From Chitinophagaceae bacterium (GTDB lineage Bacteria > Bacteroidota > Bacteroidia > Chitinophagales > Chitinophagaceae): DNA of 64,000 bases. Position numbers and translations under genes: made by a program. Position 1 is the stretch's first letter, and the number at the start of each line of letters is the position of its first letter. The DNA lies in contig JADBXR010000008.1 of assembly GCA_020403425.1 (NCBI GenBank), positions 124,001 through 188,000 of the forward strand. Direction: 5' to 3'. The notes beneath the pieces are model-generated. The model worked only from the letters and a program-made list of their open reading frames with translations. It was not told where the DNA came from and made no database searches. Positions 1-64,000 of the stretch are shown here, piece after piece.

Positions 1-258
1 GAAGTACGGTATATGGCATATTCCGAAAGGCCGACAGGCCCCGCATACCGGCCAGGGAAAACTGGCAGGTGTTCGAAACAGAATAACAATCGTTAGTATA
101 TCGAATTGATAATATTCAATGTTTGCGCTATTTATTTGAATATTATTAACCTATCTGGATAATTTATTCAAACAATCTTTCGTAAAGCCGATTTTTTTGC
201 ATAAATTCACACCACGATTGCCTGCCATTTTATTTCCTGAACATTAATTCGATTGTAC

Positions 259-3200
259 ATGCTTGTTTCCAGACAAAGCGAGGGACTTTACGACCCGTCG
301 TTTGAACATGATGCCTGTGGCATTGGTTTCGTGGCGAATATCAAAGGCAACAAATCGCACCAGCACATTGCAGATGCTTTGACCGTATTGGAAAATATGG
401 AGCATCGCGGTGCCTGTGGTTGCGAAGCGAATACCGGCGACGGAGCCGGCATCATGCTGCAGATCCCACACGAGTTCTTTTTTGATGAGTGTTTGAAACT
501 CGGCGTCCATTTGCCCGCATATGGCAAATACGGCGTGGGAGTCGTTTTCTTTCCCAAAGAGATCCGCCTGCGGGAAGAATGCAGGGACATCTTCAACCGT
601 TCCGCCGAAAAATTGGGACTTGAAGTATTGGCCTACCGAAAAGTACCGGTGAACAAAGATGGCATCGGCAACACCGCCCTTTCTGTGGAACCCTGCATGG
701 AACATGTGTTCATCGCCAGCCCCGACAGCATCACCAATCCCGATGAGTTCGAACGCAAACTGTTTGTGTTACGGAACTACGCATCTCACACCATCAGCAA
801 TACAGTGAAAAAAGATGAGATCGGCTTTTACCTCGCCTCTCTCTCCTATAAAACCATTATCTATAAAGGCCAGCTCACCAGCAACCAGGTTAGGAATTAT
901 TTCCCTGACCTGAGCGACAAACGCGTGGTATCGGCCTTTGGACTGGTACACTCCCGTTTTGCCACCAACACTTTCCCTTCCTGGAAACTGGCTCAGCCCT
1001 TCCGCTATATCGCCCACAACGGGGAGATCAATACACTTCAGGGAAACCTGAACTGGTTACGTACCAGCGAAAAAGGATTCACTTCCCCTTACTTCAGCAA
1101 GGAAGAGATGGAAATGCTGCTTCCGATCGTTACCGCGAACCAGTCAGACTCCGCCTGCCTCGATAACATGATCGAATTGCTGACACTGACAGGCAGGTCA
1201 TTGCCACATGTGATGATGATGCTGATACCAGAAGCCTGGGACGGCAACGACCAGATGGACCCGGTCAAAAAGGCCTTTTACGAATACCACGCTTGCATGA
1301 TGGAACCCTGGGACGGCCCGGCTTCCATCTCTTTCACCGATGGAAGGATCATCGGGGCCACGCTCGACAGGAACGGCTTACGTCCTTCGCGTTACGCCGT
1401 TACACACGACGACCGTGTGATCATGGCATCGGAGACCGGCGTACTCCCTATTGACCCGGCCCTGATCAAGGAAAAAGGAAGGTTACAGCCCGGTAAGATG
1501 TTCGTGGTGGACATGGAGCAGGGACGCATCATCAGCGATGAGGAACTGAAACAATCCATCTGCTCACAGAAACCCTATGCAGAATGGCTGAACAAATACA
1601 AGATCCGCCTGGAAGAATTACCCGAGCCACGCGTTATGTTCACCCACCTGGAGCATGAGCAGGTATTCAAATACCAGAAAGTTTTCGGCTATTCAACAGA
1701 AGATCTCGATACCATCATCGCCCCCATGGCCATCGATGGAAAAGAACCCATCGGCTCCATGGGAACCGATGTACCACTGGCGATCCTGAGCGAACAGCCT
1801 CAGCACCTGAGCAGTTATTTCAAACAACTATTTGCGCAGGTCACCAATCCGCCAATCGATCCCATCCGGGAAAGGATGGTAATGTCATTGGCAACTTTTG
1901 CCGGAAGCAATGGCAACCTGCTGGTAGAGGATCCGCTGGCCTGCCATAGCGTAGCACTGAAACATCCCGTTCTCAACAACCATGAACTGGAGAAGATCCG
2001 CAGCATCGATACCGGCATCTTCCAGGCAAAAACACTACAGACCTATTTCCGTGCCGATGGCAAAGCCGGATCACTGAAAAAAGGACTTGACCGTTTATGC
2101 CGTTATGCGGTAGATGCGGTAGAAGATGGTTTTGAAGTGATCATCCTCACCGATAGGGCCATCGATTCAGACCACGCCCCCATCCCTTCGCTGCTGGCCA
2201 CAGCAGCCGTGCACCACCACCTTATCCGCAAAGGATACCGTGGCCAGGTGGGCATCATCGTGGAAGCCGGCGATGTATGGGAAGTGCATCATTTCGCATG
2301 CCTGCTGGGTTTTGGCGCTACCGCCATCAATCCATACCTCGCACTATCTTCTATCAGGGACATGAAACTGAACAACAAACTTCAGACAGAACTGGATACG
2401 GAATACCTGAAGAAGAACTATGTGAAAGCGGTGAACGAAGGACTGCTGAAAGTGTTCTCCAAAATGGGGATCTCCACATTACAGTCATATCAGGGCGCAC
2501 AGATCTTCGAGATCATCGGCCTGAACAAGACCGTTGTGGACCAGTATTTCACAGGGGCTACTTCCCGCATACAAGGTATGGGGCTGGATGAGATCGCCAA
2601 GGAAGTACTGGCGAAACACTATTTCGCATTCAGCAAAAAGGACATACCGGTAGATCGCCTGCCCGTTGGCGGCATCTATCAATGGAAACGGAAAGGTGAG
2701 TTTCACCTGTTCAATCCGCAGACCATTCACCTGCTGCAGCAGGCAACCCGCACGAACGACTATGCGGCATTCAAGAAATATTCAAAACTGGTGAACGACC
2801 AGACGGAAAAAGCCTGTACGTTACGAAGTCAGTTCCAGTTCAAACGCAACCGGCCTTCTATTTCGATCGACGAGGTAGAACCCGCCGAAAATATATTCAA
2901 ACGTTTTGCCACAGGCGCCATGTCCTTCGGCTCCATTTCGTGGGAGGCCCACACTACCCTGGCCATCGCCATGAACCGGCTGGGTGGCAAAAGCAATACC
3001 GGCGAGGGTGGTGAAGACGAAGTTCGTTATGAACGTTTGCCCAACGGAGACTCCATGCGTTCCGCCATCAAACAGGTAGCTTCTGCCCGTTTCGGCGTGA
3101 CCAGCTACTATCTTACCGAAGCGGATGAACTGCAGATCAAAATGGCACAGGGAGCCAAACCGGGCGAAGGTGGCCAGTTACCCGGACATAAAGTGGACGA

Positions 3201-4791
3201 TTGGATCGGCAAGACCCGCCACTCCACACCAGGTGTAGGTCTGATCTCACCACCTCCCCACCACGATATCTATTCCATTGAAGATCTGGCGCAACTGATC
3301 TTCGATCTGAAGAATGCCAACCGTGCGGCGCGCATCAACGTGAAGCTCGTATCCAAAGCAGGCGTAGGAACCATTGCCGCAGGTGTGGCCAAAGCCAAGG
3401 CCGATGTGGTCCTGATCGCCGGTTTTGATGGCGGTACAGGCGCTTCTCCGATCAGTTCCATCAAACACGCAGGTCTTCCCTGGGAGTTAGGTCTCGCAGA
3501 GACGCACCAGACCCTCGTCAAAAATAAATTACGCAGCCGCGTAGTGGTACAGGCCGACGGACAGATGAAAACCGGTCGCGATATTGCGATAGCCGCCCTA
3601 CTGGGTGCAGAAGAATGGGGCGTTGCCACAGCAGCACTCATCGTGGAAGGTTGCATCATGATGCGCAAATGCCACATGAATACTTGTCCAGTAGGTGTTG
3701 CCACACAGGATCCTGAACTGCGCAAACGTTTTACGGGCAACCCGGACCATGTAGTGAACTTCTTCCATTTCATCACCGAAGAATTACGCGAGATCATGGC
3801 GGAACTGGGATTCAGGACCGTGAACGAAATGATCGGCCAGGTAGACTCTCTCGAGATGCGCGAGAACATCACCCATTGGAAATACAGCACACTGGATCTT
3901 TCCGGCGTTCTGTACAAGGAGCCCGGATCACTGTACACCGGTTTATACAAACAGGAAGAACAGGATCATGGAATTGCCGAAGTGCTCGACTGGCAATTAC
4001 TCAAAGCGGCCAAACCCGCACTGGAGAAAAAAGAACGCGTAACAGCAAGTTTCCCCATAAAAAATACCGACCGAACTGCCGGAACTATCCTGTCCAATGA
4101 GATCACCAAGATCTACAAGGCAGCGGGTTTGCCGGAAGACACCATACACTTCACTTTCACGGGAACAGCGGGACAAAGTTTTGGCGCTTTCAATACCAAA
4201 GGTATCACACTGGAACTCGAAGGTGATGCGAATGACTATTTCGGCAAGGGACTGAGCGGTGCCAAACTGATCGTATACCCTTCCAAACAGGCATCCTTCG
4301 TGCCAGAAGAGAACATCATCATCGGCAATGTGGCTTTCTATGGCGCAACTGCCGGAGAAGCGTATATCCGCGGTAAAGCAGGTGAACGTTTTGCAGTAAG
4401 GAACTCAGGTGCCAGTGTTGTGGTGGAAGGCGTGGGCGATCATGGTTGCGAATACATGACAGGCGGAACCGCCGTGATACTGGGCAGCACAGGCCGGAAC
4501 TTTGCAGCCGGCATGAGCGGCGGTATCGCGTATGTATATGATGTGAGCGGACAGTTTGACCAACTCTGCAACAAAGAGATGGTAGACCTTGATCCACTGG
4601 ACCAGGCCGATGCACAATTGCTGCAGGACATGATCACACACCATTTCGCCTACACGGCCAGCAGCGTTGCCAGGTTCGTGTTGGACGATTTTGAGAACCA
4701 GCTGAAGAATTTTGTGAAAGTATTCCCGAGGGACTACAAAAAAGCGCTGGCCGAGAAAAGCGAAAAATCGAAACTGACAACACAGAAATAA
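259..4791 (+). CDS. gltB: Glutamate synthase (NADPH) large subunit
   Basis: 1510-aa ORF; N-terminal class II amidotransferase region (EHDACGIGFVANIKG), central/FMN glutamate synthase motifs (GGKSNTGEGGED, GFDGGTGASP, CHMNTCPVGVATQ), C-terminal GXGXG-type domain. TTG in frame at 253, ATG at 259. Confidence 0.97.
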   Translation: MLVSRQSEGLYDPSFEHDACGIGFVANIKGNKSHQHIADALTVLENMEHRGACGCEANTGDGAGIMLQIPHEFFFDECLKLGVHLPAYGKYGVGVVFFPKEIRLREECRDIFNRSAEKLGLEVLAYRKVPVNKDGIGNTALSVEPCMEHVFIASPDSITNPDEFERKLFVLRNYASHTISNTVKKDEIGFYLASLSYKTIIYKGQLTSNQVRNYFPDLSDKRVVSAFGLVHSRFATNTFPSWKLAQPFRYIAHNGEINTLQGNLNWLRTSEKGFTSPYFSKEEMEMLLPIVTANQSDSACLDNMIELLTLTGRSLPHVMMMLIPEAWDGNDQMDPVKKAFYEYHACMMEPWDGPASISFTDGRIIGATLDRNGLRPSRYAVTHDDRVIMASETGVLPIDPALIKEKGRLQPGKMFVVDMEQGRIISDEELKQSICSQKPYAEWLNKYKIRLEELPEPRVMFTHLEHEQVFKYQKVFGYSTEDLDTIIAPMAIDGKEPIGSMGTDVPLAILSEQPQHLSSYFKQLFAQVTNPPIDPIRERMVMSLATFAGSNGNLLVEDPLACHSVALKHPVLNNHELEKIRSIDTGIFQAKTLQTYFRADGKAGSLKKGLDRLCRYAVDAVEDGFEVIILTDRAIDSDHAPIPSLLATAAVHHHLIRKGYRGQVGIIVEAGDVWEVHHFACLLGFGATAINPYLALSSIRDMKLNNKLQTELDTEYLKKNYVKAVNEGLLKVFSKMGISTLQSYQGAQIFEIIGLNKTVVDQYFTGATSRIQGMGLDEIAKEVLAKHYFAFSKKDIPVDRLPVGGIYQWKRKGEFHLFNPQTIHLLQQATRTNDYAAFKKYSKLVNDQTEKACTLRSQFQFKRNRPSISIDEVEPAENIFKRFATGAMSFGSISWEAHTTLAIAMNRLGGKSNTGEGGEDEVRYERLPNGDSMRSAIKQVASARFGVTSYYLTEADELQIKMAQGAKPGEGGQLPGHKVDDWIGKTRHSTPGVGLISPPPHHDIYSIEDLAQLIFDLKNANRAARINVKLVSKAGVGTIAAGVAKAKADVVLIAGFDGGTGASPISSIKHAGLPWELGLAETHQTLVKNKLRSRVVVQADGQMKTGRDIAIAALLGAEEWGVATAALIVEGCIMMRKCHMNTCPVGVATQDPELRKRFTGNPDHVVNFFHFITEELREIMAELGFRTVNEMIGQVDSLEMRENITHWKYSTLDLSGVLYKEPGSLYTGLYKQEEQDHGIAEVLDWQLLKAAKPALEKKERVTASFPIKNTDRTAGTILSNEITKIYKAAGLPEDTIHFTFTGTAGQSFGAFNTKGITLELEGDANDYFGKGLSGAKLIVYPSKQASFVPEENIIIGNVAFYGATAGEAYIRGKAGERFAVRNSGASVVVEGVGDHGCEYMTGGTAVILGSTGRNFAAGMSGGIAYVYDVSGQFDQLCNKEMVDLDPLDQADAQLLQDMITHHFAYTASSVARFVLDDFENQLKNFVKVFPRDYKKALAEKSEKSKLTTQK

Positions 4792-4857
4792 CCCTTTTCA
4801 CTGGTACCCTGTACCCTATTACCAGTAAACCAGTAAACCAATAAACAAATAAACCCA

Positions 4858-6330
4858 ATGGGCAAACCAACAGGATTTATAGAATTTACCAGGGAGCTGC
4901 CCGGCAAGCGTTCCCCTAAGGAGCGTGTGAACGATTATCGAGAATTCGTAGAAAGACTGCCGGAAGAAAAACTCAACCAGCAGTCCGCGCGTTGCATGAA
5001 TTGCGGCGTACCTTTCTGCCATAATGGATGTCCACTGGGTAATATCATCCCGGAATTCAACGACGCCGTTTATCGTAAGAACTGGGCCGAAGCATATGAT
5101 ATACTGAGCGCCACCAACAATTTCCCCGAGTTCACCGGCAGGATCTGCCCTGCCCCATGCGAAAGCGCCTGTGTGCTGGGCATCAATCAACCACCCGTGA
5201 CCATTGAAGAGATCGAGAAACATATTATCGAGATCGCATTCGAGAAAGGATTCGTGACACCACGGAAGCCCAATATCAGAACAGGTAAAAAAATAGCCAT
5301 AGTAGGCTCCGGTCCTGCCGGACTTGCTGCGGCAGCACAACTGAACTATGCCGGACACAGCGTAACGGTTTTTGAAAGAGACGATGCACCCGGCGGACTA
5401 CTGCGTTACGGTATCCCCGACTTCAAACTCGAAAAATGGGTGATCGACAGAAGGATCTCCCTGATGGAAGAGGAAGGGGTTACATTCCGCTGCAACGCCA
5501 ATGTAGGTGGCAATGTAAGCATCAATGACCTATTACGCGAATACCAGGCGGTCGTATTGGCCGGAGGCTCTACCATTCCGCGCAACCTCGACATCCCCGG
5601 AAGGGAATTGAAGGGGGTTCATTTTGCGATGGAGTTCCTGAAACAACAGAACAAACGTGTCAGCAACCGCGAGGTAGGCACAGAAGACATACTGGCCAAA
5701 GGAAAGAATGTGGTTGTGATCGGTGGCGGCGATACCGGAAGCGACTGTGTAGGCACTTCCAACCGGCAGGGAGCAGCATCGGTTACCCAGTTCGAACTGT
5801 TACCCAAACCTCCGGAAAACCGAACGGCAGCTATGCCATGGCCCACTTATCCGATGGTCCTGAAGACCACATCTTCTCATGAAGAGGGCGCCAACAGACA
5901 CTGGTCCATTGCTACCAAAGCCTTCATCGGCGATGATAAGGGGCATCTGAAAGCCCTGAAAGTGGTGGATCTTGTCTGGAAAACCCCCGAAGCGGGCGGA
6001 CCGGCCCGTTTTGAAGAAGTAGCAGGCAGCGAACGGGAAATGCCCTGCGAACTGGCATTACTGGCCATGGGATTCGTGCATCCGCAGCAGGAAGGATTAC
6101 TGAAACAACTGGACGTGGATCTGGACGAAAGAGGTAATGTAAAAGCGACCGAACAGGATTTCCAGACCAATATCCAGAAGATCTTCACGGCCGGGGATAT
6201 GCGCCGCGGACAATCCCTGGTAGTATGGGCAATCAGTGAAGGCAGGGAATGCGCACGCAAGGTCGATGAGTATCTGATGGGAGGATCCGTGCTGGAATCA
6301 AAAGATAAAAGCTATCTAGTAAGTATATAA
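4858..6330 (+). CDS. gltD: Glutamate synthase small subunit
   Basis: 490 aa; N-terminal Fe-S cysteines (CMNCGVPFCHNGCPLGN), dinucleotide-binding motifs GSGPAGLAAA and GGGDTGSDC; directly downstream of gltB. Confidence 0.97.
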   Translation: MGKPTGFIEFTRELPGKRSPKERVNDYREFVERLPEEKLNQQSARCMNCGVPFCHNGCPLGNIIPEFNDAVYRKNWAEAYDILSATNNFPEFTGRICPAPCESACVLGINQPPVTIEEIEKHIIEIAFEKGFVTPRKPNIRTGKKIAIVGSGPAGLAAAAQLNYAGHSVTVFERDDAPGGLLRYGIPDFKLEKWVIDRRISLMEEEGVTFRCNANVGGNVSINDLLREYQAVVLAGGSTIPRNLDIPGRELKGVHFAMEFLKQQNKRVSNREVGTEDILAKGKNVVVIGGGDTGSDCVGTSNRQGAASVTQFELLPKPPENRTAAMPWPTYPMVLKTTSSHEEGANRHWSIATKAFIGDDKGHLKALKVVDLVWKTPEAGGPARFEEVAGSEREMPCELALLAMGFVHPQQEGLLKQLDVDLDERGNVKATEQDFQTNIQKIFTAGDMRRGQSLVVWAISEGRECARKVDEYLMGGSVLESKDKSYLVSI

Positions 6331-6347
6331 TTAATTATAATTTGTTT

Positions 6348-6376
6348 AAAAAAGCTCCTATCCGGGAGCTTTTTTA
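6348..6376 (+). terminator. Rho-independent terminator after gltD
   Basis: AAAAAAGCTCC-TATCCG-GGAGCTTTTTT hairpin with U-tract. Confidence 0.9.
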
Positions 6377-6545
6377 ATTTCTACACCTTTCGATTTATAA
6401 TAAACAGCTTTACAGAGCATTATTTTAACTCTAAAGCATATATATTAATTTAAATTAAATGTTAATAATTTTATAATTAATATTATATTTTATAACTAAT
6501 TTAGATTTATAAATAATTATTATTATTTAATCTAATATTTAATCT

Positions 6546-7892
6546 ATGTCAAAATCCACCGTCAAGCAATTCGCCCCTTTTATCTTATTATTACTTGTAG
6601 CAGTAGCAGCCCTGTTTGCCCCATCCCTTCCCAACTTCGATGACGGCGGTAAATACAACGCGGCCGACATAGCCTGGATCATTGTGGCCACCGCCCTGGT
6701 ATTCCTGATGACACCCGGCCTGGCCTTTTTCTATGGCGGCATGGTTCACCGCAAGAATGTGATCTCTACCATGATCAAAAGCGTGGTGGCAGCCGGAGTA
6801 GTGAGCATCCTCTGGGTATTTGTAGGATACAGCCTCTGCTTTGGGGATACCATCGGCGGTTTTATCGGGAACCCTTCCTCGCACCTGTTCTTCAGGGGCG
6901 TTAATTCAGGTGCCCCCTGGAGCCTGGCACCCAGCATTCCGCTGTCGCTGTTTGCCCTGTTCCAACTGATGTTCGCCATCATCACACCTGGACTGGTGGT
7001 AGGTGCCGTAGCAGAACGGATACGTTTTACGGCCTATATCCTCTTCATTGCCCTGTTCAGTTTACTGGTATACGCACCGATTGCGCACTGGACATGGCAT
7101 CCGGAAGGCTTCCTGTTCAAAATGGGCGCACTCGATTTTGCCGGAGGCACGGTGGTCCATATCTCTGCAGGCTGTGCCGCTTTGGCCGGCGCACTGGTAT
7201 TGAAGCGCCGTAAATCACATATTGAACAACAGGAGATCCCGCCAGCCAATATCCCCTATGTACTGATCGGGACAGGTCTACTATGGTTCGGCTGGTTTGG
7301 GTTTAACGCCGGTTCCGCACTTGGTGCCAACGCTCTTTCCGTATCTGCTTTCGGAACCACCAACACTGCAGCTGCGGCCGCCGGCCTGTCTTGGATGTTC
7401 TTTGATGTGATCCGAGGTAAAAAACCTTCCGTACTCGGTTTCTGCATAGGGGCAGTGGTAGGACTTGTGGCCATTACACCTGCCGCAGGTTTTGTGGCCA
7501 TTCCGCAAAGTATCTTTATCGGCTTTGTAGCTGCCATTGTATCCAACCTGGCCGTGTATTACAAAAGTAAATCCACACTGGATGACACACTGGATGTTTT
7601 CCCCTGTCACGGATTAGGCGGTATGGTAGGTATGTTGATGACCGGCATTTTCGCTACTAAATCAGTGAATACCGCAGGTGCCGATGGACTGTTTTACGGG
7701 AACGCCAGCTTCTTCTTTACCCAGGTGAAGGCATTGGGTATCGTAGTGGGATATAGTTTTGTCGTGTCTTTTGCGATCTTCAAGTTCATCGATCTGATCC
7801 TACCCTTACGCGTAAGTGAAGAAGAAGAGATTCAGGGCCTGGATGCCACACAACACAACGAGAAATACGGACGGACCCCTCAACTGGCCTGA
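6546..7892 (+). CDS. amt: Ammonium transporter (Amt family)
   Basis: 448 aa, polytopic; Amt signatures FFYGGMVHRKNV, DFAGGTVVHISAG, CHGLGGMVGML. Confidence 0.95.
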   Translation: MSKSTVKQFAPFILLLLVAVAALFAPSLPNFDDGGKYNAADIAWIIVATALVFLMTPGLAFFYGGMVHRKNVISTMIKSVVAAGVVSILWVFVGYSLCFGDTIGGFIGNPSSHLFFRGVNSGAPWSLAPSIPLSLFALFQLMFAIITPGLVVGAVAERIRFTAYILFIALFSLLVYAPIAHWTWHPEGFLFKMGALDFAGGTVVHISAGCAALAGALVLKRRKSHIEQQEIPPANIPYVLIGTGLLWFGWFGFNAGSALGANALSVSAFGTTNTAAAAAGLSWMFFDVIRGKKPSVLGFCIGAVVGLVAITPAAGFVAIPQSIFIGFVAAIVSNLAVYYKSKSTLDDTLDVFPCHGLGGMVGMLMTGIFATKSVNTAGADGLFYGNASFFFTQVKALGIVVGYSFVVSFAIFKFIDLILPLRVSEEEEIQGLDATQHNEKYGRTPQLA

Positions 7893-7948
7893 ACAGCCGG
7901 AAAGGTCACTGCATAATGAGCAAGGTATCCTGGTATCAAAATTTCTGT

Positions 7949-7994
7949 TGTACAGCTAACTAACGGCCTCTGACCAGGCATAGCCCCAGGTACA
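7949..7994 (+). promoter_or_regulatory. Structured RNA-like motif, copy 1 of a tandem pair (amt-porin intergenic region)
   Basis: TGTAC(7949-7953)/GTACA(7990-7994), GCTA(7955-7958)/TAGC(7981-7984), GCCT(7966-7969)-CTGACC-AGGC(7976-7979); shares the 12-mer CCTCTGACCAGG with copy 2. Confidence 0.7.
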
Positions 7995-8009
7995 CTCTCC
8001 CAAAAAATA

Positions 8010-8057
8010 AGGTACAGCCATATCATAAACCTCTGACCAGGTTTACAGGCTGTACCT
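8010..8057 (+). promoter_or_regulatory. Structured RNA-like motif, copy 2 of a tandem pair (5' UTR of porin gene)
   Basis: Perfect 10-bp outer stem AGGTACAGCC/GGCTGTACCT (8010-8019/8048-8057), perfect 7-bp inner stem TAAACCT/AGGTTTA (8026-8032/8039-8045), loop CTGACC. Confidence 0.8.
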
Positions 8058-8083
8058 ATTTGTTAATCATAAAACCCATTGCA

Positions 8084-9115
8084 ATGTTAAAGAAAATTTC
8101 AGCAGTATGCCTGGCATTTTTCGGGCTCGGGTCAGCACATGCACAAACGGATTCCGCTAAAAAAGCTACCACCAATTTTACAGGATCGGTTGACGCTTAT
8201 TATCGCTTCAACTTCAACGATCCACCCACAGGTACCAACAACTATACCAGTTTCACCAATTCCAATAATTCATTCGAACTGGGCATGGCTTCTGTGCGGG
8301 TAGAGCATAACGTTGGAAAAGTTTCCGCAACGGCTGATATTGGTTTCGGCCGCAGGGCTCAGGAATTCTCTTACAACGATGTGGGCACCACGCTTACCGC
8401 CGTTAAACAGGCCTATGTAAGTTATACAGCATCTGACAAGGTAAAACTGACACTGGGCAAATGGGCCACCCATGTTGGCTACGAATTACTGGATGCTTAC
8501 GCAAACAGAAATTACAGCATGTCTTACGGGTTCTCTTACGGTCCTTTCTTTCACACCGGTATCAAAGCCGATATTGCTCTCGGCGGAAAATCCGCGCTGA
8601 TGCTGGGTGTAGCCAATCCCACCGATTATGTGAGCGCACCCAGCAGCGTAAAAGTGATCATCGCCCAATTCAGCACGGGCTCTGCCAACGATAAACTGAA
8701 AGCCTACCTCAACTTCCAGGGAGGTACGGGCCTGACACAATTCAATCTGGTAGTGACAGGTGTCTTATCCGACAAATGGAATATTGCGTACGACGGCAGC
8801 CTGCAATCGACCAAACAGGGAACAGAGAACAGCAGCTGGAAAAGTCACGCCCTGTACCTGAACTACGACCCTCTCAAGAACTTCGGTCTCACCTTGCGCG
8901 GCGATTATTTCGACGACCGCAAACTGGCACCGTTACTGGGCGGTGCCCGCAAAGTATTTGCCACCACCCTCTCAGGCAATATCCGTATCGATAACATTAC
9001 CATCATACCCGAACTGAGGCTCGACAATGCCAATGGTGACGCTTTTACGAAGAGTAATGGAACAGCCGGCAAGAGTACCTCAGGTTTTATCCTTGCCGCT
9101 GTATACAGGTTCTGA
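8084..9115 (+). CDS. Putative outer membrane beta-barrel porin
   Basis: Signal peptide MLKKISAVCLAFFGLGSAHAQ, alternating beta-strand pattern, C-terminal aromatic residue (VYRF). The ORF track extends to TTG 8060, but ATG 8084 starts the signal peptide. Confidence 0.8.
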   Translation: MLKKISAVCLAFFGLGSAHAQTDSAKKATTNFTGSVDAYYRFNFNDPPTGTNNYTSFTNSNNSFELGMASVRVEHNVGKVSATADIGFGRRAQEFSYNDVGTTLTAVKQAYVSYTASDKVKLTLGKWATHVGYELLDAYANRNYSMSYGFSYGPFFHTGIKADIALGGKSALMLGVANPTDYVSAPSSVKVIIAQFSTGSANDKLKAYLNFQGGTGLTQFNLVVTGVLSDKWNIAYDGSLQSTKQGTENSSWKSHALYLNYDPLKNFGLTLRGDYFDDRKLAPLLGGARKVFATTLSGNIRIDNITIIPELRLDNANGDAFTKSNGTAGKSTSGFILAAVYRF

Positions 9116-9157
9116 TGAACATTGCTATACTATACACAGATACATGAGAAAGATCAG

Positions 9158-9185
9158 AAAGAGGTGCCGGGGGCACCTCTTTTAT
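9158..9185 (+). terminator. Rho-independent terminator after porin gene
   Basis: AAAGAGGTGCC-GGG-GGCACCTCTTT followed by T residues. Confidence 0.9.
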
Positions 9186-9229
9186 TTGGGGCGCAACAAC
9201 AGCGTTGTTTTATTTATTAAGTTCGGGGG

Positions 9230-9991
9230 ATGAAATGGATCTTACGCCTCCTGCAATATGTCTATTGCGTGTACGCCCTGCTCAGTTTCATTGCGATTAT
9301 GCTGCTCATATTCCCCTTTGTGCTGTTGGCTTTGCCGATGGGTAAGATAAGGGGAGGCAACCTGATCTACCGGCTTTGTCATGTATGGGCTTTTACCTGG
9401 TATTGCCTGATCGGCGTAAGGCACAAAGAGATCTATGAGCACCCGCACAACAGGAACCAACAGTTCATCTTTGTGGCCAATCATATCTCATACATGGATA
9501 TACCCCCCATTGTACTGGGTATACACCAGCCTATCCGTGCACTGGGAAAGTATGAAATGGTAAAAGTGCCTGTATTTGGCTGGATCTACAGGGCTGCCGT
9601 CATACTGGTAAACCGTAGCAATGCCGAGACCCGTGCCAGAAGCGTACGTGCCCTAAAATCGGCGCTGAAGCATGGCATTTCGATCTTTATCTTTCCTGAA
9701 GGTACTTTCAACGAAAATGAACAAATGCCCCTGAAGCATTTTTTCGATGGCGCATTCCGTATAGCGATCGAGACCCGCACCCCTATCAAACCCATCTTGC
9801 TGGTAGACACGCTTGATCGCCTCCACTTCAAAAGCCTCTTTGAATTGACACCAGGCCTGAACCGTGTGGTGTACCTGGAAGAGGTACCGGTTACCGGCCT
9901 ACATATACATGATATTCCGGCACTGAAACAAAAGGTATACGATATCATGGATGCCGGGCTTCGCAGATACCGGAACTACCCATCCGCTTAA
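9230..9991 (+). CDS. plsC: 1-acyl-sn-glycerol-3-phosphate acyltransferase family protein
   Basis: 253 aa; NHISYMD (HX4D motif) and FPEGTFNENE acyltransferase motifs. Confidence 0.88.
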   Translation: MKWILRLLQYVYCVYALLSFIAIMLLIFPFVLLALPMGKIRGGNLIYRLCHVWAFTWYCLIGVRHKEIYEHPHNRNQQFIFVANHISYMDIPPIVLGIHQPIRALGKYEMVKVPVFGWIYRAAVILVNRSNAETRARSVRALKSALKHGISIFIFPEGTFNENEQMPLKHFFDGAFRIAIETRTPIKPILLVDTLDRLHFKSLFELTPGLNRVVYLEEVPVTGLHIHDIPALKQKVYDIMDAGLRRYRNYPSA

Positions 9992-10000
9992 AGCTTATTT

Positions 10001-12460
10001 TTGACCAAATTTCAGGATTTGTTCGTTGAAGTCATCATACCGCTCGCTTTACCCAAGAACTATACCTGGTCCGTGCCTGCACACCTGCAAGGGGCCATAC
10101 AACCAGGCGTTCGGGTAGAAGTCATCTTTGGTAAAAACAAAAGATATGCAGGTATCGTAAAAAAAATACTGGATACGAAACCGGAAGCTTTTACCCCCAA
10201 AGACATCAGCAATGTGCTGGATACAGAACCAGTGGTTCACCCGCAGCAGCTTGCCTTATGGGAATGGATCGCACAATATTACATGTGCAGTGAAGGCGAA
10301 GTGATGCAGGCCGCCATTCCTGCCAACCTGAAACTGTCCAGCGAAAGCATCCTGGTATGGAACGAAGAAAGAAGTTATGATTTCAGCGACCTCAATGACT
10401 CTGAGTTCCTGGTGGCAGAAGCACTGGAGATCAAAAAAGAACTCAGGCTGAATGAAGTACAGCAATTACTGGATATCTCGAATGTATATCCCGTGATCAA
10501 GAAACTAATCGAAAAAGGGGTCTGTTATGTCTGGGAGGAATTGAAAGAAAAATATAAAACCAAGACCGAGACCTTCATCACCCTAGGTCCGGAATACCAT
10601 GATGAAGACAAACTGGCCGATCTGCTGAACAACTGGAGCAAAGCCCCGAAACAAATGGAGCTGCTGCTCTCCTACCTTCACCTGAGCAAAACAGAGGGTG
10701 AAGTAACGCAGCCCCAACTATTAAAAAAATCAAACGCCAGCGCCACACAACTGAAAGCGCTTTGCGATAAAGGGATCCTGCTGGCGGAAAAAAGGGCTAC
10801 GGACCGGATAGCTACTTTGCCGAAAAATATACAGATCGATTTTACCTTATCCGAAGCACAGGACAAGGCGCTGAGAACGATACAGGAGATATTTACCGAA
10901 AAAGAAGTATGTCTGTTGCATGGTGTGACCGCCAGCGGTAAAACAGAGATCTATACCAAACTGATCGAAACCTATATCCGTGAAGGAAAACAGGTACTGT
11001 ACATGCTGCCCGAGATCGCATTGACCTCACAGATCATACGCAGGCTGCAGAAACATTTTGGCGGATACATTGCCATCTACCATTCCAAATTCAACCCGAA
11101 CGAACGGGTAGAGATCTGGAACAAAGTAAAAAGCGGTGAGACCAAAGTGGTGCTGGGTGCAAGATCTTCCCTGTTCCTACCGTTCAGGGACCTGGGCCTG
11201 GTGATCGCTGATGAGGAACATGACGCCTCCTACAAACAGCAGGATCCAGCTCCCCGTTATCATGCAAGAGATGCTGCCATCTATTATGCAGCATTATCAC
11301 ATGCACACGTGCTGCTGGGTAGCGCCACCCCTTCTGTGGAAAGTTATTACAACTGCCAGCAGCAAAAATACGGACTGGTAACGCTCGAAGAAAGATTCGG
11401 TCAGGTAGAACTCCCTCAGATCAGTATCGTAGATATCAAAAAAGTGCCTGCCAAGGAAAAAGGGAAGATCGCACTAAGCCCCTCTTTGCTTGCAGCGATT
11501 GAAACCTCGCTGCAGCAACAGAAACAGGTGATCCTGTTCCAGAACCGCAGGGGCTATTCCCCTTACCTGATCTGCAACACCTGTGGATGGATCCCACATT
11601 GCCAGAACTGCGATGTAACGCTCACCTACCACAAAGCCAGGAATACGTTGACCTGCCATTACTGTGGCACATCCTACCCGGTGATCCATACCTGTGCCGC
11701 CTGCGGCAGTCATGGATTCTCTCAAAAGAATTTCGGCACCGAAAAGATCGAGGAACTGGTGAATGAGGCTTTTCCCAACGCAAAGATCGCCCGCATGGAC
11801 TACGACAGTGTTAAAGGCAAGAACGACCATGATGCATTGATCAAATTATTTGAACAGCAGCGGATCGATATATTGGTAGGTACACAAATGGTGGTAAAGG
11901 GACTCGATTTTGAGCATGTGAACCTGGTTGGTGTGATCGATGCGGATGGTATCCTCAATTTCACAGATTTCAGGGTCAATGAAAGGGCTTTCCAATTGAT
12001 GGAGCAGGTGAGCGGAAGGGCTGGCAGGAAAGATGGCAAAGGAACCGTACTGATACAGGTCAGCAACCCCGTTCACCCGGTACTGCAGTTCGTAAAGGAA
12101 CATGCTTTCGAAAAGCTGTTCACCTATGAGATCGCCAACAGGAAACAATTTGCCTATCCTCCTTTTACCAGGCTGATACAGGTAACTTTCAAACACAGGG
12201 AGAAACACCTGGCTGAAGAAGCTGCCCATATCATGATGCAGGGACTGAAAAAGGATTTTGGTGCTGAATGCAACGGGCCTGCACAACCAGTGGTAGACAG
12301 GGTAAGAAACCAGTATCTATGGGAGATCCTGATCAAACTGCCCAAAAATGCACAACGCATACAATTATGCAAAAGAGAGATACAGCAACAGACCGTAATC
12401 ATCCAGAATAATAAAAGATATCGCGGTGTCACCATTTTACCTGACGTAGATCCTGTATAA
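10001..12460 (+). CDS. priA: Primosomal protein N' (replication restart helicase)
   Basis: 819 aa; Walker A GVTASGKTEIY, DEEHDASYKQ, zinc-binding CNTCGWIPHCQNCD...CHYCG, GRAGRKDGKG. No ATG near the N-terminus; TTG 10001 or TTG 10019 is the likely start. Confidence 0.95.
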   Translation: MTKFQDLFVEVIIPLALPKNYTWSVPAHLQGAIQPGVRVEVIFGKNKRYAGIVKKILDTKPEAFTPKDISNVLDTEPVVHPQQLALWEWIAQYYMCSEGEVMQAAIPANLKLSSESILVWNEERSYDFSDLNDSEFLVAEALEIKKELRLNEVQQLLDISNVYPVIKKLIEKGVCYVWEELKEKYKTKTETFITLGPEYHDEDKLADLLNNWSKAPKQMELLLSYLHLSKTEGEVTQPQLLKKSNASATQLKALCDKGILLAEKRATDRIATLPKNIQIDFTLSEAQDKALRTIQEIFTEKEVCLLHGVTASGKTEIYTKLIETYIREGKQVLYMLPEIALTSQIIRRLQKHFGGYIAIYHSKFNPNERVEIWNKVKSGETKVVLGARSSLFLPFRDLGLVIADEEHDASYKQQDPAPRYHARDAAIYYAALSHAHVLLGSATPSVESYYNCQQQKYGLVTLEERFGQVELPQISIVDIKKVPAKEKGKIALSPSLLAAIETSLQQQKQVILFQNRRGYSPYLICNTCGWIPHCQNCDVTLTYHKARNTLTCHYCGTSYPVIHTCAACGSHGFSQKNFGTEKIEELVNEAFPNAKIARMDYDSVKGKNDHDALIKLFEQQRIDILVGTQMVVKGLDFEHVNLVGVIDADGILNFTDFRVNERAFQLMEQVSGRAGRKDGKGTVLIQVSNPVHPVLQFVKEHAFEKLFTYEIANRKQFAYPPFTRLIQVTFKHREKHLAEEAAHIMMQGLKKDFGAECNGPAQPVVDRVRNQYLWEILIKLPKNAQRIQLCKREIQQQTVIIQNNKRYRGVTILPDVDPV

Positions 12461-12463
12461 ACG

Positions 12464-13483
12464 ATGCAGATACACCATCATTTTTCACTCCGCCCCTACA
12501 ACAGTTTTGGTATTGAGGCCCTGGCACGTTCATTTGCAAGCTTCAATACTGCAGAAGAACTGTCAGAACTGGTAACCGAGCAGTTGCATCCTGAAAAAGA
12601 CCAGATCCTGGTACTGGGTGGTGGAAGCAATATCCTCTTCACCAAAGATTTTGACGGATGGGTCCTGCATAACCGGATCAAAGGCATCGGTCTGTTACGG
12701 GAAGATGACAGGCATTTTTACCTGCAAGCCGGTGCCGGGGAAAACTGGCATGGCTTTGTACAATACTGCATCGATCACAACTATGCCGGTGCTGAAAACC
12801 TGAGCCTGATACCCGGAAACGTAGGTGCTTCGCCCATCCAGAACATCGGAGCCTACGGTGTTGAGATCAAGGACTTATTTCACGAACTGGAAGCGTTCGA
12901 TCTGTTTGAAAAACAGGTACGCACCTTTCGATCCGCCGACTGCGATTTCGGCTATCGCGACAGTATTTTCAAAAAATCTGCCAAAGGCCGTTACGTAATA
13001 CTGAATGTAACATACCGATTGAACAAAAAGCCCGATTTCCATATCGGTTACGGAGCCATTACACAGGAACTGGAGCGGATGGGCGTGCAGGAACTCGACA
13101 TACGTGCCGTATCAGAAGCGGTCATGCATATCCGTAGCAGCAAATTGCCCGACCCCGGACAGACCGGTAATGCCGGAAGTTTTTTCAAAAACCCAGTGAT
13201 CAGTTCCGTACAATACACGGACCTTGCCCATGAATATCCGCATATACCCGGTTATGTCGCCGGAGAAGGGTTCACCAAGGTAGCTGCTGGCTGGCTCATA
13301 GAACAATGCGGCTGGAAGGGATACCGGAAAGGAGATGCCGGTTGTTACCCAAAACAGGCCCTGGTACTGGTGAACTATGGAAACGCCAGCGGAAAAGAGA
13401 TACTGGATCTTTCACAGGCGATCATAGATAGTGTAGAGAAGAAATTCGGGATACTGCTTGAGCGGGAAGTGAATGTTGTTTAG
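12464..13483 (+). CDS. murB: UDP-N-acetylenolpyruvoylglucosamine reductase
   Basis: 339 aa; GGGSNILF, IPGNVGASPIQNIGAYGVE, GNAGSFFKNPV. Confidence 0.95.
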   Translation: MQIHHHFSLRPYNSFGIEALARSFASFNTAEELSELVTEQLHPEKDQILVLGGGSNILFTKDFDGWVLHNRIKGIGLLREDDRHFYLQAGAGENWHGFVQYCIDHNYAGAENLSLIPGNVGASPIQNIGAYGVEIKDLFHELEAFDLFEKQVRTFRSADCDFGYRDSIFKKSAKGRYVILNVTYRLNKKPDFHIGYGAITQELERMGVQELDIRAVSEAVMHIRSSKLPDPGQTGNAGSFFKNPVISSVQYTDLAHEYPHIPGYVAGEGFTKVAAGWLIEQCGWKGYRKGDAGCYPKQALVLVNYGNASGKEILDLSQAIIDSVEKKFGILLEREVNVV

Positions 13484-13508
13484 GTCCTTCGCGGCCCCTG
13501 CAAAAAAC

Positions 13509-13540
13509 AAAGAGGACCATCAGCAGATGGTCCTCTTTTT
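13509..13540. terminator. Hairpin terminator between convergent murB and ompA-like gene
   Basis: AAAGAGGACCATC-AGCA-GATGGTCCTCTTT then TT; A/T runs on both sides suggest bidirectional use. Confidence 0.88.
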
Positions 13541-13563
13541 ATGTTACTACTAATCCAATTCGA

Positions 13564-14925
13564 TTAATAATATTTCAGTTTCATTTCCACGCGACGGTTC
13601 AGACCACGTCCTTTCGCTGTTTTGTTGTCAGCTACTGGTTTAGAGGAACCAAATCCTTCGTGTGAGAGACGGCCTGCATCGATACCGCCTTTGGTGGTCA
13701 GGTAATCATACACAGACTGGGCACGTTTCTGGCTCAGGGGCAGGTTTACCTTATCGCTACCGGTATTGTCTGTATGTCCTTCAATATCCAGTTTCAGCGC
13801 TGCATCTTCTTTCAGGATGGCAGCTACGTCGTTCAGGGATTTGAATGATTTTGCCAGCAGTTTGCTGCTACCGGTCGCAAAGAAGATCTTCTTGGCACTG
13901 GCAGCTACTTTTTTAACCACTTCTTCCTTGATCACAGGACAACCATTGTTCTCCTTAACACCAGGAACGGTAGGACATTTGTCTTCCTCATCATTGATAC
14001 CATCCTTATCGGTATCAGGTACAGGGCAACCATTGTAACGGGCTACGCCAGGAACAGTCGGACATTTGTCTTCCTCATCATTGATACCATCCTTATCGGT
14101 ATCAGGCACAGGACAGCCATTGTATTTGGCCAAGCCTTTTACAGTAGGACATTTATCATTGTCATCATTGATACCATCGCCATCTGTATCAGGCACAGGG
14201 CAACCATCGTATTTGGCAACACCGGCAACGGTAGGACATTTGTCTTTGTCGTCAGTGATACCATCACCATCTGTATCAACAGGGGCTGGTGGAGGTGGAG
14301 GAGCCACGACTACGGGAGCTGCCTTTCTCTCTTTAATAGGAGAACCCATACCAATAGAATAGGTCAGGTGGTTAGTGGCCAGATTAGAGATCTTGGCATT
14401 ATAACCGAACTGTGTGGTCAGAAAAGTGTTCTCACCCAGATTGAACTGTAATCCCAGCGCGGTAGGCATATGTGCCATGTAGTAAGTACCGCCATACATG
14501 GCTGCACCCAATCCCCAAGAGAAATAAGGCACCATGAAGTACTTGTCAGTTAACAACTTGAAATTCAGGTTAGCAGAAGCTTCAAGTAAAAAACGGGTGT
14601 TGGCAGGAGGTGTAACCCCTGATTTGTAAGAAAATGGGTATTTCACAAAGGAACCACCCAGCGTACCCATGAAATCAATATGCTCGGTAAGGCCCTGGAA
14701 ATAGGAAACCCCCAATCCGGGTGCCATATCACGAATGTTGGTCCATTGTCCGTTATTCAATACAGAAGCCAAAGAGCTGTGATCGATCAGATCTGCAGTC
14801 TTCATGTCTTTCAGTAAAAAATTCACTGACAAGGTTGGTCTTTTTTTATAGCTGATCGTAGCAGGCTGAGCGAAAGACGCCACAGACAAGCCAACAGCTA
14901 TCAGGGAAAAGAGAAATTTCTTCAT
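13564..14925 (-). CDS. OmpA family outer membrane protein with thrombospondin type 3 repeats
   Basis: 453 aa; signal peptide, beta-barrel-like N-terminal half, four DTDxDGIxDxxDKCPT repeats, OmpA C-terminal domain (IEGHTDNTGSDKVNLPLSQKRAQSV, RRVEMKL). Confidence 0.92.
   Translation of the reverse strand: MKKFLFSLIAVGLSVASFAQPATISYKKRPTLSVNFLLKDMKTADLIDHSSLASVLNNGQWTNIRDMAPGLGVSYFQGLTEHIDFMGTLGGSFVKYPFSYKSGVTPPANTRFLLEASANLNFKLLTDKYFMVPYFSWGLGAAMYGGTYYMAHMPTALGLQFNLGENTFLTTQFGYNAKISNLATNHLTYSIGMGSPIKERKAAPVVVAPPPPPAPVDTDGDGITDDKDKCPTVAGVAKYDGCPVPDTDGDGINDDNDKCPTVKGLAKYNGCPVPDTDKDGINDEEDKCPTVPGVARYNGCPVPDTDKDGINDEEDKCPTVPGVKENNGCPVIKEEVVKKVAASAKKIFFATGSSKLLAKSFKSLNDVAAILKEDAALKLDIEGHTDNTGSDKVNLPLSQKRAQSVYDYLTTKGGIDAGRLSHEGFGSSKPVADNKTAKGRGLNRRVEMKLKYY
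13930..14277 (-). repeat. Four tandem 87-bp (29-aa) TSP3 coding repeats
   Basis: DTDGDGITDDKDKCPTVAGVAKYDGCPVP plus three more 29-aa units; 348 nt = 4 x 87. Confidence 0.9.
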
Positions 14926-14951
14926 AATACGAGTTTTAGTATATATAGGGA

Positions 14952-14959
14952 CAAAAATA
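14952..14959 (-). promoter_or_regulatory. Putative Bacteroidota -7 element upstream of ompA-like gene
   Basis: TATTTTTG on minus strand matches TAnnTTTG, 26 nt upstream of the ATG. Confidence 0.45.
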
Positions 14960-15009
14960 CAGTCCGGAACTGACTTTTGAAAATTCTGATACCCTTATAT
15001 TATTCACTA

Positions 15010-16266
15010 TCAATTCAGAGTCCCCTTTTTGACCGGTTCTACCTTAACCTTTGTCAAGCCACTTTTCATGAACCCCAGCTGCTGGGCAGCCACCCTGCTC
15101 AGGTCAACCACCCTTCCTTTTGCCTTCATCCTGGGATGCATCCGGTCGTTGATCCGGAGTACCACCGAACGGTTATTTTTCAGGTTGGTGACCCTTACCC
15201 AGGTATTCAGTTTAAAATGGTTACTGGCCGCACTCATCTTTTTGTTCCGGTAGATCTCCCCGGTAGCGGTCTTGGTTCCGTCGAGGTTAGCGCTGTAGAA
15301 ACTGGCGATCCCATAATGCACCCCGTCGTCGGCCGCAACGGAATCCGGTTTAGTGGTCTTGTTAGATAGGGTGGAATCTTCTGCCCCCAGTTTTGTACTA
15401 TCCGTTACGGACACAGCAGCCGAGTCGGATTTCCCCCATACAATGGTCTCCACTTCCACCCGGGTGGGGCCCTGTGACATAAAATCAAGCTGGTTGGCTG
15501 CCACCCTGCTCAGGTCGATCACCCTGCCTTTTTTCTTCATCCGGGTATGCATCCGGTCGTTGATCCGGACAATGACTGATTTACCGTTGGAGAGATTGGT
15601 CACTTTTACCCAGGTATTCAATGCGAACTCATTGCTGGCCGCTGTGAACTTATCATTCCGGTAACGTTCCCCGGTTGAGGTCTTGGAACCGTCCAGATTG
15701 CTGCTGTAAAAACTGGCTATCCCAACCACGGACTTGCCTTTGACCTGGTAGGAAGCCGTATCTGGCCGTACCTGGGCTACCAGAGTGTCGATATAGGCAG
15801 CCGGCTTATCAATAGAATCAGATTTAACTGATTCATAATTTATTATAACAATTTGCTCTATTTTAATTTTAGTAGAACCAGTTCGTAAAAAGCCCAAGCG
15901 ACTTACCGCCGAACGGCTAAGCTGGATGATGGGGGCTGTTTTCTTTTTAGAATTGCGGTCATTGATCCGAACCAGTACAGACCGTCCGTTTTTAGGGTTG
16001 GTCACCCTTGCCCAACTACCCAAAGGATAGAGGTTCGAAGCACCCGTCAACAAGGAATTATTGAAAATCTCCCCACTGGAGGTCTTACTGCCATCTGCCC
16101 GGCTGCTGTAGGTAGCGGCCATTCCGGTAACAGCCTTGCCGATCACCCGAACAGAATCTGTAACGGATCGCCGATCGGCAGAAAGGTTCGCCGAACTGTC
16201 CACCTGGGCAAAAAGCGGAGCAGCCACCAAAAGCCATTGTACCAGTAATAGCATTCTTTGTATCAT
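15010..16266 (-). CDS. Secreted protein with three tandem RlpA-like double-psi beta-barrel domains
   Basis: 418 aa; signal peptide; three copies of the pattern GxAxxYSxxxDGxKTxxGExxxNxxxxAASNxxxLxxWVRVTNxxNxxSVxVRINDRxxxxxKxxxxxDLSRxAxxxLGFxxxGxTKVxVE. Confidence 0.88.
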   Translation of the reverse strand: MIQRMLLLVQWLLVAAPLFAQVDSSANLSADRRSVTDSVRVIGKAVTGMAATYSSRADGSKTSSGEIFNNSLLTGASNLYPLGSWARVTNPKNGRSVLVRINDRNSKKKTAPIIQLSRSAVSRLGFLRTGSTKIKIEQIVIINYESVKSDSIDKPAAYIDTLVAQVRPDTASYQVKGKSVVGIASFYSSNLDGSKTSTGERYRNDKFTAASNEFALNTWVKVTNLSNGKSVIVRINDRMHTRMKKKGRVIDLSRVAANQLDFMSQGPTRVEVETIVWGKSDSAAVSVTDSTKLGAEDSTLSNKTTKPDSVAADDGVHYGIASFYSANLDGTKTATGEIYRNKKMSAASNHFKLNTWVRVTNLKNNRSVVLRINDRMHPRMKAKGRVVDLSRVAAQQLGFMKSGLTKVKVEPVKKGTLN

Positions 16267-16492
16267 AGAATCATTTTATCCCACAACTCCCTTTCAGACC
16301 ATTGGTAAAATAGGGAAAGCTGTTGTATTCAGGCAGTTTTCTTTCATTATTTTTACTACCCAAGCTGCCGCAGGTAGCCAATAACCATGCCAGTTTTCTA
16401 CAAATAAGCAAATTAAAATTATAATTAATACATACAATAAATTTAAAATCAATAATTTAAATCAAAAATAAAAATTGCTTAAAAACCAGGAT

Positions 16493-17506
16493 ATGCGGGT
16501 AAAGCTTGCAACGATCGCCATCGGACTGACCTGCCTGTTGCTGCCAGGTCGCTACTTGAATGCGCAAAACAAGCGGGATAGCGACCGGATGTTGCCAAAA
16601 GAAACCAATATAGAGCTGAACAACCCCTCCAATAAGACGCTTATCCGGATCAATCTGCCCGACAGCCTCCACAAGATGCGCCCTTCAAAACAGCTCTTAC
16701 TGGTCTTTTATGCCCTTCCCAACGGCAACAGTATTGACTGGACCATGGGGAGGACCATGCGGCCTGGAGACGACTGGCACTTTGATATCCAGCATATTGC
16801 CGCTCAGACCCGCTTTGTGAGGAAGATCATGGAAGACCGGCACGTGGTGGTAGTATACCTGACCAACGAACTCAAAAGCTGGCCGGCATGGAAAAAACAA
16901 CAACCCAAAGCGCCGGCCGAGATCCGGCGGATAGTGGATTCAATAACGGGCATGTTCTCACATTTCCGCACCCAAACCGTCCTGAGCAGCCATAGCGGGG
17001 GCGGCAGTTTCGTATTCGGCTACCTGGATGCCGTGACACAGATTCCCCGGCAGGTGAGCCGGATCGTATTCATGGACAGCGACTATGGGTATAACGACAC
17101 CCTTCACACCGGTAAACTGGTTCAATGGCTTACAAGATCCGACAAACCCCACTTGAACGTGCTGGCCTATAACGACAGTGTGGTCGTTTACAATGGCAAA
17201 CCCCTGGTAAGCCCAACCGGCGGCACCTGGTACAGAAGCCGGCTCATGCTACAGCAGCTCTCGAAAAAATTCCGGTTCCATCAAAGCGAGGATTCTGTAT
17301 TCATTAATTACCATTCATTATCAAATAGAATCGATATCAGACTGAAAACCAATAAAGAAGGAAAAATATATCACACGGAACAAGTTGCCCGGAATGGTTT
17401 CATCCACACGCTATTAAGCGGGACGAGGTACGAACGATCTGGGGGATATGAATACTGGGGTGAAAGGGCTTATGATGCATTCATCCTGCCGAAAAACGAG
17501 GACTAA
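16493..17506 (+). CDS. Secreted protein of unknown function, possibly alpha/beta-hydrolase-like
   Basis: Signal peptide (MRVKLATIAIGLTCLLLPGRYLNAQ) and SSHSGGGSFVFGYLDAV, resembling a nucleophile-elbow context. Confidence 0.5.
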   Translation: MRVKLATIAIGLTCLLLPGRYLNAQNKRDSDRMLPKETNIELNNPSNKTLIRINLPDSLHKMRPSKQLLLVFYALPNGNSIDWTMGRTMRPGDDWHFDIQHIAAQTRFVRKIMEDRHVVVVYLTNELKSWPAWKKQQPKAPAEIRRIVDSITGMFSHFRTQTVLSSHSGGGSFVFGYLDAVTQIPRQVSRIVFMDSDYGYNDTLHTGKLVQWLTRSDKPHLNVLAYNDSVVVYNGKPLVSPTGGTWYRSRLMLQQLSKKFRFHQSEDSVFINYHSLSNRIDIRLKTNKEGKIYHTEQVARNGFIHTLLSGTRYERSGGYEYWGERAYDAFILPKNED

Positions 17507-17802
17507 GGCCTGAACTTATCGGTCTTTTCGTCGCCTGTCATGTCACCCTTGCTACGGATCTGTATCTGCAGACTGGTGATCCATTCCGGACACCCGCGCG
17601 ATACCAGGTGTTCATTTACCTGGTGAATGACGGCCATTACCTCCGCATAGGTCCCTTCCAGCACGGTAGCGAAAGGACCTACTTCATGTTTGATACCCGA
17701 TTGCTGGATGATGGCAATGGCCTCATCCACCCACTCATACGGGTGCCTGTCTTGCACAACAGGCAATAACTGGATAGATGCATTTATGAGGCAACCGTGC
17801 AT
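17503..17802 (-). CDS. MTH1187/YkoF-like (thiamine-binding superfamily) protein
   Basis: 99 aa; ASIQLLPV...PYEWVDEAIAIIQQSGIKHEVGPFATVLEGTYAEVMAVI pattern. Confidence 0.7.
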   Translation of the reverse strand: MHGCLINASIQLLPVVQDRHPYEWVDEAIAIIQQSGIKHEVGPFATVLEGTYAEVMAVIHQVNEHLVSRGCPEWITSLQIQIRSKGDMTGDEKTDKFRP

Positions 17803-17808
17803 AAGTTG

Positions 17809-18114
17809 TTATATTTCAGTCACTTCTATTACAGCATCCAGGTTTAGGGCACCATGAATATGCGGGAATACCTCATTGATGGATCCCGCCAACTCAAATA
17901 CCAGCGGGCGCTGCACTTTGGCTTTTTCGATCTTTAGTTTAACGAGGTTGTTTTTTCCCTGGTAGTACCTTTCCAATACGCCGGCAACCTGGGCCTCCGT
18001 ACTGCAATGAATGAATCCTTCGGTAGCCAGTGTATCTGAATCGTAATGACCCAATTTCTGTGCCTCTACCCACTGTTCACGGGTAGTAATATGGTATATG
18101 TAATCTGATTCCAT
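17809..18114 (-). CDS. DUF952 family protein
   Basis: 101 aa; IYHITTREQW...GFIHCSTEAQV...FPHIHGALNLDAV typical of DUF952. Confidence 0.85.
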   Translation of the reverse strand: MESDYIYHITTREQWVEAQKLGHYDSDTLATEGFIHCSTEAQVAGVLERYYQGKNNLVKLKIEKAKVQRPLVFELAGSINEVFPHIHGALNLDAVIEVTEI

Positions 18115-18192
18115 TTGTTTTCTTTTAATGGTAAGTCAATCCGTATCGAATGAAACGGGGAACGACAGCAACTTATTGTTTACTGGCGGTAT

Positions 18193-19188
18193 TTAAGCCT
18201 GCAAAGGCCTTATTTTTTGGTTAAGTAACATCAGATCGGCCAGCACCATTGCCGTAACCGCCTCCATTACAACGGGCACCCTGAGGGCGATACAGAGATC
18301 ATGCCGCCCCTTGACAGAAAAGGTTTCCAACTCATTGGTCTCCCAATTAAGGGTAATCTGTTCTTTAGGAGTAGATGAGGTAGGCTTTATAACTATCCTG
18401 TAAATCAATTCATTGCCATTTGTTATACCGCCCACTATCCCACCTGCATGGTTGGTCTTGGTTTTTCCGGTTGCATCCAGTATCGGGTCATTATGATCTA
18501 CGCCGAACATCTTTGCAGCGGCAAAACCCGCCCCAAATTCCACCCCTTTTACGGCCGGAATGGCAAATACGGCATGGGCCAGCAGTGATTCCACCGAGTC
18601 AAAGAAATGTTCTCCCAGTCCTACCGGCAGGCCATTCACCCTGCATTCCACAATACCTCCGATGCTGTCTTTGGCCTCAATGGCTTTTTCCAGTCCTTTC
18701 TCCAGGTCCGACTCCCCGCCTATCTCGAGTATGGTGGACCGGATATCGATCCCTTTCAGCAGTTTTTTAGCGATCACACCGGCGGCCACCAGACATACGG
18801 TCAGCCGGCCGCTGAAATGGCCACCTCCCCGGAAATCTTCAAAACCGCCATATTTGGCATGAGCGGTAAAATCGGCATGTCCCGGACGCGGTACTTCCCT
18901 TTGTTTCTCATAATCCCCACTCCGGGTATTCTTGTTCTCAAAAAGGATGGTGACCGGCGCTCCGGTGGTATGGCCATTAAAGATCCCTGATTTGAAAATT
19001 GGCAGGTCGTCTTCCTTGCGGGGGGTAGTGCCTTTTTGTACCCCACCTTTCCTGCGTTCGATATCTTCCAGGAAATCGGAGACGGAAAGCGGCAGACCGG
19101 CCGGACAGCCATCTACCACCAGGCCCACGGATTCTCCATGCGATTCGCCAAAAATATGAATACGGAATATGCGGCCGAAACTGTTCAC
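18193..19188 (-). CDS. aroC: Chorismate synthase
   Basis: 331 aa; GESHGESVGLVVDGCPAG, RPGHADFT, GAGFAAAKMFGVDHND, RHDLCIALRVPVVMEAVTA; GTG start. Confidence 0.96.
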   Translation of the reverse strand: MNSFGRIFRIHIFGESHGESVGLVVDGCPAGLPLSVSDFLEDIERRKGGVQKGTTPRKEDDLPIFKSGIFNGHTTGAPVTILFENKNTRSGDYEKQREVPRPGHADFTAHAKYGGFEDFRGGGHFSGRLTVCLVAAGVIAKKLLKGIDIRSTILEIGGESDLEKGLEKAIEAKDSIGGIVECRVNGLPVGLGEHFFDSVESLLAHAVFAIPAVKGVEFGAGFAAAKMFGVDHNDPILDATGKTKTNHAGGIVGGITNGNELIYRIVIKPTSSTPKEQITLNWETNELETFSVKGRHDLCIALRVPVVMEAVTAMVLADLMLLNQKIRPLQA

Positions 19189-19222
19189 GGTTGTTGGTTT
19201 ATTGGTTTGTTGGTATTCTTGT

Positions 19223-20497
19223 TTATCGGTTCACAGCAGCACCCAGTTCTTGCAGGTGCTGGTAAAAGGCAGGATAGGATTTGTTGATTGCTTCCGCCTC
19301 TTCGATGGTCACCCCGCTGCTGGCTTTTAAACCTGCCACGGCGCAGGCCATGGCGATCCGGTGGTCGTGGCGCGATTGTGTGACCCCTCCTTTTACGCCG
19401 GTACCGCCCTTGATCAGCATCAGGTCATCCTGCAGGTTGATTTCGATACCCAATTTAGCAAACTCCTGCTGTAATGTAAGGGCACGGTTGCTTTCTTTAT
19501 GGGCAAGCCGGTGTACCCCTTCGATCACAGTGGTACCTTCGCAGTAGGCAGCCAGGGCCACCAGGGGCGGGAACAGGTCCGGACAATCGTTCGCATCAAA
19601 ATGGAAAGCCTGCAAAGGCAATGGGCCGATCTCGATCTCTTCCGGGCGTATGGACAGCTGGCAACCACATGCCACCAGCGCCTCCAGCACGGCTTTATCC
19701 GCCTGTGTGGAGACGATATCCAGTCCCTGTACCGTGATCGGACCGGCAATGGCGCCGGCTACCAGCAGAAAAGCGGCTCCGCTCCAGTCGCCTTCCACCG
19801 TATACGCTAACGGGGCATGGTGCCGGACCGGCTCCTGGGAACGGGTGAAACGGAAAGAGCGATATTCGTTATTCTCCACTTCCCAGCCAAAATGTTTCAT
19901 CACCTGGAGGGTTAGGTCAATATAGGGTTTGCTTTTCAGGTCTTTAACGGTAATGGTCACATCATCGGCTCCGGCAGCCCCGAATGCCATGAGTAAACCG
20001 GTCAGGAACTGCGAACTCAGGGAGCCGTCCACTTCAATATTGGCCGGGCGTAAAGGCCCCTTGATCTGCAGTGGTAATTTCCCCTGCTGAGAGGCTACGG
20101 ATACGCCAAGCTGGGGCAATATCTGATCAAAGAAGTCCATGGGTCGGGTAAGTAGACTTCCGGTACCATTCAGTGTGATGGGCTCACTGCTCAATGCGGC
20201 AATGGGGGTGAACATACGGATGCCCAGGCCACTCTCGCCACAGTTGACCTCAGTATACCTGGGCTGGATGCCCCCTGAACGGATATGAAGGTCGCCGTTC
20301 TCTGCATACGAGATCTCAGCACCCAGTTTTTGGATCACATCGATGGCAGCAAGGTCGTCATTGCTGTTACCGGGATTACGCAGGATGGTCTCTCCCACGG
20401 TCAGCAATGCTGCGGCACAGGCCCGTTGCATACTGCTTTTACTGGCAGCGGCCCGGATCTGCCCCGATAGTTGCGAAGGTTGTATTTGTACGATCAT
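19223..20497 (-). CDS. aroA: 3-phosphoshikimate 1-carboxyvinyltransferase (EPSP synthase)
   Basis: 424 aa; AASKSSMQRACAAALL, CGESGLGIRMFTPIAAL, SSQFLTGLLMAFGAA, HDHRIAMACAVAGL. Confidence 0.94.
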   Translation of the reverse strand: MIVQIQPSQLSGQIRAAASKSSMQRACAAALLTVGETILRNPGNSNDDLAAIDVIQKLGAEISYAENGDLHIRSGGIQPRYTEVNCGESGLGIRMFTPIAALSSEPITLNGTGSLLTRPMDFFDQILPQLGVSVASQQGKLPLQIKGPLRPANIEVDGSLSSQFLTGLLMAFGAAGADDVTITVKDLKSKPYIDLTLQVMKHFGWEVENNEYRSFRFTRSQEPVRHHAPLAYTVEGDWSGAAFLLVAGAIAGPITVQGLDIVSTQADKAVLEALVACGCQLSIRPEEIEIGPLPLQAFHFDANDCPDLFPPLVALAAYCEGTTVIEGVHRLAHKESNRALTLQQEFAKLGIEINLQDDLMLIKGGTGVKGGVTQSRHDHRIAMACAVAGLKASSGVTIEEAEAINKSYPAFYQHLQELGAAVNR

Positions 20498-20535
20498 TCT
20501 TGGATTGCGGATTACGGATCAGGTGTTTTTCCTGT

Positions 20536-21561
20536 TTATTTTCCGAATTGTTTGAAGATGTCCTGGAGCTGAACAAGCAACAATGGCTGCACCACTCCTT
20601 TTCCGATCTTTTCCAGCAGGATATAGTTGATGCTCACATTGTCTTTCTTCTTGTCCATCATCAGGACCTTGAAGGCTTTTTTGGTATTGAACTGGGCCAG
20701 CGTGGGCAAACCATATTGTTCCAGCACTTTTACCACCAGTTCGGCACCTGTGAAATGTTTGAGTTGCTGCGACATCACCGCCGCATAGGTCATCCCGATG
20801 CTGATGGCCTGGCCATGGCTCAATTCATACATATTCTCAATGGCGTGCCCCAGCGTATGTCCGAAATTCAACAGTTTACGTTCTCCCTGTTCGAACTCAT
20901 CGCCCTGCACCACTTTGGTTTTGATCAGGACATTCTGTTCGATGAGCGCGGACAGGAGTTTCCCGTTCTTCTGATAGTCAGAGAGCTTGTGTTTCTGCAG
21001 CTGGCGGAACATGACCGCATCCTTGATGCAGGCATGTTTGATGATCTCCGCAAAACCGTTCTGCCATTCAGCTTTGGGCAGGGTTGCCAGGAACGAGGTA
21101 TCGAACAGCAGGAAAGCAGGTTGCCTGATCAGCCCTACCATGTTCTTATACACACCCACATCGATCCCGTTCTTGCCACCGATGGATGCGTCCACCATGG
21201 CCAGCAGGGAAGTAGGTACGAACCCGAAACGAATGCCGCGCATATAGATACCGGCCACATAACCAGTGATATCAGTTACCACGCCGCCACCAACCCCGAT
21301 CAGGGTGGTTTTGCGGTCGGCCCCGAGGGCAATGAGCTGATCGATCACCACATCGACCGTTTGCTGTACTTTATATTTTTCCCCGGCTTTGAGTACGATG
21401 GTGTTCCAGCCTTTGAATTTCTTCTTGTGTTTGGCAAAAACATGTTCATCCGTAACGATGACCGCATTTTCTTTGGGCGCCAGTTTCTCTACCTGCGCAA
21501 AATCGGCATCGAAATAATACGCTACCGTAGTATTCGAGAATGTAAAACTTCTTTTTTTCAT
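20536..21561 (-). CDS. aroB: 3-dehydroquinate synthase
   Basis: 341 aa; GVGGGVVTDITGYVAGIYMRGIRFGFVPTSLLAMVDASIGGKNGID and NFGHTLGHAIE. Confidence 0.96.
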   Translation of the reverse strand: MKKRSFTFSNTTVAYYFDADFAQVEKLAPKENAVIVTDEHVFAKHKKKFKGWNTIVLKAGEKYKVQQTVDVVIDQLIALGADRKTTLIGVGGGVVTDITGYVAGIYMRGIRFGFVPTSLLAMVDASIGGKNGIDVGVYKNMVGLIRQPAFLLFDTSFLATLPKAEWQNGFAEIIKHACIKDAVMFRQLQKHKLSDYQKNGKLLSALIEQNVLIKTKVVQGDEFEQGERKLLNFGHTLGHAIENMYELSHGQAISIGMTYAAVMSQQLKHFTGAELVVKVLEQYGLPTLAQFNTKKAFKVLMMDKKKDNVSINYILLEKIGKGVVQPLLLVQLQDIFKQFGK

Positions 21562-21564
21562 GAG

Positions 21565-21640
21565 ATTAGCGAATTAGCGGATATCGGATCGGCGGATTGA
21601 ATCATTCGCCGATCCGTTGATCCGTAATGCGTGAATTAGG
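21565..21640. repeat. GGAT-word intergenic inverted repeat (aroB-DAHPS spacer)
   Basis: Perfect 10-bp CGGATCGGCG (21585-21594)/CGCCGATCCG (21607-21616) within gattagcgaattagcggatatcgg...gatccgttgatccgtaatgcgtgaattagg. Confidence 0.75.
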
Positions 21641-22721
21641 AATTCATGATCTTGTTCTGGTGGTTGATGCTTTCCATGTGTACGGCATCAAAGTATTTGG
21701 TCACGAACTCCTTGCTCAGACCCAACTTATCTCCTTTGGCGAAAGCCCGCTCAAGGATGCTGTTCCAGCGGTTGGTCTGCAGGATGGTGATATCATTCTC
21801 TTTCTTGTATTTACCGATGCTTTCGGCCACTTTCATACGCTGTCCGAGGATCTGCATCAGTTCATCATCCAGGTTGTTGATCTGCTGACGCAGTTTTTCG
21901 AGTGCGGCATGGTACTCAGGTGAGGCCACATCTTCTTTTCTCCAGCGGATACTGCTGATCATTTCACCCAGTTTTTCCGGGGTGATCTGCTGTTTGGCAT
22001 CGCTCCAGGCATTGTCCGGATCGATATGGCTTTCCACGATCAGTCCGTCAAAATCAAGGTCGATCGCTGTCTGCGCCACTTCCTGTAAAATATCCCTTCT
22101 TCCGCAGATATGTGATGGATCATTGATCATCAGCAGTTCCGGGTAACGGCGTTTCATTTCAATGGCCAGGTGCCACATAGGGGCATTCCGGTATTCTGTA
22201 TTACCATAAGAGCTGAAGCCACGGTGTATCAGTCCGATATGTTTGATACCGGCTTTTGCCACACGCTCCATGGCACCGATCCATAGTTCCAGGTCGGGAT
22301 TGATGGGGTTCTTGATCAGTACGGGCACATCCACACCACGCAGGGCATCGGCCACGTCCTGCACACTGAACGGGTTGACCGTGGTACGGGCACCGATCCA
22401 AAGTACATCCACGCCAAAATGCAGTGCATCTTCTACCTGTTTACCGGTAGCCACTTCCACGGCCACGGGTAAACCCGACGCCTTTCTCGCAGCCTGCAAC
22501 CAGGGCAGGCCCTTGGTACCAATGCCCTCAAAACTGCCTGGGCGGGTACGGGGTTTCCAGATACCTGCACGCAGGATATCCACTTTACCTGTTGCGGCCA
22601 AACGTAAGGCCGTTTGCATTACCTGCTCTTCTGTTTCGGCGCTGCAGGGACCTGAAATAATGAGTGGACGCTTCTGTAATAATGCTTCCACGGATGTTGC
22701 CTGTTCAATTACTTGCTCCAT
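21636..22721 (-). CDS. Bifunctional DAHP synthase / chorismate mutase
   Basis: N-terminal KDSA-type DAHP synthase (ISGPCSAETEEQV, RAGIWKPRTRPGSFEGIG, NDPSHICGRR) and C-terminal AroQ-type chorismate mutase helix region (LEKLRQQINNLDDELMQILGQRMKVAESIGKYKKEN). Confidence 0.93.
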   Translation of the reverse strand: MEQVIEQATSVEALLQKRPLIISGPCSAETEEQVMQTALRLAATGKVDILRAGIWKPRTRPGSFEGIGTKGLPWLQAARKASGLPVAVEVATGKQVEDALHFGVDVLWIGARTTVNPFSVQDVADALRGVDVPVLIKNPINPDLELWIGAMERVAKAGIKHIGLIHRGFSSYGNTEYRNAPMWHLAIEMKRRYPELLMINDPSHICGRRDILQEVAQTAIDLDFDGLIVESHIDPDNAWSDAKQQITPEKLGEMISSIRWRKEDVASPEYHAALEKLRQQINNLDDELMQILGQRMKVAESIGKYKKENDITILQTNRWNSILERAFAKGDKLGLSKEFVTKYFDAVHMESINHQNKIMNS

Positions 22722-22832
22722 GTTGTGTTTTGTTACTGTTTGTATGTATGATATTGTTGTATCGGTGTCGGGGCGACCCATGTGCTGGCCGGCAATCTAT
22801 CACCAGTCCACAGGTCAACCCTCACCTTCATT

Positions 22833-24545
22833 TTACCCTTCTCCTCTCCTGGGACGTTTCGAATATCCTGCTGGACCGCCACTATCCGCATCGTTCATAC
22901 GGATACGTCTGCCCTTATAACTTTTCCCATCCAGTGAGCGGATCATCTGCTGCGCCGCTCCTCTTTCGATCTCGATCCAGCTGTTCATGTCCTTCATATC
23001 GATCTTGCCCAGCACATCTTTTTTCAGGTCGCTCATATCCAGGATGAACTGGAGGAAGCTGGCTTTGAAAAAACCATCTTTGGTTCCCAGGTTCACGAAC
23101 AAACGGCTATAACCGCCACCCCTTGCATATTCCTTACGGCCATCTCCCCTGCCCATGTTCCTGTCGTCCCTTCTCCTGCCAAAATCTTCCCTGCTTCCGG
23201 GCTCCTTACGATCGCGACTGCGCAGGTTCAGGTCCTCGGCGTTCTCGTAGTATTTCAGGAACCGATCGAACTCCATGGCAGCTACGCGCTTCAGCACATC
23301 TTCCTTGCTTACATCGGCAAATTTCTCTGCCAGCATGGGAACATAGGTCTCATAATCACCGTGACTGATGTCGGCCGACAGTAATTTATCCATGAAAAAG
23401 AAGAACTGTTTCCTGCACACGTCCTTACCGCTGGGTATATCCAGTTTATGGAACTCCGATTTGTTGATGCGTTCGATCTGTTTCAGCTTGTACATCTCTT
23501 TGGCATGTACAATGGAGATACAGATCCCCTGGTTACCCGCGCGACCTGTACGGCCGCTGCGGTGGGTGTATACTTCCACATCATCCGGCAACTCGTAGTT
23601 GATCACGTGGCTGATACCGGCCACATCGATACCGCGGGCGGCCACATCGGTCGCGATCAGCAACTGCAGGCTCTTATCACGGAACTGGCCCATTACGCGG
23701 TCACGCTGTTGCTGCGTAAGGTCACCGTGCAGAGCATCGATATCGTACCCTTCCCTTGTCAAACGTTCAGAGATCTCCTGGGCATCGGCCTTGGTACGGG
23801 TAAAAATGATCCCATAGATACCCGGGTTAAAGTCGATGATCCTTTTCAGCGTTTCATAACGGTGCTGCGCCGTGGTAACATAGTACTGGTGATCAATGCT
23901 CTTATTGGTCGTATTCACCTTTCCTACGGTCACCTCTTTGGGGTCACTCATGTACTTCTTGCTCACCTTACGGATCTCAGGTGGCATGGTAGCACTGAAC
24001 AACCAGGTACTTTCCCTTGCCGGGGTATTCTTGAGAATGAACTCGATATCATCCTGAAAACCCATGTTCAGCATTTCATCCGCTTCATCCAGTACCACAT
24101 ACCTGATCTGCTCCAGGTTGATCGCTTTGCGCTCGATCAGGTCGATCAGACGGCCCGGTGTTGCCACCACGATCTGTACGCCCCTTTTCAGGTCGCGGAT
24201 CTGTAATCCGATAGAAGCACCACCATACACAGCCACTACCGATACCCCAGTCATGTATTTTTTAAAGAGCTCTATTTCCTTTACGATCTGCAGGCAGAGT
24301 TCCCTTGTGGGACAAACCACCAGCGCCTGCGGATATTTTGCCGCGGCATCAATAATATGCAGCAAAGGCAGGCCAAATGCCGCCGTTTTGCCGGTTCCCG
24401 TTTGCGCCAGGCCAATAAAGTCCTTGGTGCCGCTCAGCAATACGGGGATTGCCTGTTCTTGTATTGCGGTCGGGTTCACATACCCCAACTCATCCGTTGC
24501 CTGAATCAATCTAGCATCAATTCCCAACGCTTCAAATGTCGTCAT
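22833..24545 (-). CDS. DEAD-box RNA helicase with C-terminal DbpA-like RNA-binding domain
   Basis: AQTGTGKTAAFGLPLL, VLDEADEML, FSATMPPE, HRSGRTGRAG; C-terminal RLFVNLGTKDGF... DbpA-type fold. ATG 24545. Confidence 0.94.
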   Translation of the reverse strand: MTTFEALGIDARLIQATDELGYVNPTAIQEQAIPVLLSGTKDFIGLAQTGTGKTAAFGLPLLHIIDAAAKYPQALVVCPTRELCLQIVKEIELFKKYMTGVSVVAVYGGASIGLQIRDLKRGVQIVVATPGRLIDLIERKAINLEQIRYVVLDEADEMLNMGFQDDIEFILKNTPARESTWLFSATMPPEIRKVSKKYMSDPKEVTVGKVNTTNKSIDHQYYVTTAQHRYETLKRIIDFNPGIYGIIFTRTKADAQEISERLTREGYDIDALHGDLTQQQRDRVMGQFRDKSLQLLIATDVAARGIDVAGISHVINYELPDDVEVYTHRSGRTGRAGNQGICISIVHAKEMYKLKQIERINKSEFHKLDIPSGKDVCRKQFFFFMDKLLSADISHGDYETYVPMLAEKFADVSKEDVLKRVAAMEFDRFLKYYENAEDLNLRSRDRKEPGSREDFGRRRDDRNMGRGDGRKEYARGGGYSRLFVNLGTKDGFFKASFLQFILDMSDLKKDVLGKIDMKDMNSWIEIERGAAQQMIRSLDGKSYKGRRIRMNDADSGGPAGYSKRPRRGEG

Positions 24546-24563
24546 GTAATAAAAAATTTGGTG

Positions 24564-24571
24564 CAAAGGTA
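24564..24571 (-). promoter_or_regulatory. Putative -7 promoter element of DEAD helicase gene
   Basis: Minus-strand TACCTTTG matches TAnnTTTG, 18 nt upstream of ATG 24545. Confidence 0.5.
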
Positions 24572-24682
24572 CTTTTTATATACCTCTTTACCCTTTTTTT
24601 GTTTGAAACCCAGCAGCAGCGTGGATTTCAGCTGTTCTTGCGTCGCACACTTGTACTTCCATTCCTCCTATCGGCTATGATT

Positions 24683-24763
24683 GGCGGATTAGCGGATGGC
24701 GGATCGGCGAATTAGAAAATAACTATTAAACCCGATCCGTTAATCCGTGATCCGCAAATCCGG
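24683..24763. repeat. Imperfect inverted repeat built from GGAT/ATCC words (tyrA-helicase spacer)
   Basis: ggcggattagcggatggcggatcgg ... ccgatccgttaatccgtgatccgcaaatccgg; perfect core CGGATCGG (24700-24707)/CCGATCCG (24732-24739). Confidence 0.7.
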
Positions 24764-24765
24764 AA

Positions 24766-25605
24766 TCATTTCAAGATCCGCCGGATCCCGTTCGCTTTTT
24801 CTATCAATTCTGCCAGGTATTCATAATTCTCCTTCTCCAGGCAGGACTTGAATTTTCTCAGCTGCGCAATATGCTCATTCAAAACATCCAACACATTATC
24901 TTTATTCTGCATAAATATAGGCACCCACATGGCCGGATTACTTTTGGCCAAACGCACCGTACTTTCAAAACCACCACTGGCCAGCTCAAAAATGGCATCT
25001 TCTTCCCGCTCCTTCTCCAGTACCGTATTGGCCAGGGCAAAGGAAGTGATATGGGAGATATGGCTCACATAGGCCACATGCACATCATGGTCTTCCGCAT
25101 CCATGTATACGATGTGCATGCCCAGCAATCCGTACAACTGCTCCACCAGTGCCACCGCATCTGCATCACTGTTCTCTTTGTTACAGATCACCGTGGCCTT
25201 TTTCTCAAAAGCATTTTTCACGGCCGCTTCCGGTCCGCTGTATTCGGTTCCCCACATGGGGTGGGTGGCCACAAAACGACCGCGTTTGGGGCTTTGCATC
25301 GCCGCTTCACAGATCGTTTTTTTGGTGGATCCCACATCCATGACCACCTGCCGATCCACCATTTGTAATACCAGCGGCAACAATGCTTCTGCGGCGTTGA
25401 TGGGCGTGGCCAGTATCACCAGGCCGGACTCCTGTACGGCAGCGTGTAATTCCTTCACTTCATCCACCAGGCCCAGCGCAAGCGCTTTCTGTGCATGTTC
25501 CGGATTGGCATCCACGCCGATCAGTTTGGTGGCGAAACCTTTTTCCTTCAGTGTCAGGGCCATGGAACCTCCAATAAGTCCGACACCGATTATGGTAATT
25601 GTCAT
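24766..25605 (-). CDS. tyrA: Prephenate dehydrogenase
   Basis: 279 aa; GVGLIGGSMALTLKEKG Rossmann motif, THPMWGTEYSGPEAA, HVAYVSHISHITSFALA. Confidence 0.9.
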   Translation of the reverse strand: MTITIIGVGLIGGSMALTLKEKGFATKLIGVDANPEHAQKALALGLVDEVKELHAAVQESGLVILATPINAAEALLPLVLQMVDRQVVMDVGSTKKTICEAAMQSPKRGRFVATHPMWGTEYSGPEAAVKNAFEKKATVICNKENSDADAVALVEQLYGLLGMHIVYMDAEDHDVHVAYVSHISHITSFALANTVLEKEREEDAIFELASGGFESTVRLAKSNPAMWVPIFMQNKDNVLDVLNEHIAQLRKFKSCLEKENYEYLAELIEKANGIRRILK

Positions 25606-25643
25606 TGTAATTAGTAGTTAGTCATTAGGAATTAGTTATGTCA

Positions 25644-26804
25644 TCAACGGCTCTCGCGGATCCTCTTTATCGCTTCCCCGAATCTTTCGATGCTTCCACA
25701 GAGACTTACCCTGATATATCCGTCCCCGGCAGTTCCGAAGATGCCGCCAGGTGTGATGAATACATTGGCCTGGTAAAGTACTTCATCGCTCAGTTCATAA
25801 CCGCTGCTGTATTTAGCAGGGATCTTTGCCCATACGAACAGGCCTACCTGGTTCCTGGAAAACTCGCAGTCCAGTAGGTTCAGCAGTTCAAATACCTTTT
25901 CCCTGCGTTCCGTGTAAATGGCATTGATATCATCGTACCAGTCTTTTCCCAATCCCAGCGCTTTGGCTGCAGCCAGTTGCAGGGGCAGGAACATACCGCT
26001 GTCCATATTGCTTTTGAAGCGGAGGATCTCCTCTACCCTTTCTTTGGCCGCACAGATCATTCCGACCCGCCATCCGGCCATGTTCTGGCTTTTACTCAGC
26101 GAATTCAGCTCGATCACCACTTCTTTGGCGCCATCCATGGCCAGCAGGCTCATGGGTTCAGGATTCAGGATGAAACTATAGGGGTTATCGTGACAAACCA
26201 GGATATTGTGTTTCTTGCCAAAAGCCACGATCTTCTCGAATAAAGACCGTGTAGGCAATTGTCCGGTAGGCATATGCGGGTAGTTGACCCATAGCAGCTT
26301 CACTTTACTGAGGTCCGTTTTCTCCAGTTCGGCAAAATCGGGTTCCCAGTTGTTCGCTTCTTTCATCTCATAAGGCACCGGTTTGCCACCCGCCAGTTTT
26401 ACCGCACTGCTGTAGGTTGGATAACCTGGGTTGGGTATCAGGGCCTCATCCCCTTCATTCAGGTAGGTCATACAGATATGCATGATACCTTCCTTACTGC
26501 CGATCAGTGGCAGCACTTCGGTTTCCGGGTCCAGGGCAACACCATACCAGGCAGCGTACCAGTCGGCAATGGCCTTGCGCAATACGGGCGATCCCTTATA
26601 GCTTTGATAAGCATGGGTATTGGGCTTTTCGGCCTCTTCCTGCAATACTTTGATCACATCGGGATGCGGGGGCAGGTCCGGACTGCCGATACCGAGGTTG
26701 ATGATGTTCTTGCCCTGTTTGTTTAGCTGCTCTATTTCGCGCAGTTTCTGCGAAAAATAGTATTCACCGATACCTTCCAGCCTCTTTGAAGTAGCTACTG
26801 TCAT
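25644..26804 (-). CDS. PLP-dependent class I/II aminotransferase
   Basis: 386 aa; NLGIGSPDLPPHPDV, NPGYPTYSSAV, HDNPYSFI, ELNSLSKSQNMAGWRVGM; sits between pheA and tyrA, consistent with aromatic aminotransferase. Confidence 0.88.
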   Translation of the reverse strand: MTVATSKRLEGIGEYYFSQKLREIEQLNKQGKNIINLGIGSPDLPPHPDVIKVLQEEAEKPNTHAYQSYKGSPVLRKAIADWYAAWYGVALDPETEVLPLIGSKEGIMHICMTYLNEGDEALIPNPGYPTYSSAVKLAGGKPVPYEMKEANNWEPDFAELEKTDLSKVKLLWVNYPHMPTGQLPTRSLFEKIVAFGKKHNILVCHDNPYSFILNPEPMSLLAMDGAKEVVIELNSLSKSQNMAGWRVGMICAAKERVEEILRFKSNMDSGMFLPLQLAAAKALGLGKDWYDDINAIYTERREKVFELLNLLDCEFSRNQVGLFVWAKIPAKYSSGYELSDEVLYQANVFITPGGIFGTAGDGYIRVSLCGSIERFGEAIKRIRESR

Positions 26805-26807
26805 ATA

Positions 26808-27722
26808 TTATCCTTTTACAACTTTTCCTTTTTGGTAGATCCCGAATATTTTCACGCTGTTGGTCAGAGACTCGATGGAAGCCAGCACCGCCTCGAACTG
26901 TTTACGAGAGTCGAACTCCAGGTCTGCATAAAAACCATATTTGAAATTGCTTCCCGGTATCGGCATACTCTGCAGTTTGCTCAGGTTAATGCCGCCCTTT
27001 GCGATCTGTGTCAGCACCTGTGCCAATATCCCTTTGGAATGATTGGTCTGAAAATAGAGGGAAGCTTTGTCCGCATTCGGGATCTCCTTCACTTCATTCT
27101 CTCTTTGCAAGACAAGGAAACGGGTCACATTATTTTTCAGGGTATGGATATTGGGAGCGATCACATCCATATCATACAATTCCGCGGCCAGTTTACTGGC
27201 AATGGCCGCGGCATGTTTGCTGTGTTTCTGGTGAATATGTTTGGCACTGAGTGCGGTATCCTCTGTTTCCACCAGTTTCCAGTCGTGTTTCTCCAGGTAA
27301 TCGAGACACTGCAAAATGGCCATGGGATGACTATGTACTTCCCGGATATCTTCCAGCTTCACGCCCTTGTTCACCATCAGGTTCTGGCTGATGGAGAGAT
27401 AGACCTCGCCGATCACTTTCAGTTTACTTTTCTGCAGGAGGTTATAGTTGGGAAGGATACTTCCGGCAATCGAGTTCTCGATGGCCATGATGCCGCCAGC
27501 TGATTGTTTTTTATCGGAAGAGATCCGGATCAGGTCACGGAAAGTGGCGCAGGCGATCACTTCCACCTGTTTGCCAAAAAAGGAACGGGCGGCCACCTGG
27601 TGAAAACTTCCTTCATACCCCTGGATGCAGATACCCCCGGCCTGCGCCTTCTCCTGAGATGGCGCTTTGGGGGCCGCAGCATTTTGTTTCGCGTGTATCG
27701 TCATAAACAGATCCTGTTTCAA
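26808..27722 (-). CDS. pheA: Prephenate dehydratase
   Basis: 304 aa; GYEGSFHQVAA, AIENSIAGSILPNYNLL, HSHPMAILQC, C-terminal ACT region (SKLQSMPIPGSNFKYGFYADLEF). Confidence 0.92.
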   Translation of the reverse strand: MKQDLFMTIHAKQNAAAPKAPSQEKAQAGGICIQGYEGSFHQVAARSFFGKQVEVIACATFRDLIRISSDKKQSAGGIMAIENSIAGSILPNYNLLQKSKLKVIGEVYLSISQNLMVNKGVKLEDIREVHSHPMAILQCLDYLEKHDWKLVETEDTALSAKHIHQKHSKHAAAIASKLAAELYDMDVIAPNIHTLKNNVTRFLVLQRENEVKEIPNADKASLYFQTNHSKGILAQVLTQIAKGGINLSKLQSMPIPGSNFKYGFYADLEFDSRKQFEAVLASIESLTNSVKIFGIYQKGKVVKG

Positions 27723-27739
27723 TTTACCGGCAGTGCCGG

Positions 27740-27773
27740 AAAAAAAATGATCCCGGCCTTATGAGCCGGGATC
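27740..27773 (-). terminator. Attenuator terminator upstream of pheA
   Basis: Minus strand GATCCCGGC-TCATAAG-GCCGGGATC then A and TTTTTTTT; lies between leader peptide stop (27795) and pheA start (27722). Confidence 0.9.
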
Positions 27774-27794
27774 GTATCTTAATTTGTTTCGCTT

Positions 27795-27881
27795 TTATGC
27801 TTTGGCAAATACTACCCGGCTCCTTTTTGTAAAGAAGTAATAAAAAAAGAAAAAGAAAGTATTTGCTGTGATGTTGTTCAT
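27795..27881 (-). CDS. Phe/Tyr leader peptide (attenuator), MNNITANTFFFFFYYFFTKRSRVVFAKA
   Basis: 28 codons read base by base on the minus strand; F5-Y2-F2 run at codons 9-17; TAA at 27795-27797; absent from the supplied ORF track because it is short. Confidence 0.88.
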   Translation of the reverse strand: MNNITANTFFFFFYYFFTKRSRVVFAKA

Positions 27882-27888
27882 GTGATGT

Positions 27889-27920
27889 CAAATATAAGTA
27901 CGGATCGCATTCAAAAACAA
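27889..27920 (-). promoter_or_regulatory. Promoter of pheA leader transcript
   Basis: Minus strand TTG (27920-27918) - 21 nt - TATATTTG (27896-27889), matching the Bacteroidota -33/-7 layout (TTG / TAnnTTTG). Confidence 0.6.
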
Positions 27921-28021
27921 GATTTATCAAAAAATATTATACTAACAAACCTTAGTTAGACCCCTGATGGACAAGGCTTCCATGAAAATATGGGCAATAG
28001 GCAGGCGTAACAACAAATAAA

Positions 28022-28051
28022 AAAGGCCCTCCGTGGAAACGGAGCGCCCTC
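28022..28051 (-). terminator. Terminator downstream of small lipoprotein gene
   Basis: Minus strand GGGCGCTCCG-TTTC-CACGGAGGGCC followed by TTTTTT. Confidence 0.75.
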
Positions 28052-28145
28052 TAACGATTGCTTGCCATATGAAAAAAAGTTTGAAAGCTGTTCTGACCGG
28101 CAAGCTAAGTCACTTCAGATCTTACGCACGTAGCTTTACCGAAAA

Positions 28146-28322
28146 TTACTTCTTGGTAGTGTCAGCAGCAGCGTGAGTTGTGTCAGCAGCGTGAGCAGCA
28201 GTATCAACTGGAGCTACAGCAGCAGTGTCAGCTTTTACAGTGTCAGCAGCAGGAGTTTGGTTTTCACCAGAGTTACAGGCAGCGAAAGCGCCCAGAGCCA
28301 GAACGAATAACAGCTTTTTCAT
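28146..28322 (-). CDS. Small Ala/Thr/Asp-rich putative lipoprotein (58 aa)
   Basis: MKKLLFVLALGAFAACNSGENQTPAADTVKADTAAVAPVDTAAHAADTTHAAADTTKK; lipobox-like AFAAC. The ORF track N-terminal extension is probably spurious. Confidence 0.75.
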   Translation of the reverse strand: MKKLLFVLALGAFAACNSGENQTPAADTVKADTAAVAPVDTAAHAADTTHAAADTTKK

Positions 28323-28458
28323 GTTTGTTTGTTTTGTTGTGAGTGAATTTCTTATTAATACCCGGATGTGATAAAAGGTAACCCGGTTTTTCAAAAAAAA
28401 TATTTTCGGCCTATTTTGGGTTACTTTTACCCCCTCTACCGTATTAAATGTACAGATA

Positions 28459-29025
28459 GTGAAAGCCGATACTAACGAACAAGCATTACTGAAGGGACTG
28501 GCACTGAACGACTCTAAGGCCATCGAGACCATTTACCGGGACAATTTTTCGATGGTACAGGCTTTTATTCTGCAGAACAACGGTTCATACGACGACGCAA
28601 GGGATATTTTCCAGGAAGCCATGATCGCCCTGTACGAGAAGGCGCAAACTGAGTCATTCGTGCTGACCTGCCAGATCAAGACCTATGTGTACTCCATCTG
28701 CCGGCGTTTATGGCTGAAAAGGCTGCAACAACTGGGCAGGTATGCCAATCGGGTGGATAGCCTGGAAGAAACGGTACCTGTAGAAGAGGACCTGGAAATA
28801 CACGAAAAACGCAATGCCGAATTTGCGATCATGGACCGGGCGCTGAACAGCCTGGGTGAACCGTGCAAGAGCTTGCTGGAAGGGTATTACCTGAAGAAAA
28901 TGGGAATGCAGGAATTAGCGGCGGAGTTCGGTTATACCAATGCCGACAATGCCAAGAACCAGAAATACAAATGTTTGATGCGCCTGAAGAAATTGTTCTT
29001 CTCGCAGTACAATATCGGAGATTAA
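28459..29025 (+). CDS. RNA polymerase sigma factor, ECF/sigma-70 family
   Basis: 188 aa; region 2-like DARDIFQEAMIALYEKA, region 4-like GMQELAAEFGYTNADNAKNQKYKCLMRLKKL; GTG start. Confidence 0.85.
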   Translation: MKADTNEQALLKGLALNDSKAIETIYRDNFSMVQAFILQNNGSYDDARDIFQEAMIALYEKAQTESFVLTCQIKTYVYSICRRLWLKRLQQLGRYANRVDSLEETVPVEEDLEIHEKRNAEFAIMDRALNSLGEPCKSLLEGYYLKKMGMQELAAEFGYTNADNAKNQKYKCLMRLKKLFFSQYNIGD

Positions 29026-29028
29026 GTT

Positions 29029-30138
29029 ATGATGGACGACATTTTACTTTTGGAAGCGATCGAACGTTACCTCCACGGCGACATGGAAGCCGCGGAGCGT
29101 GACTACTTCGAGAACCTCCGAAAAAACACCCCGGAAATAGACCAGATGGTGGTGGAACATGGTATGTTCCTGCACCAGATGGATATATACGCTCTGCACC
29201 GCAACCTGCGTGCAAGCCTGCAGGCCTCTCATGCCAAATTACTGGAACGAGGAGATATCAACGAAGGTGGCGAACTGACCACCAAGGGCAAAGTGATCCA
29301 GCTCTGGAACAAATACAAGAGAGTGACCGCTATCGCAGCTTCGGTGGGTGGCGTTATTGCGCTGGTGATCAGCGGCCTGGCCATCTATTTCTCGCCGGTC
29401 GTTAACGGTAATCAGATAGAACAGCTGAGCAAAGCCATCGAAGTCATTAAAAAGAACCAGCAATACCAGGGTAACCTCATTAACGAGGTAAAGAGTAAGA
29501 TACCGGAAAATGCGCGACTGATCAGTGGTGGTTCTGGCTTCCTGATCGACCCCAAAGGATATATCATCACCAACGCACACGTACTGAAAGGTTCCGGCGC
29601 TGTGGTGGTGAACAGCAAGGGGCAGGAATTCAATGCCATCATCGCCCATATTGATACAGACAGGGACCTAGCGATCATCAAGATCAACGACCAGGAATAC
29701 ACCCCGCAGAAATCGCTCCCTTATACCATCCGCAAGAACAGCTCTGAACTGGGAGAAGAGATCTTTACCCTGGGTTATCCCAGAAATGATATCGTATACG
29801 GAGAAGGTTACCTGAGTGCCAGAACCGGTTATAACAGTGACTCCCTGACCTACCAGGTGCAGATCAGCGCCAATCCGGGTAATTCCGGCGGGCCCGTGTT
29901 CAACAGCAACGGTGAAGTAATCGGTATCTTAAGTACCCGCCAGGCAGAGGCCGAAGGTGTTGCATTCGCAGTGAAATCCAAAAATATCTACCGCATGGTT
30001 GATGAGCTGAAAGCTACTGATACCAACGTGGCGAAGATCAAATTACCTACCCGCTCAACCTTAAAGGGCGTGAACCGCAAACAACAGATCACCCGTCTGG
30101 AAGAGTCTGTTTTCTACGTGAAAGCCTTTAAAAAATAG
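29029..30138 (+). CDS. Membrane-anchored trypsin-like serine protease (HtrA/S1C-like) with anti-sigma-like N-terminus
   Basis: 369 aa; N-terminal IERYLHGDMEAAERDYFENLRKNTPEIDQMV, TM segment AIAASVGGVIALVISGLAIYF, protease motifs TNAHVLKG, DTDRDLAIIKI, ANPGNSGGPVFN. Confidence 0.85.
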   Translation: MMDDILLLEAIERYLHGDMEAAERDYFENLRKNTPEIDQMVVEHGMFLHQMDIYALHRNLRASLQASHAKLLERGDINEGGELTTKGKVIQLWNKYKRVTAIAASVGGVIALVISGLAIYFSPVVNGNQIEQLSKAIEVIKKNQQYQGNLINEVKSKIPENARLISGGSGFLIDPKGYIITNAHVLKGSGAVVVNSKGQEFNAIIAHIDTDRDLAIIKINDQEYTPQKSLPYTIRKNSSELGEEIFTLGYPRNDIVYGEGYLSARTGYNSDSLTYQVQISANPGNSGGPVFNSNGEVIGILSTRQAEAEGVAFAVKSKNIYRMVDELKATDTNVAKIKLPTRSTLKGVNRKQQITRLEESVFYVKAFKK

Positions 30139-30160
30139 TTACAGTTGATTTTAGTTTCTG

Positions 30161-30188
30161 ATAGCCCGCCCACGCGGGCTATTTTTTT
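30161..30188 (+). terminator. Rho-independent terminator after protease gene
   Basis: ATAGCCCGC-CCAC-GCGGGCTAT-TTTTTT. Confidence 0.92.
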
Positions 30189-30275
30189 GTCCCTAGCCAT
30201 GCTACCGGCATCATGAAAATAAAAAGCGGGAACCTGTAAGTTCCCCGCTTCAGTTATCAGATCTTTTATGGACGC

Positions 30276-31178
30276 TTACGCCCACAATGAGGTAGGGTAT
30301 TCACCAGAAGCCACCAGGGCATTGATACTGGCCTGCACACCAGGTGCATCTTCTTTATATGTTACACCAAACCATTTGGCAGAGGTAGGGATCACTTTCA
30401 CCACGCCTTTTCCTGATTGAATATAATGTTTGGTGGCGGTGGGGATGAAGAATTCCGCCTTGGGCTCGTTCATATGTTTATCCAGGAACTCATGGAACTG
30501 TGCCTCGCAGAGATCGATGAACCCCGGCGCAAAGCAGAGATAATTCATGCTGACCAGGCTATCTTCAGACACTTCGTGCAAACCGGTGTCATCCTGGTAG
30601 GTGATCTTGCCGTTCTCTCCCCTGAAAATGCTGGTGCGCTCGTTGATATCGGTCAGGTTGTGATCGGCATCAATATCGCAAACACCGCGGCTGACACTAC
30701 CGTTATCGCTGAGGGTGTTCTTTAATTCATAGCCAACGATACAGTAGGTCTGCTCATTACATTGAGTTGTCAGGAACTGATGCGCTTTCACAAAAGCATC
30801 CCTGCCATAATAGTCATCTGCATTGATCACGGCAAATGGCTCATTCACTTTGCCTTTGCAACAAAGCACCGCATGTGCCGTTCCCCAGGGTTTGGACCTT
30901 TCGGCGGGTATGGTTCTGCCGCCGGTAAAAGCGTTCAGGTGCTGGTATACATAATCGGTGGCGATGCGACCGTTCAGTTTGGGTTCGAAGATGGCTTTGA
31001 AATTCTCGGCAAACTCCTCCCGGATGATGAAAACGATCTTGCCAAACCCCGCACGGATCGCGTCGTAGATCGAATAATCCATGATCGTTTCACCCGAGGG
31101 GCCGAAAGACTGAATCTGCTTCATACTTCCATAACGACTGGCCATTCCGGCAGCTAAAATCACAAGGGTTGGTTTCAT
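30276..31178 (-). CDS. Sugar-phosphate nucleotidyltransferase family protein
   Basis: 300 aa; ILAAGMASRYGSMKQIQSFGPSGETIMDYSIYDA, AVINADDYYG. Confidence 0.85.
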   Translation of the reverse strand: MKPTLVILAAGMASRYGSMKQIQSFGPSGETIMDYSIYDAIRAGFGKIVFIIREEFAENFKAIFEPKLNGRIATDYVYQHLNAFTGGRTIPAERSKPWGTAHAVLCCKGKVNEPFAVINADDYYGRDAFVKAHQFLTTQCNEQTYCIVGYELKNTLSDNGSVSRGVCDIDADHNLTDINERTSIFRGENGKITYQDDTGLHEVSEDSLVSMNYLCFAPGFIDLCEAQFHEFLDKHMNEPKAEFFIPTATKHYIQSGKGVVKVIPTSAKWFGVTYKEDAPGVQASINALVASGEYPTSLWA

Positions 31179-31226
31179 GTAGAATGGTTAAGATTGTATT
31201 GTCAAAATAATGACCTGTTGTTAAAA

Positions 31227-32120
31227 ATGTATGCAAAATTACAAAATATCAAGGTTCAGCCATTGCCCCATTTCTCGTCCGGAGATATCCACACGGATAT
31301 CCTTCGGCTTGACCTTTTGCACCCGGTGGTATCGGGTAATAAGTGGTTTAAACTGAAGTATTACCTGTCAGAGGCCCTGGCGGGAAATTACCATACCCTG
31401 GCCAGTTTCGGCGGGGCCTATTCCAACCATATCGTGGCCACAGCTTTTGCAGCAAGGGAAGCCGGTCTGACCAGTATCGGGTATATCCGGGGCGAGAAAA
31501 CCACCCCTCTGTCTCCTACCCTGCGCAATGCCATGGAGTATGGTATGAAACTGGAATATGTATCAAGAGAAGCGTTCCGGCATACGGAGTCGATCATGGC
31601 CGCAACCGCCGACAGCGGCATTTACTGGGTCCGGGAAGGAGGTTTCGGTACTTTAGGCGCCAAAGGAGCTGCAGATATCCTGTCGGTCACGGATACCAGC
31701 AGCTATTCTCACATCATCTGTGCCGTAGGCACCGGCACCATGCTGGCCGGACTGGTACAGGCGGCACTGCCGCACCAGCAGTTGGTTGGGATCAGTGTAT
31801 TGAAGAATCATTTCGGACTGGAACAGGAGGTTGGGTCCCTGCTCCCGCAAAAAGAAGAACAGGCCTCGTTTACCATTGAACAGGATTTTCATTTCGGAGG
31901 GTATGCCAAACACCCACAGGAGCTGATCCGGTTCATGCAAGACCTCTGGGCACAGGAACAGTTACCCACCGATATCGTATACACATCGAAACTGCTTTAC
32001 GCAGTAAAACAATTACTTGCCCTTCCTTATTTTCCTGCCGGAAGCAGGCTCCTGCTGATCCATAGTGGCGGTTTGCAGGGAAATGCCTCGCTACCTGCCG
32101 GTACATTACCATTTTCTTAA
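31227..32120 (+). CDS. ACC deaminase / D-cysteine desulfhydrase family PLP protein
   Basis: RLDLLHPVVSGNKWFKLKYYL, SFGGAYSNHIVATAFAA, YWVREGGFGTLGAKGA, AVGTGTMLAG. Confidence 0.85.
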   Translation: MYAKLQNIKVQPLPHFSSGDIHTDILRLDLLHPVVSGNKWFKLKYYLSEALAGNYHTLASFGGAYSNHIVATAFAAREAGLTSIGYIRGEKTTPLSPTLRNAMEYGMKLEYVSREAFRHTESIMAATADSGIYWVREGGFGTLGAKGAADILSVTDTSSYSHIICAVGTGTMLAGLVQAALPHQQLVGISVLKNHFGLEQEVGSLLPQKEEQASFTIEQDFHFGGYAKHPQELIRFMQDLWAQEQLPTDIVYTSKLLYAVKQLLALPYFPAGSRLLLIHSGGLQGNASLPAGTLPFS

Positions 32121-32146
32121 GTGATCTGCTTTTATATTTGCTACCC

Positions 32147-33310
32147 ATGAGGCCGATTCTCCGTTCCCTTTCCGTTATTGCCGTATTACTGGCAGCGCTC
32201 CCTGTGTGTGCACAAGGCCAGCTTCCCGATTTCTCGGTGAAAGAACTGACCAAAGGCAAGATCCAGATCAGCTGGAACAATCCCTACCGCAACTGCGTGC
32301 AGTTGGCCATTCAACGTTCACTTGACAGCAGCAAGAATTTCCGGACCATTTTCTCCTCACAATCACCCGAGCTGGCTTCCAACGGATACCTGGACAACCG
32401 GCCCATACCCGGGGTCAAGAATTATTACCGGATCTTCTATGCGATGGAGAACGGGACATATTTCTTTACCAGGGCCATTCCGGTAGAAACGCAGCAGCCA
32501 GCAAAATCAGTATTGACAGTTCCTCCTGCTTATGAAACTGTCAAAGAAACATCGATAAAAGACCTCAACCCCGCAAAGGTTGCGTCCAAAGACCTTACCA
32601 GCATCTACCTGAAAAAGACATTGTTGTTTCAGCTGGATAAAAAAGCGTATCAACACTTCAAGGATTCCATCAACACCCGGACCAAAGACGCTTTACGTCG
32701 ATTGAATGAAAAAACCGTAGAATGGATACCGGCCAAAAAGGAACTCTACTTTATTTACCAATACCAGCAACTCCTGGCAGAACTGGATGCCAAAGCATAC
32801 CGGAAATTCAAAGACTCCATCAGATACAGAACCAAAGACACGCTCTATATCGCAGACGCTTATCATATTCAACTGAAACCTTACATTGAACCCGCCAAAA
32901 AACTGGTATTCGTTTACCGGAATGACAGCCTGTTACAAATACTGGAACCCGAACAATACCGGTTGTTCAGGGATTCCGTCTCCACCCAGACCAAGGATAC
33001 CCTGTATGCGATAGACAATGAACATGTGAAGATCCATCCATTCGTTCCCAAATATGTATGGAAGCCATCTGACTATGTGTTCACCAATAACAAAGGTTAT
33101 GTGACCATTGTATTACCGCTGGCCAAACAACACAAATACCAGGTGATCTTTTATGAGGAGGATGGTTCGGAACTATTCCGCATCAATACCGTAAAGGAAC
33201 CCGAACTGGTTCTGGACAAAACCGATTTCATTCACTCGGGTTGGTTCTATTTTAAGCTATTCGAGGATGATAAACTGAAGGAAAAAAATAAGTTTTTCTT
33301 ACCCAAATAG
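32147..33310 (+). CDS. Secreted protein of unknown function with internal repeats
   Basis: Signal peptide MRPILRSLSVIAVLLAALPVCAQG; N-terminal FnIII-like segment; three repeats around [LI]xxxxAYxxFKDSIxxRTKDTLY. Confidence 0.65.
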   Translation: MRPILRSLSVIAVLLAALPVCAQGQLPDFSVKELTKGKIQISWNNPYRNCVQLAIQRSLDSSKNFRTIFSSQSPELASNGYLDNRPIPGVKNYYRIFYAMENGTYFFTRAIPVETQQPAKSVLTVPPAYETVKETSIKDLNPAKVASKDLTSIYLKKTLLFQLDKKAYQHFKDSINTRTKDALRRLNEKTVEWIPAKKELYFIYQYQQLLAELDAKAYRKFKDSIRYRTKDTLYIADAYHIQLKPYIEPAKKLVFVYRNDSLLQILEPEQYRLFRDSVSTQTKDTLYAIDNEHVKIHPFVPKYVWKPSDYVFTNNKGYVTIVLPLAKQHKYQVIFYEEDGSELFRINTVKEPELVLDKTDFIHSGWFYFKLFEDDKLKEKNKFFLPK

Positions 33311-33314
33311 GACG

Positions 33315-34049
33315 CTATCCTGCATTGTCTGGCTCCACCAGGTGAACCTGGAATACTTTTTCGAAATTAGTTTTGACCTTTTGTTTCACTTCTGCAAAAG
33401 GAACTTCTTTCCCTAGCTCCTTTTGCAGGGATGTTACCTGTTTGTTCTCAATGCCACAGGGAACGATATGGCCAAAATAATCCAGGTCCGTATTCACATT
33501 GAATGCAAAGCCATGCATGGTGATCCAGCGGCTGCACTTGATGCCCATGGCACAGATCTTCCTTTCCTTTCCCTTGATATCCGGATCTATCCAGACACCG
33601 GTCTCACCGGCACTTCTATCGCCCTTGAGTCCGTATTCGGCCATGGTTAAGATGATCACTTCTTCCAGGCTACGGAGGTACCAGCCCAGGTCGGTCTTGA
33701 ATTTCTCCAGGTCCAGGATCGGATAACCCACTAATTGTGCCGGGCCATGAAAAGTGATATCTCCCCCGCGGTTGATGTGAAAGTACTCGATGTTCTTCTG
33801 TTCCCGTTCCTCATCACTGATCAGCACATGTTCTTCTTTCCCATTCTTTCCAAGTGTGTACACAGGTTCATGTTCCACAAACAACAGGCGATGGACCGTT
33901 GGCAGCAAATGCCCCGATTCTGACGGGTCTGCCGATCGCAAAAGGGCTTTGCGGTCGGTATTCTCCTTCAATAGACTTTCCTGGTAGTCCCAAACATCCT
34001 TATAATGCGGCTGACGGCCCATATCCTGGAACAATACTTCCTGTTGCAT
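33315..34049 (-). CDS. lipB: Octanoyltransferase (lipoate biosynthesis)
   Basis: 244 aa; GGDITFHGPAQLVGYPILDL, GETGVWID, ICAMGIKCSRWITMHGFAFNVN. Confidence 0.93.
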   Translation of the reverse strand: MQQEVLFQDMGRQPHYKDVWDYQESLLKENTDRKALLRSADPSESGHLLPTVHRLLFVEHEPVYTLGKNGKEEHVLISDEEREQKNIEYFHINRGGDITFHGPAQLVGYPILDLEKFKTDLGWYLRSLEEVIILTMAEYGLKGDRSAGETGVWIDPDIKGKERKICAMGIKCSRWITMHGFAFNVNTDLDYFGHIVPCGIENKQVTSLQKELGKEVPFAEVKQKVKTNFEKVFQVHLVEPDNAG

Positions 34050-34136
34050 ACAACGAAAGTAAGAAGAATTTGGACCAGGATGCCCTGCAGGCCAGGCAAA
34101 ACACCCCGTCTGCCCCCAATCCTTTATTTTTGCCGC

Positions 34137-35183
34137 ATGTTGGATGAACTAGACAATTCGCGGGAAGAAGCATCGGAATCGCTATACGAACGAAAGACCT
34201 TCACCATTGACAAAGGGCAGGAACCCCTGCGTATCGACAAATGGCTGCAGATGCACATAGAGGGTGCCAGCCGCAATAAAGTGCAGAATGGTATTGAAGC
34301 CGGTTTTGTTACGGTGAATGGTAAGACAGTCAAGAGCAATTACAAGATCAAACCGGGCGATGATATCCTGCTGCTGAGTCTGGTAAATCCTGAGCATACC
34401 GTCTTAAAGAAAGAAAATATTCCACTGAATATCGTTTACGAAGATGACGCCCTCATGGTCATCAACAAACCCGCCAATATGGTGGTGCACCCGGGCGTGG
34501 GCAATTTCAGCGGAACTTTATTGAATGGAGTGGCCTATCACCTTGAGCAACAGAACCCGGGTATTGACGAGGACATCCTGCCAAGGTTCGGCCTGGTACA
34601 TAGGATCGACAAGAACACAACGGGACTGATCGTACTAGCCAAGAAACCGGAGGCAGCAGCGCATCTTGCCAAACAGTTCTTTCAGCATACCGTGAAAAGA
34701 AAATATGTAGCCCTGGTATGGGGTGATATGGAACAGGATGAAGGAACCATTACGGGCCATATTGCCCGGCACCGCCAGCACCGGAAAATGTTTGATGTAT
34801 ATCCGGAAGGTGAAACGGGGAAACACGCCATTACCCATTACAAGGTTCTGGAACGCTTCAACTATGTGACCCTGGTAGAATGTGTGCTGGAAACCGGCCG
34901 CACGCACCAGATCCGCGTTCATATGAAACATATCGGGCATACCCTCTTTAACGACTGGGAGTATGGTGGCGATAAGATCCTGAAAGGCACCATTTACACC
35001 AAGTACAAACAGTTCGTGGACAATTGTTTTGAGATCTGTCCGCGTTGCGCACTGCATGCAAAAACACTGGGTTTCATACATCCTGTTACACAGAAAGAAA
35101 TGCTGTTCGAATCTCCCTTACCACAAGACATGCAGGGTGTGATCGAAAAATGGAGAAACTACATCAGCCACAGGAACGAATAA
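34137..35183 (+). CDS. RluA/RluD family 23S rRNA pseudouridine synthase
   Basis: S4 domain (LRIDKWLQMHIEGASRNKVQNGIEAGFVTVNG), catalytic GLVHRIDKNTTGLIVLAK, ECVLETGRTHQIRVHM. Confidence 0.92.
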   Translation: MLDELDNSREEASESLYERKTFTIDKGQEPLRIDKWLQMHIEGASRNKVQNGIEAGFVTVNGKTVKSNYKIKPGDDILLLSLVNPEHTVLKKENIPLNIVYEDDALMVINKPANMVVHPGVGNFSGTLLNGVAYHLEQQNPGIDEDILPRFGLVHRIDKNTTGLIVLAKKPEAAAHLAKQFFQHTVKRKYVALVWGDMEQDEGTITGHIARHRQHRKMFDVYPEGETGKHAITHYKVLERFNYVTLVECVLETGRTHQIRVHMKHIGHTLFNDWEYGGDKILKGTIYTKYKQFVDNCFEICPRCALHAKTLGFIHPVTQKEMLFESPLPQDMQGVIEKWRNYISHRNE

Positions 35184-35256
35184 GTTCATCCGCAGGTAAT
35201 ATCAGCTATCGGATTATCAGATACCCGCTTATATTTGCTTATAAATTCTTTATTCA

Positions 35257-36255
35257 ATGCTTACTGATATCCGAAATAACTGGACACTTGCCGAGATCAA
35301 GGATGTCTACAATACCCCCCTGCTGGAATTGATCTACCGGGCGGCCACACTTCACAGAACCTACAACGATACTGCAGAAGTACAGGTTTGTACTTTGTTA
35401 AGCATTAAAACAGGTGGTTGCAGCGAAGATTGTGCCTACTGTCCGCAGGCGGCCCGTTACAGCACCGGTGTTGAGGTGCAGGCCCTGATGCAGAAAGAGG
35501 AAGTGCTTAGCTATGCAAAGAAGGCCAAAGAAGCCGGCAGTACGCGGTTCTGCATGGGAGCTGCCTGGAGAGAAGTGAGGGACAACCGCGATTTTGACCG
35601 TGTACTGGATATGGTAAAAGGCGTGAACGCAATGGGCATGGAAGTTTGTTGCACCCTGGGCATGCTCACTGAATACCAGGCGCAAAGACTGGCAGATGCC
35701 GGTTTATACGCTTATAACCACAATCTTGACACCAGCAAGGAACATTACGGAGATATCATCACCACCCGCACTTATGACGACCGTTTGCAAACGCTCGACA
35801 ATGTTCGCAAAGCAGGCGTAACCGTTTGTTGCGGCGGCATTATCGGACTGGGGGAAACACATGAGGACCGGATCAAAATGCTGCATACACTGGCCACCAT
35901 GCCTGAACATCCGGAAAGTGTACCCATCAATGCATTGGTACCTGTTGCGGGCACACCTCTGGAGAACAATACCAAAGTGGATATCTGGGACATGGTACGA
36001 ATGATCGCCACAGCAAGGATACTGATGCCGAAGACCATGGTCCGTTTGAGCGCCGGCCGGAACGATATGAGTGTTGCAGAACAGTCGCTCTGTTTTATGG
36101 CAGGAGCCAATTCCATTTTTGCAGGAGAAAAATTATTAACGACCGCCAATCCGGGATTTGAAGCTGACAATGCCATGTTCCAGTTGCTGGGATTAACTCC
36201 ACGAAAAGCTTTTAAGGAGGAAAAACAATATCTGCGGGAAGTTGCAGAAGCATAA
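35257..36255 (+). CDS. bioB: Biotin synthase
   Basis: 332 aa; radical [31 protein letters not shown]. Confidence 0.96.
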
Positions 36256-36285
36256 ACAAATTTTATTCAATACTAAATCAGCCCC

Positions 36286-36801
36286 ATGAAAAAATTACTT
36301 GCCGCCTGTATGGTATTACTGGCAGTGCAGGCCACAAAGGCCCAGACAACAGACAACCTGAAACTGGTTGATTCCACAACCCCCTTCAAACCCATCAATG
36401 GTGCCATTACGCGCGGCACACTGATCAAAACGAGCAACTATCATTTTTATGAGATCAATGATAAGGTCAACCAGAAATTCAGTAACGCGCAACCACAGCT
36501 GATGGTATACCAGGATGGACGGAAATTCAAGATCAAGATCGAGGGCGTGGAAAAACTGCTTACCTGCAACAAGATCCAGGAAGTGATCGAAAGCAATATC
36601 GACGGAGACTTTAAAGGATGGGATGGCAACAGCAGTTTTAGACTGGTGAACCAGCAGGAATGGAAACAGGACAGCCCAACCAGCACCGTATTCGCCAACC
36701 TCTATCGTCCGGCAGTGATCATCTACCTTACCAGTGAAGGTTATAAGATGAAGATCGAGGGATTGAATGAGGATCCGATACTGGTGAAAAAGATCAGGTA
36801 A
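36286..36801 (+). CDS. Secreted hypothetical protein
   Basis: 171 aa with signal peptide MKKLLAACMVLLAVQATKAQ; no family recognised. Confidence 0.6.
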   Translation: MKKLLAACMVLLAVQATKAQTTDNLKLVDSTTPFKPINGAITRGTLIKTSNYHFYEINDKVNQKFSNAQPQLMVYQDGRKFKIKIEGVEKLLTCNKIQEVIESNIDGDFKGWDGNSSFRLVNQQEWKQDSPTSTVFANLYRPAVIIYLTSEGYKMKIEGLNEDPILVKKIR

Positions 36802-36805
36802 ACCA

Positions 36806-38740
36806 TCATCGAACAATCATCACCCACCCCGAAACAGGTGGTTGACCGATGTTCATATCTATCACATAATAATAGGTGGCAAGGGGTAAGGGGTGACCAT
36901 GATGAGTACCATCCCACTCCCTGCCACCTGTTTTTGTTTCAAACACTACCTGACCGTTACGACTGAACACTCTCAGGGTGGCCAAAGGATAGGTATCCAT
37001 ATTACGGATGACCCAGGTATCATTGATCCCATCTCCATTGGGCGAGAACACATTCGGTATTTGTAATTTCTTATACACACGCACAAAAGCCTCATCGGTT
37101 TCAACTGGGCAACCTGACCCGGAAACAGCCGATAAGGTATACGTGGTATTATCTACCGGATCCACAACAGGGGTGGCTGTATTGCCATTCCGTATATTCA
37201 CAGAGGGTGTCCAGTAAATATCTGATGGCGTTCCCTGGATCATGCCGTTCAGGGTTACGGTATCCCCTTCAAAAATAGCTTTATCGGGCCCTGCATTCAC
37301 AATCAAACGTTTGAACACCCCTACCCGTATATAGCCTGAGTCCCTACATCCGTATTGATTTGACACAACTACCTTATATACGGTCGTGTCTATGGGTGAA
37401 GCCAGGGGACTGGCGGATGTGCTATCTGATAATCCGTTGACCGGCCACCAACGGTAGGATGTTCCACCAGAGGCAGACAACAGGGTGCTGGCCCCTTCAC
37501 AAATATCTACACCGGCACTGACCGAAGCTTTCACCCCGGGGAATACCGCAATGTGAAAAGAATCAACGCGGGTACAGCCCGGCTCTGTTCTCACAAGAAC
37601 GGTATACCATCCGGAATCTTTTTCAGTAACCTGATAAATAAATGGGTTCCTGACCTTGGAAACAAAACCGTTGGGTCCCGACCATTGATAGGTAAACGCA
37701 GATCCGTCCACTGCTTCCAGCCTGAAATCAGACCCGATACAGCCTACCTGTTTGGCATTGGCACCCAACGGAGGCAATGGATTTACATTCACAACGGTAA
37801 CATTAGAAGCAATACGACAGGACAATGAACTGAAATTAACCGCCTCGGCCATCACTGCCCGGTAATAGTACATGCCGCCCGAGGATGCTTTCCGGGTAAA
37901 GGTCAGCGATGTTTCGCCGGCAATGTCTTTCCAGGTCTTGCCTGAATCCAGGCTAATTTGCCATTGCACCAATGGTTGTGCATATTCTGCAGGATACCCG
38001 GTGGTAAACAGCAGATCGGTCTGCTGGTTCTCACACAGATCCACCACTGCCTGCATGGTGCCATTTACACTGGATGTAATATTGGGGCCACAGGGTCGGA
38101 ATGTGATATCATCCAATGCCAGGTCATTTCCACATTGAGATCCGCCGGGCGAGTTATTGGTGATTCGTAATACGACCGTATTGATACCGGGTGGCGTTTT
38201 AAAAAAAGTGCCGTATTGTTTCCACACTTTCTGGTTCTCAAAAGGAATATCCCCTGTATCGAATTTTTTGAGCAAGACACCCGTGGTGGTTTCAATACGG
38301 AAAGTGAGGTTGGGTTTCACGCCTGTTCCACCACAGGAAGAAGGCTTGAGCACATTTGCCACCCAGGTAGCGAATTCGAAAGTGGTGTTAACGCATAAAC
38401 CCCTTACGGTATCTACATAAAACTCACTGGGGTCAGGTGAGGCATTCACTAACATGAACCTGCCTCCCACATCACCGGTATGATCACCCACCATCAGGTG
38501 CCAGCTATTGCTGAAACAACCAAAAGAAGAATTGGTCAGGGTGTAATAACCATCGTTGGGACAGGTACTGGTGGTATAATTGAGGTTGGTGACTCCTGCT
38601 TTCAGCGGTCCCCGGGGAGTTGCATCGGAGCCAAAGGTCACATTCACTACAGGATCGCCCAAACTTCCGTTGCAGAGTTGCCCTTTCACCTGATAAAAGC
38701 AGATACAGAACAATAAAAGATGGAACAGTTTTGTTTTCAT
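36806..38740 (-). CDS. PKD/Ig-like adhesin-type protein with gliding motility-associated (T9SS type B sorting) C-terminal domain
   Basis: 644 aa; signal peptide; C-terminal IPNVFSPNGDGINDTWVIRNMDTYPLATLRVFSRNGQVVFE...WDGTHHGHPLPLATYYYVID...GWVMIVR. Confidence 0.9.
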   Translation of the reverse strand: MKTKLFHLLLFCICFYQVKGQLCNGSLGDPVVNVTFGSDATPRGPLKAGVTNLNYTTSTCPNDGYYTLTNSSFGCFSNSWHLMVGDHTGDVGGRFMLVNASPDPSEFYVDTVRGLCVNTTFEFATWVANVLKPSSCGGTGVKPNLTFRIETTTGVLLKKFDTGDIPFENQKVWKQYGTFFKTPPGINTVVLRITNNSPGGSQCGNDLALDDITFRPCGPNITSSVNGTMQAVVDLCENQQTDLLFTTGYPAEYAQPLVQWQISLDSGKTWKDIAGETSLTFTRKASSGGMYYYRAVMAEAVNFSSLSCRIASNVTVVNVNPLPPLGANAKQVGCIGSDFRLEAVDGSAFTYQWSGPNGFVSKVRNPFIYQVTEKDSGWYTVLVRTEPGCTRVDSFHIAVFPGVKASVSAGVDICEGASTLLSASGGTSYRWWPVNGLSDSTSASPLASPIDTTVYKVVVSNQYGCRDSGYIRVGVFKRLIVNAGPDKAIFEGDTVTLNGMIQGTPSDIYWTPSVNIRNGNTATPVVDPVDNTTYTLSAVSGSGCPVETDEAFVRVYKKLQIPNVFSPNGDGINDTWVIRNMDTYPLATLRVFSRNGQVVFETKTGGREWDGTHHGHPLPLATYYYVIDMNIGQPPVSGWVMIVR

Positions 38741-38846
38741 GATAGTTCCCGGCCCCGCATGTACAGGCGAAAAGAATGAATGATTATCCGCTTAAAAATA
38801 CGAATAAATACCCGTTGGATCTTAGCGCAGTAAGGTAAGCTCATAA

Positions 38847-38877
38847 AAAAGGGCTACTGTGTTACAGCAGCCCTTTT
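38847..38877 (-). terminator. Terminator downstream of GH20 gene
   Basis: AAAAGGGCTACTGT-GTT-ACAGCAGCCCTTTT hairpin (one mismatch), with T-run on minus strand. Confidence 0.85.
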
Positions 38878-38892
38878 ACCGGGATCAAACTT

Positions 38893-40806
38893 TTATTTCT
38901 TTTTCTCAGCCCTGGCCCTTAACTCAGACAAAGGCATTGCGATTATGCGCCCCTTCTGTTTTCCATCCTTATAAGTGACCACTTTCAGCATGACCGCATC
39001 TTTGGGCGCGATCAGCGCAGAACTGTATACAGGATAATGATTGTCTGGAAAACTGTTATCAAAACTGTAATGAATATCCAGTGACGCCACTTCCTTACCC
39101 AGTTCGATCTTCAGTTTACCGTCACTGGTGATGCTGGATTCAAAACTGGGATCATATACGCTGGGAGCATATTTCTTATCGGCCACATCGTAGCGCTGAA
39201 AATGTTGTTCTACTTTACCAAAGAAATGTTCCCAGTTCTTTTTCTCTTTGGGCGACCATAGTATTTCAGAAATAGCAAATGCACGTGGCCAGGTCATGTA
39301 TTGCTGATGGCGCATGTTATACACCTGCTCGGTCCATAAGTTGGCTTGTCCGCCTTTGATGTATTTGGGATCCACTTCAGCCGGCACGGGTTCAAACTCA
39401 TAGGTCTTATTCAAACGGAGCGAAGCATAGATACGTGGTTCCACAATAGGATCGCCCTGCATATAATCCAGATAGGCATAAGTGGTAGGACTCATCACCA
39501 CTTCATGCTTCATTTGTGCAGCTTTGATACCACCTTTCATACCCTGCCAGCTCATAACAGCTGCTCCGGGTGCCAGACCACCCTCCAGTATCTCATCCCA
39601 TCCCAGGAATTTCTTTCCCTTGGATGAAACGATCTTCTCTAGTCGCTTCTCAAAGTAGCTTTGCACCTCTTCCATATGCGTAAGTCCCTCACGTTTCATC
39701 AGCTCTTTAACAGCATCTGATTTTGCCCAATAATTTTTCGGACACTCATCGCCACCCACATGGATATATTCGAACGGGAACAGCTGTGCCACCTGTGTCA
39801 TTACTTTATCCAGGAACTCATATACTTTTTCATTCGCCGGACAGAGGGTATTATCCACCAATGCTGTGGGTGGATTACCATGCGACCAGTCCATGATCTC
39901 CTCACCGGAACGAACCTGGTAAGTATTGGCTTCGGGTGTACAGGACAGCTCTGGATAAGACACCACAGCAGCCAGACTATGCCCAGGCACATCGATCTCA
40001 GGAAGGATATTTACAAAACGATCTTTTGCATATTGTACCAACTCCTTAATATCTTCCTGCGTATAGAATCCACCGAAATCCTTAGGCTCGTCAGGTGTTG
40101 GTTTGCTGAATGTGCCGAAATAACCTACTTTCTTTACATTCCAGGCCCCTACCTCTGTCAGCTTGGGTAATCCTTTGATCTCCAGGCGCCAGCCCTCATC
40201 ATCGGTCAGGTGCAGGTGTAATAGGTTGTACTTATAACGGACCATATCATCGATGAACTGCTTTACTTCTGCCTTGGTAAAGAAGTGGCGTACCACATCG
40301 AACATAAGGCCCCTCCAGCCAAAACGGGGCACATCGGTGATCTCTACCACCGGAGCCTCCCATTTTACCCCGGCAACTTTTGTTGCACTCTCGATCTCTT
40401 TGGGAAAGAGCTGGAGCAGCGTCTGTACTCCATAGAACAAACCGGCGGGCTCATTGGCCTTGATCACCACGTTTTTGGTGGTAACAGACAACTGGTATCC
40501 TTCCTTACCAATGGATTTATCTTCCGTCTTGTTCAACACAAGCCGTATATCGGCACCAGGTAATTGCTGGCTGACCGTGTACGAGCTGCCAGCAGTACCG
40601 GAAAAATGTTTTTTCAGCGTGGCCATTACCTGCACCAATTCTGGATCCGAAGGGGCTTCGATACGTAGGTTGGCAGGCAGTTTAAAAACGCCCTCACCCT
40701 GCTTAACCGAAACCGGTTCAGGGATGATGGCAATGTTCTTTTTAGCAGACTGGGCAATACCTGCCAGGCAAAAGAACAGGCAACAGATCGTTAATGTTTT
40801 TTTCAT
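38893..40806 (-). CDS. Beta-N-acetylhexosaminidase (GH20)
   Basis: 637 aa; signal peptide; LHLTDDEGWRLEIKGLPKLTEVGAW, catalytic HVGGDECPKNYW, FLGWDEILEGG. Confidence 0.94.
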   Translation of the reverse strand: MKKTLTICCLFFCLAGIAQSAKKNIAIIPEPVSVKQGEGVFKLPANLRIEAPSDPELVQVMATLKKHFSGTAGSSYTVSQQLPGADIRLVLNKTEDKSIGKEGYQLSVTTKNVVIKANEPAGLFYGVQTLLQLFPKEIESATKVAGVKWEAPVVEITDVPRFGWRGLMFDVVRHFFTKAEVKQFIDDMVRYKYNLLHLHLTDDEGWRLEIKGLPKLTEVGAWNVKKVGYFGTFSKPTPDEPKDFGGFYTQEDIKELVQYAKDRFVNILPEIDVPGHSLAAVVSYPELSCTPEANTYQVRSGEEIMDWSHGNPPTALVDNTLCPANEKVYEFLDKVMTQVAQLFPFEYIHVGGDECPKNYWAKSDAVKELMKREGLTHMEEVQSYFEKRLEKIVSSKGKKFLGWDEILEGGLAPGAAVMSWQGMKGGIKAAQMKHEVVMSPTTYAYLDYMQGDPIVEPRIYASLRLNKTYEFEPVPAEVDPKYIKGGQANLWTEQVYNMRHQQYMTWPRAFAISEILWSPKEKKNWEHFFGKVEQHFQRYDVADKKYAPSVYDPSFESSITSDGKLKIELGKEVASLDIHYSFDNSFPDNHYPVYSSALIAPKDAVMLKVVTYKDGKQKGRIIAMPLSELRARAEKKK

Positions 40807-40896
40807 GCAGAGAATTTTGTAAAGTGTTAATATAAAAAGTAAAAAATGGGCTTAAATAAATATTTTTAAGTTCTCATCCATCTTCATCAAACAATT

Positions 40897-41577
40897 ATGC
40901 ATCCGATACGTGCCATTCTATTCGACCTTGACGGTGTGATCGTTGATTCCAATCCGGCTATTGAGCACTTCTGGAAGAGCATTACCGACCAGGAAGGTAT
41001 TGAACTTACCGATCTTGCCATCCGAACCTGGATCCATGGCAGGAAAGTAGGCGATACACTGTCCGGACTATTCGGTCATCTATCCGAAGAACGGCACCAG
41101 GAGATCCGGGAAGCCGCCCAGCAATTCGACCTGAGCATTACACCCAAAGCTGTAGCTGGTGTAACGGATTTCATTAGGCAACTTCAGAAACAGTCCTTAC
41201 CTGTTGGCCTTGTTACCAGCTCACATCATTCCCGGATGCTGAAAATGATTACACAACTGGATATCCATAACCAGTTCACCCATTTTGTAACGGCACAGGA
41301 TGTGAGTAAAGGCAAACCCGATCCTGAGCCCTACCTGGCCATGAGCAGCAAAATGGAGCTGGATCCTGGCCATTGTCTTGTATTCGAAGATGCCATCAGT
41401 GGTATCCAGTCTGCCCAAAAAGCAGGCATGCACAGCATCGGCATCGGTAAAGACTGGGCCCGGAAGGACCTTTGTTTACACGGTGCCAAAGATGTGATCA
41501 GTGATTTTTGCGAGATCATTATCCATCAAAGAACTTTTACCACACCCAACGGGACGGTCTTTACCTCCGTTGGATGA
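40897..41577 (+). CDS. HAD superfamily hydrolase (beta-phosphoglucomutase-like)
   Basis: 226 aa; FDLDGVIVDSNP, KGKPDPEPYL, VFEDAISGIQSAQKAGM. Confidence 0.88.
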   Translation: MHPIRAILFDLDGVIVDSNPAIEHFWKSITDQEGIELTDLAIRTWIHGRKVGDTLSGLFGHLSEERHQEIREAAQQFDLSITPKAVAGVTDFIRQLQKQSLPVGLVTSSHHSRMLKMITQLDIHNQFTHFVTAQDVSKGKPDPEPYLAMSSKMELDPGHCLVFEDAISGIQSAQKAGMHSIGIGKDWARKDLCLHGAKDVISDFCEIIIHQRTFTTPNGTVFTSVG

Positions 41578-41581
41578 GGTA

Positions 41582-42898
41582 TCACTTGTATAACTTGTTA
41601 ATGATATTGGCACCAACCTTTTTACCCGCTTCTGCACCAACGTCAACGCTATTCCGGTAGTGGATGCCTCCATATACACGGCTGATAGACGCTTCAGCAG
41701 CTGCTTCCTGGAACGAGTTAAAATGCCTTTGCATACCGATATAACGAAGATCACTGGTATCCTGGAATTCAAATTTCTCACCATATAAATGCGCCAGTAC
41801 CACTGCAGCTGCTGCCGTAATAGTGCTATGTCCGCTGGTATATTCCGGGAATGGCGGCGTTTGCAGGAAAGGTGTCCAGCCCTTATCGATATGTTCATTG
41901 ATCACGGTAACCGGGCGCACAACATTACTTCTGTATTTCTCATCCCAACAAGAGATAAAGGCATCATATAAAGCGATCGCTGTTAACGCATACCCCTGCG
42001 CTGTTTTCACGGCATCGGCTTTGGACGACTGGGCCGCAATGGCTGCAATGCCCATCCAGTGGCCGCCGGGTGTGATCTTTTTATTACCAAACATCATATG
42101 ACCCGAGTGCTCTATCACAAAGGGATTGTCATCCCAGTACTTTGCGATCGTCTTTTCCTCTTCAGTAAGGTTGCGGGCAATATTGTACACTTCCATCACT
42201 TCTTTGAAGAATACACTGTTGGTATCGGTACTGTATTTGGGCGGGCGGGCAGGTTTGAACTGGGCGGCAGAATCCAATGCCATCGGCTTCATGGTATTCC
42301 AGCACCATTCTACTCCATCGAGGTAATCAGGAGGTGTGGGATGCCATTGCCCCGGATCATTGTTGCCAAGGAATTTGGGCTTGCCACGGGATAAAGCATA
42401 TCCATCACTGGCGGCCCGTGCCAGCACCGTTCTGGCAATGGTATCGCCGAATGCTACCGACCTTTTGAAGGTCTCTTCATCCATGGAAGAACGGAACTTA
42501 TCCATTGTGGCTTTTTCATAAGCCTTCAATGAATCCAGTGAAAAAACGACCTTATGAACCACTGTAAAAAAAGCCTGCGTAGCCGCCAGTGCATAATTGT
42601 AGCTCTTATTCTTCTCCGGTTCCGGCATCGGCTTGAATCCATTCAGTTTCGCTGTGATAGAGGCTGTTCCCGGCTTGGCAAACCGGATGGCTTCATAAGA
42701 AGCAAGGGATGAGTATACATAGATCCTGCTGCTTACCGGCGGGGTGAACACATCGTAGATGATGATCTGTGTGAGCTGGTCCTGGTTATTGTGCAACACT
42801 TCCGCTTCATTAATGGCCGTGCCTTTCTTACCTCCGCAGGCGCTAAACAGCCAGAGACCTGTTGCCATCATCAGCCCTGCATAAAAATGTTTTTTCAT
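41582..42898 (-). CDS. Vanadium-dependent haloperoxidase / PAP2 family lipoprotein
   Basis: 438 aa; lipobox LFSACGG; KYRSNVVRP (KX6RP), SGHSTITAAAA, SRVYGGIHYRNSVDVG. Confidence 0.88.
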   Translation of the reverse strand: MKKHFYAGLMMATGLWLFSACGGKKGTAINEAEVLHNNQDQLTQIIIYDVFTPPVSSRIYVYSSLASYEAIRFAKPGTASITAKLNGFKPMPEPEKNKSYNYALAATQAFFTVVHKVVFSLDSLKAYEKATMDKFRSSMDEETFKRSVAFGDTIARTVLARAASDGYALSRGKPKFLGNNDPGQWHPTPPDYLDGVEWCWNTMKPMALDSAAQFKPARPPKYSTDTNSVFFKEVMEVYNIARNLTEEEKTIAKYWDDNPFVIEHSGHMMFGNKKITPGGHWMGIAAIAAQSSKADAVKTAQGYALTAIALYDAFISCWDEKYRSNVVRPVTVINEHIDKGWTPFLQTPPFPEYTSGHSTITAAAAVVLAHLYGEKFEFQDTSDLRYIGMQRHFNSFQEAAAEASISRVYGGIHYRNSVDVGAEAGKKVGANIINKLYK

Positions 42899-42914
42899 AT
42901 TTTGGTTCTTTACA

Positions 42915-45900
42915 TTAATTCAACTGGATTCTTCTAATATTCCCTTTGATATCCCTGATATCAAGTCCACCGGCATTCAGCGGAACCTGCAGGAACCTGC
43001 CCGACTGTGACAGGAAAGACGCTCCATAATACAACTCCTGTTTTTGCTTTCTACCGTCTTTCAGAAAAATAGTGGCACTGATGTCAGCAGGCGTTACAGG
43101 GATCAGTTTTACCGACTGCTTTTGTTTGAACACGCGTAATGGGCCCCTGTTCTCACTGGCCGCTATCAGAGCCGTACCATCTTTACCACGCAACTGTACC
43201 AGTGCTTTCCCATTACCGGGTAGGAAGATGCCGCTTTGCAGTATCGACAAAGCCTTGAAATTCCCTTTGCCATCTCCTTTCAATACAAGGCCGTTGAGGG
43301 CATCGTACCGGCCTACAGAAACTTCGGTCCCATAGTCGTTACCATTGATCGCCACATCCAGATTCCCGTCACCATCAAAATCAGCCACCGATATGCCATT
43401 TAAGGCAGAGAACTGGGCCTGCTGCGGCAATTCGCTCATGGTGAAAGTTCCATTGCCGTCGTTTCGCAGGTACACCGACTGGAACGTGTTGGCTTCCACC
43501 CTTTGCGCCTGTTTGAATTGCTCAGCAGGGAATAGTTTATCCATCGTGGCTTCGGCATAGGTCTTGTAATTCTGGAAACGGGTACGCATACTGATCATCT
43601 GTTTCACAATGTCGTCACGGGTCTGCGCGGGAAACTCTTTCATCTCGCCTTTCTTATCCGGTAGGAATAAGGAAGGGAATGCATCATAACTGCCATTCTT
43701 ATCAAAATCTGCAGCCGTAATATGTACAGGGTATTTTTCGCTGGCACGGTAAAAGGAATTCCGTCCCATGTTCCCAATAATGTAATCGATATCGCCATCA
43801 TTGTCAAAGTCGCCCGGTGCAATCGTATTCCACCATCCGGTCTGTTTCTGTACGCCTGACCTGTCCGTAACATTGGAGAACACTCCCTTATTGTTTTTCA
43901 GGAAAGTGACCGGCATCCATTCTCCTGCCAGTATGAGATCGGACCAGCCATCGTTATCGAAATCAGTGAACAGCGCGTCACATACGAGGCCGATGTTCTC
44001 CAGTGGTTTTGCCACCTGGCTGGTGACATCTGTAAAACGAACCAGCCCGGGACGGGAATCGTTTCGGTAGATAAAACTGGAAACAGGCTTGGGGTAATTC
44101 CAGGGATCCACTCTTCCTGAAACAAAAATATCCAGATCGCCATCATGGTCGTAATCAATCGCCTTTACGCACATTTTACTGGTCATATTGGTCGGCAGGG
44201 CTTTCATGTCGATCGTATAATTGCCCTTTCCGTCATTCACATACAATTTGTCCTGGTAAACCAGGGTATTCCTTTCATTCTCGTAACCACCGCTGGCTAC
44301 ATACAGGTCCAGGTCTCCGTCACCATCCGCATCAAACAGGAGCATACCTTCCTCTTCCCATCGCTTGGTATTGATGTCGGCTCCAGGCAACAATGCTTTC
44401 TGCACAAATTTTCCATCCTGCTGCTGCAAGAAGAGTTGGCCGCTATACGAGAATGAGCCGCCTGTCACCATATCATCCAGCCCATTTCCATCCACATCCC
44501 CTACTGCCAGTGCCGGTCCGTATTCCGAGAATTTGTGTGGGATCAGTTTCTGGATATTGAAATCAACAAAGTCCTTTTCGGGATGTATATATCGGATATT
44601 CACCGCTGTGGTAACATCCGTAAACAAAGCTCCGGTCACAAACGATCCTCTGGTGAATTGATAGGTCTCCTGAGCGTCCTGGTAGTCCACAGAAAGCCGC
44701 TGATCCGCTTTCACATTTCGGAGCCGCTGCATCTTCCCATTTGGCCAGCGCACAATGAGCGAATCTATCAAGGTTGCTTTACCAAGTCCAAAATGTATAT
44801 TGACATCCACAGAAGATAAATAACCACGGTACGGTGTATGCTCCAGGAATTGTTTTTTACCGTTATCATAATACAACTCCAACCAGGTTCCCAGACCTCC
44901 TTTATTCAGGCTGTCGCCATGTAACTGTATCTGCAGGAAATGATTGGACTCTTTTTTGTCCTTTACCTGTTCCTGTGCATTGTTACGGTATAGTCCTGCT
45001 TCATCATTGATGTTGTTAACCACCATATCCAGGTCACCATCATTATCCAGGTCTGCATACACCCCTCCATTGGAAAAACTGGGCAGGTTTAATCCCCAGT
45101 CCTGGGTAACATTGGTAAAGTGGAGGTCCCCGTTGTTCCTAAATGCATAATTATGGATCTTGACCTCCGGTATCTGGGCAAGCAATTGTTTCTTAGTGGC
45201 AACCGCATAAGCTGTGTTCCTGAATGCCACAAAATCATGGTCGGTCACATCCTTGGGGAATCCATTGGTGATAATAATGTCGCGGTTACCATCATTATCG
45301 AAATCGGCCACCATCGGTGTCCAGCTCCAGTCTGTTTCTGCAATGCCTGCATAAAACGAGACATCACTGAAAATAGGGTCACCGACAGAATCGTTCTGCC
45401 CTACCCTGGGGCCCTGGTTCAGTTGCAACATGTTACGGACATACTGGTATTGATATCCGAAATAATCGCTGTTCTGATAGGTCTGATAACTGTTGGCATT
45501 CATCATCATCTTTTTCCGGTAGTTGTCTTCCGGATTCATATCCAGTGTGATCACATCACTCAGGCCATCGTTATTGATATCCACCACATCGTTGCCCATA
45601 GCATTTGCTGCCGTGTGTTTGAAATAGGTGTTCAACTGTTCGCTGAAAGTGCCATTGCGGTTATTGATCCACAACAGGTCATTCGACAGATAATCGTTAC
45701 TCACGTACATGTCTTTCCAGCCATCTTTATTGAAATCGGCAATGGTAACTGCATGACCGTATCCTTCCACCAGTATGCCTGCTTCTCTCGAAACATCCTT
45801 GTATACGGGATGTTTCAATGTGCTGTCCCAGTCGTTACGGAATAATTTATCCGTATTCTTATGGCTCCCATCTTTCAGAATGGGCCGGAAACGGTTGGGA

Positions 45901-46514
45901 TAATCATTCTTAACGATCTCATTGTTGACCATATACACATCCAGGTCTCCATCGTTATCATAATCGAAAAAAGCGGCCATGGTTCCGTGAGTGGTATCGG
46001 CAAGACCATATTCAGCAGCCAGATTTTTGAAATGAGGTATACCTTCCTTGTCGTTCCCCTGGTTCACATACAACAGATGCTCACGGAGTTTGGGGTCTTT
46101 CAGCAGAGTGGCACTCACATAAACATCCATCAGTCCGTCATTATTGATATCGACCACAGACACGCCCCTGCACCATTTTCCATCTCCATTCACGCCTGCT
46201 TTATCAGTAACATCCTCAAAAACGAAATCCCCTTTATTCAGATAGAGTTTATTCTGTACAAGGTTACCTGAAAAATACAGGTCAGGCAGACCATCTTTGT
46301 TAAAATCGCCGACACCAACGCCACCGCCATTGTATACGTTCTCAAAATCAAGCACATTCACAGAATCATTTTCCTGTATCCGGTTATTGAAATGAATCCC
46401 TGATCGATCTGCATCGATTTTTGTGAACAGCGGCTGGTTACGTTTGCAGGAGATCAGCAGAAAAGAGAAAAAGCAGAAAAGGAAAAATGGAAAATATTTT
46501 ACAGGATATTTCAT
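42915..46514 (-). CDS. VCBS/FG-GAP repeat protein with ASPIC/UnbV domain (CRTAC1-like), lipoprotein
   Basis: 1199 aa; lipobox LLISCKR; many DxxxDGxxD repeats (VGDFNKDGLPDLYFSGN), internal ASPIC-like NHFLQIQLHGDSLNKGGLGTWLELYYDNGKKQFLEHTPYRGYLSSVDVNIHFGLGKA. Confidence 0.9.
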   Translation of the reverse strand: MKYPVKYFPFFLFCFFSFLLISCKRNQPLFTKIDADRSGIHFNNRIQENDSVNVLDFENVYNGGGVGVGDFNKDGLPDLYFSGNLVQNKLYLNKGDFVFEDVTDKAGVNGDGKWCRGVSVVDINNDGLMDVYVSATLLKDPKLREHLLYVNQGNDKEGIPHFKNLAAEYGLADTTHGTMAAFFDYDNDGDLDVYMVNNEIVKNDYPNRFRPILKDGSHKNTDKLFRNDWDSTLKHPVYKDVSREAGILVEGYGHAVTIADFNKDGWKDMYVSNDYLSNDLLWINNRNGTFSEQLNTYFKHTAANAMGNDVVDINNDGLSDVITLDMNPEDNYRKKMMMNANSYQTYQNSDYFGYQYQYVRNMLQLNQGPRVGQNDSVGDPIFSDVSFYAGIAETDWSWTPMVADFDNDGNRDIIITNGFPKDVTDHDFVAFRNTAYAVATKKQLLAQIPEVKIHNYAFRNNGDLHFTNVTQDWGLNLPSFSNGGVYADLDNDGDLDMVVNNINDEAGLYRNNAQEQVKDKKESNHFLQIQLHGDSLNKGGLGTWLELYYDNGKKQFLEHTPYRGYLSSVDVNIHFGLGKATLIDSLIVRWPNGKMQRLRNVKADQRLSVDYQDAQETYQFTRGSFVTGALFTDVTTAVNIRYIHPEKDFVDFNIQKLIPHKFSEYGPALAVGDVDGNGLDDMVTGGSFSYSGQLFLQQQDGKFVQKALLPGADINTKRWEEEGMLLFDADGDGDLDLYVASGGYENERNTLVYQDKLYVNDGKGNYTIDMKALPTNMTSKMCVKAIDYDHDGDLDIFVSGRVDPWNYPKPVSSFIYRNDSRPGLVRFTDVTSQVAKPLENIGLVCDALFTDFDNDGWSDLILAGEWMPVTFLKNNKGVFSNVTDRSGVQKQTGWWNTIAPGDFDNDGDIDYIIGNMGRNSFYRASEKYPVHITAADFDKNGSYDAFPSLFLPDKKGEMKEFPAQTRDDIVKQMISMRTRFQNYKTYAEATMDKLFPAEQFKQAQRVEANTFQSVYLRNDGNGTFTMSELPQQAQFSALNGISVADFDGDGNLDVAINGNDYGTEVSVGRYDALNGLVLKGDGKGNFKALSILQSGIFLPGNGKALVQLRGKDGTALIAASENRGPLRVFKQKQSVKLIPVTPADISATIFLKDGRKQKQELYYGASFLSQSGRFLQVPLNAGGLDIRDIKGNIRRIQLN

Positions 46515-46572
46515 TGGAAAGCAGGTTCTGGCAATAACAAAATAAGGAACTACAATATCCTTAAAAAAAATG

Positions 46573-46600
46573 AAAGAGGCAGTATTGGAACTGCCTCTTT
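46573..46600 (-). terminator. Terminator downstream of susD-like gene
   Basis: AAAGAGGCAGT-ATTGGA-ACTGCCTCTTT; minus-strand T-run (CATTTTTTTT). Confidence 0.9.
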
Positions 46601-46632
46601 CGCGAAATTTATATGATCAGAACAGTCACTGA

Positions 46633-48369
46633 TTAGTAGCCGGGATTCTGCTTCAAAGCACCCTTGCTCAGATCGATCTGCGACTGCGGGATCGGGAAGT
46701 ACTCATTCTTTCCTTTGGTGAATGTGGCACTGCTCAGATAAGTACGCTTGGCTTTTTCTTTGGCGATATAGGCATTCAGTTCTACATCCGCAGTACCATA
46801 ACGTACCAGGTCGAAGAAGCGGTGTCCTTCCATAGCCAGTTCGAGTTTTCTTTCAAAGCGTACAGCTTTGCGGCCGTAAGCCTGGTCTGGGAATACCAGG
46901 TATAAACCCACCTGATAGTTGGCAGCATTGGCACCACCTGGCTGTTTAACCCAGGTAGAAGGATTATCCTTCACCCTTGACCTTACCTGGTTAACCAGTA
47001 ATACGGCATTGGCCAGCGAACCTACTTCTACTTCACACTCAGCAGCCCATAACAGCACGTCTGCAAAGCGGATGAAAGTGTAGTTATTAGCGGTCACACC
47101 AGCAGTCCAGAATGAATTATCTGTCAATGCTCCAGCCTGGCGCTTGAAGTATACGTGTTTAATAGGTGCGTAAGGTCCACCATTGTTCTGGTCGCGGATC
47201 CAGTCGTTACCTGGGTGTAAGCCCCAATCCAGGTAAGGGATACCTCTTCTGCCGATGGTGAAATCCAAACGGGGATCAACCGGAGTAGTTACATCTGGAG
47301 TAAACGCCTGAGATGAAGTCAGTCCCTGGTCGTTCTTGAAATCAGTTGCATTCCAGGTATCCAGCAAAGGAAGGCCGGTAACGGGATCAACTTTGAAGGA
47401 GTTGGCCAGACTGATAGATGGCTGATAGAATCCGCAGCATCCGCCAGGACCACCATTGTAAGGGAAGTTCAACACATCTCCCCATCCACCGTTATCACCG
47501 CTTGAGTTATCATTCACAGATTGCTGGCAGGAGAATACGGCTTCAGCAGAGTTCTTTGTCTCAGCATTGAAGTTGTCGAAGAAATTAGGCATCAACGCAT
47601 ATTTCTTACCTGAAGTGGTAACACCATTGGCGATCACGTCTTTCAGAATCGGCAAAGCTGCCGTATAATCCTTCTTGAACATCAACGCTTTTGCTTTCAG
47701 TGCTTTGGCGGCCCATACATTGGCACGTCCTACAGAGCTCTGTGTAGCAGGCAGGTTAGCGATGGCATAATCCAGATCGGCCAGGATATTGGGCCAGATA
47801 TCTGTTGTATTGGACACATTGTAGTTACCCGCTGCATAAGTGATGGTCTCATCCACAAAAGGCACATTGTTCCACATTTTTTTGGCCTCCATGTGGTAAT
47901 GTGCACGCAGGAAACGTGTCTCAGCACCAATGCGCTTTTTGTCTGCATCGCTGATATCACTGGCAGAAGCCATCAGACGGAGCACGTCGTTACAACGCTG
48001 AACAGCATCGTACACAGCCTGCCATTTCTGGTTGAAATAACCATTGGATGCGGTTGGCGAATAGGTTTCAATAGGCACGATATCAGCCTGGTCACCGGGG
48101 TCGGATCCTTTGTAGGCATCATCAGAGGCCACACCGCCATATACCCAGTTGGAACCGGCACTCTGCCAGCCACCGCCGGCACCACCGTAGCCATCGAGCA
48201 TGGAATAGGCTCCGATCAGTACCCCTTCCACACCGGCTTTGTTGGCCAATGTGTTCTGGTCTAATGAGCCGATGGGCGATTTGTCGAGGAAGTTCTTGGA
48301 ACATGCGTAGAACAGCACCAACGAAGTGGTAACGCCTACCAGTAATATTTTGAATTTAGATTGTTTCAT
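46633..48369 (-). CDS. RagB/SusD family nutrient uptake outer membrane lipoprotein
   Basis: 578 aa; lipobox FYACSKNFLDKSP; RFLRAHYHMEAKKMW, FIRFADVLLWAAECEVE, VRFERKLELAMEGHRFFDLVRYG. Confidence 0.95.
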   Translation of the reverse strand: MKQSKFKILLVGVTTSLVLFYACSKNFLDKSPIGSLDQNTLANKAGVEGVLIGAYSMLDGYGGAGGGWQSAGSNWVYGGVASDDAYKGSDPGDQADIVPIETYSPTASNGYFNQKWQAVYDAVQRCNDVLRLMASASDISDADKKRIGAETRFLRAHYHMEAKKMWNNVPFVDETITYAAGNYNVSNTTDIWPNILADLDYAIANLPATQSSVGRANVWAAKALKAKALMFKKDYTAALPILKDVIANGVTTSGKKYALMPNFFDNFNAETKNSAEAVFSCQQSVNDNSSGDNGGWGDVLNFPYNGGPGGCCGFYQPSISLANSFKVDPVTGLPLLDTWNATDFKNDQGLTSSQAFTPDVTTPVDPRLDFTIGRRGIPYLDWGLHPGNDWIRDQNNGGPYAPIKHVYFKRQAGALTDNSFWTAGVTANNYTFIRFADVLLWAAECEVEVGSLANAVLLVNQVRSRVKDNPSTWVKQPGGANAANYQVGLYLVFPDQAYGRKAVRFERKLELAMEGHRFFDLVRYGTADVELNAYIAKEKAKRTYLSSATFTKGKNEYFPIPQSQIDLSKGALKQNPGY

Positions 48370-48402
48370 ATTGCAATGTTTAAATACAATTAAATGGGTT
48401 AA

Positions 48403-51400
48403 TTAGAAGGTTACGTTTACGCCGAAGTTGAAATTTTTCTGGTTATTGGGATAGTTACCATAATCAATTCCAAAAGCTGCGTTAGAACCAGACAATTCAG
48501 GATCTAACCCTGTGTATTTTGTAATTGTAAATAAGTTAGCAGCCTGCACATAGAACCTGAGTTTTTCAATACCCCACTTCTTAGACAAGGAAGCTGGCAT
48601 ATTGTATCCCAGGATCATTGACTTACACCTCAGGTAAGAACCATTCTCCTTGTAATAAGAGTTAGGCACCTGGTTGGTACTGAAGCTGGCATCGTTCTCT
48701 GCGATAGGCACATTGGTGTTCGTACGGGTAGGCAGCCATGATTTGTTCAAAGCATCAATACTCTTGGCGCCCTGGAATGAAGGATAGAAATCAGTCCAGT
48801 AACGTACATAGTTAATAACATCGTTACCTACAGAAGCATACATGAAAGTTGAGAAATCCCAGTTCTTGTAGCTAACACTCAGGTTCAGACCCAGCGTGTA
48901 CTTAGGATTGGGGTTTCCAAAATAGGTCCTGTCGGCATCTGTGATCTTACCGTCACCATCTGTGTCCCTATATTTGAAACGACCTGGCTTGGCTCCATCC
49001 TGGGTAGGAGATTTTGACACATCCGCTGCATCCTGGAACAGACCTACCACTTCGTATCCATAGAAAGCACCGATGGGGTGACCTACTTCGTTCCTTACAA
49101 AGTCTCCGATACGAGATCCGCCGGCAGTGAAGTAGTTACCGGGAATATTCACGATGTTACTCTTATACGTAGTGAAGATGGCGCTGATATCGTATTTCCA
49201 GTCGCGGGAAGCTGTTCCATGATAGGTCAATGACGCATCCACACCTTTGTTCTGGATATCTCCAATGTTTACATTAGGCAAAGCGGCACCACCTACTGTG
49301 GCCGGGGCCTGGTCGGTGAACAACAGACCGTTGATCTTCTTCTCGTAGTACTCGATAGAGAAGTCCACTTTGTTCTTGAACAATTGCGCATCGATACCGA
49401 AGTTGGTCAGGATATCTTCCTCCCATCCTGTTTTGGGGTTACCGATACGGGTTGCGTAGAAACCTTGCACAGAACTGGTACTGGTACCGTTGATATCATA
49501 GAAAGAACCACCTGCACGGCTTCCGTACTGGCTGAAGGCGTTAGAAGGATCCACGTTGGCCTGGTTACCCATCTTACCCCAGCTTCCCCTGATCTTCAGA
49601 TCATCGATCCAGCTGATATTCTTCATGAAGTTCTCACGGGAGATCCTCCAACCTAATGCAAAAGAAGGGAAGACACCATAACGCTTCTCAGGTCCGAAAC
49701 GGGAAGAACCATCGCGACGAACCGTTACACCCAACAGGTATTTATCGTTATAGGCATAATCAACCTTGCCGAACAGAGAGAACAGAGAGTTCTGATAAGC
49801 ATAGCTATAGTTGGTAAATCCGGAAGAACCACCACTCAGTGTTCTATAGTTGGGATTATCGGTGAAGAAACCAAGGGCTCCACCACCTACACCGCGACCA
49901 TAGGCCTCAACAGCTTCCACACCAGCCAGCGCAGTCACTGCGTGTTTACCGGCAAATACATTGCTGTACTTAACAGTGTTGGTCCAGGTCCACTGCCTGT
50001 TATAACCAGCATTCTCGCTGAATGAGTTGGAACCATTGTTCTCTGCATTCTCATAGGTACGGAAGCCATAGTTATAATAGTAGAAGTTGCTCATGGTACC
50101 ACCAAAAGAGGTTCTGGCAGTGAAGTGATCAGCAAAGTCAACTTCCGCAAACATATTGCCCTGAATATCCCATGAGTTACCTTTATTATCGTTGGCCCTC
50201 ATACGCATGGCAACAGGGTTCTGGGCATTACCCAAACCTTTTGCTGCAGTACCTGCGAATCCGCCATTGATATCAAACACCGGGATGATCGGCTGCTGAC
50301 GGTAAGACATAGAGATCTCGTTACCCTCGCTCTGGTTTCCGATCTGTGGATTGTCCCTGTTAAAGATGTACAGGTTCTCTCCTACGCGGATATTCTTGTT
50401 GATATTATAGGTCGTATTAACACGGGCAGAATATCTTTTCAGGTAAGTACCCATCAAAGTACCCTGCTGGTTGAAATAGTTCAGAGAGAATAGGTAAGTG
50501 TTCTTTTCGTTACCACCACTGGCTGTTACCGTGTGGCTCTGGATGGAAGCCGGCCGGAAGATCTCATGGAACCAGTCAGTACCTACTTTATTGGCGGCAG
50601 TGATCTGGTAAATTCCTTTATTGAAATCTGAAACGTTGTATTTGGCCAGGTCGGCGGCGGAGATCGTACCAGTGATACCGGCTCCGCTGGGTCCGTTCAT
50701 GATATAATCAGGAATGATCGGTGTAGCCCCGCTACCATACTGAGGGTGCGTGGTAGGCTGACCGGAATTTTTCAAGGCCAACCAGGTCAGGTCTGCCATA
50801 CCCTGTGTACCCAGCAGGTTAAAGGCATTGCCGCTGGCAGGTCTTTGTGTACCGATATAAGCATCGTAGGTTACGGTGGCGCGGCCTGACTTACCTTTTT
50901 TGGTAGTCACCACAATTACACCGTTTGCACCCCGTACACCATAAATTGAAGCCGCACCGGCATCTTTCAATACCTGTATGGATTCGATCTCAGAAGCATT
51001 CAGGTTGGTCAAACTTCCCTGTACGCCATCCACGATCACCAGTGGATCTACATTACCGAAAGATGTGATACCGCGGATACGGATATTACTACCCGAACCA
51101 GGCTGACCGGAAGTGATCACATTCAGACCGGAAGCACGGCCCTGTAACATCTGTTCAGGACTACCGGCAGGAACCGCTTTCAGATCTTTTACGTTTACCA
51201 CGGAAACCGATCCTGTGATATCTTTTTTACGTTGGGCAGAATAACCTGTCACCAGAACCTCATTCAACTGACTGGTGGTCTCAACCAGTGCAAAGTTGAA
51301 TTCAGATTTACCAGATACAGGCTGTTCTACGGCTTCAAAGCCCACCACAGTGACAACCAATACCGCTTTAGCGCCGGCATTGATGGTGTACACCCCTTCA

Positions 51401-51585
51401 TTGTTGGTCAGGGAGATCACAGTGGTGCCCTTTACCTGTACGGTAGCACCCGCAATCGGCTGACCGTTTGCTTTGTTGGTAACTTTACCGGTTACAGCCT
51501 TCTGGGCAAATACATTGAAACTGAAAAAGACGAGAAACAACGCGAGGAGGTAACTCCGCACAAGCAGGTTAATTTTCGTTGGCAT
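48403..51585 (-). CDS. SusC/RagA family TonB-linked outer membrane protein
   Basis: 1060 aa; CarboxypepD_reg-like N-terminus (VTGKVTNKANGQPIAGATVQVKGT), plug SIQVLKDAGAASIYGVRGANGVIVVTTKKGKSG, C-terminal YPNNQKNFNFGVNVTF. Confidence 0.96.
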   Translation of the reverse strand: MPTKINLLVRSYLLALFLVFFSFNVFAQKAVTGKVTNKANGQPIAGATVQVKGTTVISLTNNEGVYTINAGAKAVLVVTVVGFEAVEQPVSGKSEFNFALVETTSQLNEVLVTGYSAQRKKDITGSVSVVNVKDLKAVPAGSPEQMLQGRASGLNVITSGQPGSGSNIRIRGITSFGNVDPLVIVDGVQGSLTNLNASEIESIQVLKDAGAASIYGVRGANGVIVVTTKKGKSGRATVTYDAYIGTQRPASGNAFNLLGTQGMADLTWLALKNSGQPTTHPQYGSGATPIIPDYIMNGPSGAGITGTISAADLAKYNVSDFNKGIYQITAANKVGTDWFHEIFRPASIQSHTVTASGGNEKNTYLFSLNYFNQQGTLMGTYLKRYSARVNTTYNINKNIRVGENLYIFNRDNPQIGNQSEGNEISMSYRQQPIIPVFDINGGFAGTAAKGLGNAQNPVAMRMRANDNKGNSWDIQGNMFAEVDFADHFTARTSFGGTMSNFYYYNYGFRTYENAENNGSNSFSENAGYNRQWTWTNTVKYSNVFAGKHAVTALAGVEAVEAYGRGVGGGALGFFTDNPNYRTLSGGSSGFTNYSYAYQNSLFSLFGKVDYAYNDKYLLGVTVRRDGSSRFGPEKRYGVFPSFALGWRISRENFMKNISWIDDLKIRGSWGKMGNQANVDPSNAFSQYGSRAGGSFYDINGTSTSSVQGFYATRIGNPKTGWEEDILTNFGIDAQLFKNKVDFSIEYYEKKINGLLFTDQAPATVGGAALPNVNIGDIQNKGVDASLTYHGTASRDWKYDISAIFTTYKSNIVNIPGNYFTAGGSRIGDFVRNEVGHPIGAFYGYEVVGLFQDAADVSKSPTQDGAKPGRFKYRDTDGDGKITDADRTYFGNPNPKYTLGLNLSVSYKNWDFSTFMYASVGNDVINYVRYWTDFYPSFQGAKSIDALNKSWLPTRTNTNVPIAENDASFSTNQVPNSYYKENGSYLRCKSMILGYNMPASLSKKWGIEKLRFYVQAANLFTITKYTGLDPELSGSNAAFGIDYGNYPNNQKNFNFGVNVTF

Positions 51586-51635
51586 AGCAATTTGGGTTGT
51601 TTGTTAAAGGATTATAGCAATCTTGGATAAATTTA

Positions 51636-51680
51636 TAACGATTTGTTAATGCCGCACTGTGTTTTTTTAACAATTTGTTG
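51636..51680. promoter_or_regulatory. Pair of similar AT-rich 13-mers upstream of susC-like gene
   Basis: TAACGATTTGTTA (51636-51648) and TAACAATTTGTTG (51668-51680), 32 bp apart. Confidence 0.35.
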
Positions 51681-51830
51681 TATGATTTTATCAATTATAA
51701 TATGTATATTTTACACATAATAAAAAACTAACGAGTGTTTCTACCACTCAAAACTCAATAACAGCAAAGGTTTTCAGGAAACTTGCGTTTTTTTGTACAT
51801 TCCTGCACGAATCTGCAACTTTGCAAAACG

Positions 51831-52283
51831 ATGAATTTTAAACACGTATTGGCAATATTTTTAATAACAATAGTGTCCGGATCCTGCGGTGATGAAGCTG
51901 CGGAGCATCCATCAAAAACACTTACAGAAACAGTTCCACCAATGCTATCCACCAGTGTCCACTGGATAGATACCAGCCTGAACCTGGGCAAAATACCGAT
52001 GGGAGATTCTGTAGTATTCCATTTCAGGTTCACCAATACAGGCACTTCCCCACTGATCCTTGGAAATATTTACACCGGTTGCAGTTGTACAACCGCTTCC
52101 CACAGAGGCACTGCGGTAGCCCCGGGCACGACAGACAGCATCAAAGTCGTCTTTGATACACGAAAATCCGTCACAGGATTTGTCAGCAAAACCATACAGG
52201 TCAAGGGAAACATAGCGTCAGGCAGCAGGGTGCTGCGCTATAGTGCGATGATCACCGGTCACAAAACGGTTACAGGATCCTGA
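51831..52283 (+). CDS. DUF1573 domain lipoprotein
   Basis: Lipobox IVSGSCGDE; LGKIPMGDSVVFHFRFTNTGTSPLILGNIYTGCSCTTA typical of DUF1573. Confidence 0.87.
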   Translation: MNFKHVLAIFLITIVSGSCGDEAAEHPSKTLTETVPPMLSTSVHWIDTSLNLGKIPMGDSVVFHFRFTNTGTSPLILGNIYTGCSCTTASHRGTAVAPGTTDSIKVVFDTRKSVTGFVSKTIQVKGNIASGSRVLRYSAMITGHKTVTGS

Positions 52284-52285
52284 TA

Positions 52286-54115
52286 TTAATCCTCCAGTTT
52301 TTTCCACCAGGTCCGGTGCAGGATCAGTACGACCAGCAACAGGATTCCAGCAGTGATCAGCAGTGGAAATTTCATCCAAAGTACCAGGTACATGGGAAGG
52401 ATGGTGAGACATAACTGGCCGATGATCCCCAGTACCACATTGAACATATCACGGCCAAAATGCCGGTTCGGCTGGAATTCCGGATCTGTTTTCCTGACCT
52501 CCAGCAGCACCGGTTTCCAGAACCCCCAGGGCTTCACAGTGACATAAAAATGCTGTAACACCCTGCTTTCGGTCGGGGCTGCCAGATAGGTCCCAAAGAT
52601 CGAACCCGCCAATGATATCAGGAACAACAGGGGCCAGTTATACAATGGCTGGCCTTCAAATACATACGGAAAGATCAGTGCAGCAATGATCCCGCTCATC
52701 ATACCCCAGAAAAAACCACTGGCATTGAAACGCCACCAGTACCACTTGAGCAGATTGGCCGCGATATAGCCGCCATACAATGCCCCTACGATCCACATCA
52801 ATACGCTGTTCACATTCTTGGCAAAGAATCCAAGGATGATTCCAATGGTCACGACCAGGATGCCGGCCGTGTAATTCATCCGCATCACTTTTCGGGTAGA
52901 TGCCTGCGGATCCAGGTATTTGACATAGATATCATTCACGATATAGGCCTGTGCTGCATTCAGTGTTCCGGAGAAGGTTCCCATAAAAGCCCCCAGTAAT
53001 CCTGTTAATGCCAGTCCCAATATGCCCGCAGGCAAATAACCGTTGATGACGGCAGGCAAGATCCTTTCAAAGTCAACCCCTGTGGGTGATGCCAGGTTCA
53101 GCTCCTGGTAATACAATAGACCCAATACCGTTAACCCGATGATCATGGTATAGCGCACCGGCAGCAGCACGATGGACACAAAACCACTCATTTTGGAAGC
53201 TTCTTTGGGCGAGCGGGTAGACAATATTTTCTGCATGTCATAATTGGGTGCAGGCCCGGCCAGACTGGCGAATACCCCTTTGAAAAGCATCATCATGAAA
53301 AATAAGCCGAAAAGCCCGAATCCATCCTCCGCTATCTTGTTATCGACCGCAGGAATCGTATGGCTCCAATCAAGGTCCAGCTTCCACGAAAAAAATGGCG
53401 TGAGCCAACCCTCAGGCACCGAAAGTGACTGATGCTGCAGGTGCCGGGCTGCGATAACGCCGATGGCCACACAGGCTACGGTCATGATCAGGTACTTGAT
53501 CAGGTCGCCCAGCACGATGCTGTGCATGCCTCCCAGAATGGAATAAAAAGTAGCAAAGAGCGTGAACACGATACCATAAAAATGCGCTACATATTGCGGA
53601 GCCACGGTAAAGGGAACATAGTCCTTCACTTCGCTCCAGGGTACGAATATTTCGATGAATTTTCCCAATCCCACAAAACCATAGGCCAGGAACCCCAGGC
53701 AGCTGATGAGTGCAAAAGCCACCACCACATTATGTGAAGCCCGCACTGCAGGTCCGGATTCTCCAAAGCGGGTGGCCAGCCATTCGGCACCGGTGGTAGC
53801 ATTGGAGCGACGCAGCCATTTTGAGAGGAACATCATCAGGATCACCTGGTTAAAAACCGGCCAGAGCCAGGGTATCCAGATGCTTTTCATTCCGTATACA
53901 AAACAGAGCGCCACCATCCACATGGTACCGCTGATATCGAACATATCCGAAGCGTCACTTAGTCCCAGTAAATACCAAGGTAATTTTTTACCACCCATCA
54001 GGTAGTGATCCTTACTCTTACCCGCTTTTTTCCGCAGCTGCCAGCCAATCCCCAGCATCAACAGCAAGTAGATAGCTATAATACTGATATCCAATGTGGT
54101 AAGTCTCATATACAA
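52286..54115 (-). CDS. Sodium:solute symporter (SSS) family protein
   Basis: 609 aa polytopic; MGGKKLPWYLLGLSDASDMFDISGTMWMV, GLLGAFMGTFSGTLNAAQAYIVNDIYVKY. Confidence 0.9.
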   Translation of the reverse strand: MYMRLTTLDISIIAIYLLLMLGIGWQLRKKAGKSKDHYLMGGKKLPWYLLGLSDASDMFDISGTMWMVALCFVYGMKSIWIPWLWPVFNQVILMMFLSKWLRRSNATTGAEWLATRFGESGPAVRASHNVVVAFALISCLGFLAYGFVGLGKFIEIFVPWSEVKDYVPFTVAPQYVAHFYGIVFTLFATFYSILGGMHSIVLGDLIKYLIMTVACVAIGVIAARHLQHQSLSVPEGWLTPFFSWKLDLDWSHTIPAVDNKIAEDGFGLFGLFFMMMLFKGVFASLAGPAPNYDMQKILSTRSPKEASKMSGFVSIVLLPVRYTMIIGLTVLGLLYYQELNLASPTGVDFERILPAVINGYLPAGILGLALTGLLGAFMGTFSGTLNAAQAYIVNDIYVKYLDPQASTRKVMRMNYTAGILVVTIGIILGFFAKNVNSVLMWIVGALYGGYIAANLLKWYWWRFNASGFFWGMMSGIIAALIFPYVFEGQPLYNWPLLFLISLAGSIFGTYLAAPTESRVLQHFYVTVKPWGFWKPVLLEVRKTDPEFQPNRHFGRDMFNVVLGIIGQLCLTILPMYLVLWMKFPLLITAGILLLVVLILHRTWWKKLED

Positions 54116-54395
54116 TATCCCATTAAAGGGTCTTGACCGGAAGATACCGCCTCAAAACACCTACTCTCCCTCCTACATCCGGCATCCGGAAATCCGAAAA
54201 TGACAAAAAAGTACCAAATCTTTGCAGCGAACCGGAACAGATATCTGTCCTAAACAACAGAATATGTTCGTTGTTGGCTACTTGGGAAGGGTTGCACCTG
54301 ACCAGCAAACAGCCAGGCAACCGTGTTCTACCCAATTTTATGTAAAACCGCCTCCTATCTGCCTGTTCACGGAACAGGGTACAAGATAGCGCAGT

Positions 54396-54472
54396 TATGT
54401 AAAATAAACACATGTACCTGATTTGTGTCCGGTGGCCGGCTAATCACGCTGTCAACCGTACCATTTTACATA
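54396..54472. promoter_or_regulatory. Operator-like inverted repeat in symporter/AraC divergent region
   Basis: TATGTAAAAT (54396-54405) / ATTTTACATA (54463-54472), perfect 10-bp; additional TATGTAAAA at 54339-54347. Confidence 0.5.
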
Positions 54473-54493
54473 GATTTAACCGATATCTGGACC

Positions 54494-55375
54494 ATGCAGA
54501 AGAAAATTCTACGCGAAATCACCCCATTGACCCCTGCAGACTGCTTTACTGTTTTTGCCCGCACCAAAACAGAATTCGATTTCCCTGTGCATTACCATGA
54601 GGAATTCGAGCTGAATTTCATCAAAAACGGCAAGGGTGTGAAACGGGTAGTAGGTGACCACGTGAAAGAGATCGGCGACTATGAGCTGGTGCTGATCGGT
54701 CCTAACCTGCAACACGCCTGGTTCACCCACAAATGCAAGAGCCCTGAGATCACTGAAGTCACCATACAGTTCCACAAGGATCTGTTCGACGAGAAATTAT
54801 TACGAAGGAACCAGTTCAGTTTCATCCGGACCATGCTGGACAATTCATTGCGGGGTATCCTGTTCTCATATGAAACAGCGGCACTGCTTTCTTCCAGGAT
54901 CATGCGGCTTAGCAAGAAAGATGGCTTCGAATCGGTGCATGAACTGATGTGGATCCTGCATGAACTTTCCATCTCACGTCATTCCAGGATCCTCTCCAAC
55001 TCCACTTTCAACAACATGGAGCATTTTACCTATAATAGCCGCAGGATCGAGCGGGTGATGGAATACCTGAACGAGAACTTCAAGAACCCGATCTCCTTAT
55101 CGGAAGTGGCCAAACTCACCAATATGGCCGATTCGGCCTTTAGTCGTTTCTTCAAGACCAGAACGGGAATGACCTTTATAGACAGCCTCACAGAGATTCG
55201 GTTGGGCCATGCTTCACGCATGCTCATCGATACCACGCAATCGGTGGCAGAGATCGCCTACGAATGTGGCTTCAATAACATATCTAATTTCAACCGGATC
55301 TTCAAGAAGAAAAAAGGATGTACACCCAAGGAGTTCAAGAAAAGCTACTCCTCAGAAGAGCGCATCTTCTTTTGA
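54494..55375 (+). CDS. AraC family transcriptional regulator
   Basis: N-terminal cupin-like HYHEEFELNFIKNGKGVKRVVGDH; C-terminal HTH ISLSEVAKLTNMADSAFSRFFKTRTGMTFIDSLTEIRLGHASRML...YECGFNNISNFNRIFKKKKGCTPKEFK. Confidence 0.93.
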   Translation: MQKKILREITPLTPADCFTVFARTKTEFDFPVHYHEEFELNFIKNGKGVKRVVGDHVKEIGDYELVLIGPNLQHAWFTHKCKSPEITEVTIQFHKDLFDEKLLRRNQFSFIRTMLDNSLRGILFSYETAALLSSRIMRLSKKDGFESVHELMWILHELSISRHSRILSNSTFNNMEHFTYNSRRIERVMEYLNENFKNPISLSEVAKLTNMADSAFSRFFKTRTGMTFIDSLTEIRLGHASRMLIDTTQSVAEIAYECGFNNISNFNRIFKKKKGCTPKEFKKSYSSEERIFF

Positions 55376-55381
55376 TAGCAG

Positions 55382-55678
55382 TTACAGTTTGCGGCTTACT
55401 TTGGTGAAGTCTTTGGTGACAACGGCCTTCATCACCCCAAGGGTATCTTTACCAGACTGTGCCATGTTCACTTTGAACTCGCATTCATATCCCTCGGCTT
55501 CTTCAAAGAAGATCACTTCCTTTACATCAAATCTAACTCGGGAGGAATCATTGTTGACAGACTGGTACAGGAATTCCGTCATGGCTTTTTTCAGACGTTG
55601 TTCCACTTCGGCAGGCTTGGGCTTTTTCTGGCAGGCAAACACGGACAGCAGGAGCAAACAGGCTAATATCTTTTTCAT
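55382..55678 (-). CDS. Small putative lipoprotein
   Basis: MKKILACLLLLSVFACQKKPKPAEVEQ..., lipobox SVFAC. Confidence 0.65.
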   Translation of the reverse strand: MKKILACLLLLSVFACQKKPKPAEVEQRLKKAMTEFLYQSVNNDSSRVRFDVKEVIFFEEAEGYECEFKVNMAQSGKDTLGVMKAVVTKDFTKVSRKL

Positions 55679-55841
55679 AGCTGGCGGATAATCTTTAGAA
55701 TGTTGGTTAAATATAATAATTACAAGGGCATCGCCAAGGCTGTCTATTTTTTTTATTTCCACATGCGGTCAGATAGCGGTTTGGTATTGTATTTGCCTAC
55801 GCTTAGAATACGTATTTTTACCACCTCAAACCCCATTAGGC

Positions 55842-58800
55842 CTGAAGCGTTTCCTGCAAATATTACGTCGTACAATTTTGGTTATTTTGGCTGTACTGCT
55901 GCTGGCATTCATCGCGATCCAGACTGAATTTGTACAGAACTGGCTGGTAGGCATCGCCACCCAGCGACTTTCCAGGGCACTGGGTACGGAAGTGAGCGTT
56001 AAAAATGTCAGTTTTTCCCTCTTCAACCGGCTGAATATGGAGGGAACGATGGTGAGGGATCAGCAAAAAGATACCCTGCTCTATGCAGGAAAACTGAAAG
56101 TACGGATCACGGACTGGTTTTTCCTCAAAGAAAAAGCCGTACTGAAATATGCAGGACTGGAAGATGCCGTGATCAAACTGCAACGGAAGGACTCAGTTTG
56201 GAACCACGCTTTCATCCTGGATTATTTCTCATCGCCCCAGCCCAAGAAACAAAGTGGCGGACTGGAGCTTAATCTGAAGACCATTGAACTAAGGAATGTA
56301 CGCATCCTGAAAAACGATCTATGGATCGGTGAAAGGATGGACATTTCCATGAGCAACCTGCTTTTGGATGCAGAGAACGTGGACTTGAAAAAAAGCATCT
56401 TCCACATCAATTCCGTTCAACTGGAGAGGCCGTTCGTGCGCATCCTGAGCCTTGACGGACTCCGACCGGACTCACTACGTCCCAAGCCTACCAAAGATAC
56501 GGGCATGTACCTGAATGCGGGTGACATTGCACTATATGTGAACCGGGTCACCATTAAAAACGGAAGCCTGTTCATTGATGGGAATACGGAAAGACCCATC
56601 CCGCATTTTGACGGTAGTCATATACAGCTTAGTAAATTGACCGGTACTCTTGATCAGATCCGGTTCGTAAAAGACACTTTGCGTGCCAATATTGAGCTCT
56701 CCGTCAAAGACCGCTGCGGACTGGAACTGCGCAAGCTGAAAACAGCTTTCCGCTTTACTCCCCAGATCATGGAACTGGCAAAACTTGATCTGCAAACCAA
56801 CAAAAGCAGGCTGACCAACTATTATGCCATGCAGTTCAGGGATTTCAACAAGGACTTTGCACATTATATCAGCCAGGTTGTGATGCAGGCGAATTTTACC
56901 GATGCCAGAGTGCATACGGATGATATCGCCTTTTTTGCGCCGGAACTGAAAGATTGGAAAAAAGAAGTGATCCTGAGCGGCAAGTACCTGGGTACCGTTG
57001 AAGATTTCACAGTGAACAATCTGGCAGCCAAGATCGGCAGCACCACACGTGTGATCGGTTCCAGTTTCAGCATGAAAGGTCTACCCGAGATCAACACCAC
57101 CCGCATAGAGCTGAAGAACGGCACACTCCAGACCAACTACGCTGATCTGGGTTCACTGATACCCCAGTTACGAGGCGTTACCTCACCCAACCTGGCCGCT
57201 TTGGGCAATATCATTTACCGGGGTAATTTCAATGGCACTATTCAGAATTTTGTTACAGCCGGCACTTTCAGCACCCAGTTGGGAGGTGTAAGAACCAATA
57301 TCAGCCTGAAACTACCCAGCCGTGGAGAGCCATCCTACACTGGTGCACTGGAGACCACACGATTCAACATCGGCAAATTCTTAAGTGACAGTTCGTTGGG
57401 GCTCGTAGATTTCAAAGGCAGGATCGTAGGCAGCAGTTTCAATATTGAGAAACTGAAGACCACAGTGCAGGGAACCGCCACATCGCTGGAATACAAAGGA
57501 TATACCTATACCAATATCATCTCGCTCGGGACCTTTCAGCGGAAATATTTTAATGGGGAGATTAAGATCGACGATCCGAACCTGGATTTCACCAGTACCG
57601 TTGAGATCGATCTTTCAAAAGAACTGCCCCGCTACAATATTGTGGGCGACCTGGTGAACTCGAACCTGAAAGCATTGAAACTGACCAAGGATTCGATCCT
57701 GGTCACCGGACTGCTCGACGTCAACTTTACAGGCACCAACATCGACAACTTTTTAGGCAGTGCCAAATTCCTGAATGCCAATATCAAGAGCGAACGCAGC
57801 GAACTGAATTTCGATTCACTGAACCTGAGTTCCGCATATGTTGATTCAGTCAAATACCTACATCTCGGAAGTAATGAGTTCAATGCCACTATCAATGGCC
57901 GTTTCAGCATCAAAGACCTTCCGTCCAGTTTTCAGGCTTTTCTCACCAGGTATTATCCTACTTATATCAAACAGCCCAAATCGGTTCCTCAGAACCAGGT
58001 ATTTTCATTCAAGATCAATACAGGACATTTTGAACCGTACCTCCAGTTGCTGGATAAACGCTTGTATGGCTTTAACGATGCCAGTATCAGTGGCTCTGTT
58101 GACACTCGCAGGAACCAACTGGCGATAGATGCGGCCATCCCCGCAGGCAGATATGACAAGATCAGTTTCACCGGTCTCGACCTTGGGGGCAAGGGCAATA
58201 AAGACAGTATTTCAGTAACGGGCAATATCACAGAAGTGCAGGTAAGCGACAGCCTTCGTTTCCCCAATTCAAAGATCCGCATTACTTCCAACAACGATCA
58301 TTCCATTGTATCCATTAAAACCAGCGCAGACAATACACTAAATGATGCCGATCTGCAGGCGGATGTGTATACACTGAACGATGGTGCCCGCATCCAGTTC
58401 AGGCCATCTTCATTTGTATTGAATGACAAGAAATGGAGCATTGAAAAAGCAGGTGAATTAACCGTACGAAGTAAACTGGTACAGGCTGAGAATGTCAAAT
58501 TCACACAGGGTTTCCAGGAGATCAGTATTGAATCGGATCATCCGGATGATGGCAGCAGCAGCAATAACCTGTTGGTCCGATTGAAGAATGTAGTGTTGGG
58601 TGACATCACTTCTATCTTTTTCAAGGATCCAAGACTGGAAGGTGTTACCTCAGGTACCGTACACCTGAACGATCTGATGGGCAGCTTTAACGCGGCAGCC
58701 GATCTGAAAGCGGAACAGTTCCGCTTGAATGATGACTCTGTGGGTCTGGTGAACATCCAGGCTTCCTATGATGGCAAGACCGGCCGTCTGCCTTTCTCCG

Positions 58801-60617
58801 TTCGATCCAACAATGAGGGATACCAGTTCTCTGCGAAAGGGAGCTATGATCTTAAAGACAGCACTGGCCAATCCTTTACCACCGATATCGCACTGCAGAA
58901 TTCAAAGATCGATTTCCTGCGCATGTTCCTCTCCGATCTTTTCAGTGATATCAAAGGGCAGGCTTCGGGTAATCTCACCATCAAGGGAGACCTGAACGCA
59001 CCGGACCTGCTGGGAAGGATCCAACTCAAAAACGCAGGCATGAAAGTGAATTACACACAAGTGTATTACACGATCGATTCGGCAGATATCCGTTTTACAG
59101 AGGAAGGTATTGACTTTGGCAGGTTCAACATTCACGACAGGTACCAGAATACCGGTACGGTAAGCGGTAAACTGAAAGAGAGAGGTTTTAAGAATATCGT
59201 GTTCGATCTGGACATGTTTACCAATAAATTATTACTGATCGATACCCGTCCACAGGACAACCAGCAGTTCTATGGCAAAGCGATCGGAAGCGCACGTTTG
59301 CGCATGACGGGACCGGAATATGCGGCACAAATGCAACTCATTGCAGAATCTAACGACAGTTCCCATATTTTCATCCCGAACTCGGTGAGCAAGGAAAGCG
59401 GTGTAGCGGACTTCATCGTATTCAAACAGTATGGTACAGAAATGGAGAAAGCGGGCAATAAAAGCAACTTCAATCTTTCTGTTGATCTTGACCTCACTGC
59501 CAACAACAATGTGATGATCGATGTGATCCTGGATGAACTGGCCGGGGATGTGATCAAAGCCGTAGGGTATGGCAAACTCAGGATCAAAGCCGGCACCACA
59601 GAACCGCTCACCATGCGGGGCAGATACAACATCGATAAGGGAAGTTATGTATTCAACCTGCAGAATATCCTGCGTAAACCTTTTGAGCTGGCTCCCGATG
59701 CCGGCAATTACATTGAGTGGAACGGAGATCCCTTTAAGGCTGATATGCATGTAGATGCCAGGTATACTGCGGAACGTATCAGCCTGGCCGAATTGGTCAG
59801 CAACCTGAACCTGAGTCCGGCTGTAAAAGGCTACCGTGGTGATGTATACGTGATAGCTCAGTTACGTGATAAACTGAGCAGACCCGATATCAGGTTCCGC
59901 ATCGATTTTCCACAGGGAAGTCCTGTAAAGTCCGACAATGAATTCAACCAATACCTGAACCGGTTGGAGAGAGACCAGAACGAGATACTGAATCAGGTAG
60001 CATTCCTGTTCCTCTTCAATTCGTTCCAACCACCCGGTGGATTGGGCAGTGCCAATGCACTGACCCCTTATTCCATCACTTCACTCACCGTGAATACGAT
60101 CTCGCAACTGCTCACGAAGAGTGTGAACAAAGTATTGTCCAACCTGCTGTTCAGGATCACCGGCGATAAGAGTCTGCGTTTTGATGTGGGTACCAGCGTA
60201 TACAGCAGTTCGAACCTGATAGACCCCGGAAGCAGCAGCGTTAGCGGTACGAACAGTAAACTGGACCGTACACGGGTCGACCTTAAATTCGGTTATGCAT
60301 TTGCCAATGAAAAGATCATCGTAACACTGGGCAGTGACATAGATTTCAACTTTGGTAATTCTTCCGCCATACAGAATGGCAATACCCAATGGCTGCCAAA
60401 TGTCAACATCGAATTCATTCTCTCGAAAGATAAAAAGCTTCGTTTGATCGTGTTCAACAAAGCCAGTCTTGACCTTAGTGGTGCCAGTTTTGGTCGCCGT
60501 AACCGGCAGGGGGTCAGTATCTCTTACCGGAAAGATTTTGAAACACTCTTTGCCAACAAGGAAAAAGATCTGGTGATCAAAACACCAGCAGACAGCACTG
60601 CCAATCAACAACAGTGA
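55842..60617 (+). CDS. tamB: Translocation/assembly module TamB family protein
   Basis: About 1590 aa; single N-terminal TM, AsmA/TamB-like long beta-rich body, C-terminal TamB domain (PLTMRGRYNIDKGSYVFNLQNILRKPFELAPDAGNYIEWNGDPFKADMHVDARYTA). No in-frame ATG; CTG 55842 gives (M)KRFLQILRRTILVILAVLLLAF. Confidence 0.88.
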   Translation: MKRFLQILRRTILVILAVLLLAFIAIQTEFVQNWLVGIATQRLSRALGTEVSVKNVSFSLFNRLNMEGTMVRDQQKDTLLYAGKLKVRITDWFFLKEKAVLKYAGLEDAVIKLQRKDSVWNHAFILDYFSSPQPKKQSGGLELNLKTIELRNVRILKNDLWIGERMDISMSNLLLDAENVDLKKSIFHINSVQLERPFVRILSLDGLRPDSLRPKPTKDTGMYLNAGDIALYVNRVTIKNGSLFIDGNTERPIPHFDGSHIQLSKLTGTLDQIRFVKDTLRANIELSVKDRCGLELRKLKTAFRFTPQIMELAKLDLQTNKSRLTNYYAMQFRDFNKDFAHYISQVVMQANFTDARVHTDDIAFFAPELKDWKKEVILSGKYLGTVEDFTVNNLAAKIGSTTRVIGSSFSMKGLPEINTTRIELKNGTLQTNYADLGSLIPQLRGVTSPNLAALGNIIYRGNFNGTIQNFVTAGTFSTQLGGVRTNISLKLPSRGEPSYTGALETTRFNIGKFLSDSSLGLVDFKGRIVGSSFNIEKLKTTVQGTATSLEYKGYTYTNIISLGTFQRKYFNGEIKIDDPNLDFTSTVEIDLSKELPRYNIVGDLVNSNLKALKLTKDSILVTGLLDVNFTGTNIDNFLGSAKFLNANIKSERSELNFDSLNLSSAYVDSVKYLHLGSNEFNATINGRFSIKDLPSSFQAFLTRYYPTYIKQPKSVPQNQVFSFKINTGHFEPYLQLLDKRLYGFNDASISGSVDTRRNQLAIDAAIPAGRYDKISFTGLDLGGKGNKDSISVTGNITEVQVSDSLRFPNSKIRITSNNDHSIVSIKTSADNTLNDADLQADVYTLNDGARIQFRPSSFVLNDKKWSIEKAGELTVRSKLVQAENVKFTQGFQEISIESDHPDDGSSSNNLLVRLKNVVLGDITSIFFKDPRLEGVTSGTVHLNDLMGSFNAAADLKAEQFRLNDDSVGLVNIQASYDGKTGRLPFSVRSNNEGYQFSAKGSYDLKDSTGQSFTTDIALQNSKIDFLRMFLSDLFSDIKGQASGNLTIKGDLNAPDLLGRIQLKNAGMKVNYTQVYYTIDSADIRFTEEGIDFGRFNIHDRYQNTGTVSGKLKERGFKNIVFDLDMFTNKLLLIDTRPQDNQQFYGKAIGSARLRMTGPEYAAQMQLIAESNDSSHIFIPNSVSKESGVADFIVFKQYGTEMEKAGNKSNFNLSVDLDLTANNNVMIDVILDELAGDVIKAVGYGKLRIKAGTTEPLTMRGRYNIDKGSYVFNLQNILRKPFELAPDAGNYIEWNGDPFKADMHVDARYTAERISLAELVSNLNLSPAVKGYRGDVYVIAQLRDKLSRPDIRFRIDFPQGSPVKSDNEFNQYLNRLERDQNEILNQVAFLFLFNSFQPPGGLGSANALTPYSITSLTVNTISQLLTKSVNKVLSNLLFRITGDKSLRFDVGTSVYSSSNLIDPGSSSVSGTNSKLDRTRVDLKFGYAFANEKIIVTLGSDIDFNFGNSSAIQNGNTQWLPNVNIEFILSKDKKLRLIVFNKASLDLSGASFGRRNRQGVSISYRKDFETLFANKEKDLVIKTPADSTANQQQ

Positions 60618-60641
60618 CCATCCATCGGAACAGATCCGGCC

Positions 60642-62201
60642 TTACGGCAATATGGGCTGGGGAATCGCCTTGCAGTTTTTTAACCGGTACACATAGAAAT
60701 ACCTGACCACTCCTCCACTCCTGAGCTGTTTAATCGTTACCGGTTTTTCGATCGTGGTAAAATAAACTCCATAAGCGTCTGCTACATTCAATGGCAGATT
60801 GGAAGGAACAATGGCATAAGCATCATCGCCCCGTTGCAGTTGTTCTCTTTCCCTGTTCAGCCAGGCGAACTTGTGCACGTCTTCCAGTAGCCCCACACCC
60901 AATACCCTTGATCCGCTTGCACGGGATGTGTAGAATTCAAGATGCCCACCGGGGAACCATTTGTTCACGAGTATCGGCGAATGGGCTTTCATCAGGCCTT
61001 TGGCAGCATCTTCTTTCGCCAATACAGCAAAGGAATCGCTGAGATCCTTCCATCCGGAAAGATCGAGCGTAGGACAGTACTCACCATAATTCTCCTTGTC
61101 ATGGCTTCCGAAATTCACCGGCGACAGCCGAACAAGGGCAACACCAGCTATCAATACCACGATAAGCAATGCGCCAGCCAATTTGATGAAACCCGGAAAA
61201 GTTTTGAAGGATCGTTGTTCCAGGTACAGCCCGCCTACCAAAAACAACGGAATATACCCAGGTCCGCTCCAATGCGGCAATGTGGGATTCAGCAAGGATA
61301 CGCCCCAGAATAACAGGATCATCGGCAAACTCATGCATAACAGCCAGGTAGCCGCTCTTTTGCGGTTAAAGCGGATCCGTTTACGCAGCATGGCCACCAG
61401 TGCTATCAGCAGCAGTATGAAAATAACGGGATTCTGGTATGCGAATTCCCCTGCAATTTCCCTGCCCAGCATATCCCACTGGATAGTGGTATGGGTCACC
61501 CTCTGCGAATGAAAACGGTACGTTATGAAATCATTGATCACATTCCAGTAAACGATCGGAAGGATACAGATCACAGTGACAGCCGCCCCAGCATACAAAC
61601 GCCAGTTCAGCAGCCATTTAGGCCTCGACAGGATCAGGAAGAAACCGAAGCCGGCCCAAAGATATAAGCCATGCACTTTACACAAGGCAGCAAGACCGAT
61701 CATGAATCCCAACAACAGCCAGATGCCTAGGTTCTGGTCGTCATTTTTGATGAACAGGTGCCCCATGATGTACAAAGCACCTGTCCAGAAAGGCATCTGT
61801 GGTGAATCAGGAAGGATGAACAGACCGGAAATGATGCCGCTATACACAGAGCAGTTATAGATCAATGCCGCATACCAGCCCGCTTTTTCGTTGGCGATCA
61901 GTTTCCCGGTTTTAAAGATGAACCAGGTAGAGATGGCGCCACATAGTATGCTTCCCAATCGTACGGAAAGATCACTGACCCAAAGCAGGTTCAGTGTTGT
62001 GGCACGTATCATCCAGCCCACCATAGGAGGATGGTCAAAATGATTCCAGTCTGGCTGAAGGGCATAGGTCCAGTAATACACTTCATCGTTCCCCAGTTCG
62101 ATCAACGAAGCAGTGATCATTTTCACAATGGAAACGATCAGAATGAGCCACCCTACTTTCCTGGAATATGATTGATTCATCTTAGTAATGGAAGCAAGCA
62201 A
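60642..62201 (-). CDS. Glycosyltransferase family 39 (ArnT/PMT-like) membrane protein
   Basis: 519 aa polytopic; ELGNDEVYYWTYALQPDWNHFDHPPMVGWMI, VRLGSILCGAIST. Confidence 0.88.
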   Translation of the reverse strand: MLASITKMNQSYSRKVGWLILIVSIVKMITASLIELGNDEVYYWTYALQPDWNHFDHPPMVGWMIRATTLNLLWVSDLSVRLGSILCGAISTWFIFKTGKLIANEKAGWYAALIYNCSVYSGIISGLFILPDSPQMPFWTGALYIMGHLFIKNDDQNLGIWLLLGFMIGLAALCKVHGLYLWAGFGFFLILSRPKWLLNWRLYAGAAVTVICILPIVYWNVINDFITYRFHSQRVTHTTIQWDMLGREIAGEFAYQNPVIFILLLIALVAMLRKRIRFNRKRAATWLLCMSLPMILLFWGVSLLNPTLPHWSGPGYIPLFLVGGLYLEQRSFKTFPGFIKLAGALLIVVLIAGVALVRLSPVNFGSHDKENYGEYCPTLDLSGWKDLSDSFAVLAKEDAAKGLMKAHSPILVNKWFPGGHLEFYTSRASGSRVLGVGLLEDVHKFAWLNREREQLQRGDDAYAIVPSNLPLNVADAYGVYFTTIEKPVTIKQLRSGGVVRYFYVYRLKNCKAIPQPILP

Positions 62202-62220
62202 ATACTATGCCTTACACGCC

Positions 62221-62643
62221 TTATTTACGATCGGTCAGCCAGCGGATGGCCAACTCGTATCCTTTCAGCCCTAATCCGAAAATACTGCCCGCCGATTTAC
62301 CGGACACATGCGACAAATGCCTGAAATGTTCCCTCGAATGTACATTGCTGATATGTACTTCCACCACCGGCGCCTTGATAGCGGCGATGGCATCGCCGAT
62401 CGCTACAGAAGTATGGGTATACCCAGCCGGGTTAAGTACGATACCATCGTACTCATAGCCCACACGCTGCAGTTCATTGATCAGCTCGCCTTCTACATTG
62501 CTCTGGTAATAATGAAAATCAACTGTCGGGAACAAGTTCTTCAGTTCTTCCATGTATTTCTCGAAAGACTGGTTACCGTATATATCCGTTTCCCTTTTCC
62601 CCAGCAAATTGAGATTCGGGCCGTTGATGATGGCGATTTTCAT
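62221..62643 (-). CDS. aroQ: Type II 3-dehydroquinate dehydratase
   Basis: 140 aa; INGPNLNLLGKRE, YQSNVEGELINELQ, LNPAGYTHTSVAIGDAI, VEVHISNVHSREHFRH. Confidence 0.96.
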   Translation of the reverse strand: MKIAIINGPNLNLLGKRETDIYGNQSFEKYMEELKNLFPTVDFHYYQSNVEGELINELQRVGYEYDGIVLNPAGYTHTSVAIGDAIAAIKAPVVEVHISNVHSREHFRHLSHVSGKSAGSIFGLGLKGYELAIRWLTDRK

Positions 62644-62676
62644 ATGGCTAAGATAACTAAAAATAAACGCCGCAAA

Positions 62677-62724
62677 TAAAAACCGTCATTCCGGTCAGAG
62701 GCTTCCCCTTCTCGGAATGACGGT
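62677..62724 (-). terminator. Long hairpin terminator between carA and aroQ
   Basis: Perfect 12-bp ACCGTCATTCCG/CGGAATGACGGT, 19-nt loop, minus-strand TTTTTATTT tail. Confidence 0.8.
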
Positions 62725-62747
62725 CATATTCATTGTATGCGGAACGA

Positions 62748-63857
62748 TCAGTTCATCTGGTCCTTGATCATTTCCAGGAACCTGTCGAACAGGTAACGGC
62801 TATCGTGCGGACCAGGTGTGCTTTCCGGGTGATACTGCACGCTGAAAGCAGGTCTGTCTTTCAGGCGGATGCCTTCTATTGAATCATCATTCAGGTTCAC
62901 ATGTGTCACTTCTACATTGGGGTGTTTGCGAACCGCTTCCGGATCCACACCAAAACCATGGTTCTGTGTAGTGATCTCGCACTGACCGGTAATGATGTTC
63001 TTCACAGGATGGTTCAGGCCTCTATGTCCGTGGTGCATTTTAAACGTAGGGATATCATTGGCCAATGCCAGCAGCTGGTGACCCAGGCAGATACCGAATA
63101 CAGGTTTGTTCTCCTGCAGGATCTCTTTTACCGTTGTTACGGCATAAGGCATGGCCGCCGGATCGCCGGGACCATTGGAGATAAAATAACCGCTGGGATT
63201 GAATTCTTTCAGCCTGCTCATCGGTGTTTTGGCAGGATGCACGCGCACATGCGCTCCTCTTGACACCAGACACTGCAGTATGTGCTGTTTAACCCCGAAA
63301 TCAAGTACAGCCACTTTAATGGGGGCATTGGTATCTCCCAGTTCATATTCTTCCTGGGTACTCACCGTACTGGCCAGTTCCAGTCCATCCATGTCAGGCA
63401 CTTTGGCCAGCTCAGCTTTCAGCTGTTCTATATCCAGTATCTCTGTGGAAATGATACAGTTCATGGCTCCCTTGGTACGGATATGTGCTACCAGGGCACG
63501 GGTATCAACGCCTTCTATCGCAACGATGTTATTCGCTTTCAGGTATGCATCCAGATCACCTTCGTCGGCCATCAAACGGCTGAACTGCTCTTCCAGGTTA
63601 CGGGCTATCAGGCCACGGATCTTTACACTGCCGCTTTCCACATCGGATTTCCTGACGCCATAATTCCCTACATGCACATTGTTCATGATCAGGATCTGGC
63701 CTGTATAACTGGGATCGGTAAATACTTCCTGGTAACCCGTCATTCCGGTATTGAAACAGATCTCACCGGTGGCTGTACCTGTTTTTCCGAAGGACTGGCC
63801 GTGAAATACATGTCCGTCTGCTAATAATAAAATGGCGGCTTGCTTGGTTGGGGTCAT
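62748..63857 (-). CDS. carA: Carbamoyl-phosphate synthase small subunit
   Basis: GEICFNTGMTGYQEVFTDPSYTGQI, GPGDPAAMPYAV, PVFGICLGHQLLALA, QYHPESTPGPHDS. Confidence 0.95.
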   Translation of the reverse strand: MTPTKQAAILLLADGHVFHGQSFGKTGTATGEICFNTGMTGYQEVFTDPSYTGQILIMNNVHVGNYGVRKSDVESGSVKIRGLIARNLEEQFSRLMADEGDLDAYLKANNIVAIEGVDTRALVAHIRTKGAMNCIISTEILDIEQLKAELAKVPDMDGLELASTVSTQEEYELGDTNAPIKVAVLDFGVKQHILQCLVSRGAHVRVHPAKTPMSRLKEFNPSGYFISNGPGDPAAMPYAVTTVKEILQENKPVFGICLGHQLLALANDIPTFKMHHGHRGLNHPVKNIITGQCEITTQNHGFGVDPEAVRKHPNVEVTHVNLNDDSIEGIRLKDRPAFSVQYHPESTPGPHDSRYLFDRFLEMIKDQMN

Positions 63858-63936
63858 GGTATATCTGTTTACGATTGCAAAAAAAACGCATCCTGCGTAA
63901 TATTCCGGATATATTTTCTCACACCGGTACACAAGA

Positions 63937-63969
63937 AAAAAGGCAAAACCGAAAACGATTTTGCCTTTT
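63937..63969 (-). terminator. Terminator of the gene upstream of carA (outside window)
   Basis: AAAAGGCAAAA-CCGAAAACGA-TTTTGCCTTTT; A-run on plus side gives a U-tract on minus-strand RNA. Confidence 0.8.
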
Positions 63970-64000
63970 ATATCAAATAACTCTCATCACTTATTCTGCT

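Follow-up and report, generated by a model that had tools for sequence, protein, structure and literature searches.

Two hairpins with the same hexaloop lie in the gap between an ammonium transporter gene (amt) and an outer-membrane porin gene in a member of the Chitinophagaceae, and the questions are whether they form a genuine RNA element, which of the two genes the element serves and by what means it might act. The window considered here is the whole 64-kb stretch of DNA that was analysed; it belongs to a 3.72 Mb genome whose closest relatives at the amt-porin locus are Sediminibacterium-type Chitinophagaceae. The gene order is gltB (253–4791), gltD (4858–6330), amt and BBP2-family porin, with the features of the amt-porin region collected in Table 1. 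A first-pass annotation of the window described the hairpins as tandem structured motifs of common architecture and suggested that they sense nitrogen status.

Table 1. Genes and RNA features of the amt-porin region (window coordinates).
Feature	Position	Strand	Description
amt, ammonium transporter	6546–7892	+	PF00909, TIGR00836
Copy 1, distal hairpin	7949–7994	+	inner stem GCCT/AGGC, hexaloop CTGACC at 7970–7975
Copy 1, further stems	7949–7994	+	possible middle stem GCTA/TAGC; weak outer stem TGTAC/GTACA
A-rich run directly 5' of copy 2	8000–8009	+	family mean, 7.2 of 9 nt are A
Copy 2, conserved porin-leader hairpin	8010–8057	+	outer stem AGGTACAGCC/GGCTGTACCT; model matches and covariation
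Copy 2, interior	8010–8057	+	5' internal loop; inner stem with hexaloop CTGACC at 8033–8038
Hairpin-to-ATG spacer	8058–8083	+	length conserved, sequence partly so; U-rich then A-rich
BBP2-family outer-membrane porin	8084–9115	+	PF07642; ATG at 8084

Two Hairpins in One Gap

The 12-mer CCTCTGACCAGG shared by the two copies is present at 7967–7978 and 8030–8041, with a spacing of 63 nt, and occurs nowhere else in the 3.72 Mb genome, both occurrences being confined to the amt-porin gap. Copy 2 has the perfect 10-bp outer stem originally described (8010–8019 with 8048–8057), ends 26 nt 5' of the porin ATG (8084) and folds with an energy of -22.5 kcal/mol (z = -5.8 against shuffled sequences). The proposed structure is well supported for copy 2 and for the inner hairpin of copy 1 with its CUGACC loop, but not for copy 1 in its entirety, the fold of which is no better than that of its own shuffles (z = 0.06); the GTAC outer stem of copy 1, listed as a shared feature, is not retained as sequence in relatives. 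A search with Rfam 15 likewise recognised none of its families, giving zero matches at the curated gathering score over the 64 kb and zero at a permissive E of up to 10 over positions 7700–8300. Elsewhere in the window, a strong bidirectional terminator-like hairpin (AAAGAGGACCATC...GATGGTCCTCTTT) is found at 13509–13538.

A Covarying Element of the Chitinophagaceae

Copy 2 is one instance of a conserved RNA element that was recovered in at least 17 Chitinophagaceae genera. The same hairpin is present directly 5' of the porin in same-genus relatives, and the covariance-model search that the first-pass annotation had proposed recovered homologous, covarying elements in relatives' genomes: with a model of 13 copies about 70 of the 147 same-genus genomes each yielded a single strong match, and a model of 43 copies matched 40 of 399 genomes and 19 of 165 genera of the order, 17 of these 19 genera belonging to the Chitinophagaceae. 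The arrangement amt, element, porin was seen at all 39 fetched loci and at 9 of 10 weaker ones (48/49). No element match was obtained outside the Chitinophagaceae in a 399-genome sample of the phylum. Two matches in other families of the order were discarded, one with neither amt nor porin at the locus (L194) and one with an amt 82% identical to that of the window, which suggests transfer or a stray contig (L193).

Base pairing is maintained while the sequence changes. Among 40 distinct sequences 96.6% of the pair cells are paired and both sides have changed in 8 of 15 pairs; in a wider set of 37 sequences, aligned without regard to structure, both sides have changed in 11 of 15 pairs, with a score of 0.338 as compared with 0.144 after shuffling and at most 0.160 in a slid-partner control. 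All 41 elements fold with z below -2. The paired sequence GGUAC/GUACC is the most constant part of the element across the family, and the internal loop is variable. Both the homologue search and pair covariation give good support to a cis-acting RNA element with covarying structure at this locus. A dispersed REP-type repeat unrelated to gene function, which had been considered as a competing origin of the motif, is excluded by the presence of one element per genome at one locus only.

Some leaders depart from this pattern. Two Hydrotalea-type porin leaders (L098 and L082) contain only a small hairpin, AGTAC...GTACT, followed by a similar spacer, and possibly represent a reduced element. Long inverted repeats that differ from locus to locus and resemble small mobile insertions are located between amt and the element at L035, L044, L045, and L047.

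The Element Accompanies the Porin

The element belongs to the porin and not to amt, as its distance to the porin ATG is steady (19–32 nt, median 27), the gap that separates it from the amt stop codon is variable (5–313 nt), and in Flavisolibacter (L094, L110), where the order is reversed to porin-amt, it is kept 5' of the porin. The outer stem covaries in this genus, GGTATTGC/GCAATACC replacing GGTACAGC/GCTGTACC. The element was found at this one gene only and never 5' of gltB, amt or glnA. It is absent from all 28 porin homologues that lack an amt immediately upstream, in which any downstream Amt is distant (about 28–33% identical) save in one case, L077. Seven loci have an amt upstream yet no element (L027, L029, L030, L065, L100, L102, and L109), a tally in which L095 and L134 were corrected by hand.

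The porin is probably read from the amt transcript. The Bacteroidota promoter motif TAnnTTTG occurs in 1 of 60 amt-porin gaps against 2.3 expected, so that a separate porin promoter in the gap finds no backing above chance, and the gap of only 5–10 nt at some loci leaves no room for one. Such a transcript could be cut upstream of the hairpin, which would then shield the 5' end of the porin message and raise porin above Amt with no sensing involved. This intercistronic processing or stabilising role agrees with the promoter-like -7 motif not exceeding chance in the gaps, with a hairpin whose 3' end lies 19–32 nt from the ATG, at the edge of the ribosome footprint or beyond it, and with a start region that is mostly unpaired (the outer stem has P > 0.5 in 41/41 elements). 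We nevertheless regard it as improbable, given that the loop sequence is retained as the stems change and that Flavisolibacter, with its porin first in order, has no need of an intercistronic cut.

Alternatively, the hairpin may be a leaky or conditional intrinsic terminator that sets the ratio of the two transcripts and whose loop may host an antiterminator. The first-pass annotation had dismissed simple terminators because no U-tract followed either copy, a statement too strong for copy 2, whose outer stem precedes the U-rich UAUUUGUU (counted from 8057). Across the family the hairpin is preceded by 7.2 A and followed by 5.0 U in 9 nt on average, compared with 3.3 U at an equivalent distance 5' of other genes; clear U-tracts are present in Flavisolibacter (UUUCUUUUUU) and at L186 (UUUUUU), and the window's own terminators show similar A/U flanks. 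The stable fold of all 41 elements is likewise what a terminator requires. The 9 nt after the hairpin contain six or more U in 18 of the 41 non-redundant elements but four or fewer in 15, a pattern scan leaves the site unflagged, and a plain terminator requires neither an invariant loop nor an invariant GGUAC stem. We consider termination rather unlikely, the A-rich and U-rich runs and the true U-tracts of a few relatives being the reason why partial termination retains a part of the probability.

A Loop Conserved on Exchangeable Stems

In 17 of the 36 non-redundant gaps between amt and porin CTGACC is the loop on a stem with a minimum of 4 bp, the runner-up hexamer being so placed in 2. Hairpins like copy 1 occur in many Sediminibacterium gaps with the loop CTGACC on unrelated stems (e.g., ACGGTAAATAAACTT/AAGTTTATTTACCGT, GCCGG/CCGGC, GAGT/ACTC, and GACCGGATGAAC/GTTCATCCGGTT) and with varying closing pairs (U-A, G-C, U-G), and the stems of CTGACC hairpins covary strongly (0.649 vs. 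0.229). Since CUGACC is kept on unrelated stems, the loop rather than the stem is probably the recognised part.

Distal and proximal loops match within a genome, being CTGACC in both positions in Sediminibacterium and in another genus (L139), and in Longitalea the extra copies bear that genus's own loop, CTGACAC, which is also the proximal one. Clades differ in their proximal loop (CUGACC, CUGACAC, UUGACG, CUGAGAA, CUCGCAA, and CGCCAA), which is stable inside each of them. Copy 1 is clade-specific, and the tandem arrangement is confined to part of the family. The gap at L076 contains two extra distal hairpins with CTGACAC besides the proximal one, so that the loop occurs three times in this leader.

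The loop has no evident counterpart nearby. No conserved GGTCAG partner was found in the same mRNA, the one GGUCAG of the window (at +46 in the porin) not being conserved, and a role of the loop in local pairing was rejected. With a model of this hairpin, the other CUGACC hairpins of the window genome reached chance-level scores only and those inspected lie inside open reading frames, so that a wider regulon of such hairpins was rejected. Distal hairpins also carry a short motif, CTAACGA(A/T), in their 5' internal loop (7959–7965 in the window, ACTAACGG; L004, L033, L036–L038, and L040), and it is present outside a hairpin in the gaps of L059 and L042; 10 of 60 gaps contain TAACGA, where shuffling predicts 3.2.

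Nitrogen Context and PII

The absence of a PII gene (PF00543), initially seen in the window, extends to the whole genome, which is rated 100% complete. PII is present in 100 of 399 genomes sampled from the order and is common in its other families, but only 5 of these genomes belong to the Chitinophagaceae. At L130 (G280:C17:59783-62837) amt, element, porin and PII form one apparent operon with PII directly after the porin, an arrangement that is possibly ancestral. This pattern fits a nitrogen-uptake operon that formerly included PII but is no demonstration of nitrogen sensing by the RNA. Nor does it separately link the element to the loss of PII, since PII is lacking in nearly the whole family, including genomes that gave no element.

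Control of the porin by a small riboswitch with a nitrogen metabolite (glutamine, 2-oxoglutarate or ammonium) as its ligand would suit the amt linkage, the adjoining gltBD of the window, the PII gene at L130 and the scarcity of PII in the window genome and its family. A conserved, covarying structure in a gene leader is indeed present. A constant unpaired core is not: the apical loop changes clade by clade, which is not the behaviour of a metabolite-binding core, the internal loop varies as well, and too little unpaired sequence is constant across the family. In addition, the element precedes a single gene, never gltB, amt or glnA, and has zero Rfam matches. We judge a riboswitch quite improbable. 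Neither the initially suggested sensing of nitrogen status nor a tandem cooperative riboswitch gained direct support; only part of the family has tandem copies, and the loop varies among clades.

A Putative Trans-Acting Partner

The retention of a loop while its stems change freely is what a loop read in trans would display, and its presence on exchangeable stems, repetition within a leader and change by clade point to a partner acting in trans. Our preferred reading, held tentatively and at somewhat short of an even chance, is that copy 2 is a cis-acting porin-leader hairpin whose loop is read by such a factor, which sets porin output relative to Amt. The hairpin would be carried on the amt-porin mRNA (porin-amt in Flavisolibacter), and a putative RNA-binding protein or base-pairing small RNA would read the apical loop in response to a presumed signal and thereby fix the amount of porin relative to Amt; in Sediminibacterium relatives copy 1 would repeat the loop on a different stem and offer the factor two sites. 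The step under control may be read-through, mRNA stability or translation. The ribosome site lies beyond the end of the hairpin and is mostly accessible, which makes plain occlusion unlikely, and read-through or mRNA stability appear to be better candidates.

Several points count against a loop-reading factor. A global RNA-binding protein would have this one target, as CUGACC hairpins elsewhere are at chance level; the GGUAC/GUACC pairing, most constant across the family, is not accounted for by reading of the loop; and common descent explains part of the match between distal and proximal loops within a clade. The window genome encodes one RRM protein. A broader scenario, which we hold to be very doubtful, is that the Chitinophagaceae, a family in which PII is largely lost, shifted part of their control over ammonium uptake to this loop-read hairpin and a dedicated trans factor, which would tie porin output to nitrogen status while the loop and its partner co-evolved in each clade.

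Comparison with Known Systems

No earlier report of the element was found in the searchable literature, a scope without subscription papers and supplementary motif lists. It looks like an undescribed cis-regulatory RNA of a known general kind that would control the amt-linked porin. Post-transcriptional control in this phylum is poorly understood, and the element adds a family-wide, single-locus example at a nitrogen-uptake operon of bacteria that mostly lack PII. A loop kept on interchangeable stems can readily serve as bait for the putative factor, and the element is open to experiment in species of Sediminibacterium and Flavisolibacter that are in culture.

In the guanidine-II (mini-ykkC) riboswitch two hairpins in tandem present one short loop, ACGR, on different stems, and the loops can pair with each other. 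The two hairpins of the amt-porin gap also share a short loop on different stems, but CUGACC lacks a self-complementary core, most instances of the element consist of one hairpin and Rfam gave zero matches. Leader hairpins bound by proteins such as CsrA/RsmA or the BglG-type antiterminators (at RAT sites, which overlap a terminator) present a short recognised sequence with repeated sites per leader. The amt-porin leader likewise carries a short loop sequence on a hairpin, repeated in one leader; it differs in the lack of a GGA core, in the restriction to one locus in the genome and in a factor that is putative. The 5' stabilising stem-loop of the ompA mRNA of Escherichia coli resembles the amt-porin element in that it, too, stands in the leader of an mRNA for an outer-membrane protein, whereas the element described here is conserved in sequence over a family, including its loop within clades, and is usually intercistronic. 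The glnA (RF01739) and Downstream-peptide (RF01704) motifs of cyanobacteria act in cis at nitrogen genes, those for ammonium transporters among them, and glnA RNAs also occur in tandem (PMC2864571). The amt-porin element resembles them as a cis-acting RNA at nitrogen genes and is set apart by the lack of an Rfam match, its single hairpin, its variable core, its occurrence in another phylum and its position before a porin.

Follow-up and report, generated by a model that had tools for sequence, protein, structure and literature searches.

Does the run of phenylalanine and tyrosine codons upstream of the prephenate dehydratase gene pheA in a Chitinophagaceae bacterium belong to an attenuator, and which genes does it control? 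The locus lies within a window of 64,000 nucleotides (the whole stretch of DNA that was analysed), and the initial annotation, made from these letters, had read it as a ribosome-stalling attenuator gating a cluster of Phe, Tyr and shared chorismate genes. In Bacteroidota, ribosomes initiate without Shine-Dalgarno sequences. The features described below are collected in Table 1.

Table 1. Features of the pheA leader region, the gated genes and the other leaders of the same genome
Feature	Position	Strand	Basis
Possible -33 element TTG, weak	27918..27920	-	Sequence
Sigma-A -7 box TATATTTG (consensus TAnnTTTG)	27889..27896	-	Sequence; family conservation; consensus of PMC9723704
Predicted transcription start, 2-3 nt 5' of AUG	27883..27884	-	Predicted from box spacing
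Leader ORF MNNITANTFFFFFYYFFTKRSRVVFAKA	27795..27881	-	Sequence; composition scan and shuffles; homologues
Segment 1 GCAAAUACU, codons 6-8, protector 5' arm	27858..27866	-	Fold; conserved pairing
Nine sensing codons FFFFFYYFF	27831..27857	-	Sequence
Segment 2 GAGCCGGGUAGUAUUUGC, protector 3' arm and antiterminator 5' arm	27804..27822	-	Folds
Segment 3, 3' arm of the antiterminator (CAA...AUAC...CCCGGCUC), shared in part with the terminator 5' arm	27763..27786	-	Duplex and folds
Intrinsic terminator stem-loop, 10 bp	27749..27773	-	Hairpin scan; pair counts in relatives
Terminator U-tract, A then U8	27740..27748	-	Sequence
pheA, prephenate dehydratase; ATG 27704 preferred, TTG 27722 alternative	26808..27704	-	PF00800; ORF
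PLP aminotransferase (class I/II), second gene of the gated unit	25644..26804	-	Profile match; conserved order
tyrA, prephenate dehydrogenase	24766..25605	-	NF006307 above cut-off
TACCTTTG, separate promoter box of the helicase	24564..24571	-	Sequence; box in 42/47 relatives
His-rich leader, own genome (G000)	L115		Sequence
Trp-rich leader, own genome (G000)	L146		Sequence
Ile/Val-rich leader, own genome (G000)	L127		Sequence

The Leader ORF and Its Phe/Tyr Codons

The 28-codon leader ORF, with its ATG at 27881 and its stop at 27795, contains nine consecutive codons that are all Phe or Tyr (7 Phe and 2 Tyr). The two strands of the 64-kb window hold 1,492 short ORFs of 8-60 aa, and among these the runner-up scored 5 Phe/Tyr in 9 codons; in 2,000 dinucleotide shuffles of the 600-nt upstream region the highest such score was 7, reached only once. 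The 9/9 run is therefore beyond chance. The ORF adjoins a promoter box and lies upstream of the prephenate dehydratase gene, so that its repeated codons are those of the pathway products, as in an attenuator. Judging from these codons, the leader would sense both Phe and Tyr. The ORF, the complementary segments GAGCCGGG and CCCGGCTC and the terminator were all found on the minus strand at the positions at which they had been annotated.

Alternative Hairpins and Folding States

GAGCCGGG at 27822-27815 is complementary to CCCGGCTC at 27770-27763, a pairing that had been described as an 8-nt antiterminator. This pairing stands; after folding, the 8-bp antiterminator was superseded by a longer helix, in which, below GAGCCGGG/CCCGGCUC, pairing goes on between GUAU in segment 2 and the AUAC just 5' of the terminator, followed by weak pairs. 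The duplex energy amounts to about -22 kcal/mol. A protector hairpin had been missed: GCAAAUACU (27866-27858), directly before the F/Y run, pairs in folding with AGUAUUUGC (27812-27804). Segment 2 is common to protector and antiterminator, and segment 3 to antiterminator and terminator, which gives the standard four-segment design. The whole leader folds with z = -4.4 against shuffles, and no other hairpin-plus-T site on the minus strand of the cluster is as strong as its terminator.

Constrained folding with assumed standard ribosome footprints reproduced the expected states. When the A site was placed on F/Y codons 1-7 and the terminator 3' arm was not yet made, the antiterminator formed at about -22 kcal/mol, weakening to -16.7 kcal/mol with the A site on F/Y codon 9. 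Moving the ribosome to the stop codon left the best antiterminator-containing fold at about -10 kcal/mol, compared with about -22 kcal/mol before, and the full transcript formed the terminator. The initial annotation had foreseen this loss of the antiterminator and had ascribed it to the covering of GAGCCGGG, but under the standard footprint it is AGUAUUUGC, the latter half of segment 2, that is covered. With a stalled ribosome on the full transcript, antiterminator and terminator are nearly equal in energy, so the switch would be kinetic, as in known attenuators. In the ribosome-free state, protector and terminator form on the full transcript; before the terminator 3' arm is made, the minimum-energy fold is the antiterminator, not the protector, and hence termination without translation would depend on folding kinetics.

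The mechanism proposed from these elements would begin with RNA polymerase starting 2-3 nt before the leader AUG and a ribosome loading at once on the near-leaderless RNA. If Phe or Tyr were short, the ribosome would stall in the nine F/Y codons and mask segment 1; segment 2 would then pair with segment 3 and block the terminator. If both amino acids were plentiful, the ribosome would proceed to the stop codon and mask AGUAUUUGC, which would remove both the protector and the lower antiterminator helix, and the terminator would form. In the case of no translation, the protector 1:2 would favour termination. Taken together, the pheA leader is very probably a classical ribosome-mediated attenuator of pheA-aminotransferase-tyrA that responds to the charging of tRNA-Phe and tRNA-Tyr; translation of the leader ORF, stalling of the ribosome and termination in vivo are what its sequence predicts.

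Conservation across Bacteroidia

With a threshold of at least 6 of 9 codons, an F/Y-rich ORF was found upstream of pheA in 101 of the 105 close relatives whose loci have enough upstream sequence. Among the four misses, L020 is a truncated contig on which the run is visible without its start, and one of the 101 matches (L073) is doubtful and was excluded from later tests. Two cultured Sediminibacterium species, S. roseum and S. ginsengisoli, have the element as well (loci L008 and L026). The leader is also conserved across the class, being present in 35 of 38 Bacteroidia genomes of other families in the phylum sample; outside Bacteroidia it occurs in 4 of 18 genomes of that sample. The comparison of pheA upstream regions had been named beforehand as a possible refutation, and since the homologous regions carry F/Y-rich ORFs together with paired segments and compensatory changes, it supports the reading as a ribosome-stalling attenuator.

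In the carriers outside the class (L159, L168, L193 and L198), pheA is unusually similar; their F/Y leaders fit a transfer of the attenuator with the gene, or misassigned contigs. A Flavo-1 RNA (RF01705, function unknown) was located at L170:518-595, near the pheA leader of a relative from another family.

Codons for both F and Y are present in all 91 distinct family leaders. A terminator lies between the leader ORF and the first gene in 90 of 92 distinct family leaders under a relaxed rule; an earlier terminator finder had overlooked about a quarter of the loci, owing to a U-tract that is interrupted or pairs into the stem.

The segment after the run pairs unbroken with the terminator 5' arm or loop in 115 of the 118 distinct leaders with a detected terminator, although the relatives share ancestry and such counts, like those of conservation, are not independent tests. 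This complementarity is compensatory: about 60 different arm pairs occur among the leaders with a terminator, for example GAGCCGGG/CCCGGCTC, TGGACCGGG/CCCGGTCCA, AAACCGGGAG/CTCCCGGTTT, AGCGAGGCTTT/AAAGCCTCGTT and GCGGTCGGGA/TCCCGACCGC. The own pairing scored 19.3 against 16.2 for swapped partners (sd 0.22, maximum 17.1), and none of 2,000 permutations reached the own value; outside Chitinophagaceae the scores were 19.4 and 14.3, respectively. The CCGGG core is widespread, and for this reason the own arm beat the median foreign arm only in about half of the loci.

Of the 90 family leaders, 88 beat composition shuffles at p <= 0.02 in antiterminator energy and 42 in the protector; among the 28 others, 23 and 4 did so, respectively. 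Against slid controls in 32 close relatives, the terminator and the protector were in excess in pair counts, and the antiterminator in percentage paired. The protector shows 73% of cells paired in these 32 relatives, with modest covariation and weak pairing outside the family. Covariation of the antiterminator is likewise modest within the close alignment, as the CCGGG core is invariant there. A duplex cross-test in the close alignment was set aside with its row L065 mislocated.

Promoter Spacing and Predicted Near-Leaderless Initiation

The promoter had been annotated as a TTG and a -7 box; the box TATATTTG is a good match and is conserved upstream of the leader ATG in Chitinophagaceae, whereas the -33 TTG is weak. 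Seven bases separate the end of the box (27889) from the ATG at 27881. The TAnnTTTG box occupies -12 to -5 in Flavobacterium psychrophilum (PMC9723704), and in F. johnsoniae 4-5 nt lie between box and transcription start. From the 7-nt gap and this Flavobacterium spacing, a 5' UTR of only 2-3 nt is predicted, and with it the start site and near-leaderless initiation at the pheA leader.

Of 91 distinct Chitinophagaceae leaders, 44 have 7 nt between box and ATG and most have 3-8 nt, against mostly 16-35 nt outside the family. The helicase of the same loci served as control promoter; its box stands about 24 nt before the ATG, and short gaps are therefore not the general promoter placement here. 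Leaderless mRNAs are uncommon in Bacteroidota, accounting for about 3.7% in Bacteroides thetaiotaomicron and 5.5% in F. psychrophilum (PMC9723704).

The same genome carries further leaders: MKTFAHTHHHHFLPQG before hisG, MNQITNKYWWWHTNSVRGL before trpE and MLRSSIHNVNTVITVIAIAIVIIIPALHGG upstream of the ilv genes. These His, Trp and Ile/Val leaders each precede a terminator-like hairpin and have relatives in the genus. Behind the box, gaps of 4-9 nt prevail among the His and Trp leaders; in the genome analysed here, the gap of the Ile/Val leader measures 16 nt, and a perfect box is missing from the Trp leader. None of the five genus trp-leader loci (WWWH) matched RF01692 Bacteroid-trp at threshold. 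On balance, it seems somewhat probable that the Phe/Tyr, His and Trp attenuators of Chitinophagaceae place the sensing ORF at the RNA 5' end, with near-leaderless initiation feeding ribosome-mediated attenuation, and that sister families keep the pheA attenuator with an ordinary 5' UTR.

The Probable Gated Unit

The start of pheA is ambiguous. The TTG at 27722, proposed in the initial annotation, is present but doubtful, and an in-frame ATG follows at 27704; about 30 residues of pheA precede the conserved prephenate dehydratase domain.

The order pheA, aminotransferase, tyrA is kept wherever the contig is long enough, and for these genes the annotated cluster holds. Its extension to the aro genes is weakened by a DEAD-box helicase with its own conserved -7 box, which in this genome intervenes between tyrA and the DAHP synthase gene. 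A TAnnTTTG box precedes the helicase in 42 of 47 relatives with the order tyrA-helicase-DAHP synthase, and a terminator sought in the tyrA-helicase gap of these relatives was not found. Considering the conserved box of the helicase, only pheA-aminotransferase-tyrA belong firmly to the gated unit. The genes for DAHP synthase-chorismate mutase, aroB, aroA and aroC may receive readthrough from the attenuated unit, but probably have another source of transcription than the pheA leader. In 22 relatives, tyrA adjoins the DAHP synthase gene without the helicase.

The listed TTG start of the helicase (24566) lies within the box TACCTTTG, so that the ATG at 24545 is its likely start. In eight relatives (L046, L048, L050, L052, L055, L071, L078 and L079) the helicase is upstream of pheA instead, and the same gene thus appears on either side of the attenuated unit.

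Alternative Explanations

Intergenic terminators are common, and the gene upstream (ORF ending at 28146) is co-directional with pheA; the terminator could hence be constitutive or belong to that gene, with an incidental F/Y ORF and pheA driven by readthrough or another promoter. The upstream gene, however, has a separate terminator-like hairpin at 28044-28029, the F/Y ORF and the complementarity of the arms are kept class-wide, and the F/Y codons fit the downstream pathway, which makes this explanation very unlikely. A somewhat less improbable, though still quite unlikely, view is that the ORF acts otherwise, by coupled translation or re-initiation onto pheA or through a trans-acting leader peptide. 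Leader peptides can have second roles, as reported for the trans-acting peTrpL of Sinorhizobium (PMC7298713), and the conserved C-terminus RSRVVFAKA of the peptide looks protein-like. But some 70-90 nt with a terminator in between separate the leader stop from the pheA start, and the RNA arms (CCGGG and GUAUUUGC) account for the conserved C-terminus, which in other genera reads RPGMLLLK or SRD and changes along with them.

In place of a ribosome, the signal might be read by an RNA that binds a metabolite or a tRNA (riboswitch, T-box), or by a protein-dependent antiterminator; the structured 5' region and its mutually exclusive hairpins would suit this as well. This explanation is extremely unlikely: beyond the ORF and the pairing arms, no part of the alignment is conserved, and the sensing codons are kept while the underlying DNA varies. 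Moreover, no Rfam family reached its gathering threshold in the 64-kb window; neither RF01692 Bacteroid-trp nor any described T-box or riboswitch aptamer family was matched there. The best sub-threshold match was the Phe leader peptide family, RF01859 Phe_leader (24.6 bits, E 0.034); as its gathering score is 55, the pheA leader is not a member of that family. Phage_DGR, MicC and others appeared at a relaxed Rfam threshold and were dismissed as weak chance matches, and Phe_leader was kept as a hint only. The ribosome-mediated attenuator remains the preferred reading.

Significance and Comparison with Known Systems

The leader offers a concrete case of translation-coupled attenuation across Bacteroidia, whose ribosomes work without Shine-Dalgarno sequences. 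Since the switch needs a ribosome close behind RNA polymerase, it could provide a direct assay of transcription-translation coupling in Bacteroidota, and the predicted near-leaderless attenuator of Chitinophagaceae versus the leadered one of other families forms a natural experiment on initiation speed. With no Rfam match, and with the leader ORF missing from the gene track according to the initial annotation, many genomes could be annotated for this element.

The surveys of Vitreschak (2004) and Lopatovskaya (2010) may include cases from Bacteroidota; Bacteroidetes go unmentioned in the text of a genome-wide survey from 2010 (PMC2965389). Attenuation in this phylum was proposed for the Bacteroid-trp RNA (RF01692, Weinberg 2010; PMC2864571; PMC6414381), and in F. 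psychrophilum 'strong clues' of leader-peptide attenuation upstream of amino-acid operons were described by Guerin (2021) in the part of that paper drawn on here (PMC9723704). These candidates share with the pheA leader an attenuation-like design and a place in front of amino-acid operons of Bacteroidota. Bacteroid-trp, however, is a Trp element, unlike the Phe/Tyr leader, and the F. psychrophilum candidates are not itemised in that part of the text. According to PMC9031893, the leaderless polycysteine ORF attenuators of mycobacteria (Canestrari 2020) have a sensing ORF at or near the RNA 5' end, as is predicted for the pheA leader with its 5' UTR of 2-3 nt; they belong to another phylum and another amino acid.

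The closest counterpart is E. coli pheL-pheA (RF01859), which likewise has an F-rich leader ORF, alternative 1:2, 2:3 and 3:4 hairpins and a terminator before pheA; the Chitinophagaceae leader aligns to the RF01859 model over its full length. It differs in having Tyr codons in the run, a Bacteroidota promoter and, as predicted, almost no 5' UTR. Attenuation in Bacteroidota had thus already been proposed, and the pheA leader is a well-supported new case of it, with a variant initiation context that is predicted.

Follow-up and report, generated by a model that had tools for sequence, protein, structure and literature searches.

The window, as we call the whole 64,000-nucleotide stretch of DNA analysed here, comes from a genome placed in the Chitinophagaceae, near Sediminibacterium, and carries a pheA-tyrA-aro cluster on its minus strand. 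Comparison with NCBIfam gave the gene order prephenate dehydratase, aminotransferase, prephenate dehydrogenase, DEAD-box helicase, DAHP synthase-chorismate mutase fusion, AroB, AroA and AroC, with several of the proteins, PheA included, falling under the strict equivalog cut-offs. The pheA gene (26808..27704) matched NF008865 with an E-value of 1.9e-58 and 197.9 bits, under the cut-off of 219, and is followed by a class I aminotransferase gene (25644-26804), named at class level only, by tyrA (24766-25605), which scored above its cut-off, and by the distal genes aroF-chorismate mutase, aroB, aroA and aroC (18193..22781). A possible TTG start of pheA at 27722 had been taken as its beginning, but this TTG is the first start in the ORF listing, and initiation at the in-frame ATG 27704 is no less likely. 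Palindromic repeats containing CGGATCGG/CCGATCCG and ATCCGCTAAT occur in the tyrA-helicase gap (24680-24735) and in the aroF-aroB gap (21575-21625); these are the only exact copies of the pattern genome-wide, where two further copies have 2 mismatches.

Upstream of pheA, re-reading of the minus strand located a promoter (27889..27920) consisting of TTG at 27920-27918, N21 and TATATTTG at 27896-27889, the latter corresponding to the Bacteroidota -7 box TAnnTTTG and lying 7 nt ahead of the ATG of a leader ORF. This ORF, MNNITANTFFFFFYYFFTKRSRVVFAKA, extends from the ATG at 27881 to the stop codon at 27795 and includes nine Phe or Tyr codons in a row (seven Phe and two Tyr; codons 9-17, 27831..27857), which are the proposed sensor. 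Promoter and leader ORF were thus found as originally described, and a search of the 3.72 Mb genome for the pattern of the run, with up to 2 mismatches allowed, gave this single occurrence.

The distance between promoter and leader ORF is short in most of the family: of 102 members with an identified TAnnTTTG box, 85 had it ending at most 8 nt from the leader ATG, and in 50 of those 85 the distance was exactly 7 nt. In Flavobacterium johnsoniae, the last G of the -7 box is at -5 relative to the transcription start site (PMC6847099), and by this rule we infer a 5' UTR of about 3 nt in the window and of about 0-4 nt in the family. For comparison, only about 3.7% of the 5' UTRs of Bacteroides thetaiotaomicron are below 10 nt (PMC7366714). 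We assume that the leader is translated without a Shine-Dalgarno sequence despite its shortness. The idea that a near-leaderless start is unique to the leader was dropped, since a distance of 4 nt between box and ATG recurs at other genes of these loci. A lipB-like gene, for example, has a TAnnTTTG box 4 nt before its ATG in L077, L078, L094, L096 and other relatives, and mRNAs with almost no 5' UTR may therefore be frequent in the Chitinophagaceae.

Alternative pairings in the leader RNA

The 166-nt leader folds more stably than its shuffled versions (z = -5.4). The octamer GAGCCGGG (27822-27815), its complement CCCGGCTC (27770-27763) and the intrinsic terminator, GATCCCGGC / GCCGGGATC with T8 (27740..27773; segments 3:4, ending in U8), all lie where the original prediction had placed them, but the anti-terminator pairing runs past the 8 nt named there. 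Its predicted 5' arm is segment 2, AGGAGCCGGGTAGTATTTGCC (27804..27824), which contains a CCGGG core, and its 3' arm is segment 3, AAGATACGATCCCGGCTC (27763..27780), which overlaps the 5' arm of the terminator. A further hairpin, overlooked earlier, appeared in the minimum free energy fold: segment 1 (27852..27866), which is made up of the codons directly ahead of the F/Y run and has GCAAATAC at the start of the pairing region, also has segment 2 as its partner, and the resulting 1:2 hairpin is formed by GCAAAUAC with GUAUUUGC. A small hairpin, CCGGCACTGCCGG, lies directly past the U-run of the terminator (27727-27739) and is present in close relatives too.

As had been proposed, anti-terminator and terminator are mutually exclusive, and they are of nearly equal strength, with computed energies of -20.2 kcal/mol for the 2:3 pairing, -19.7 kcal/mol for the terminator alone and -16.6 kcal/mol for the 1:2 hairpin; timing would therefore decide between them. 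The original prediction also held that a ribosome at the stop codon covers GAGCCGGG. Between the end of this octamer and the stop codon, however, there are 17 nt, and, judging from the usual ribosome footprint, the part of segment 2 covered by a ribosome at termination would be its 3' half only (GUAGUAUUUGCC). Because of this 17-nt gap, repression is more likely to proceed via the 1:2 hairpin.

Conservation of the leader and competing explanations

PheA homologues were sought in 200 Chitinophagaceae genomes and in a named genome collection, which yielded 131 distinct regions upstream of pheA that were long enough for the comparison. A short F/Y-rich ORF together with an intrinsic terminator was found in 127 of them, the terminator standing between leader and first gene behind every one of the 127 leaders, and the remaining four (L103, L121, L142 and L143) had no F/Y leader. 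Homologous upstream regions had been named as the place where the original prediction could fail; nearly all of those examined had the F/Y ORF and the paired segments. With its nine F/Y codons in the window and its counterparts at 127 loci, the leader is a short ORF rich in codons for the end products of the cluster.

The composition of the run bears on which amino acids are sensed. Across the relatives, the run residues comprised 662 F, 361 Y and 55 of all others, and this excess of Phe, like the ratio of seven to two in the window, would be expected of an attenuator sensing Phe only, in which the Tyr codons are neutral substitutes within the stalling run. We nonetheless regard this reading as unlikely, because Tyr is encoded at least once in all 127 distinct leaders and three or more times in most of them, and because the order pheA-aat-tyrA, with tyrA behind pheA, is kept in 50 of 50 relatives with long flanks. 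A role in sensing Trp was rejected, since W occurs in just 18 of 124 leaders and is too rare. The joint sensing of Phe and Tyr is the preferred reading.

The leader separates into two parts that appear to be under different constraints. Of the gap runs in alignment A1 (89 leaders), 193 lay between the start codon and the last F/Y codon, and every one of these had a length divisible by three, whereas 75 of the 133 located just past the F/Y run did not. The CCGGG core is present in nearly all relatives and, because the codon frame is lost after the F/Y run, sits in different frames: 64 leaders have it in frame 0 (read as RPGMLLLK or PGCFC*), 44 have it in frame 2 (SRVVFAKA) and two have it in frame 1. 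Its distance from the end of the run was 9 nt in 59 and 11 nt in 40 of the 110 leaders scored. The comparison thus points to selection on codons as far as the last F/Y codon and on RNA pairing beyond it, the tail being conserved as RNA and not as peptide. These features bear as well on an arrest peptide that, in the manner of TnaC, would respond to free Phe or Tyr inside the tunnel of the ribosome instead of to tRNA charging. The leader is hydrophobic and aromatic, and such a ribosome-based switch could use the same RNA parts, but arrest peptides keep specific residues, while here the run length (7-10 residues), the order of F and Y and the C-terminal tail vary freely, with the tails in different frames, which makes an arrest peptide very improbable when compared with a sensor of charged tRNA.

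The leader is also confined to pheA. In a control scan of 50 related loci, which together held 923 genes with products of 150 aa or more, 46 upstream regions reached the threshold of at least 7 F/Y in 10 codons, every one of them belonging to pheA, and no F/Y leader ORF was seen ahead of the about 877 non-pheA genes. In a T-rich region with an upstream gene on the same strand, one might suspect that the hairpin simply terminates that gene and that the F/Y ORF arises incidentally from the abundance of T. This is already contradicted and scarcely conceivable, given that the upstream gene is terminated separately, at about 28024, that a promoter lies between this terminator and the leader ORF, that the indels of the ORF are all multiples of three and that other upstream regions yield no such ORF.

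The pairings themselves were compared across loci. The original prediction called for covarying hairpins, and column-wise base-pair covariation in the alignment was clear for the terminator only; for the 1:2 and 2:3 pairings it was unclear, because the core is almost invariant and the register differs between leader classes. Own-locus pairing was stronger than pairing between segments swapped among the family loci. For 2:3, the mean energy was -20.6 kcal/mol with the own partner, -17.3 kcal/mol with swapped partners (SD of means 0.23) and -8.0 kcal/mol after shuffling, and the corresponding values for 1:2 were -14.7, -11.9 (SD of means 0.21) and -8.6 kcal/mol; support for these two pairings comes from the swap tests, in which the relatedness of the loci is left uncorrected. 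Folds, swaps and the 9/11 nt spacing together indicate an exclusive anti-terminator and a 1:2 hairpin suitably spaced from the codons, with partners that vary together across loci.

Proposed mechanism and extent of control

Taken together, these results make it highly probable, as far as comparison of sequences can tell, that the locus is a ribosome-mediated transcription attenuator sensing charged tRNA-Phe and tRNA-Tyr. Transcription would begin a few bases ahead of the ATG of the leader ORF, and the nearly leaderless mRNA would be loaded by a ribosome without a Shine-Dalgarno sequence. When Phe and Tyr are sufficient, the ribosome is expected to traverse the F/Y run and terminate, its footprint and later the 1:2 hairpin holding segment 2 off segment 3, so that the terminator 3:4 would form and RNA polymerase would halt ahead of pheA. 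When Phe-tRNA or Tyr-tRNA is scarce, the ribosome would stall in the run and mask segment 1, and segment 2, located 9-11 nt past the run, could then pair with segment 3, allowing read-through into pheA-aat-tyrA.

Read-through into the aro genes is probably partial. The original prediction had the attenuator gating the whole cluster, but it does not appear to do so alone, as the DEAD-box helicase gene in the tyrA-aroF gap has its own conserved -7 box, TACCTTTG (24571-24564), 18 nt ahead of its ATG. A -7 box at the same spacing was found in 13 relatives. The distal aro genes therefore need not depend wholly on the attenuator, and aroF, aroB, aroA and aroC are possibly only partly under it. The cluster order through aroC is intact in 42 of 50 loci, and the helicase gene lies between tyrA and aroF in about 29 of the 50.

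Related leaders and known attenuators

Outside the Chitinophagaceae, 25 loci represented other families within the same order and class (Bacteroidia); an F/Y leader with a terminator was found at 22 of these, the other three being without the leader. Elsewhere in the phylum, 4 of 15 loci had leader and terminator. The cores of other families differ yet stay complementary, as in CAGGATTGT with ACAATCCTG, GAGGCTTTG with its complement, and CGGGACT with AGTCCCG. In these families, the 2:3 pairing had an energy of -18.2 kcal/mol with the own partner versus -11.9 kcal/mol with swapped partners and the 1:2 pairing -10.2 versus -8.2 kcal/mol, none of 1000 swaps being as strong in either case. Such complementary cores are, in our comparison, the strongest evidence for the predicted anti-terminator. 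Besides, the 5' UTRs of these leaders seem longer or are unrecognised, unlike the nearly leaderless starts of the Chitinophagaceae. We see about even chances that the Bacteroidia share an ancient, uncatalogued family of Phe/Tyr attenuators, with the sensor ORF in Chitinophagaceae being translated from an almost leaderless mRNA with no use of Shine-Dalgarno sequences. If this is true, attenuation working there would show tight transcription-translation coupling at the very 5' end of a transcript in Bacteroidota.

At gathering threshold, no Rfam family, riboswitch and T-box models included, was detected in the 64,000-nt window. In a permissive scan of the leader against 4227 families, the best was Phe_leader (RF01859), with 24.6 bits and an E-value of 0.035 over the full model (1-125), the score falling below the gathering cut-off of 55 bits and thus outside membership of that family. 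The match to E. coli pheL/pheA put forward originally consequently holds for the mechanism and not for the family. Like pheL-pheA, the present leader has a short Phe-rich ORF, the 1:2, 2:3 and 3:4 pairings, an intrinsic terminator and pheA as its target; unlike it, the leader belongs to another phylum, has Tyr codons intermixed, lacks a Shine-Dalgarno sequence, starts nearly leaderless and precedes a larger cluster. Single leader peptides with codons for more than one operon product are known from E. coli ilvL and thrL, which share this feature with the present leader and differ from it in amino acids, operons and sequence, the latter being unrelated.

None of the papers covered by our literature search was found to describe the Phe/Tyr leader of pheA; Bacteroidetes may be treated in a comparative study that Lopatovskaya et al. 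published in 2010 and that is cited in PMC4833913. In 2010, the known leader-peptide attenuators were said to be confined to Proteobacteria and Actinobacteria, and the paper saying so added Firmicutes (PMC2965389). Closer to the present case, a transcriptome study of Flavobacterium psychrophilum (Guerin et al., 2021; PMC9723704) reported a structured 5' element at pheA that is absent from Rfam and conserved within Flavobacteriaceae, as well as clues of leader peptides upstream of amino-acid operons. This element resembles the present leader in belonging to Bacteroidota, in lying ahead of pheA and in having no Rfam entry, while the main text of that study describes neither an F/Y ORF nor the pairings. 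The mechanism proposed here is the textbook one of pheL and trpL, and what is new is the uncatalogued leader family and its unusual translation start. Overall, the leaders provide a class-wide, well-supported case of leader-peptide attenuation in Bacteroidota, a phylum in which ribosomes make no use of Shine-Dalgarno sequences, and a compact substrate for asking whether transcription and translation are coupled there; those collected are also sufficient in number for building an RNA family.

Other amino-acid genes of the same genome were inspected for comparable leaders. None was seen upstream of three ilvD-family genes. Before trpE (L153), a Trp leader ORF, MNQITNKYWWWHTNSVRGL, is followed by a terminator, CCCCGACAG...TTGTCGGGG-T6, and is likely a second attenuator in this genome. 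On the same contig (C27), a His leader ORF, MKTFAHTHHHHFLPQG, precedes hisG (L152) and is accompanied by a terminator-like hairpin.
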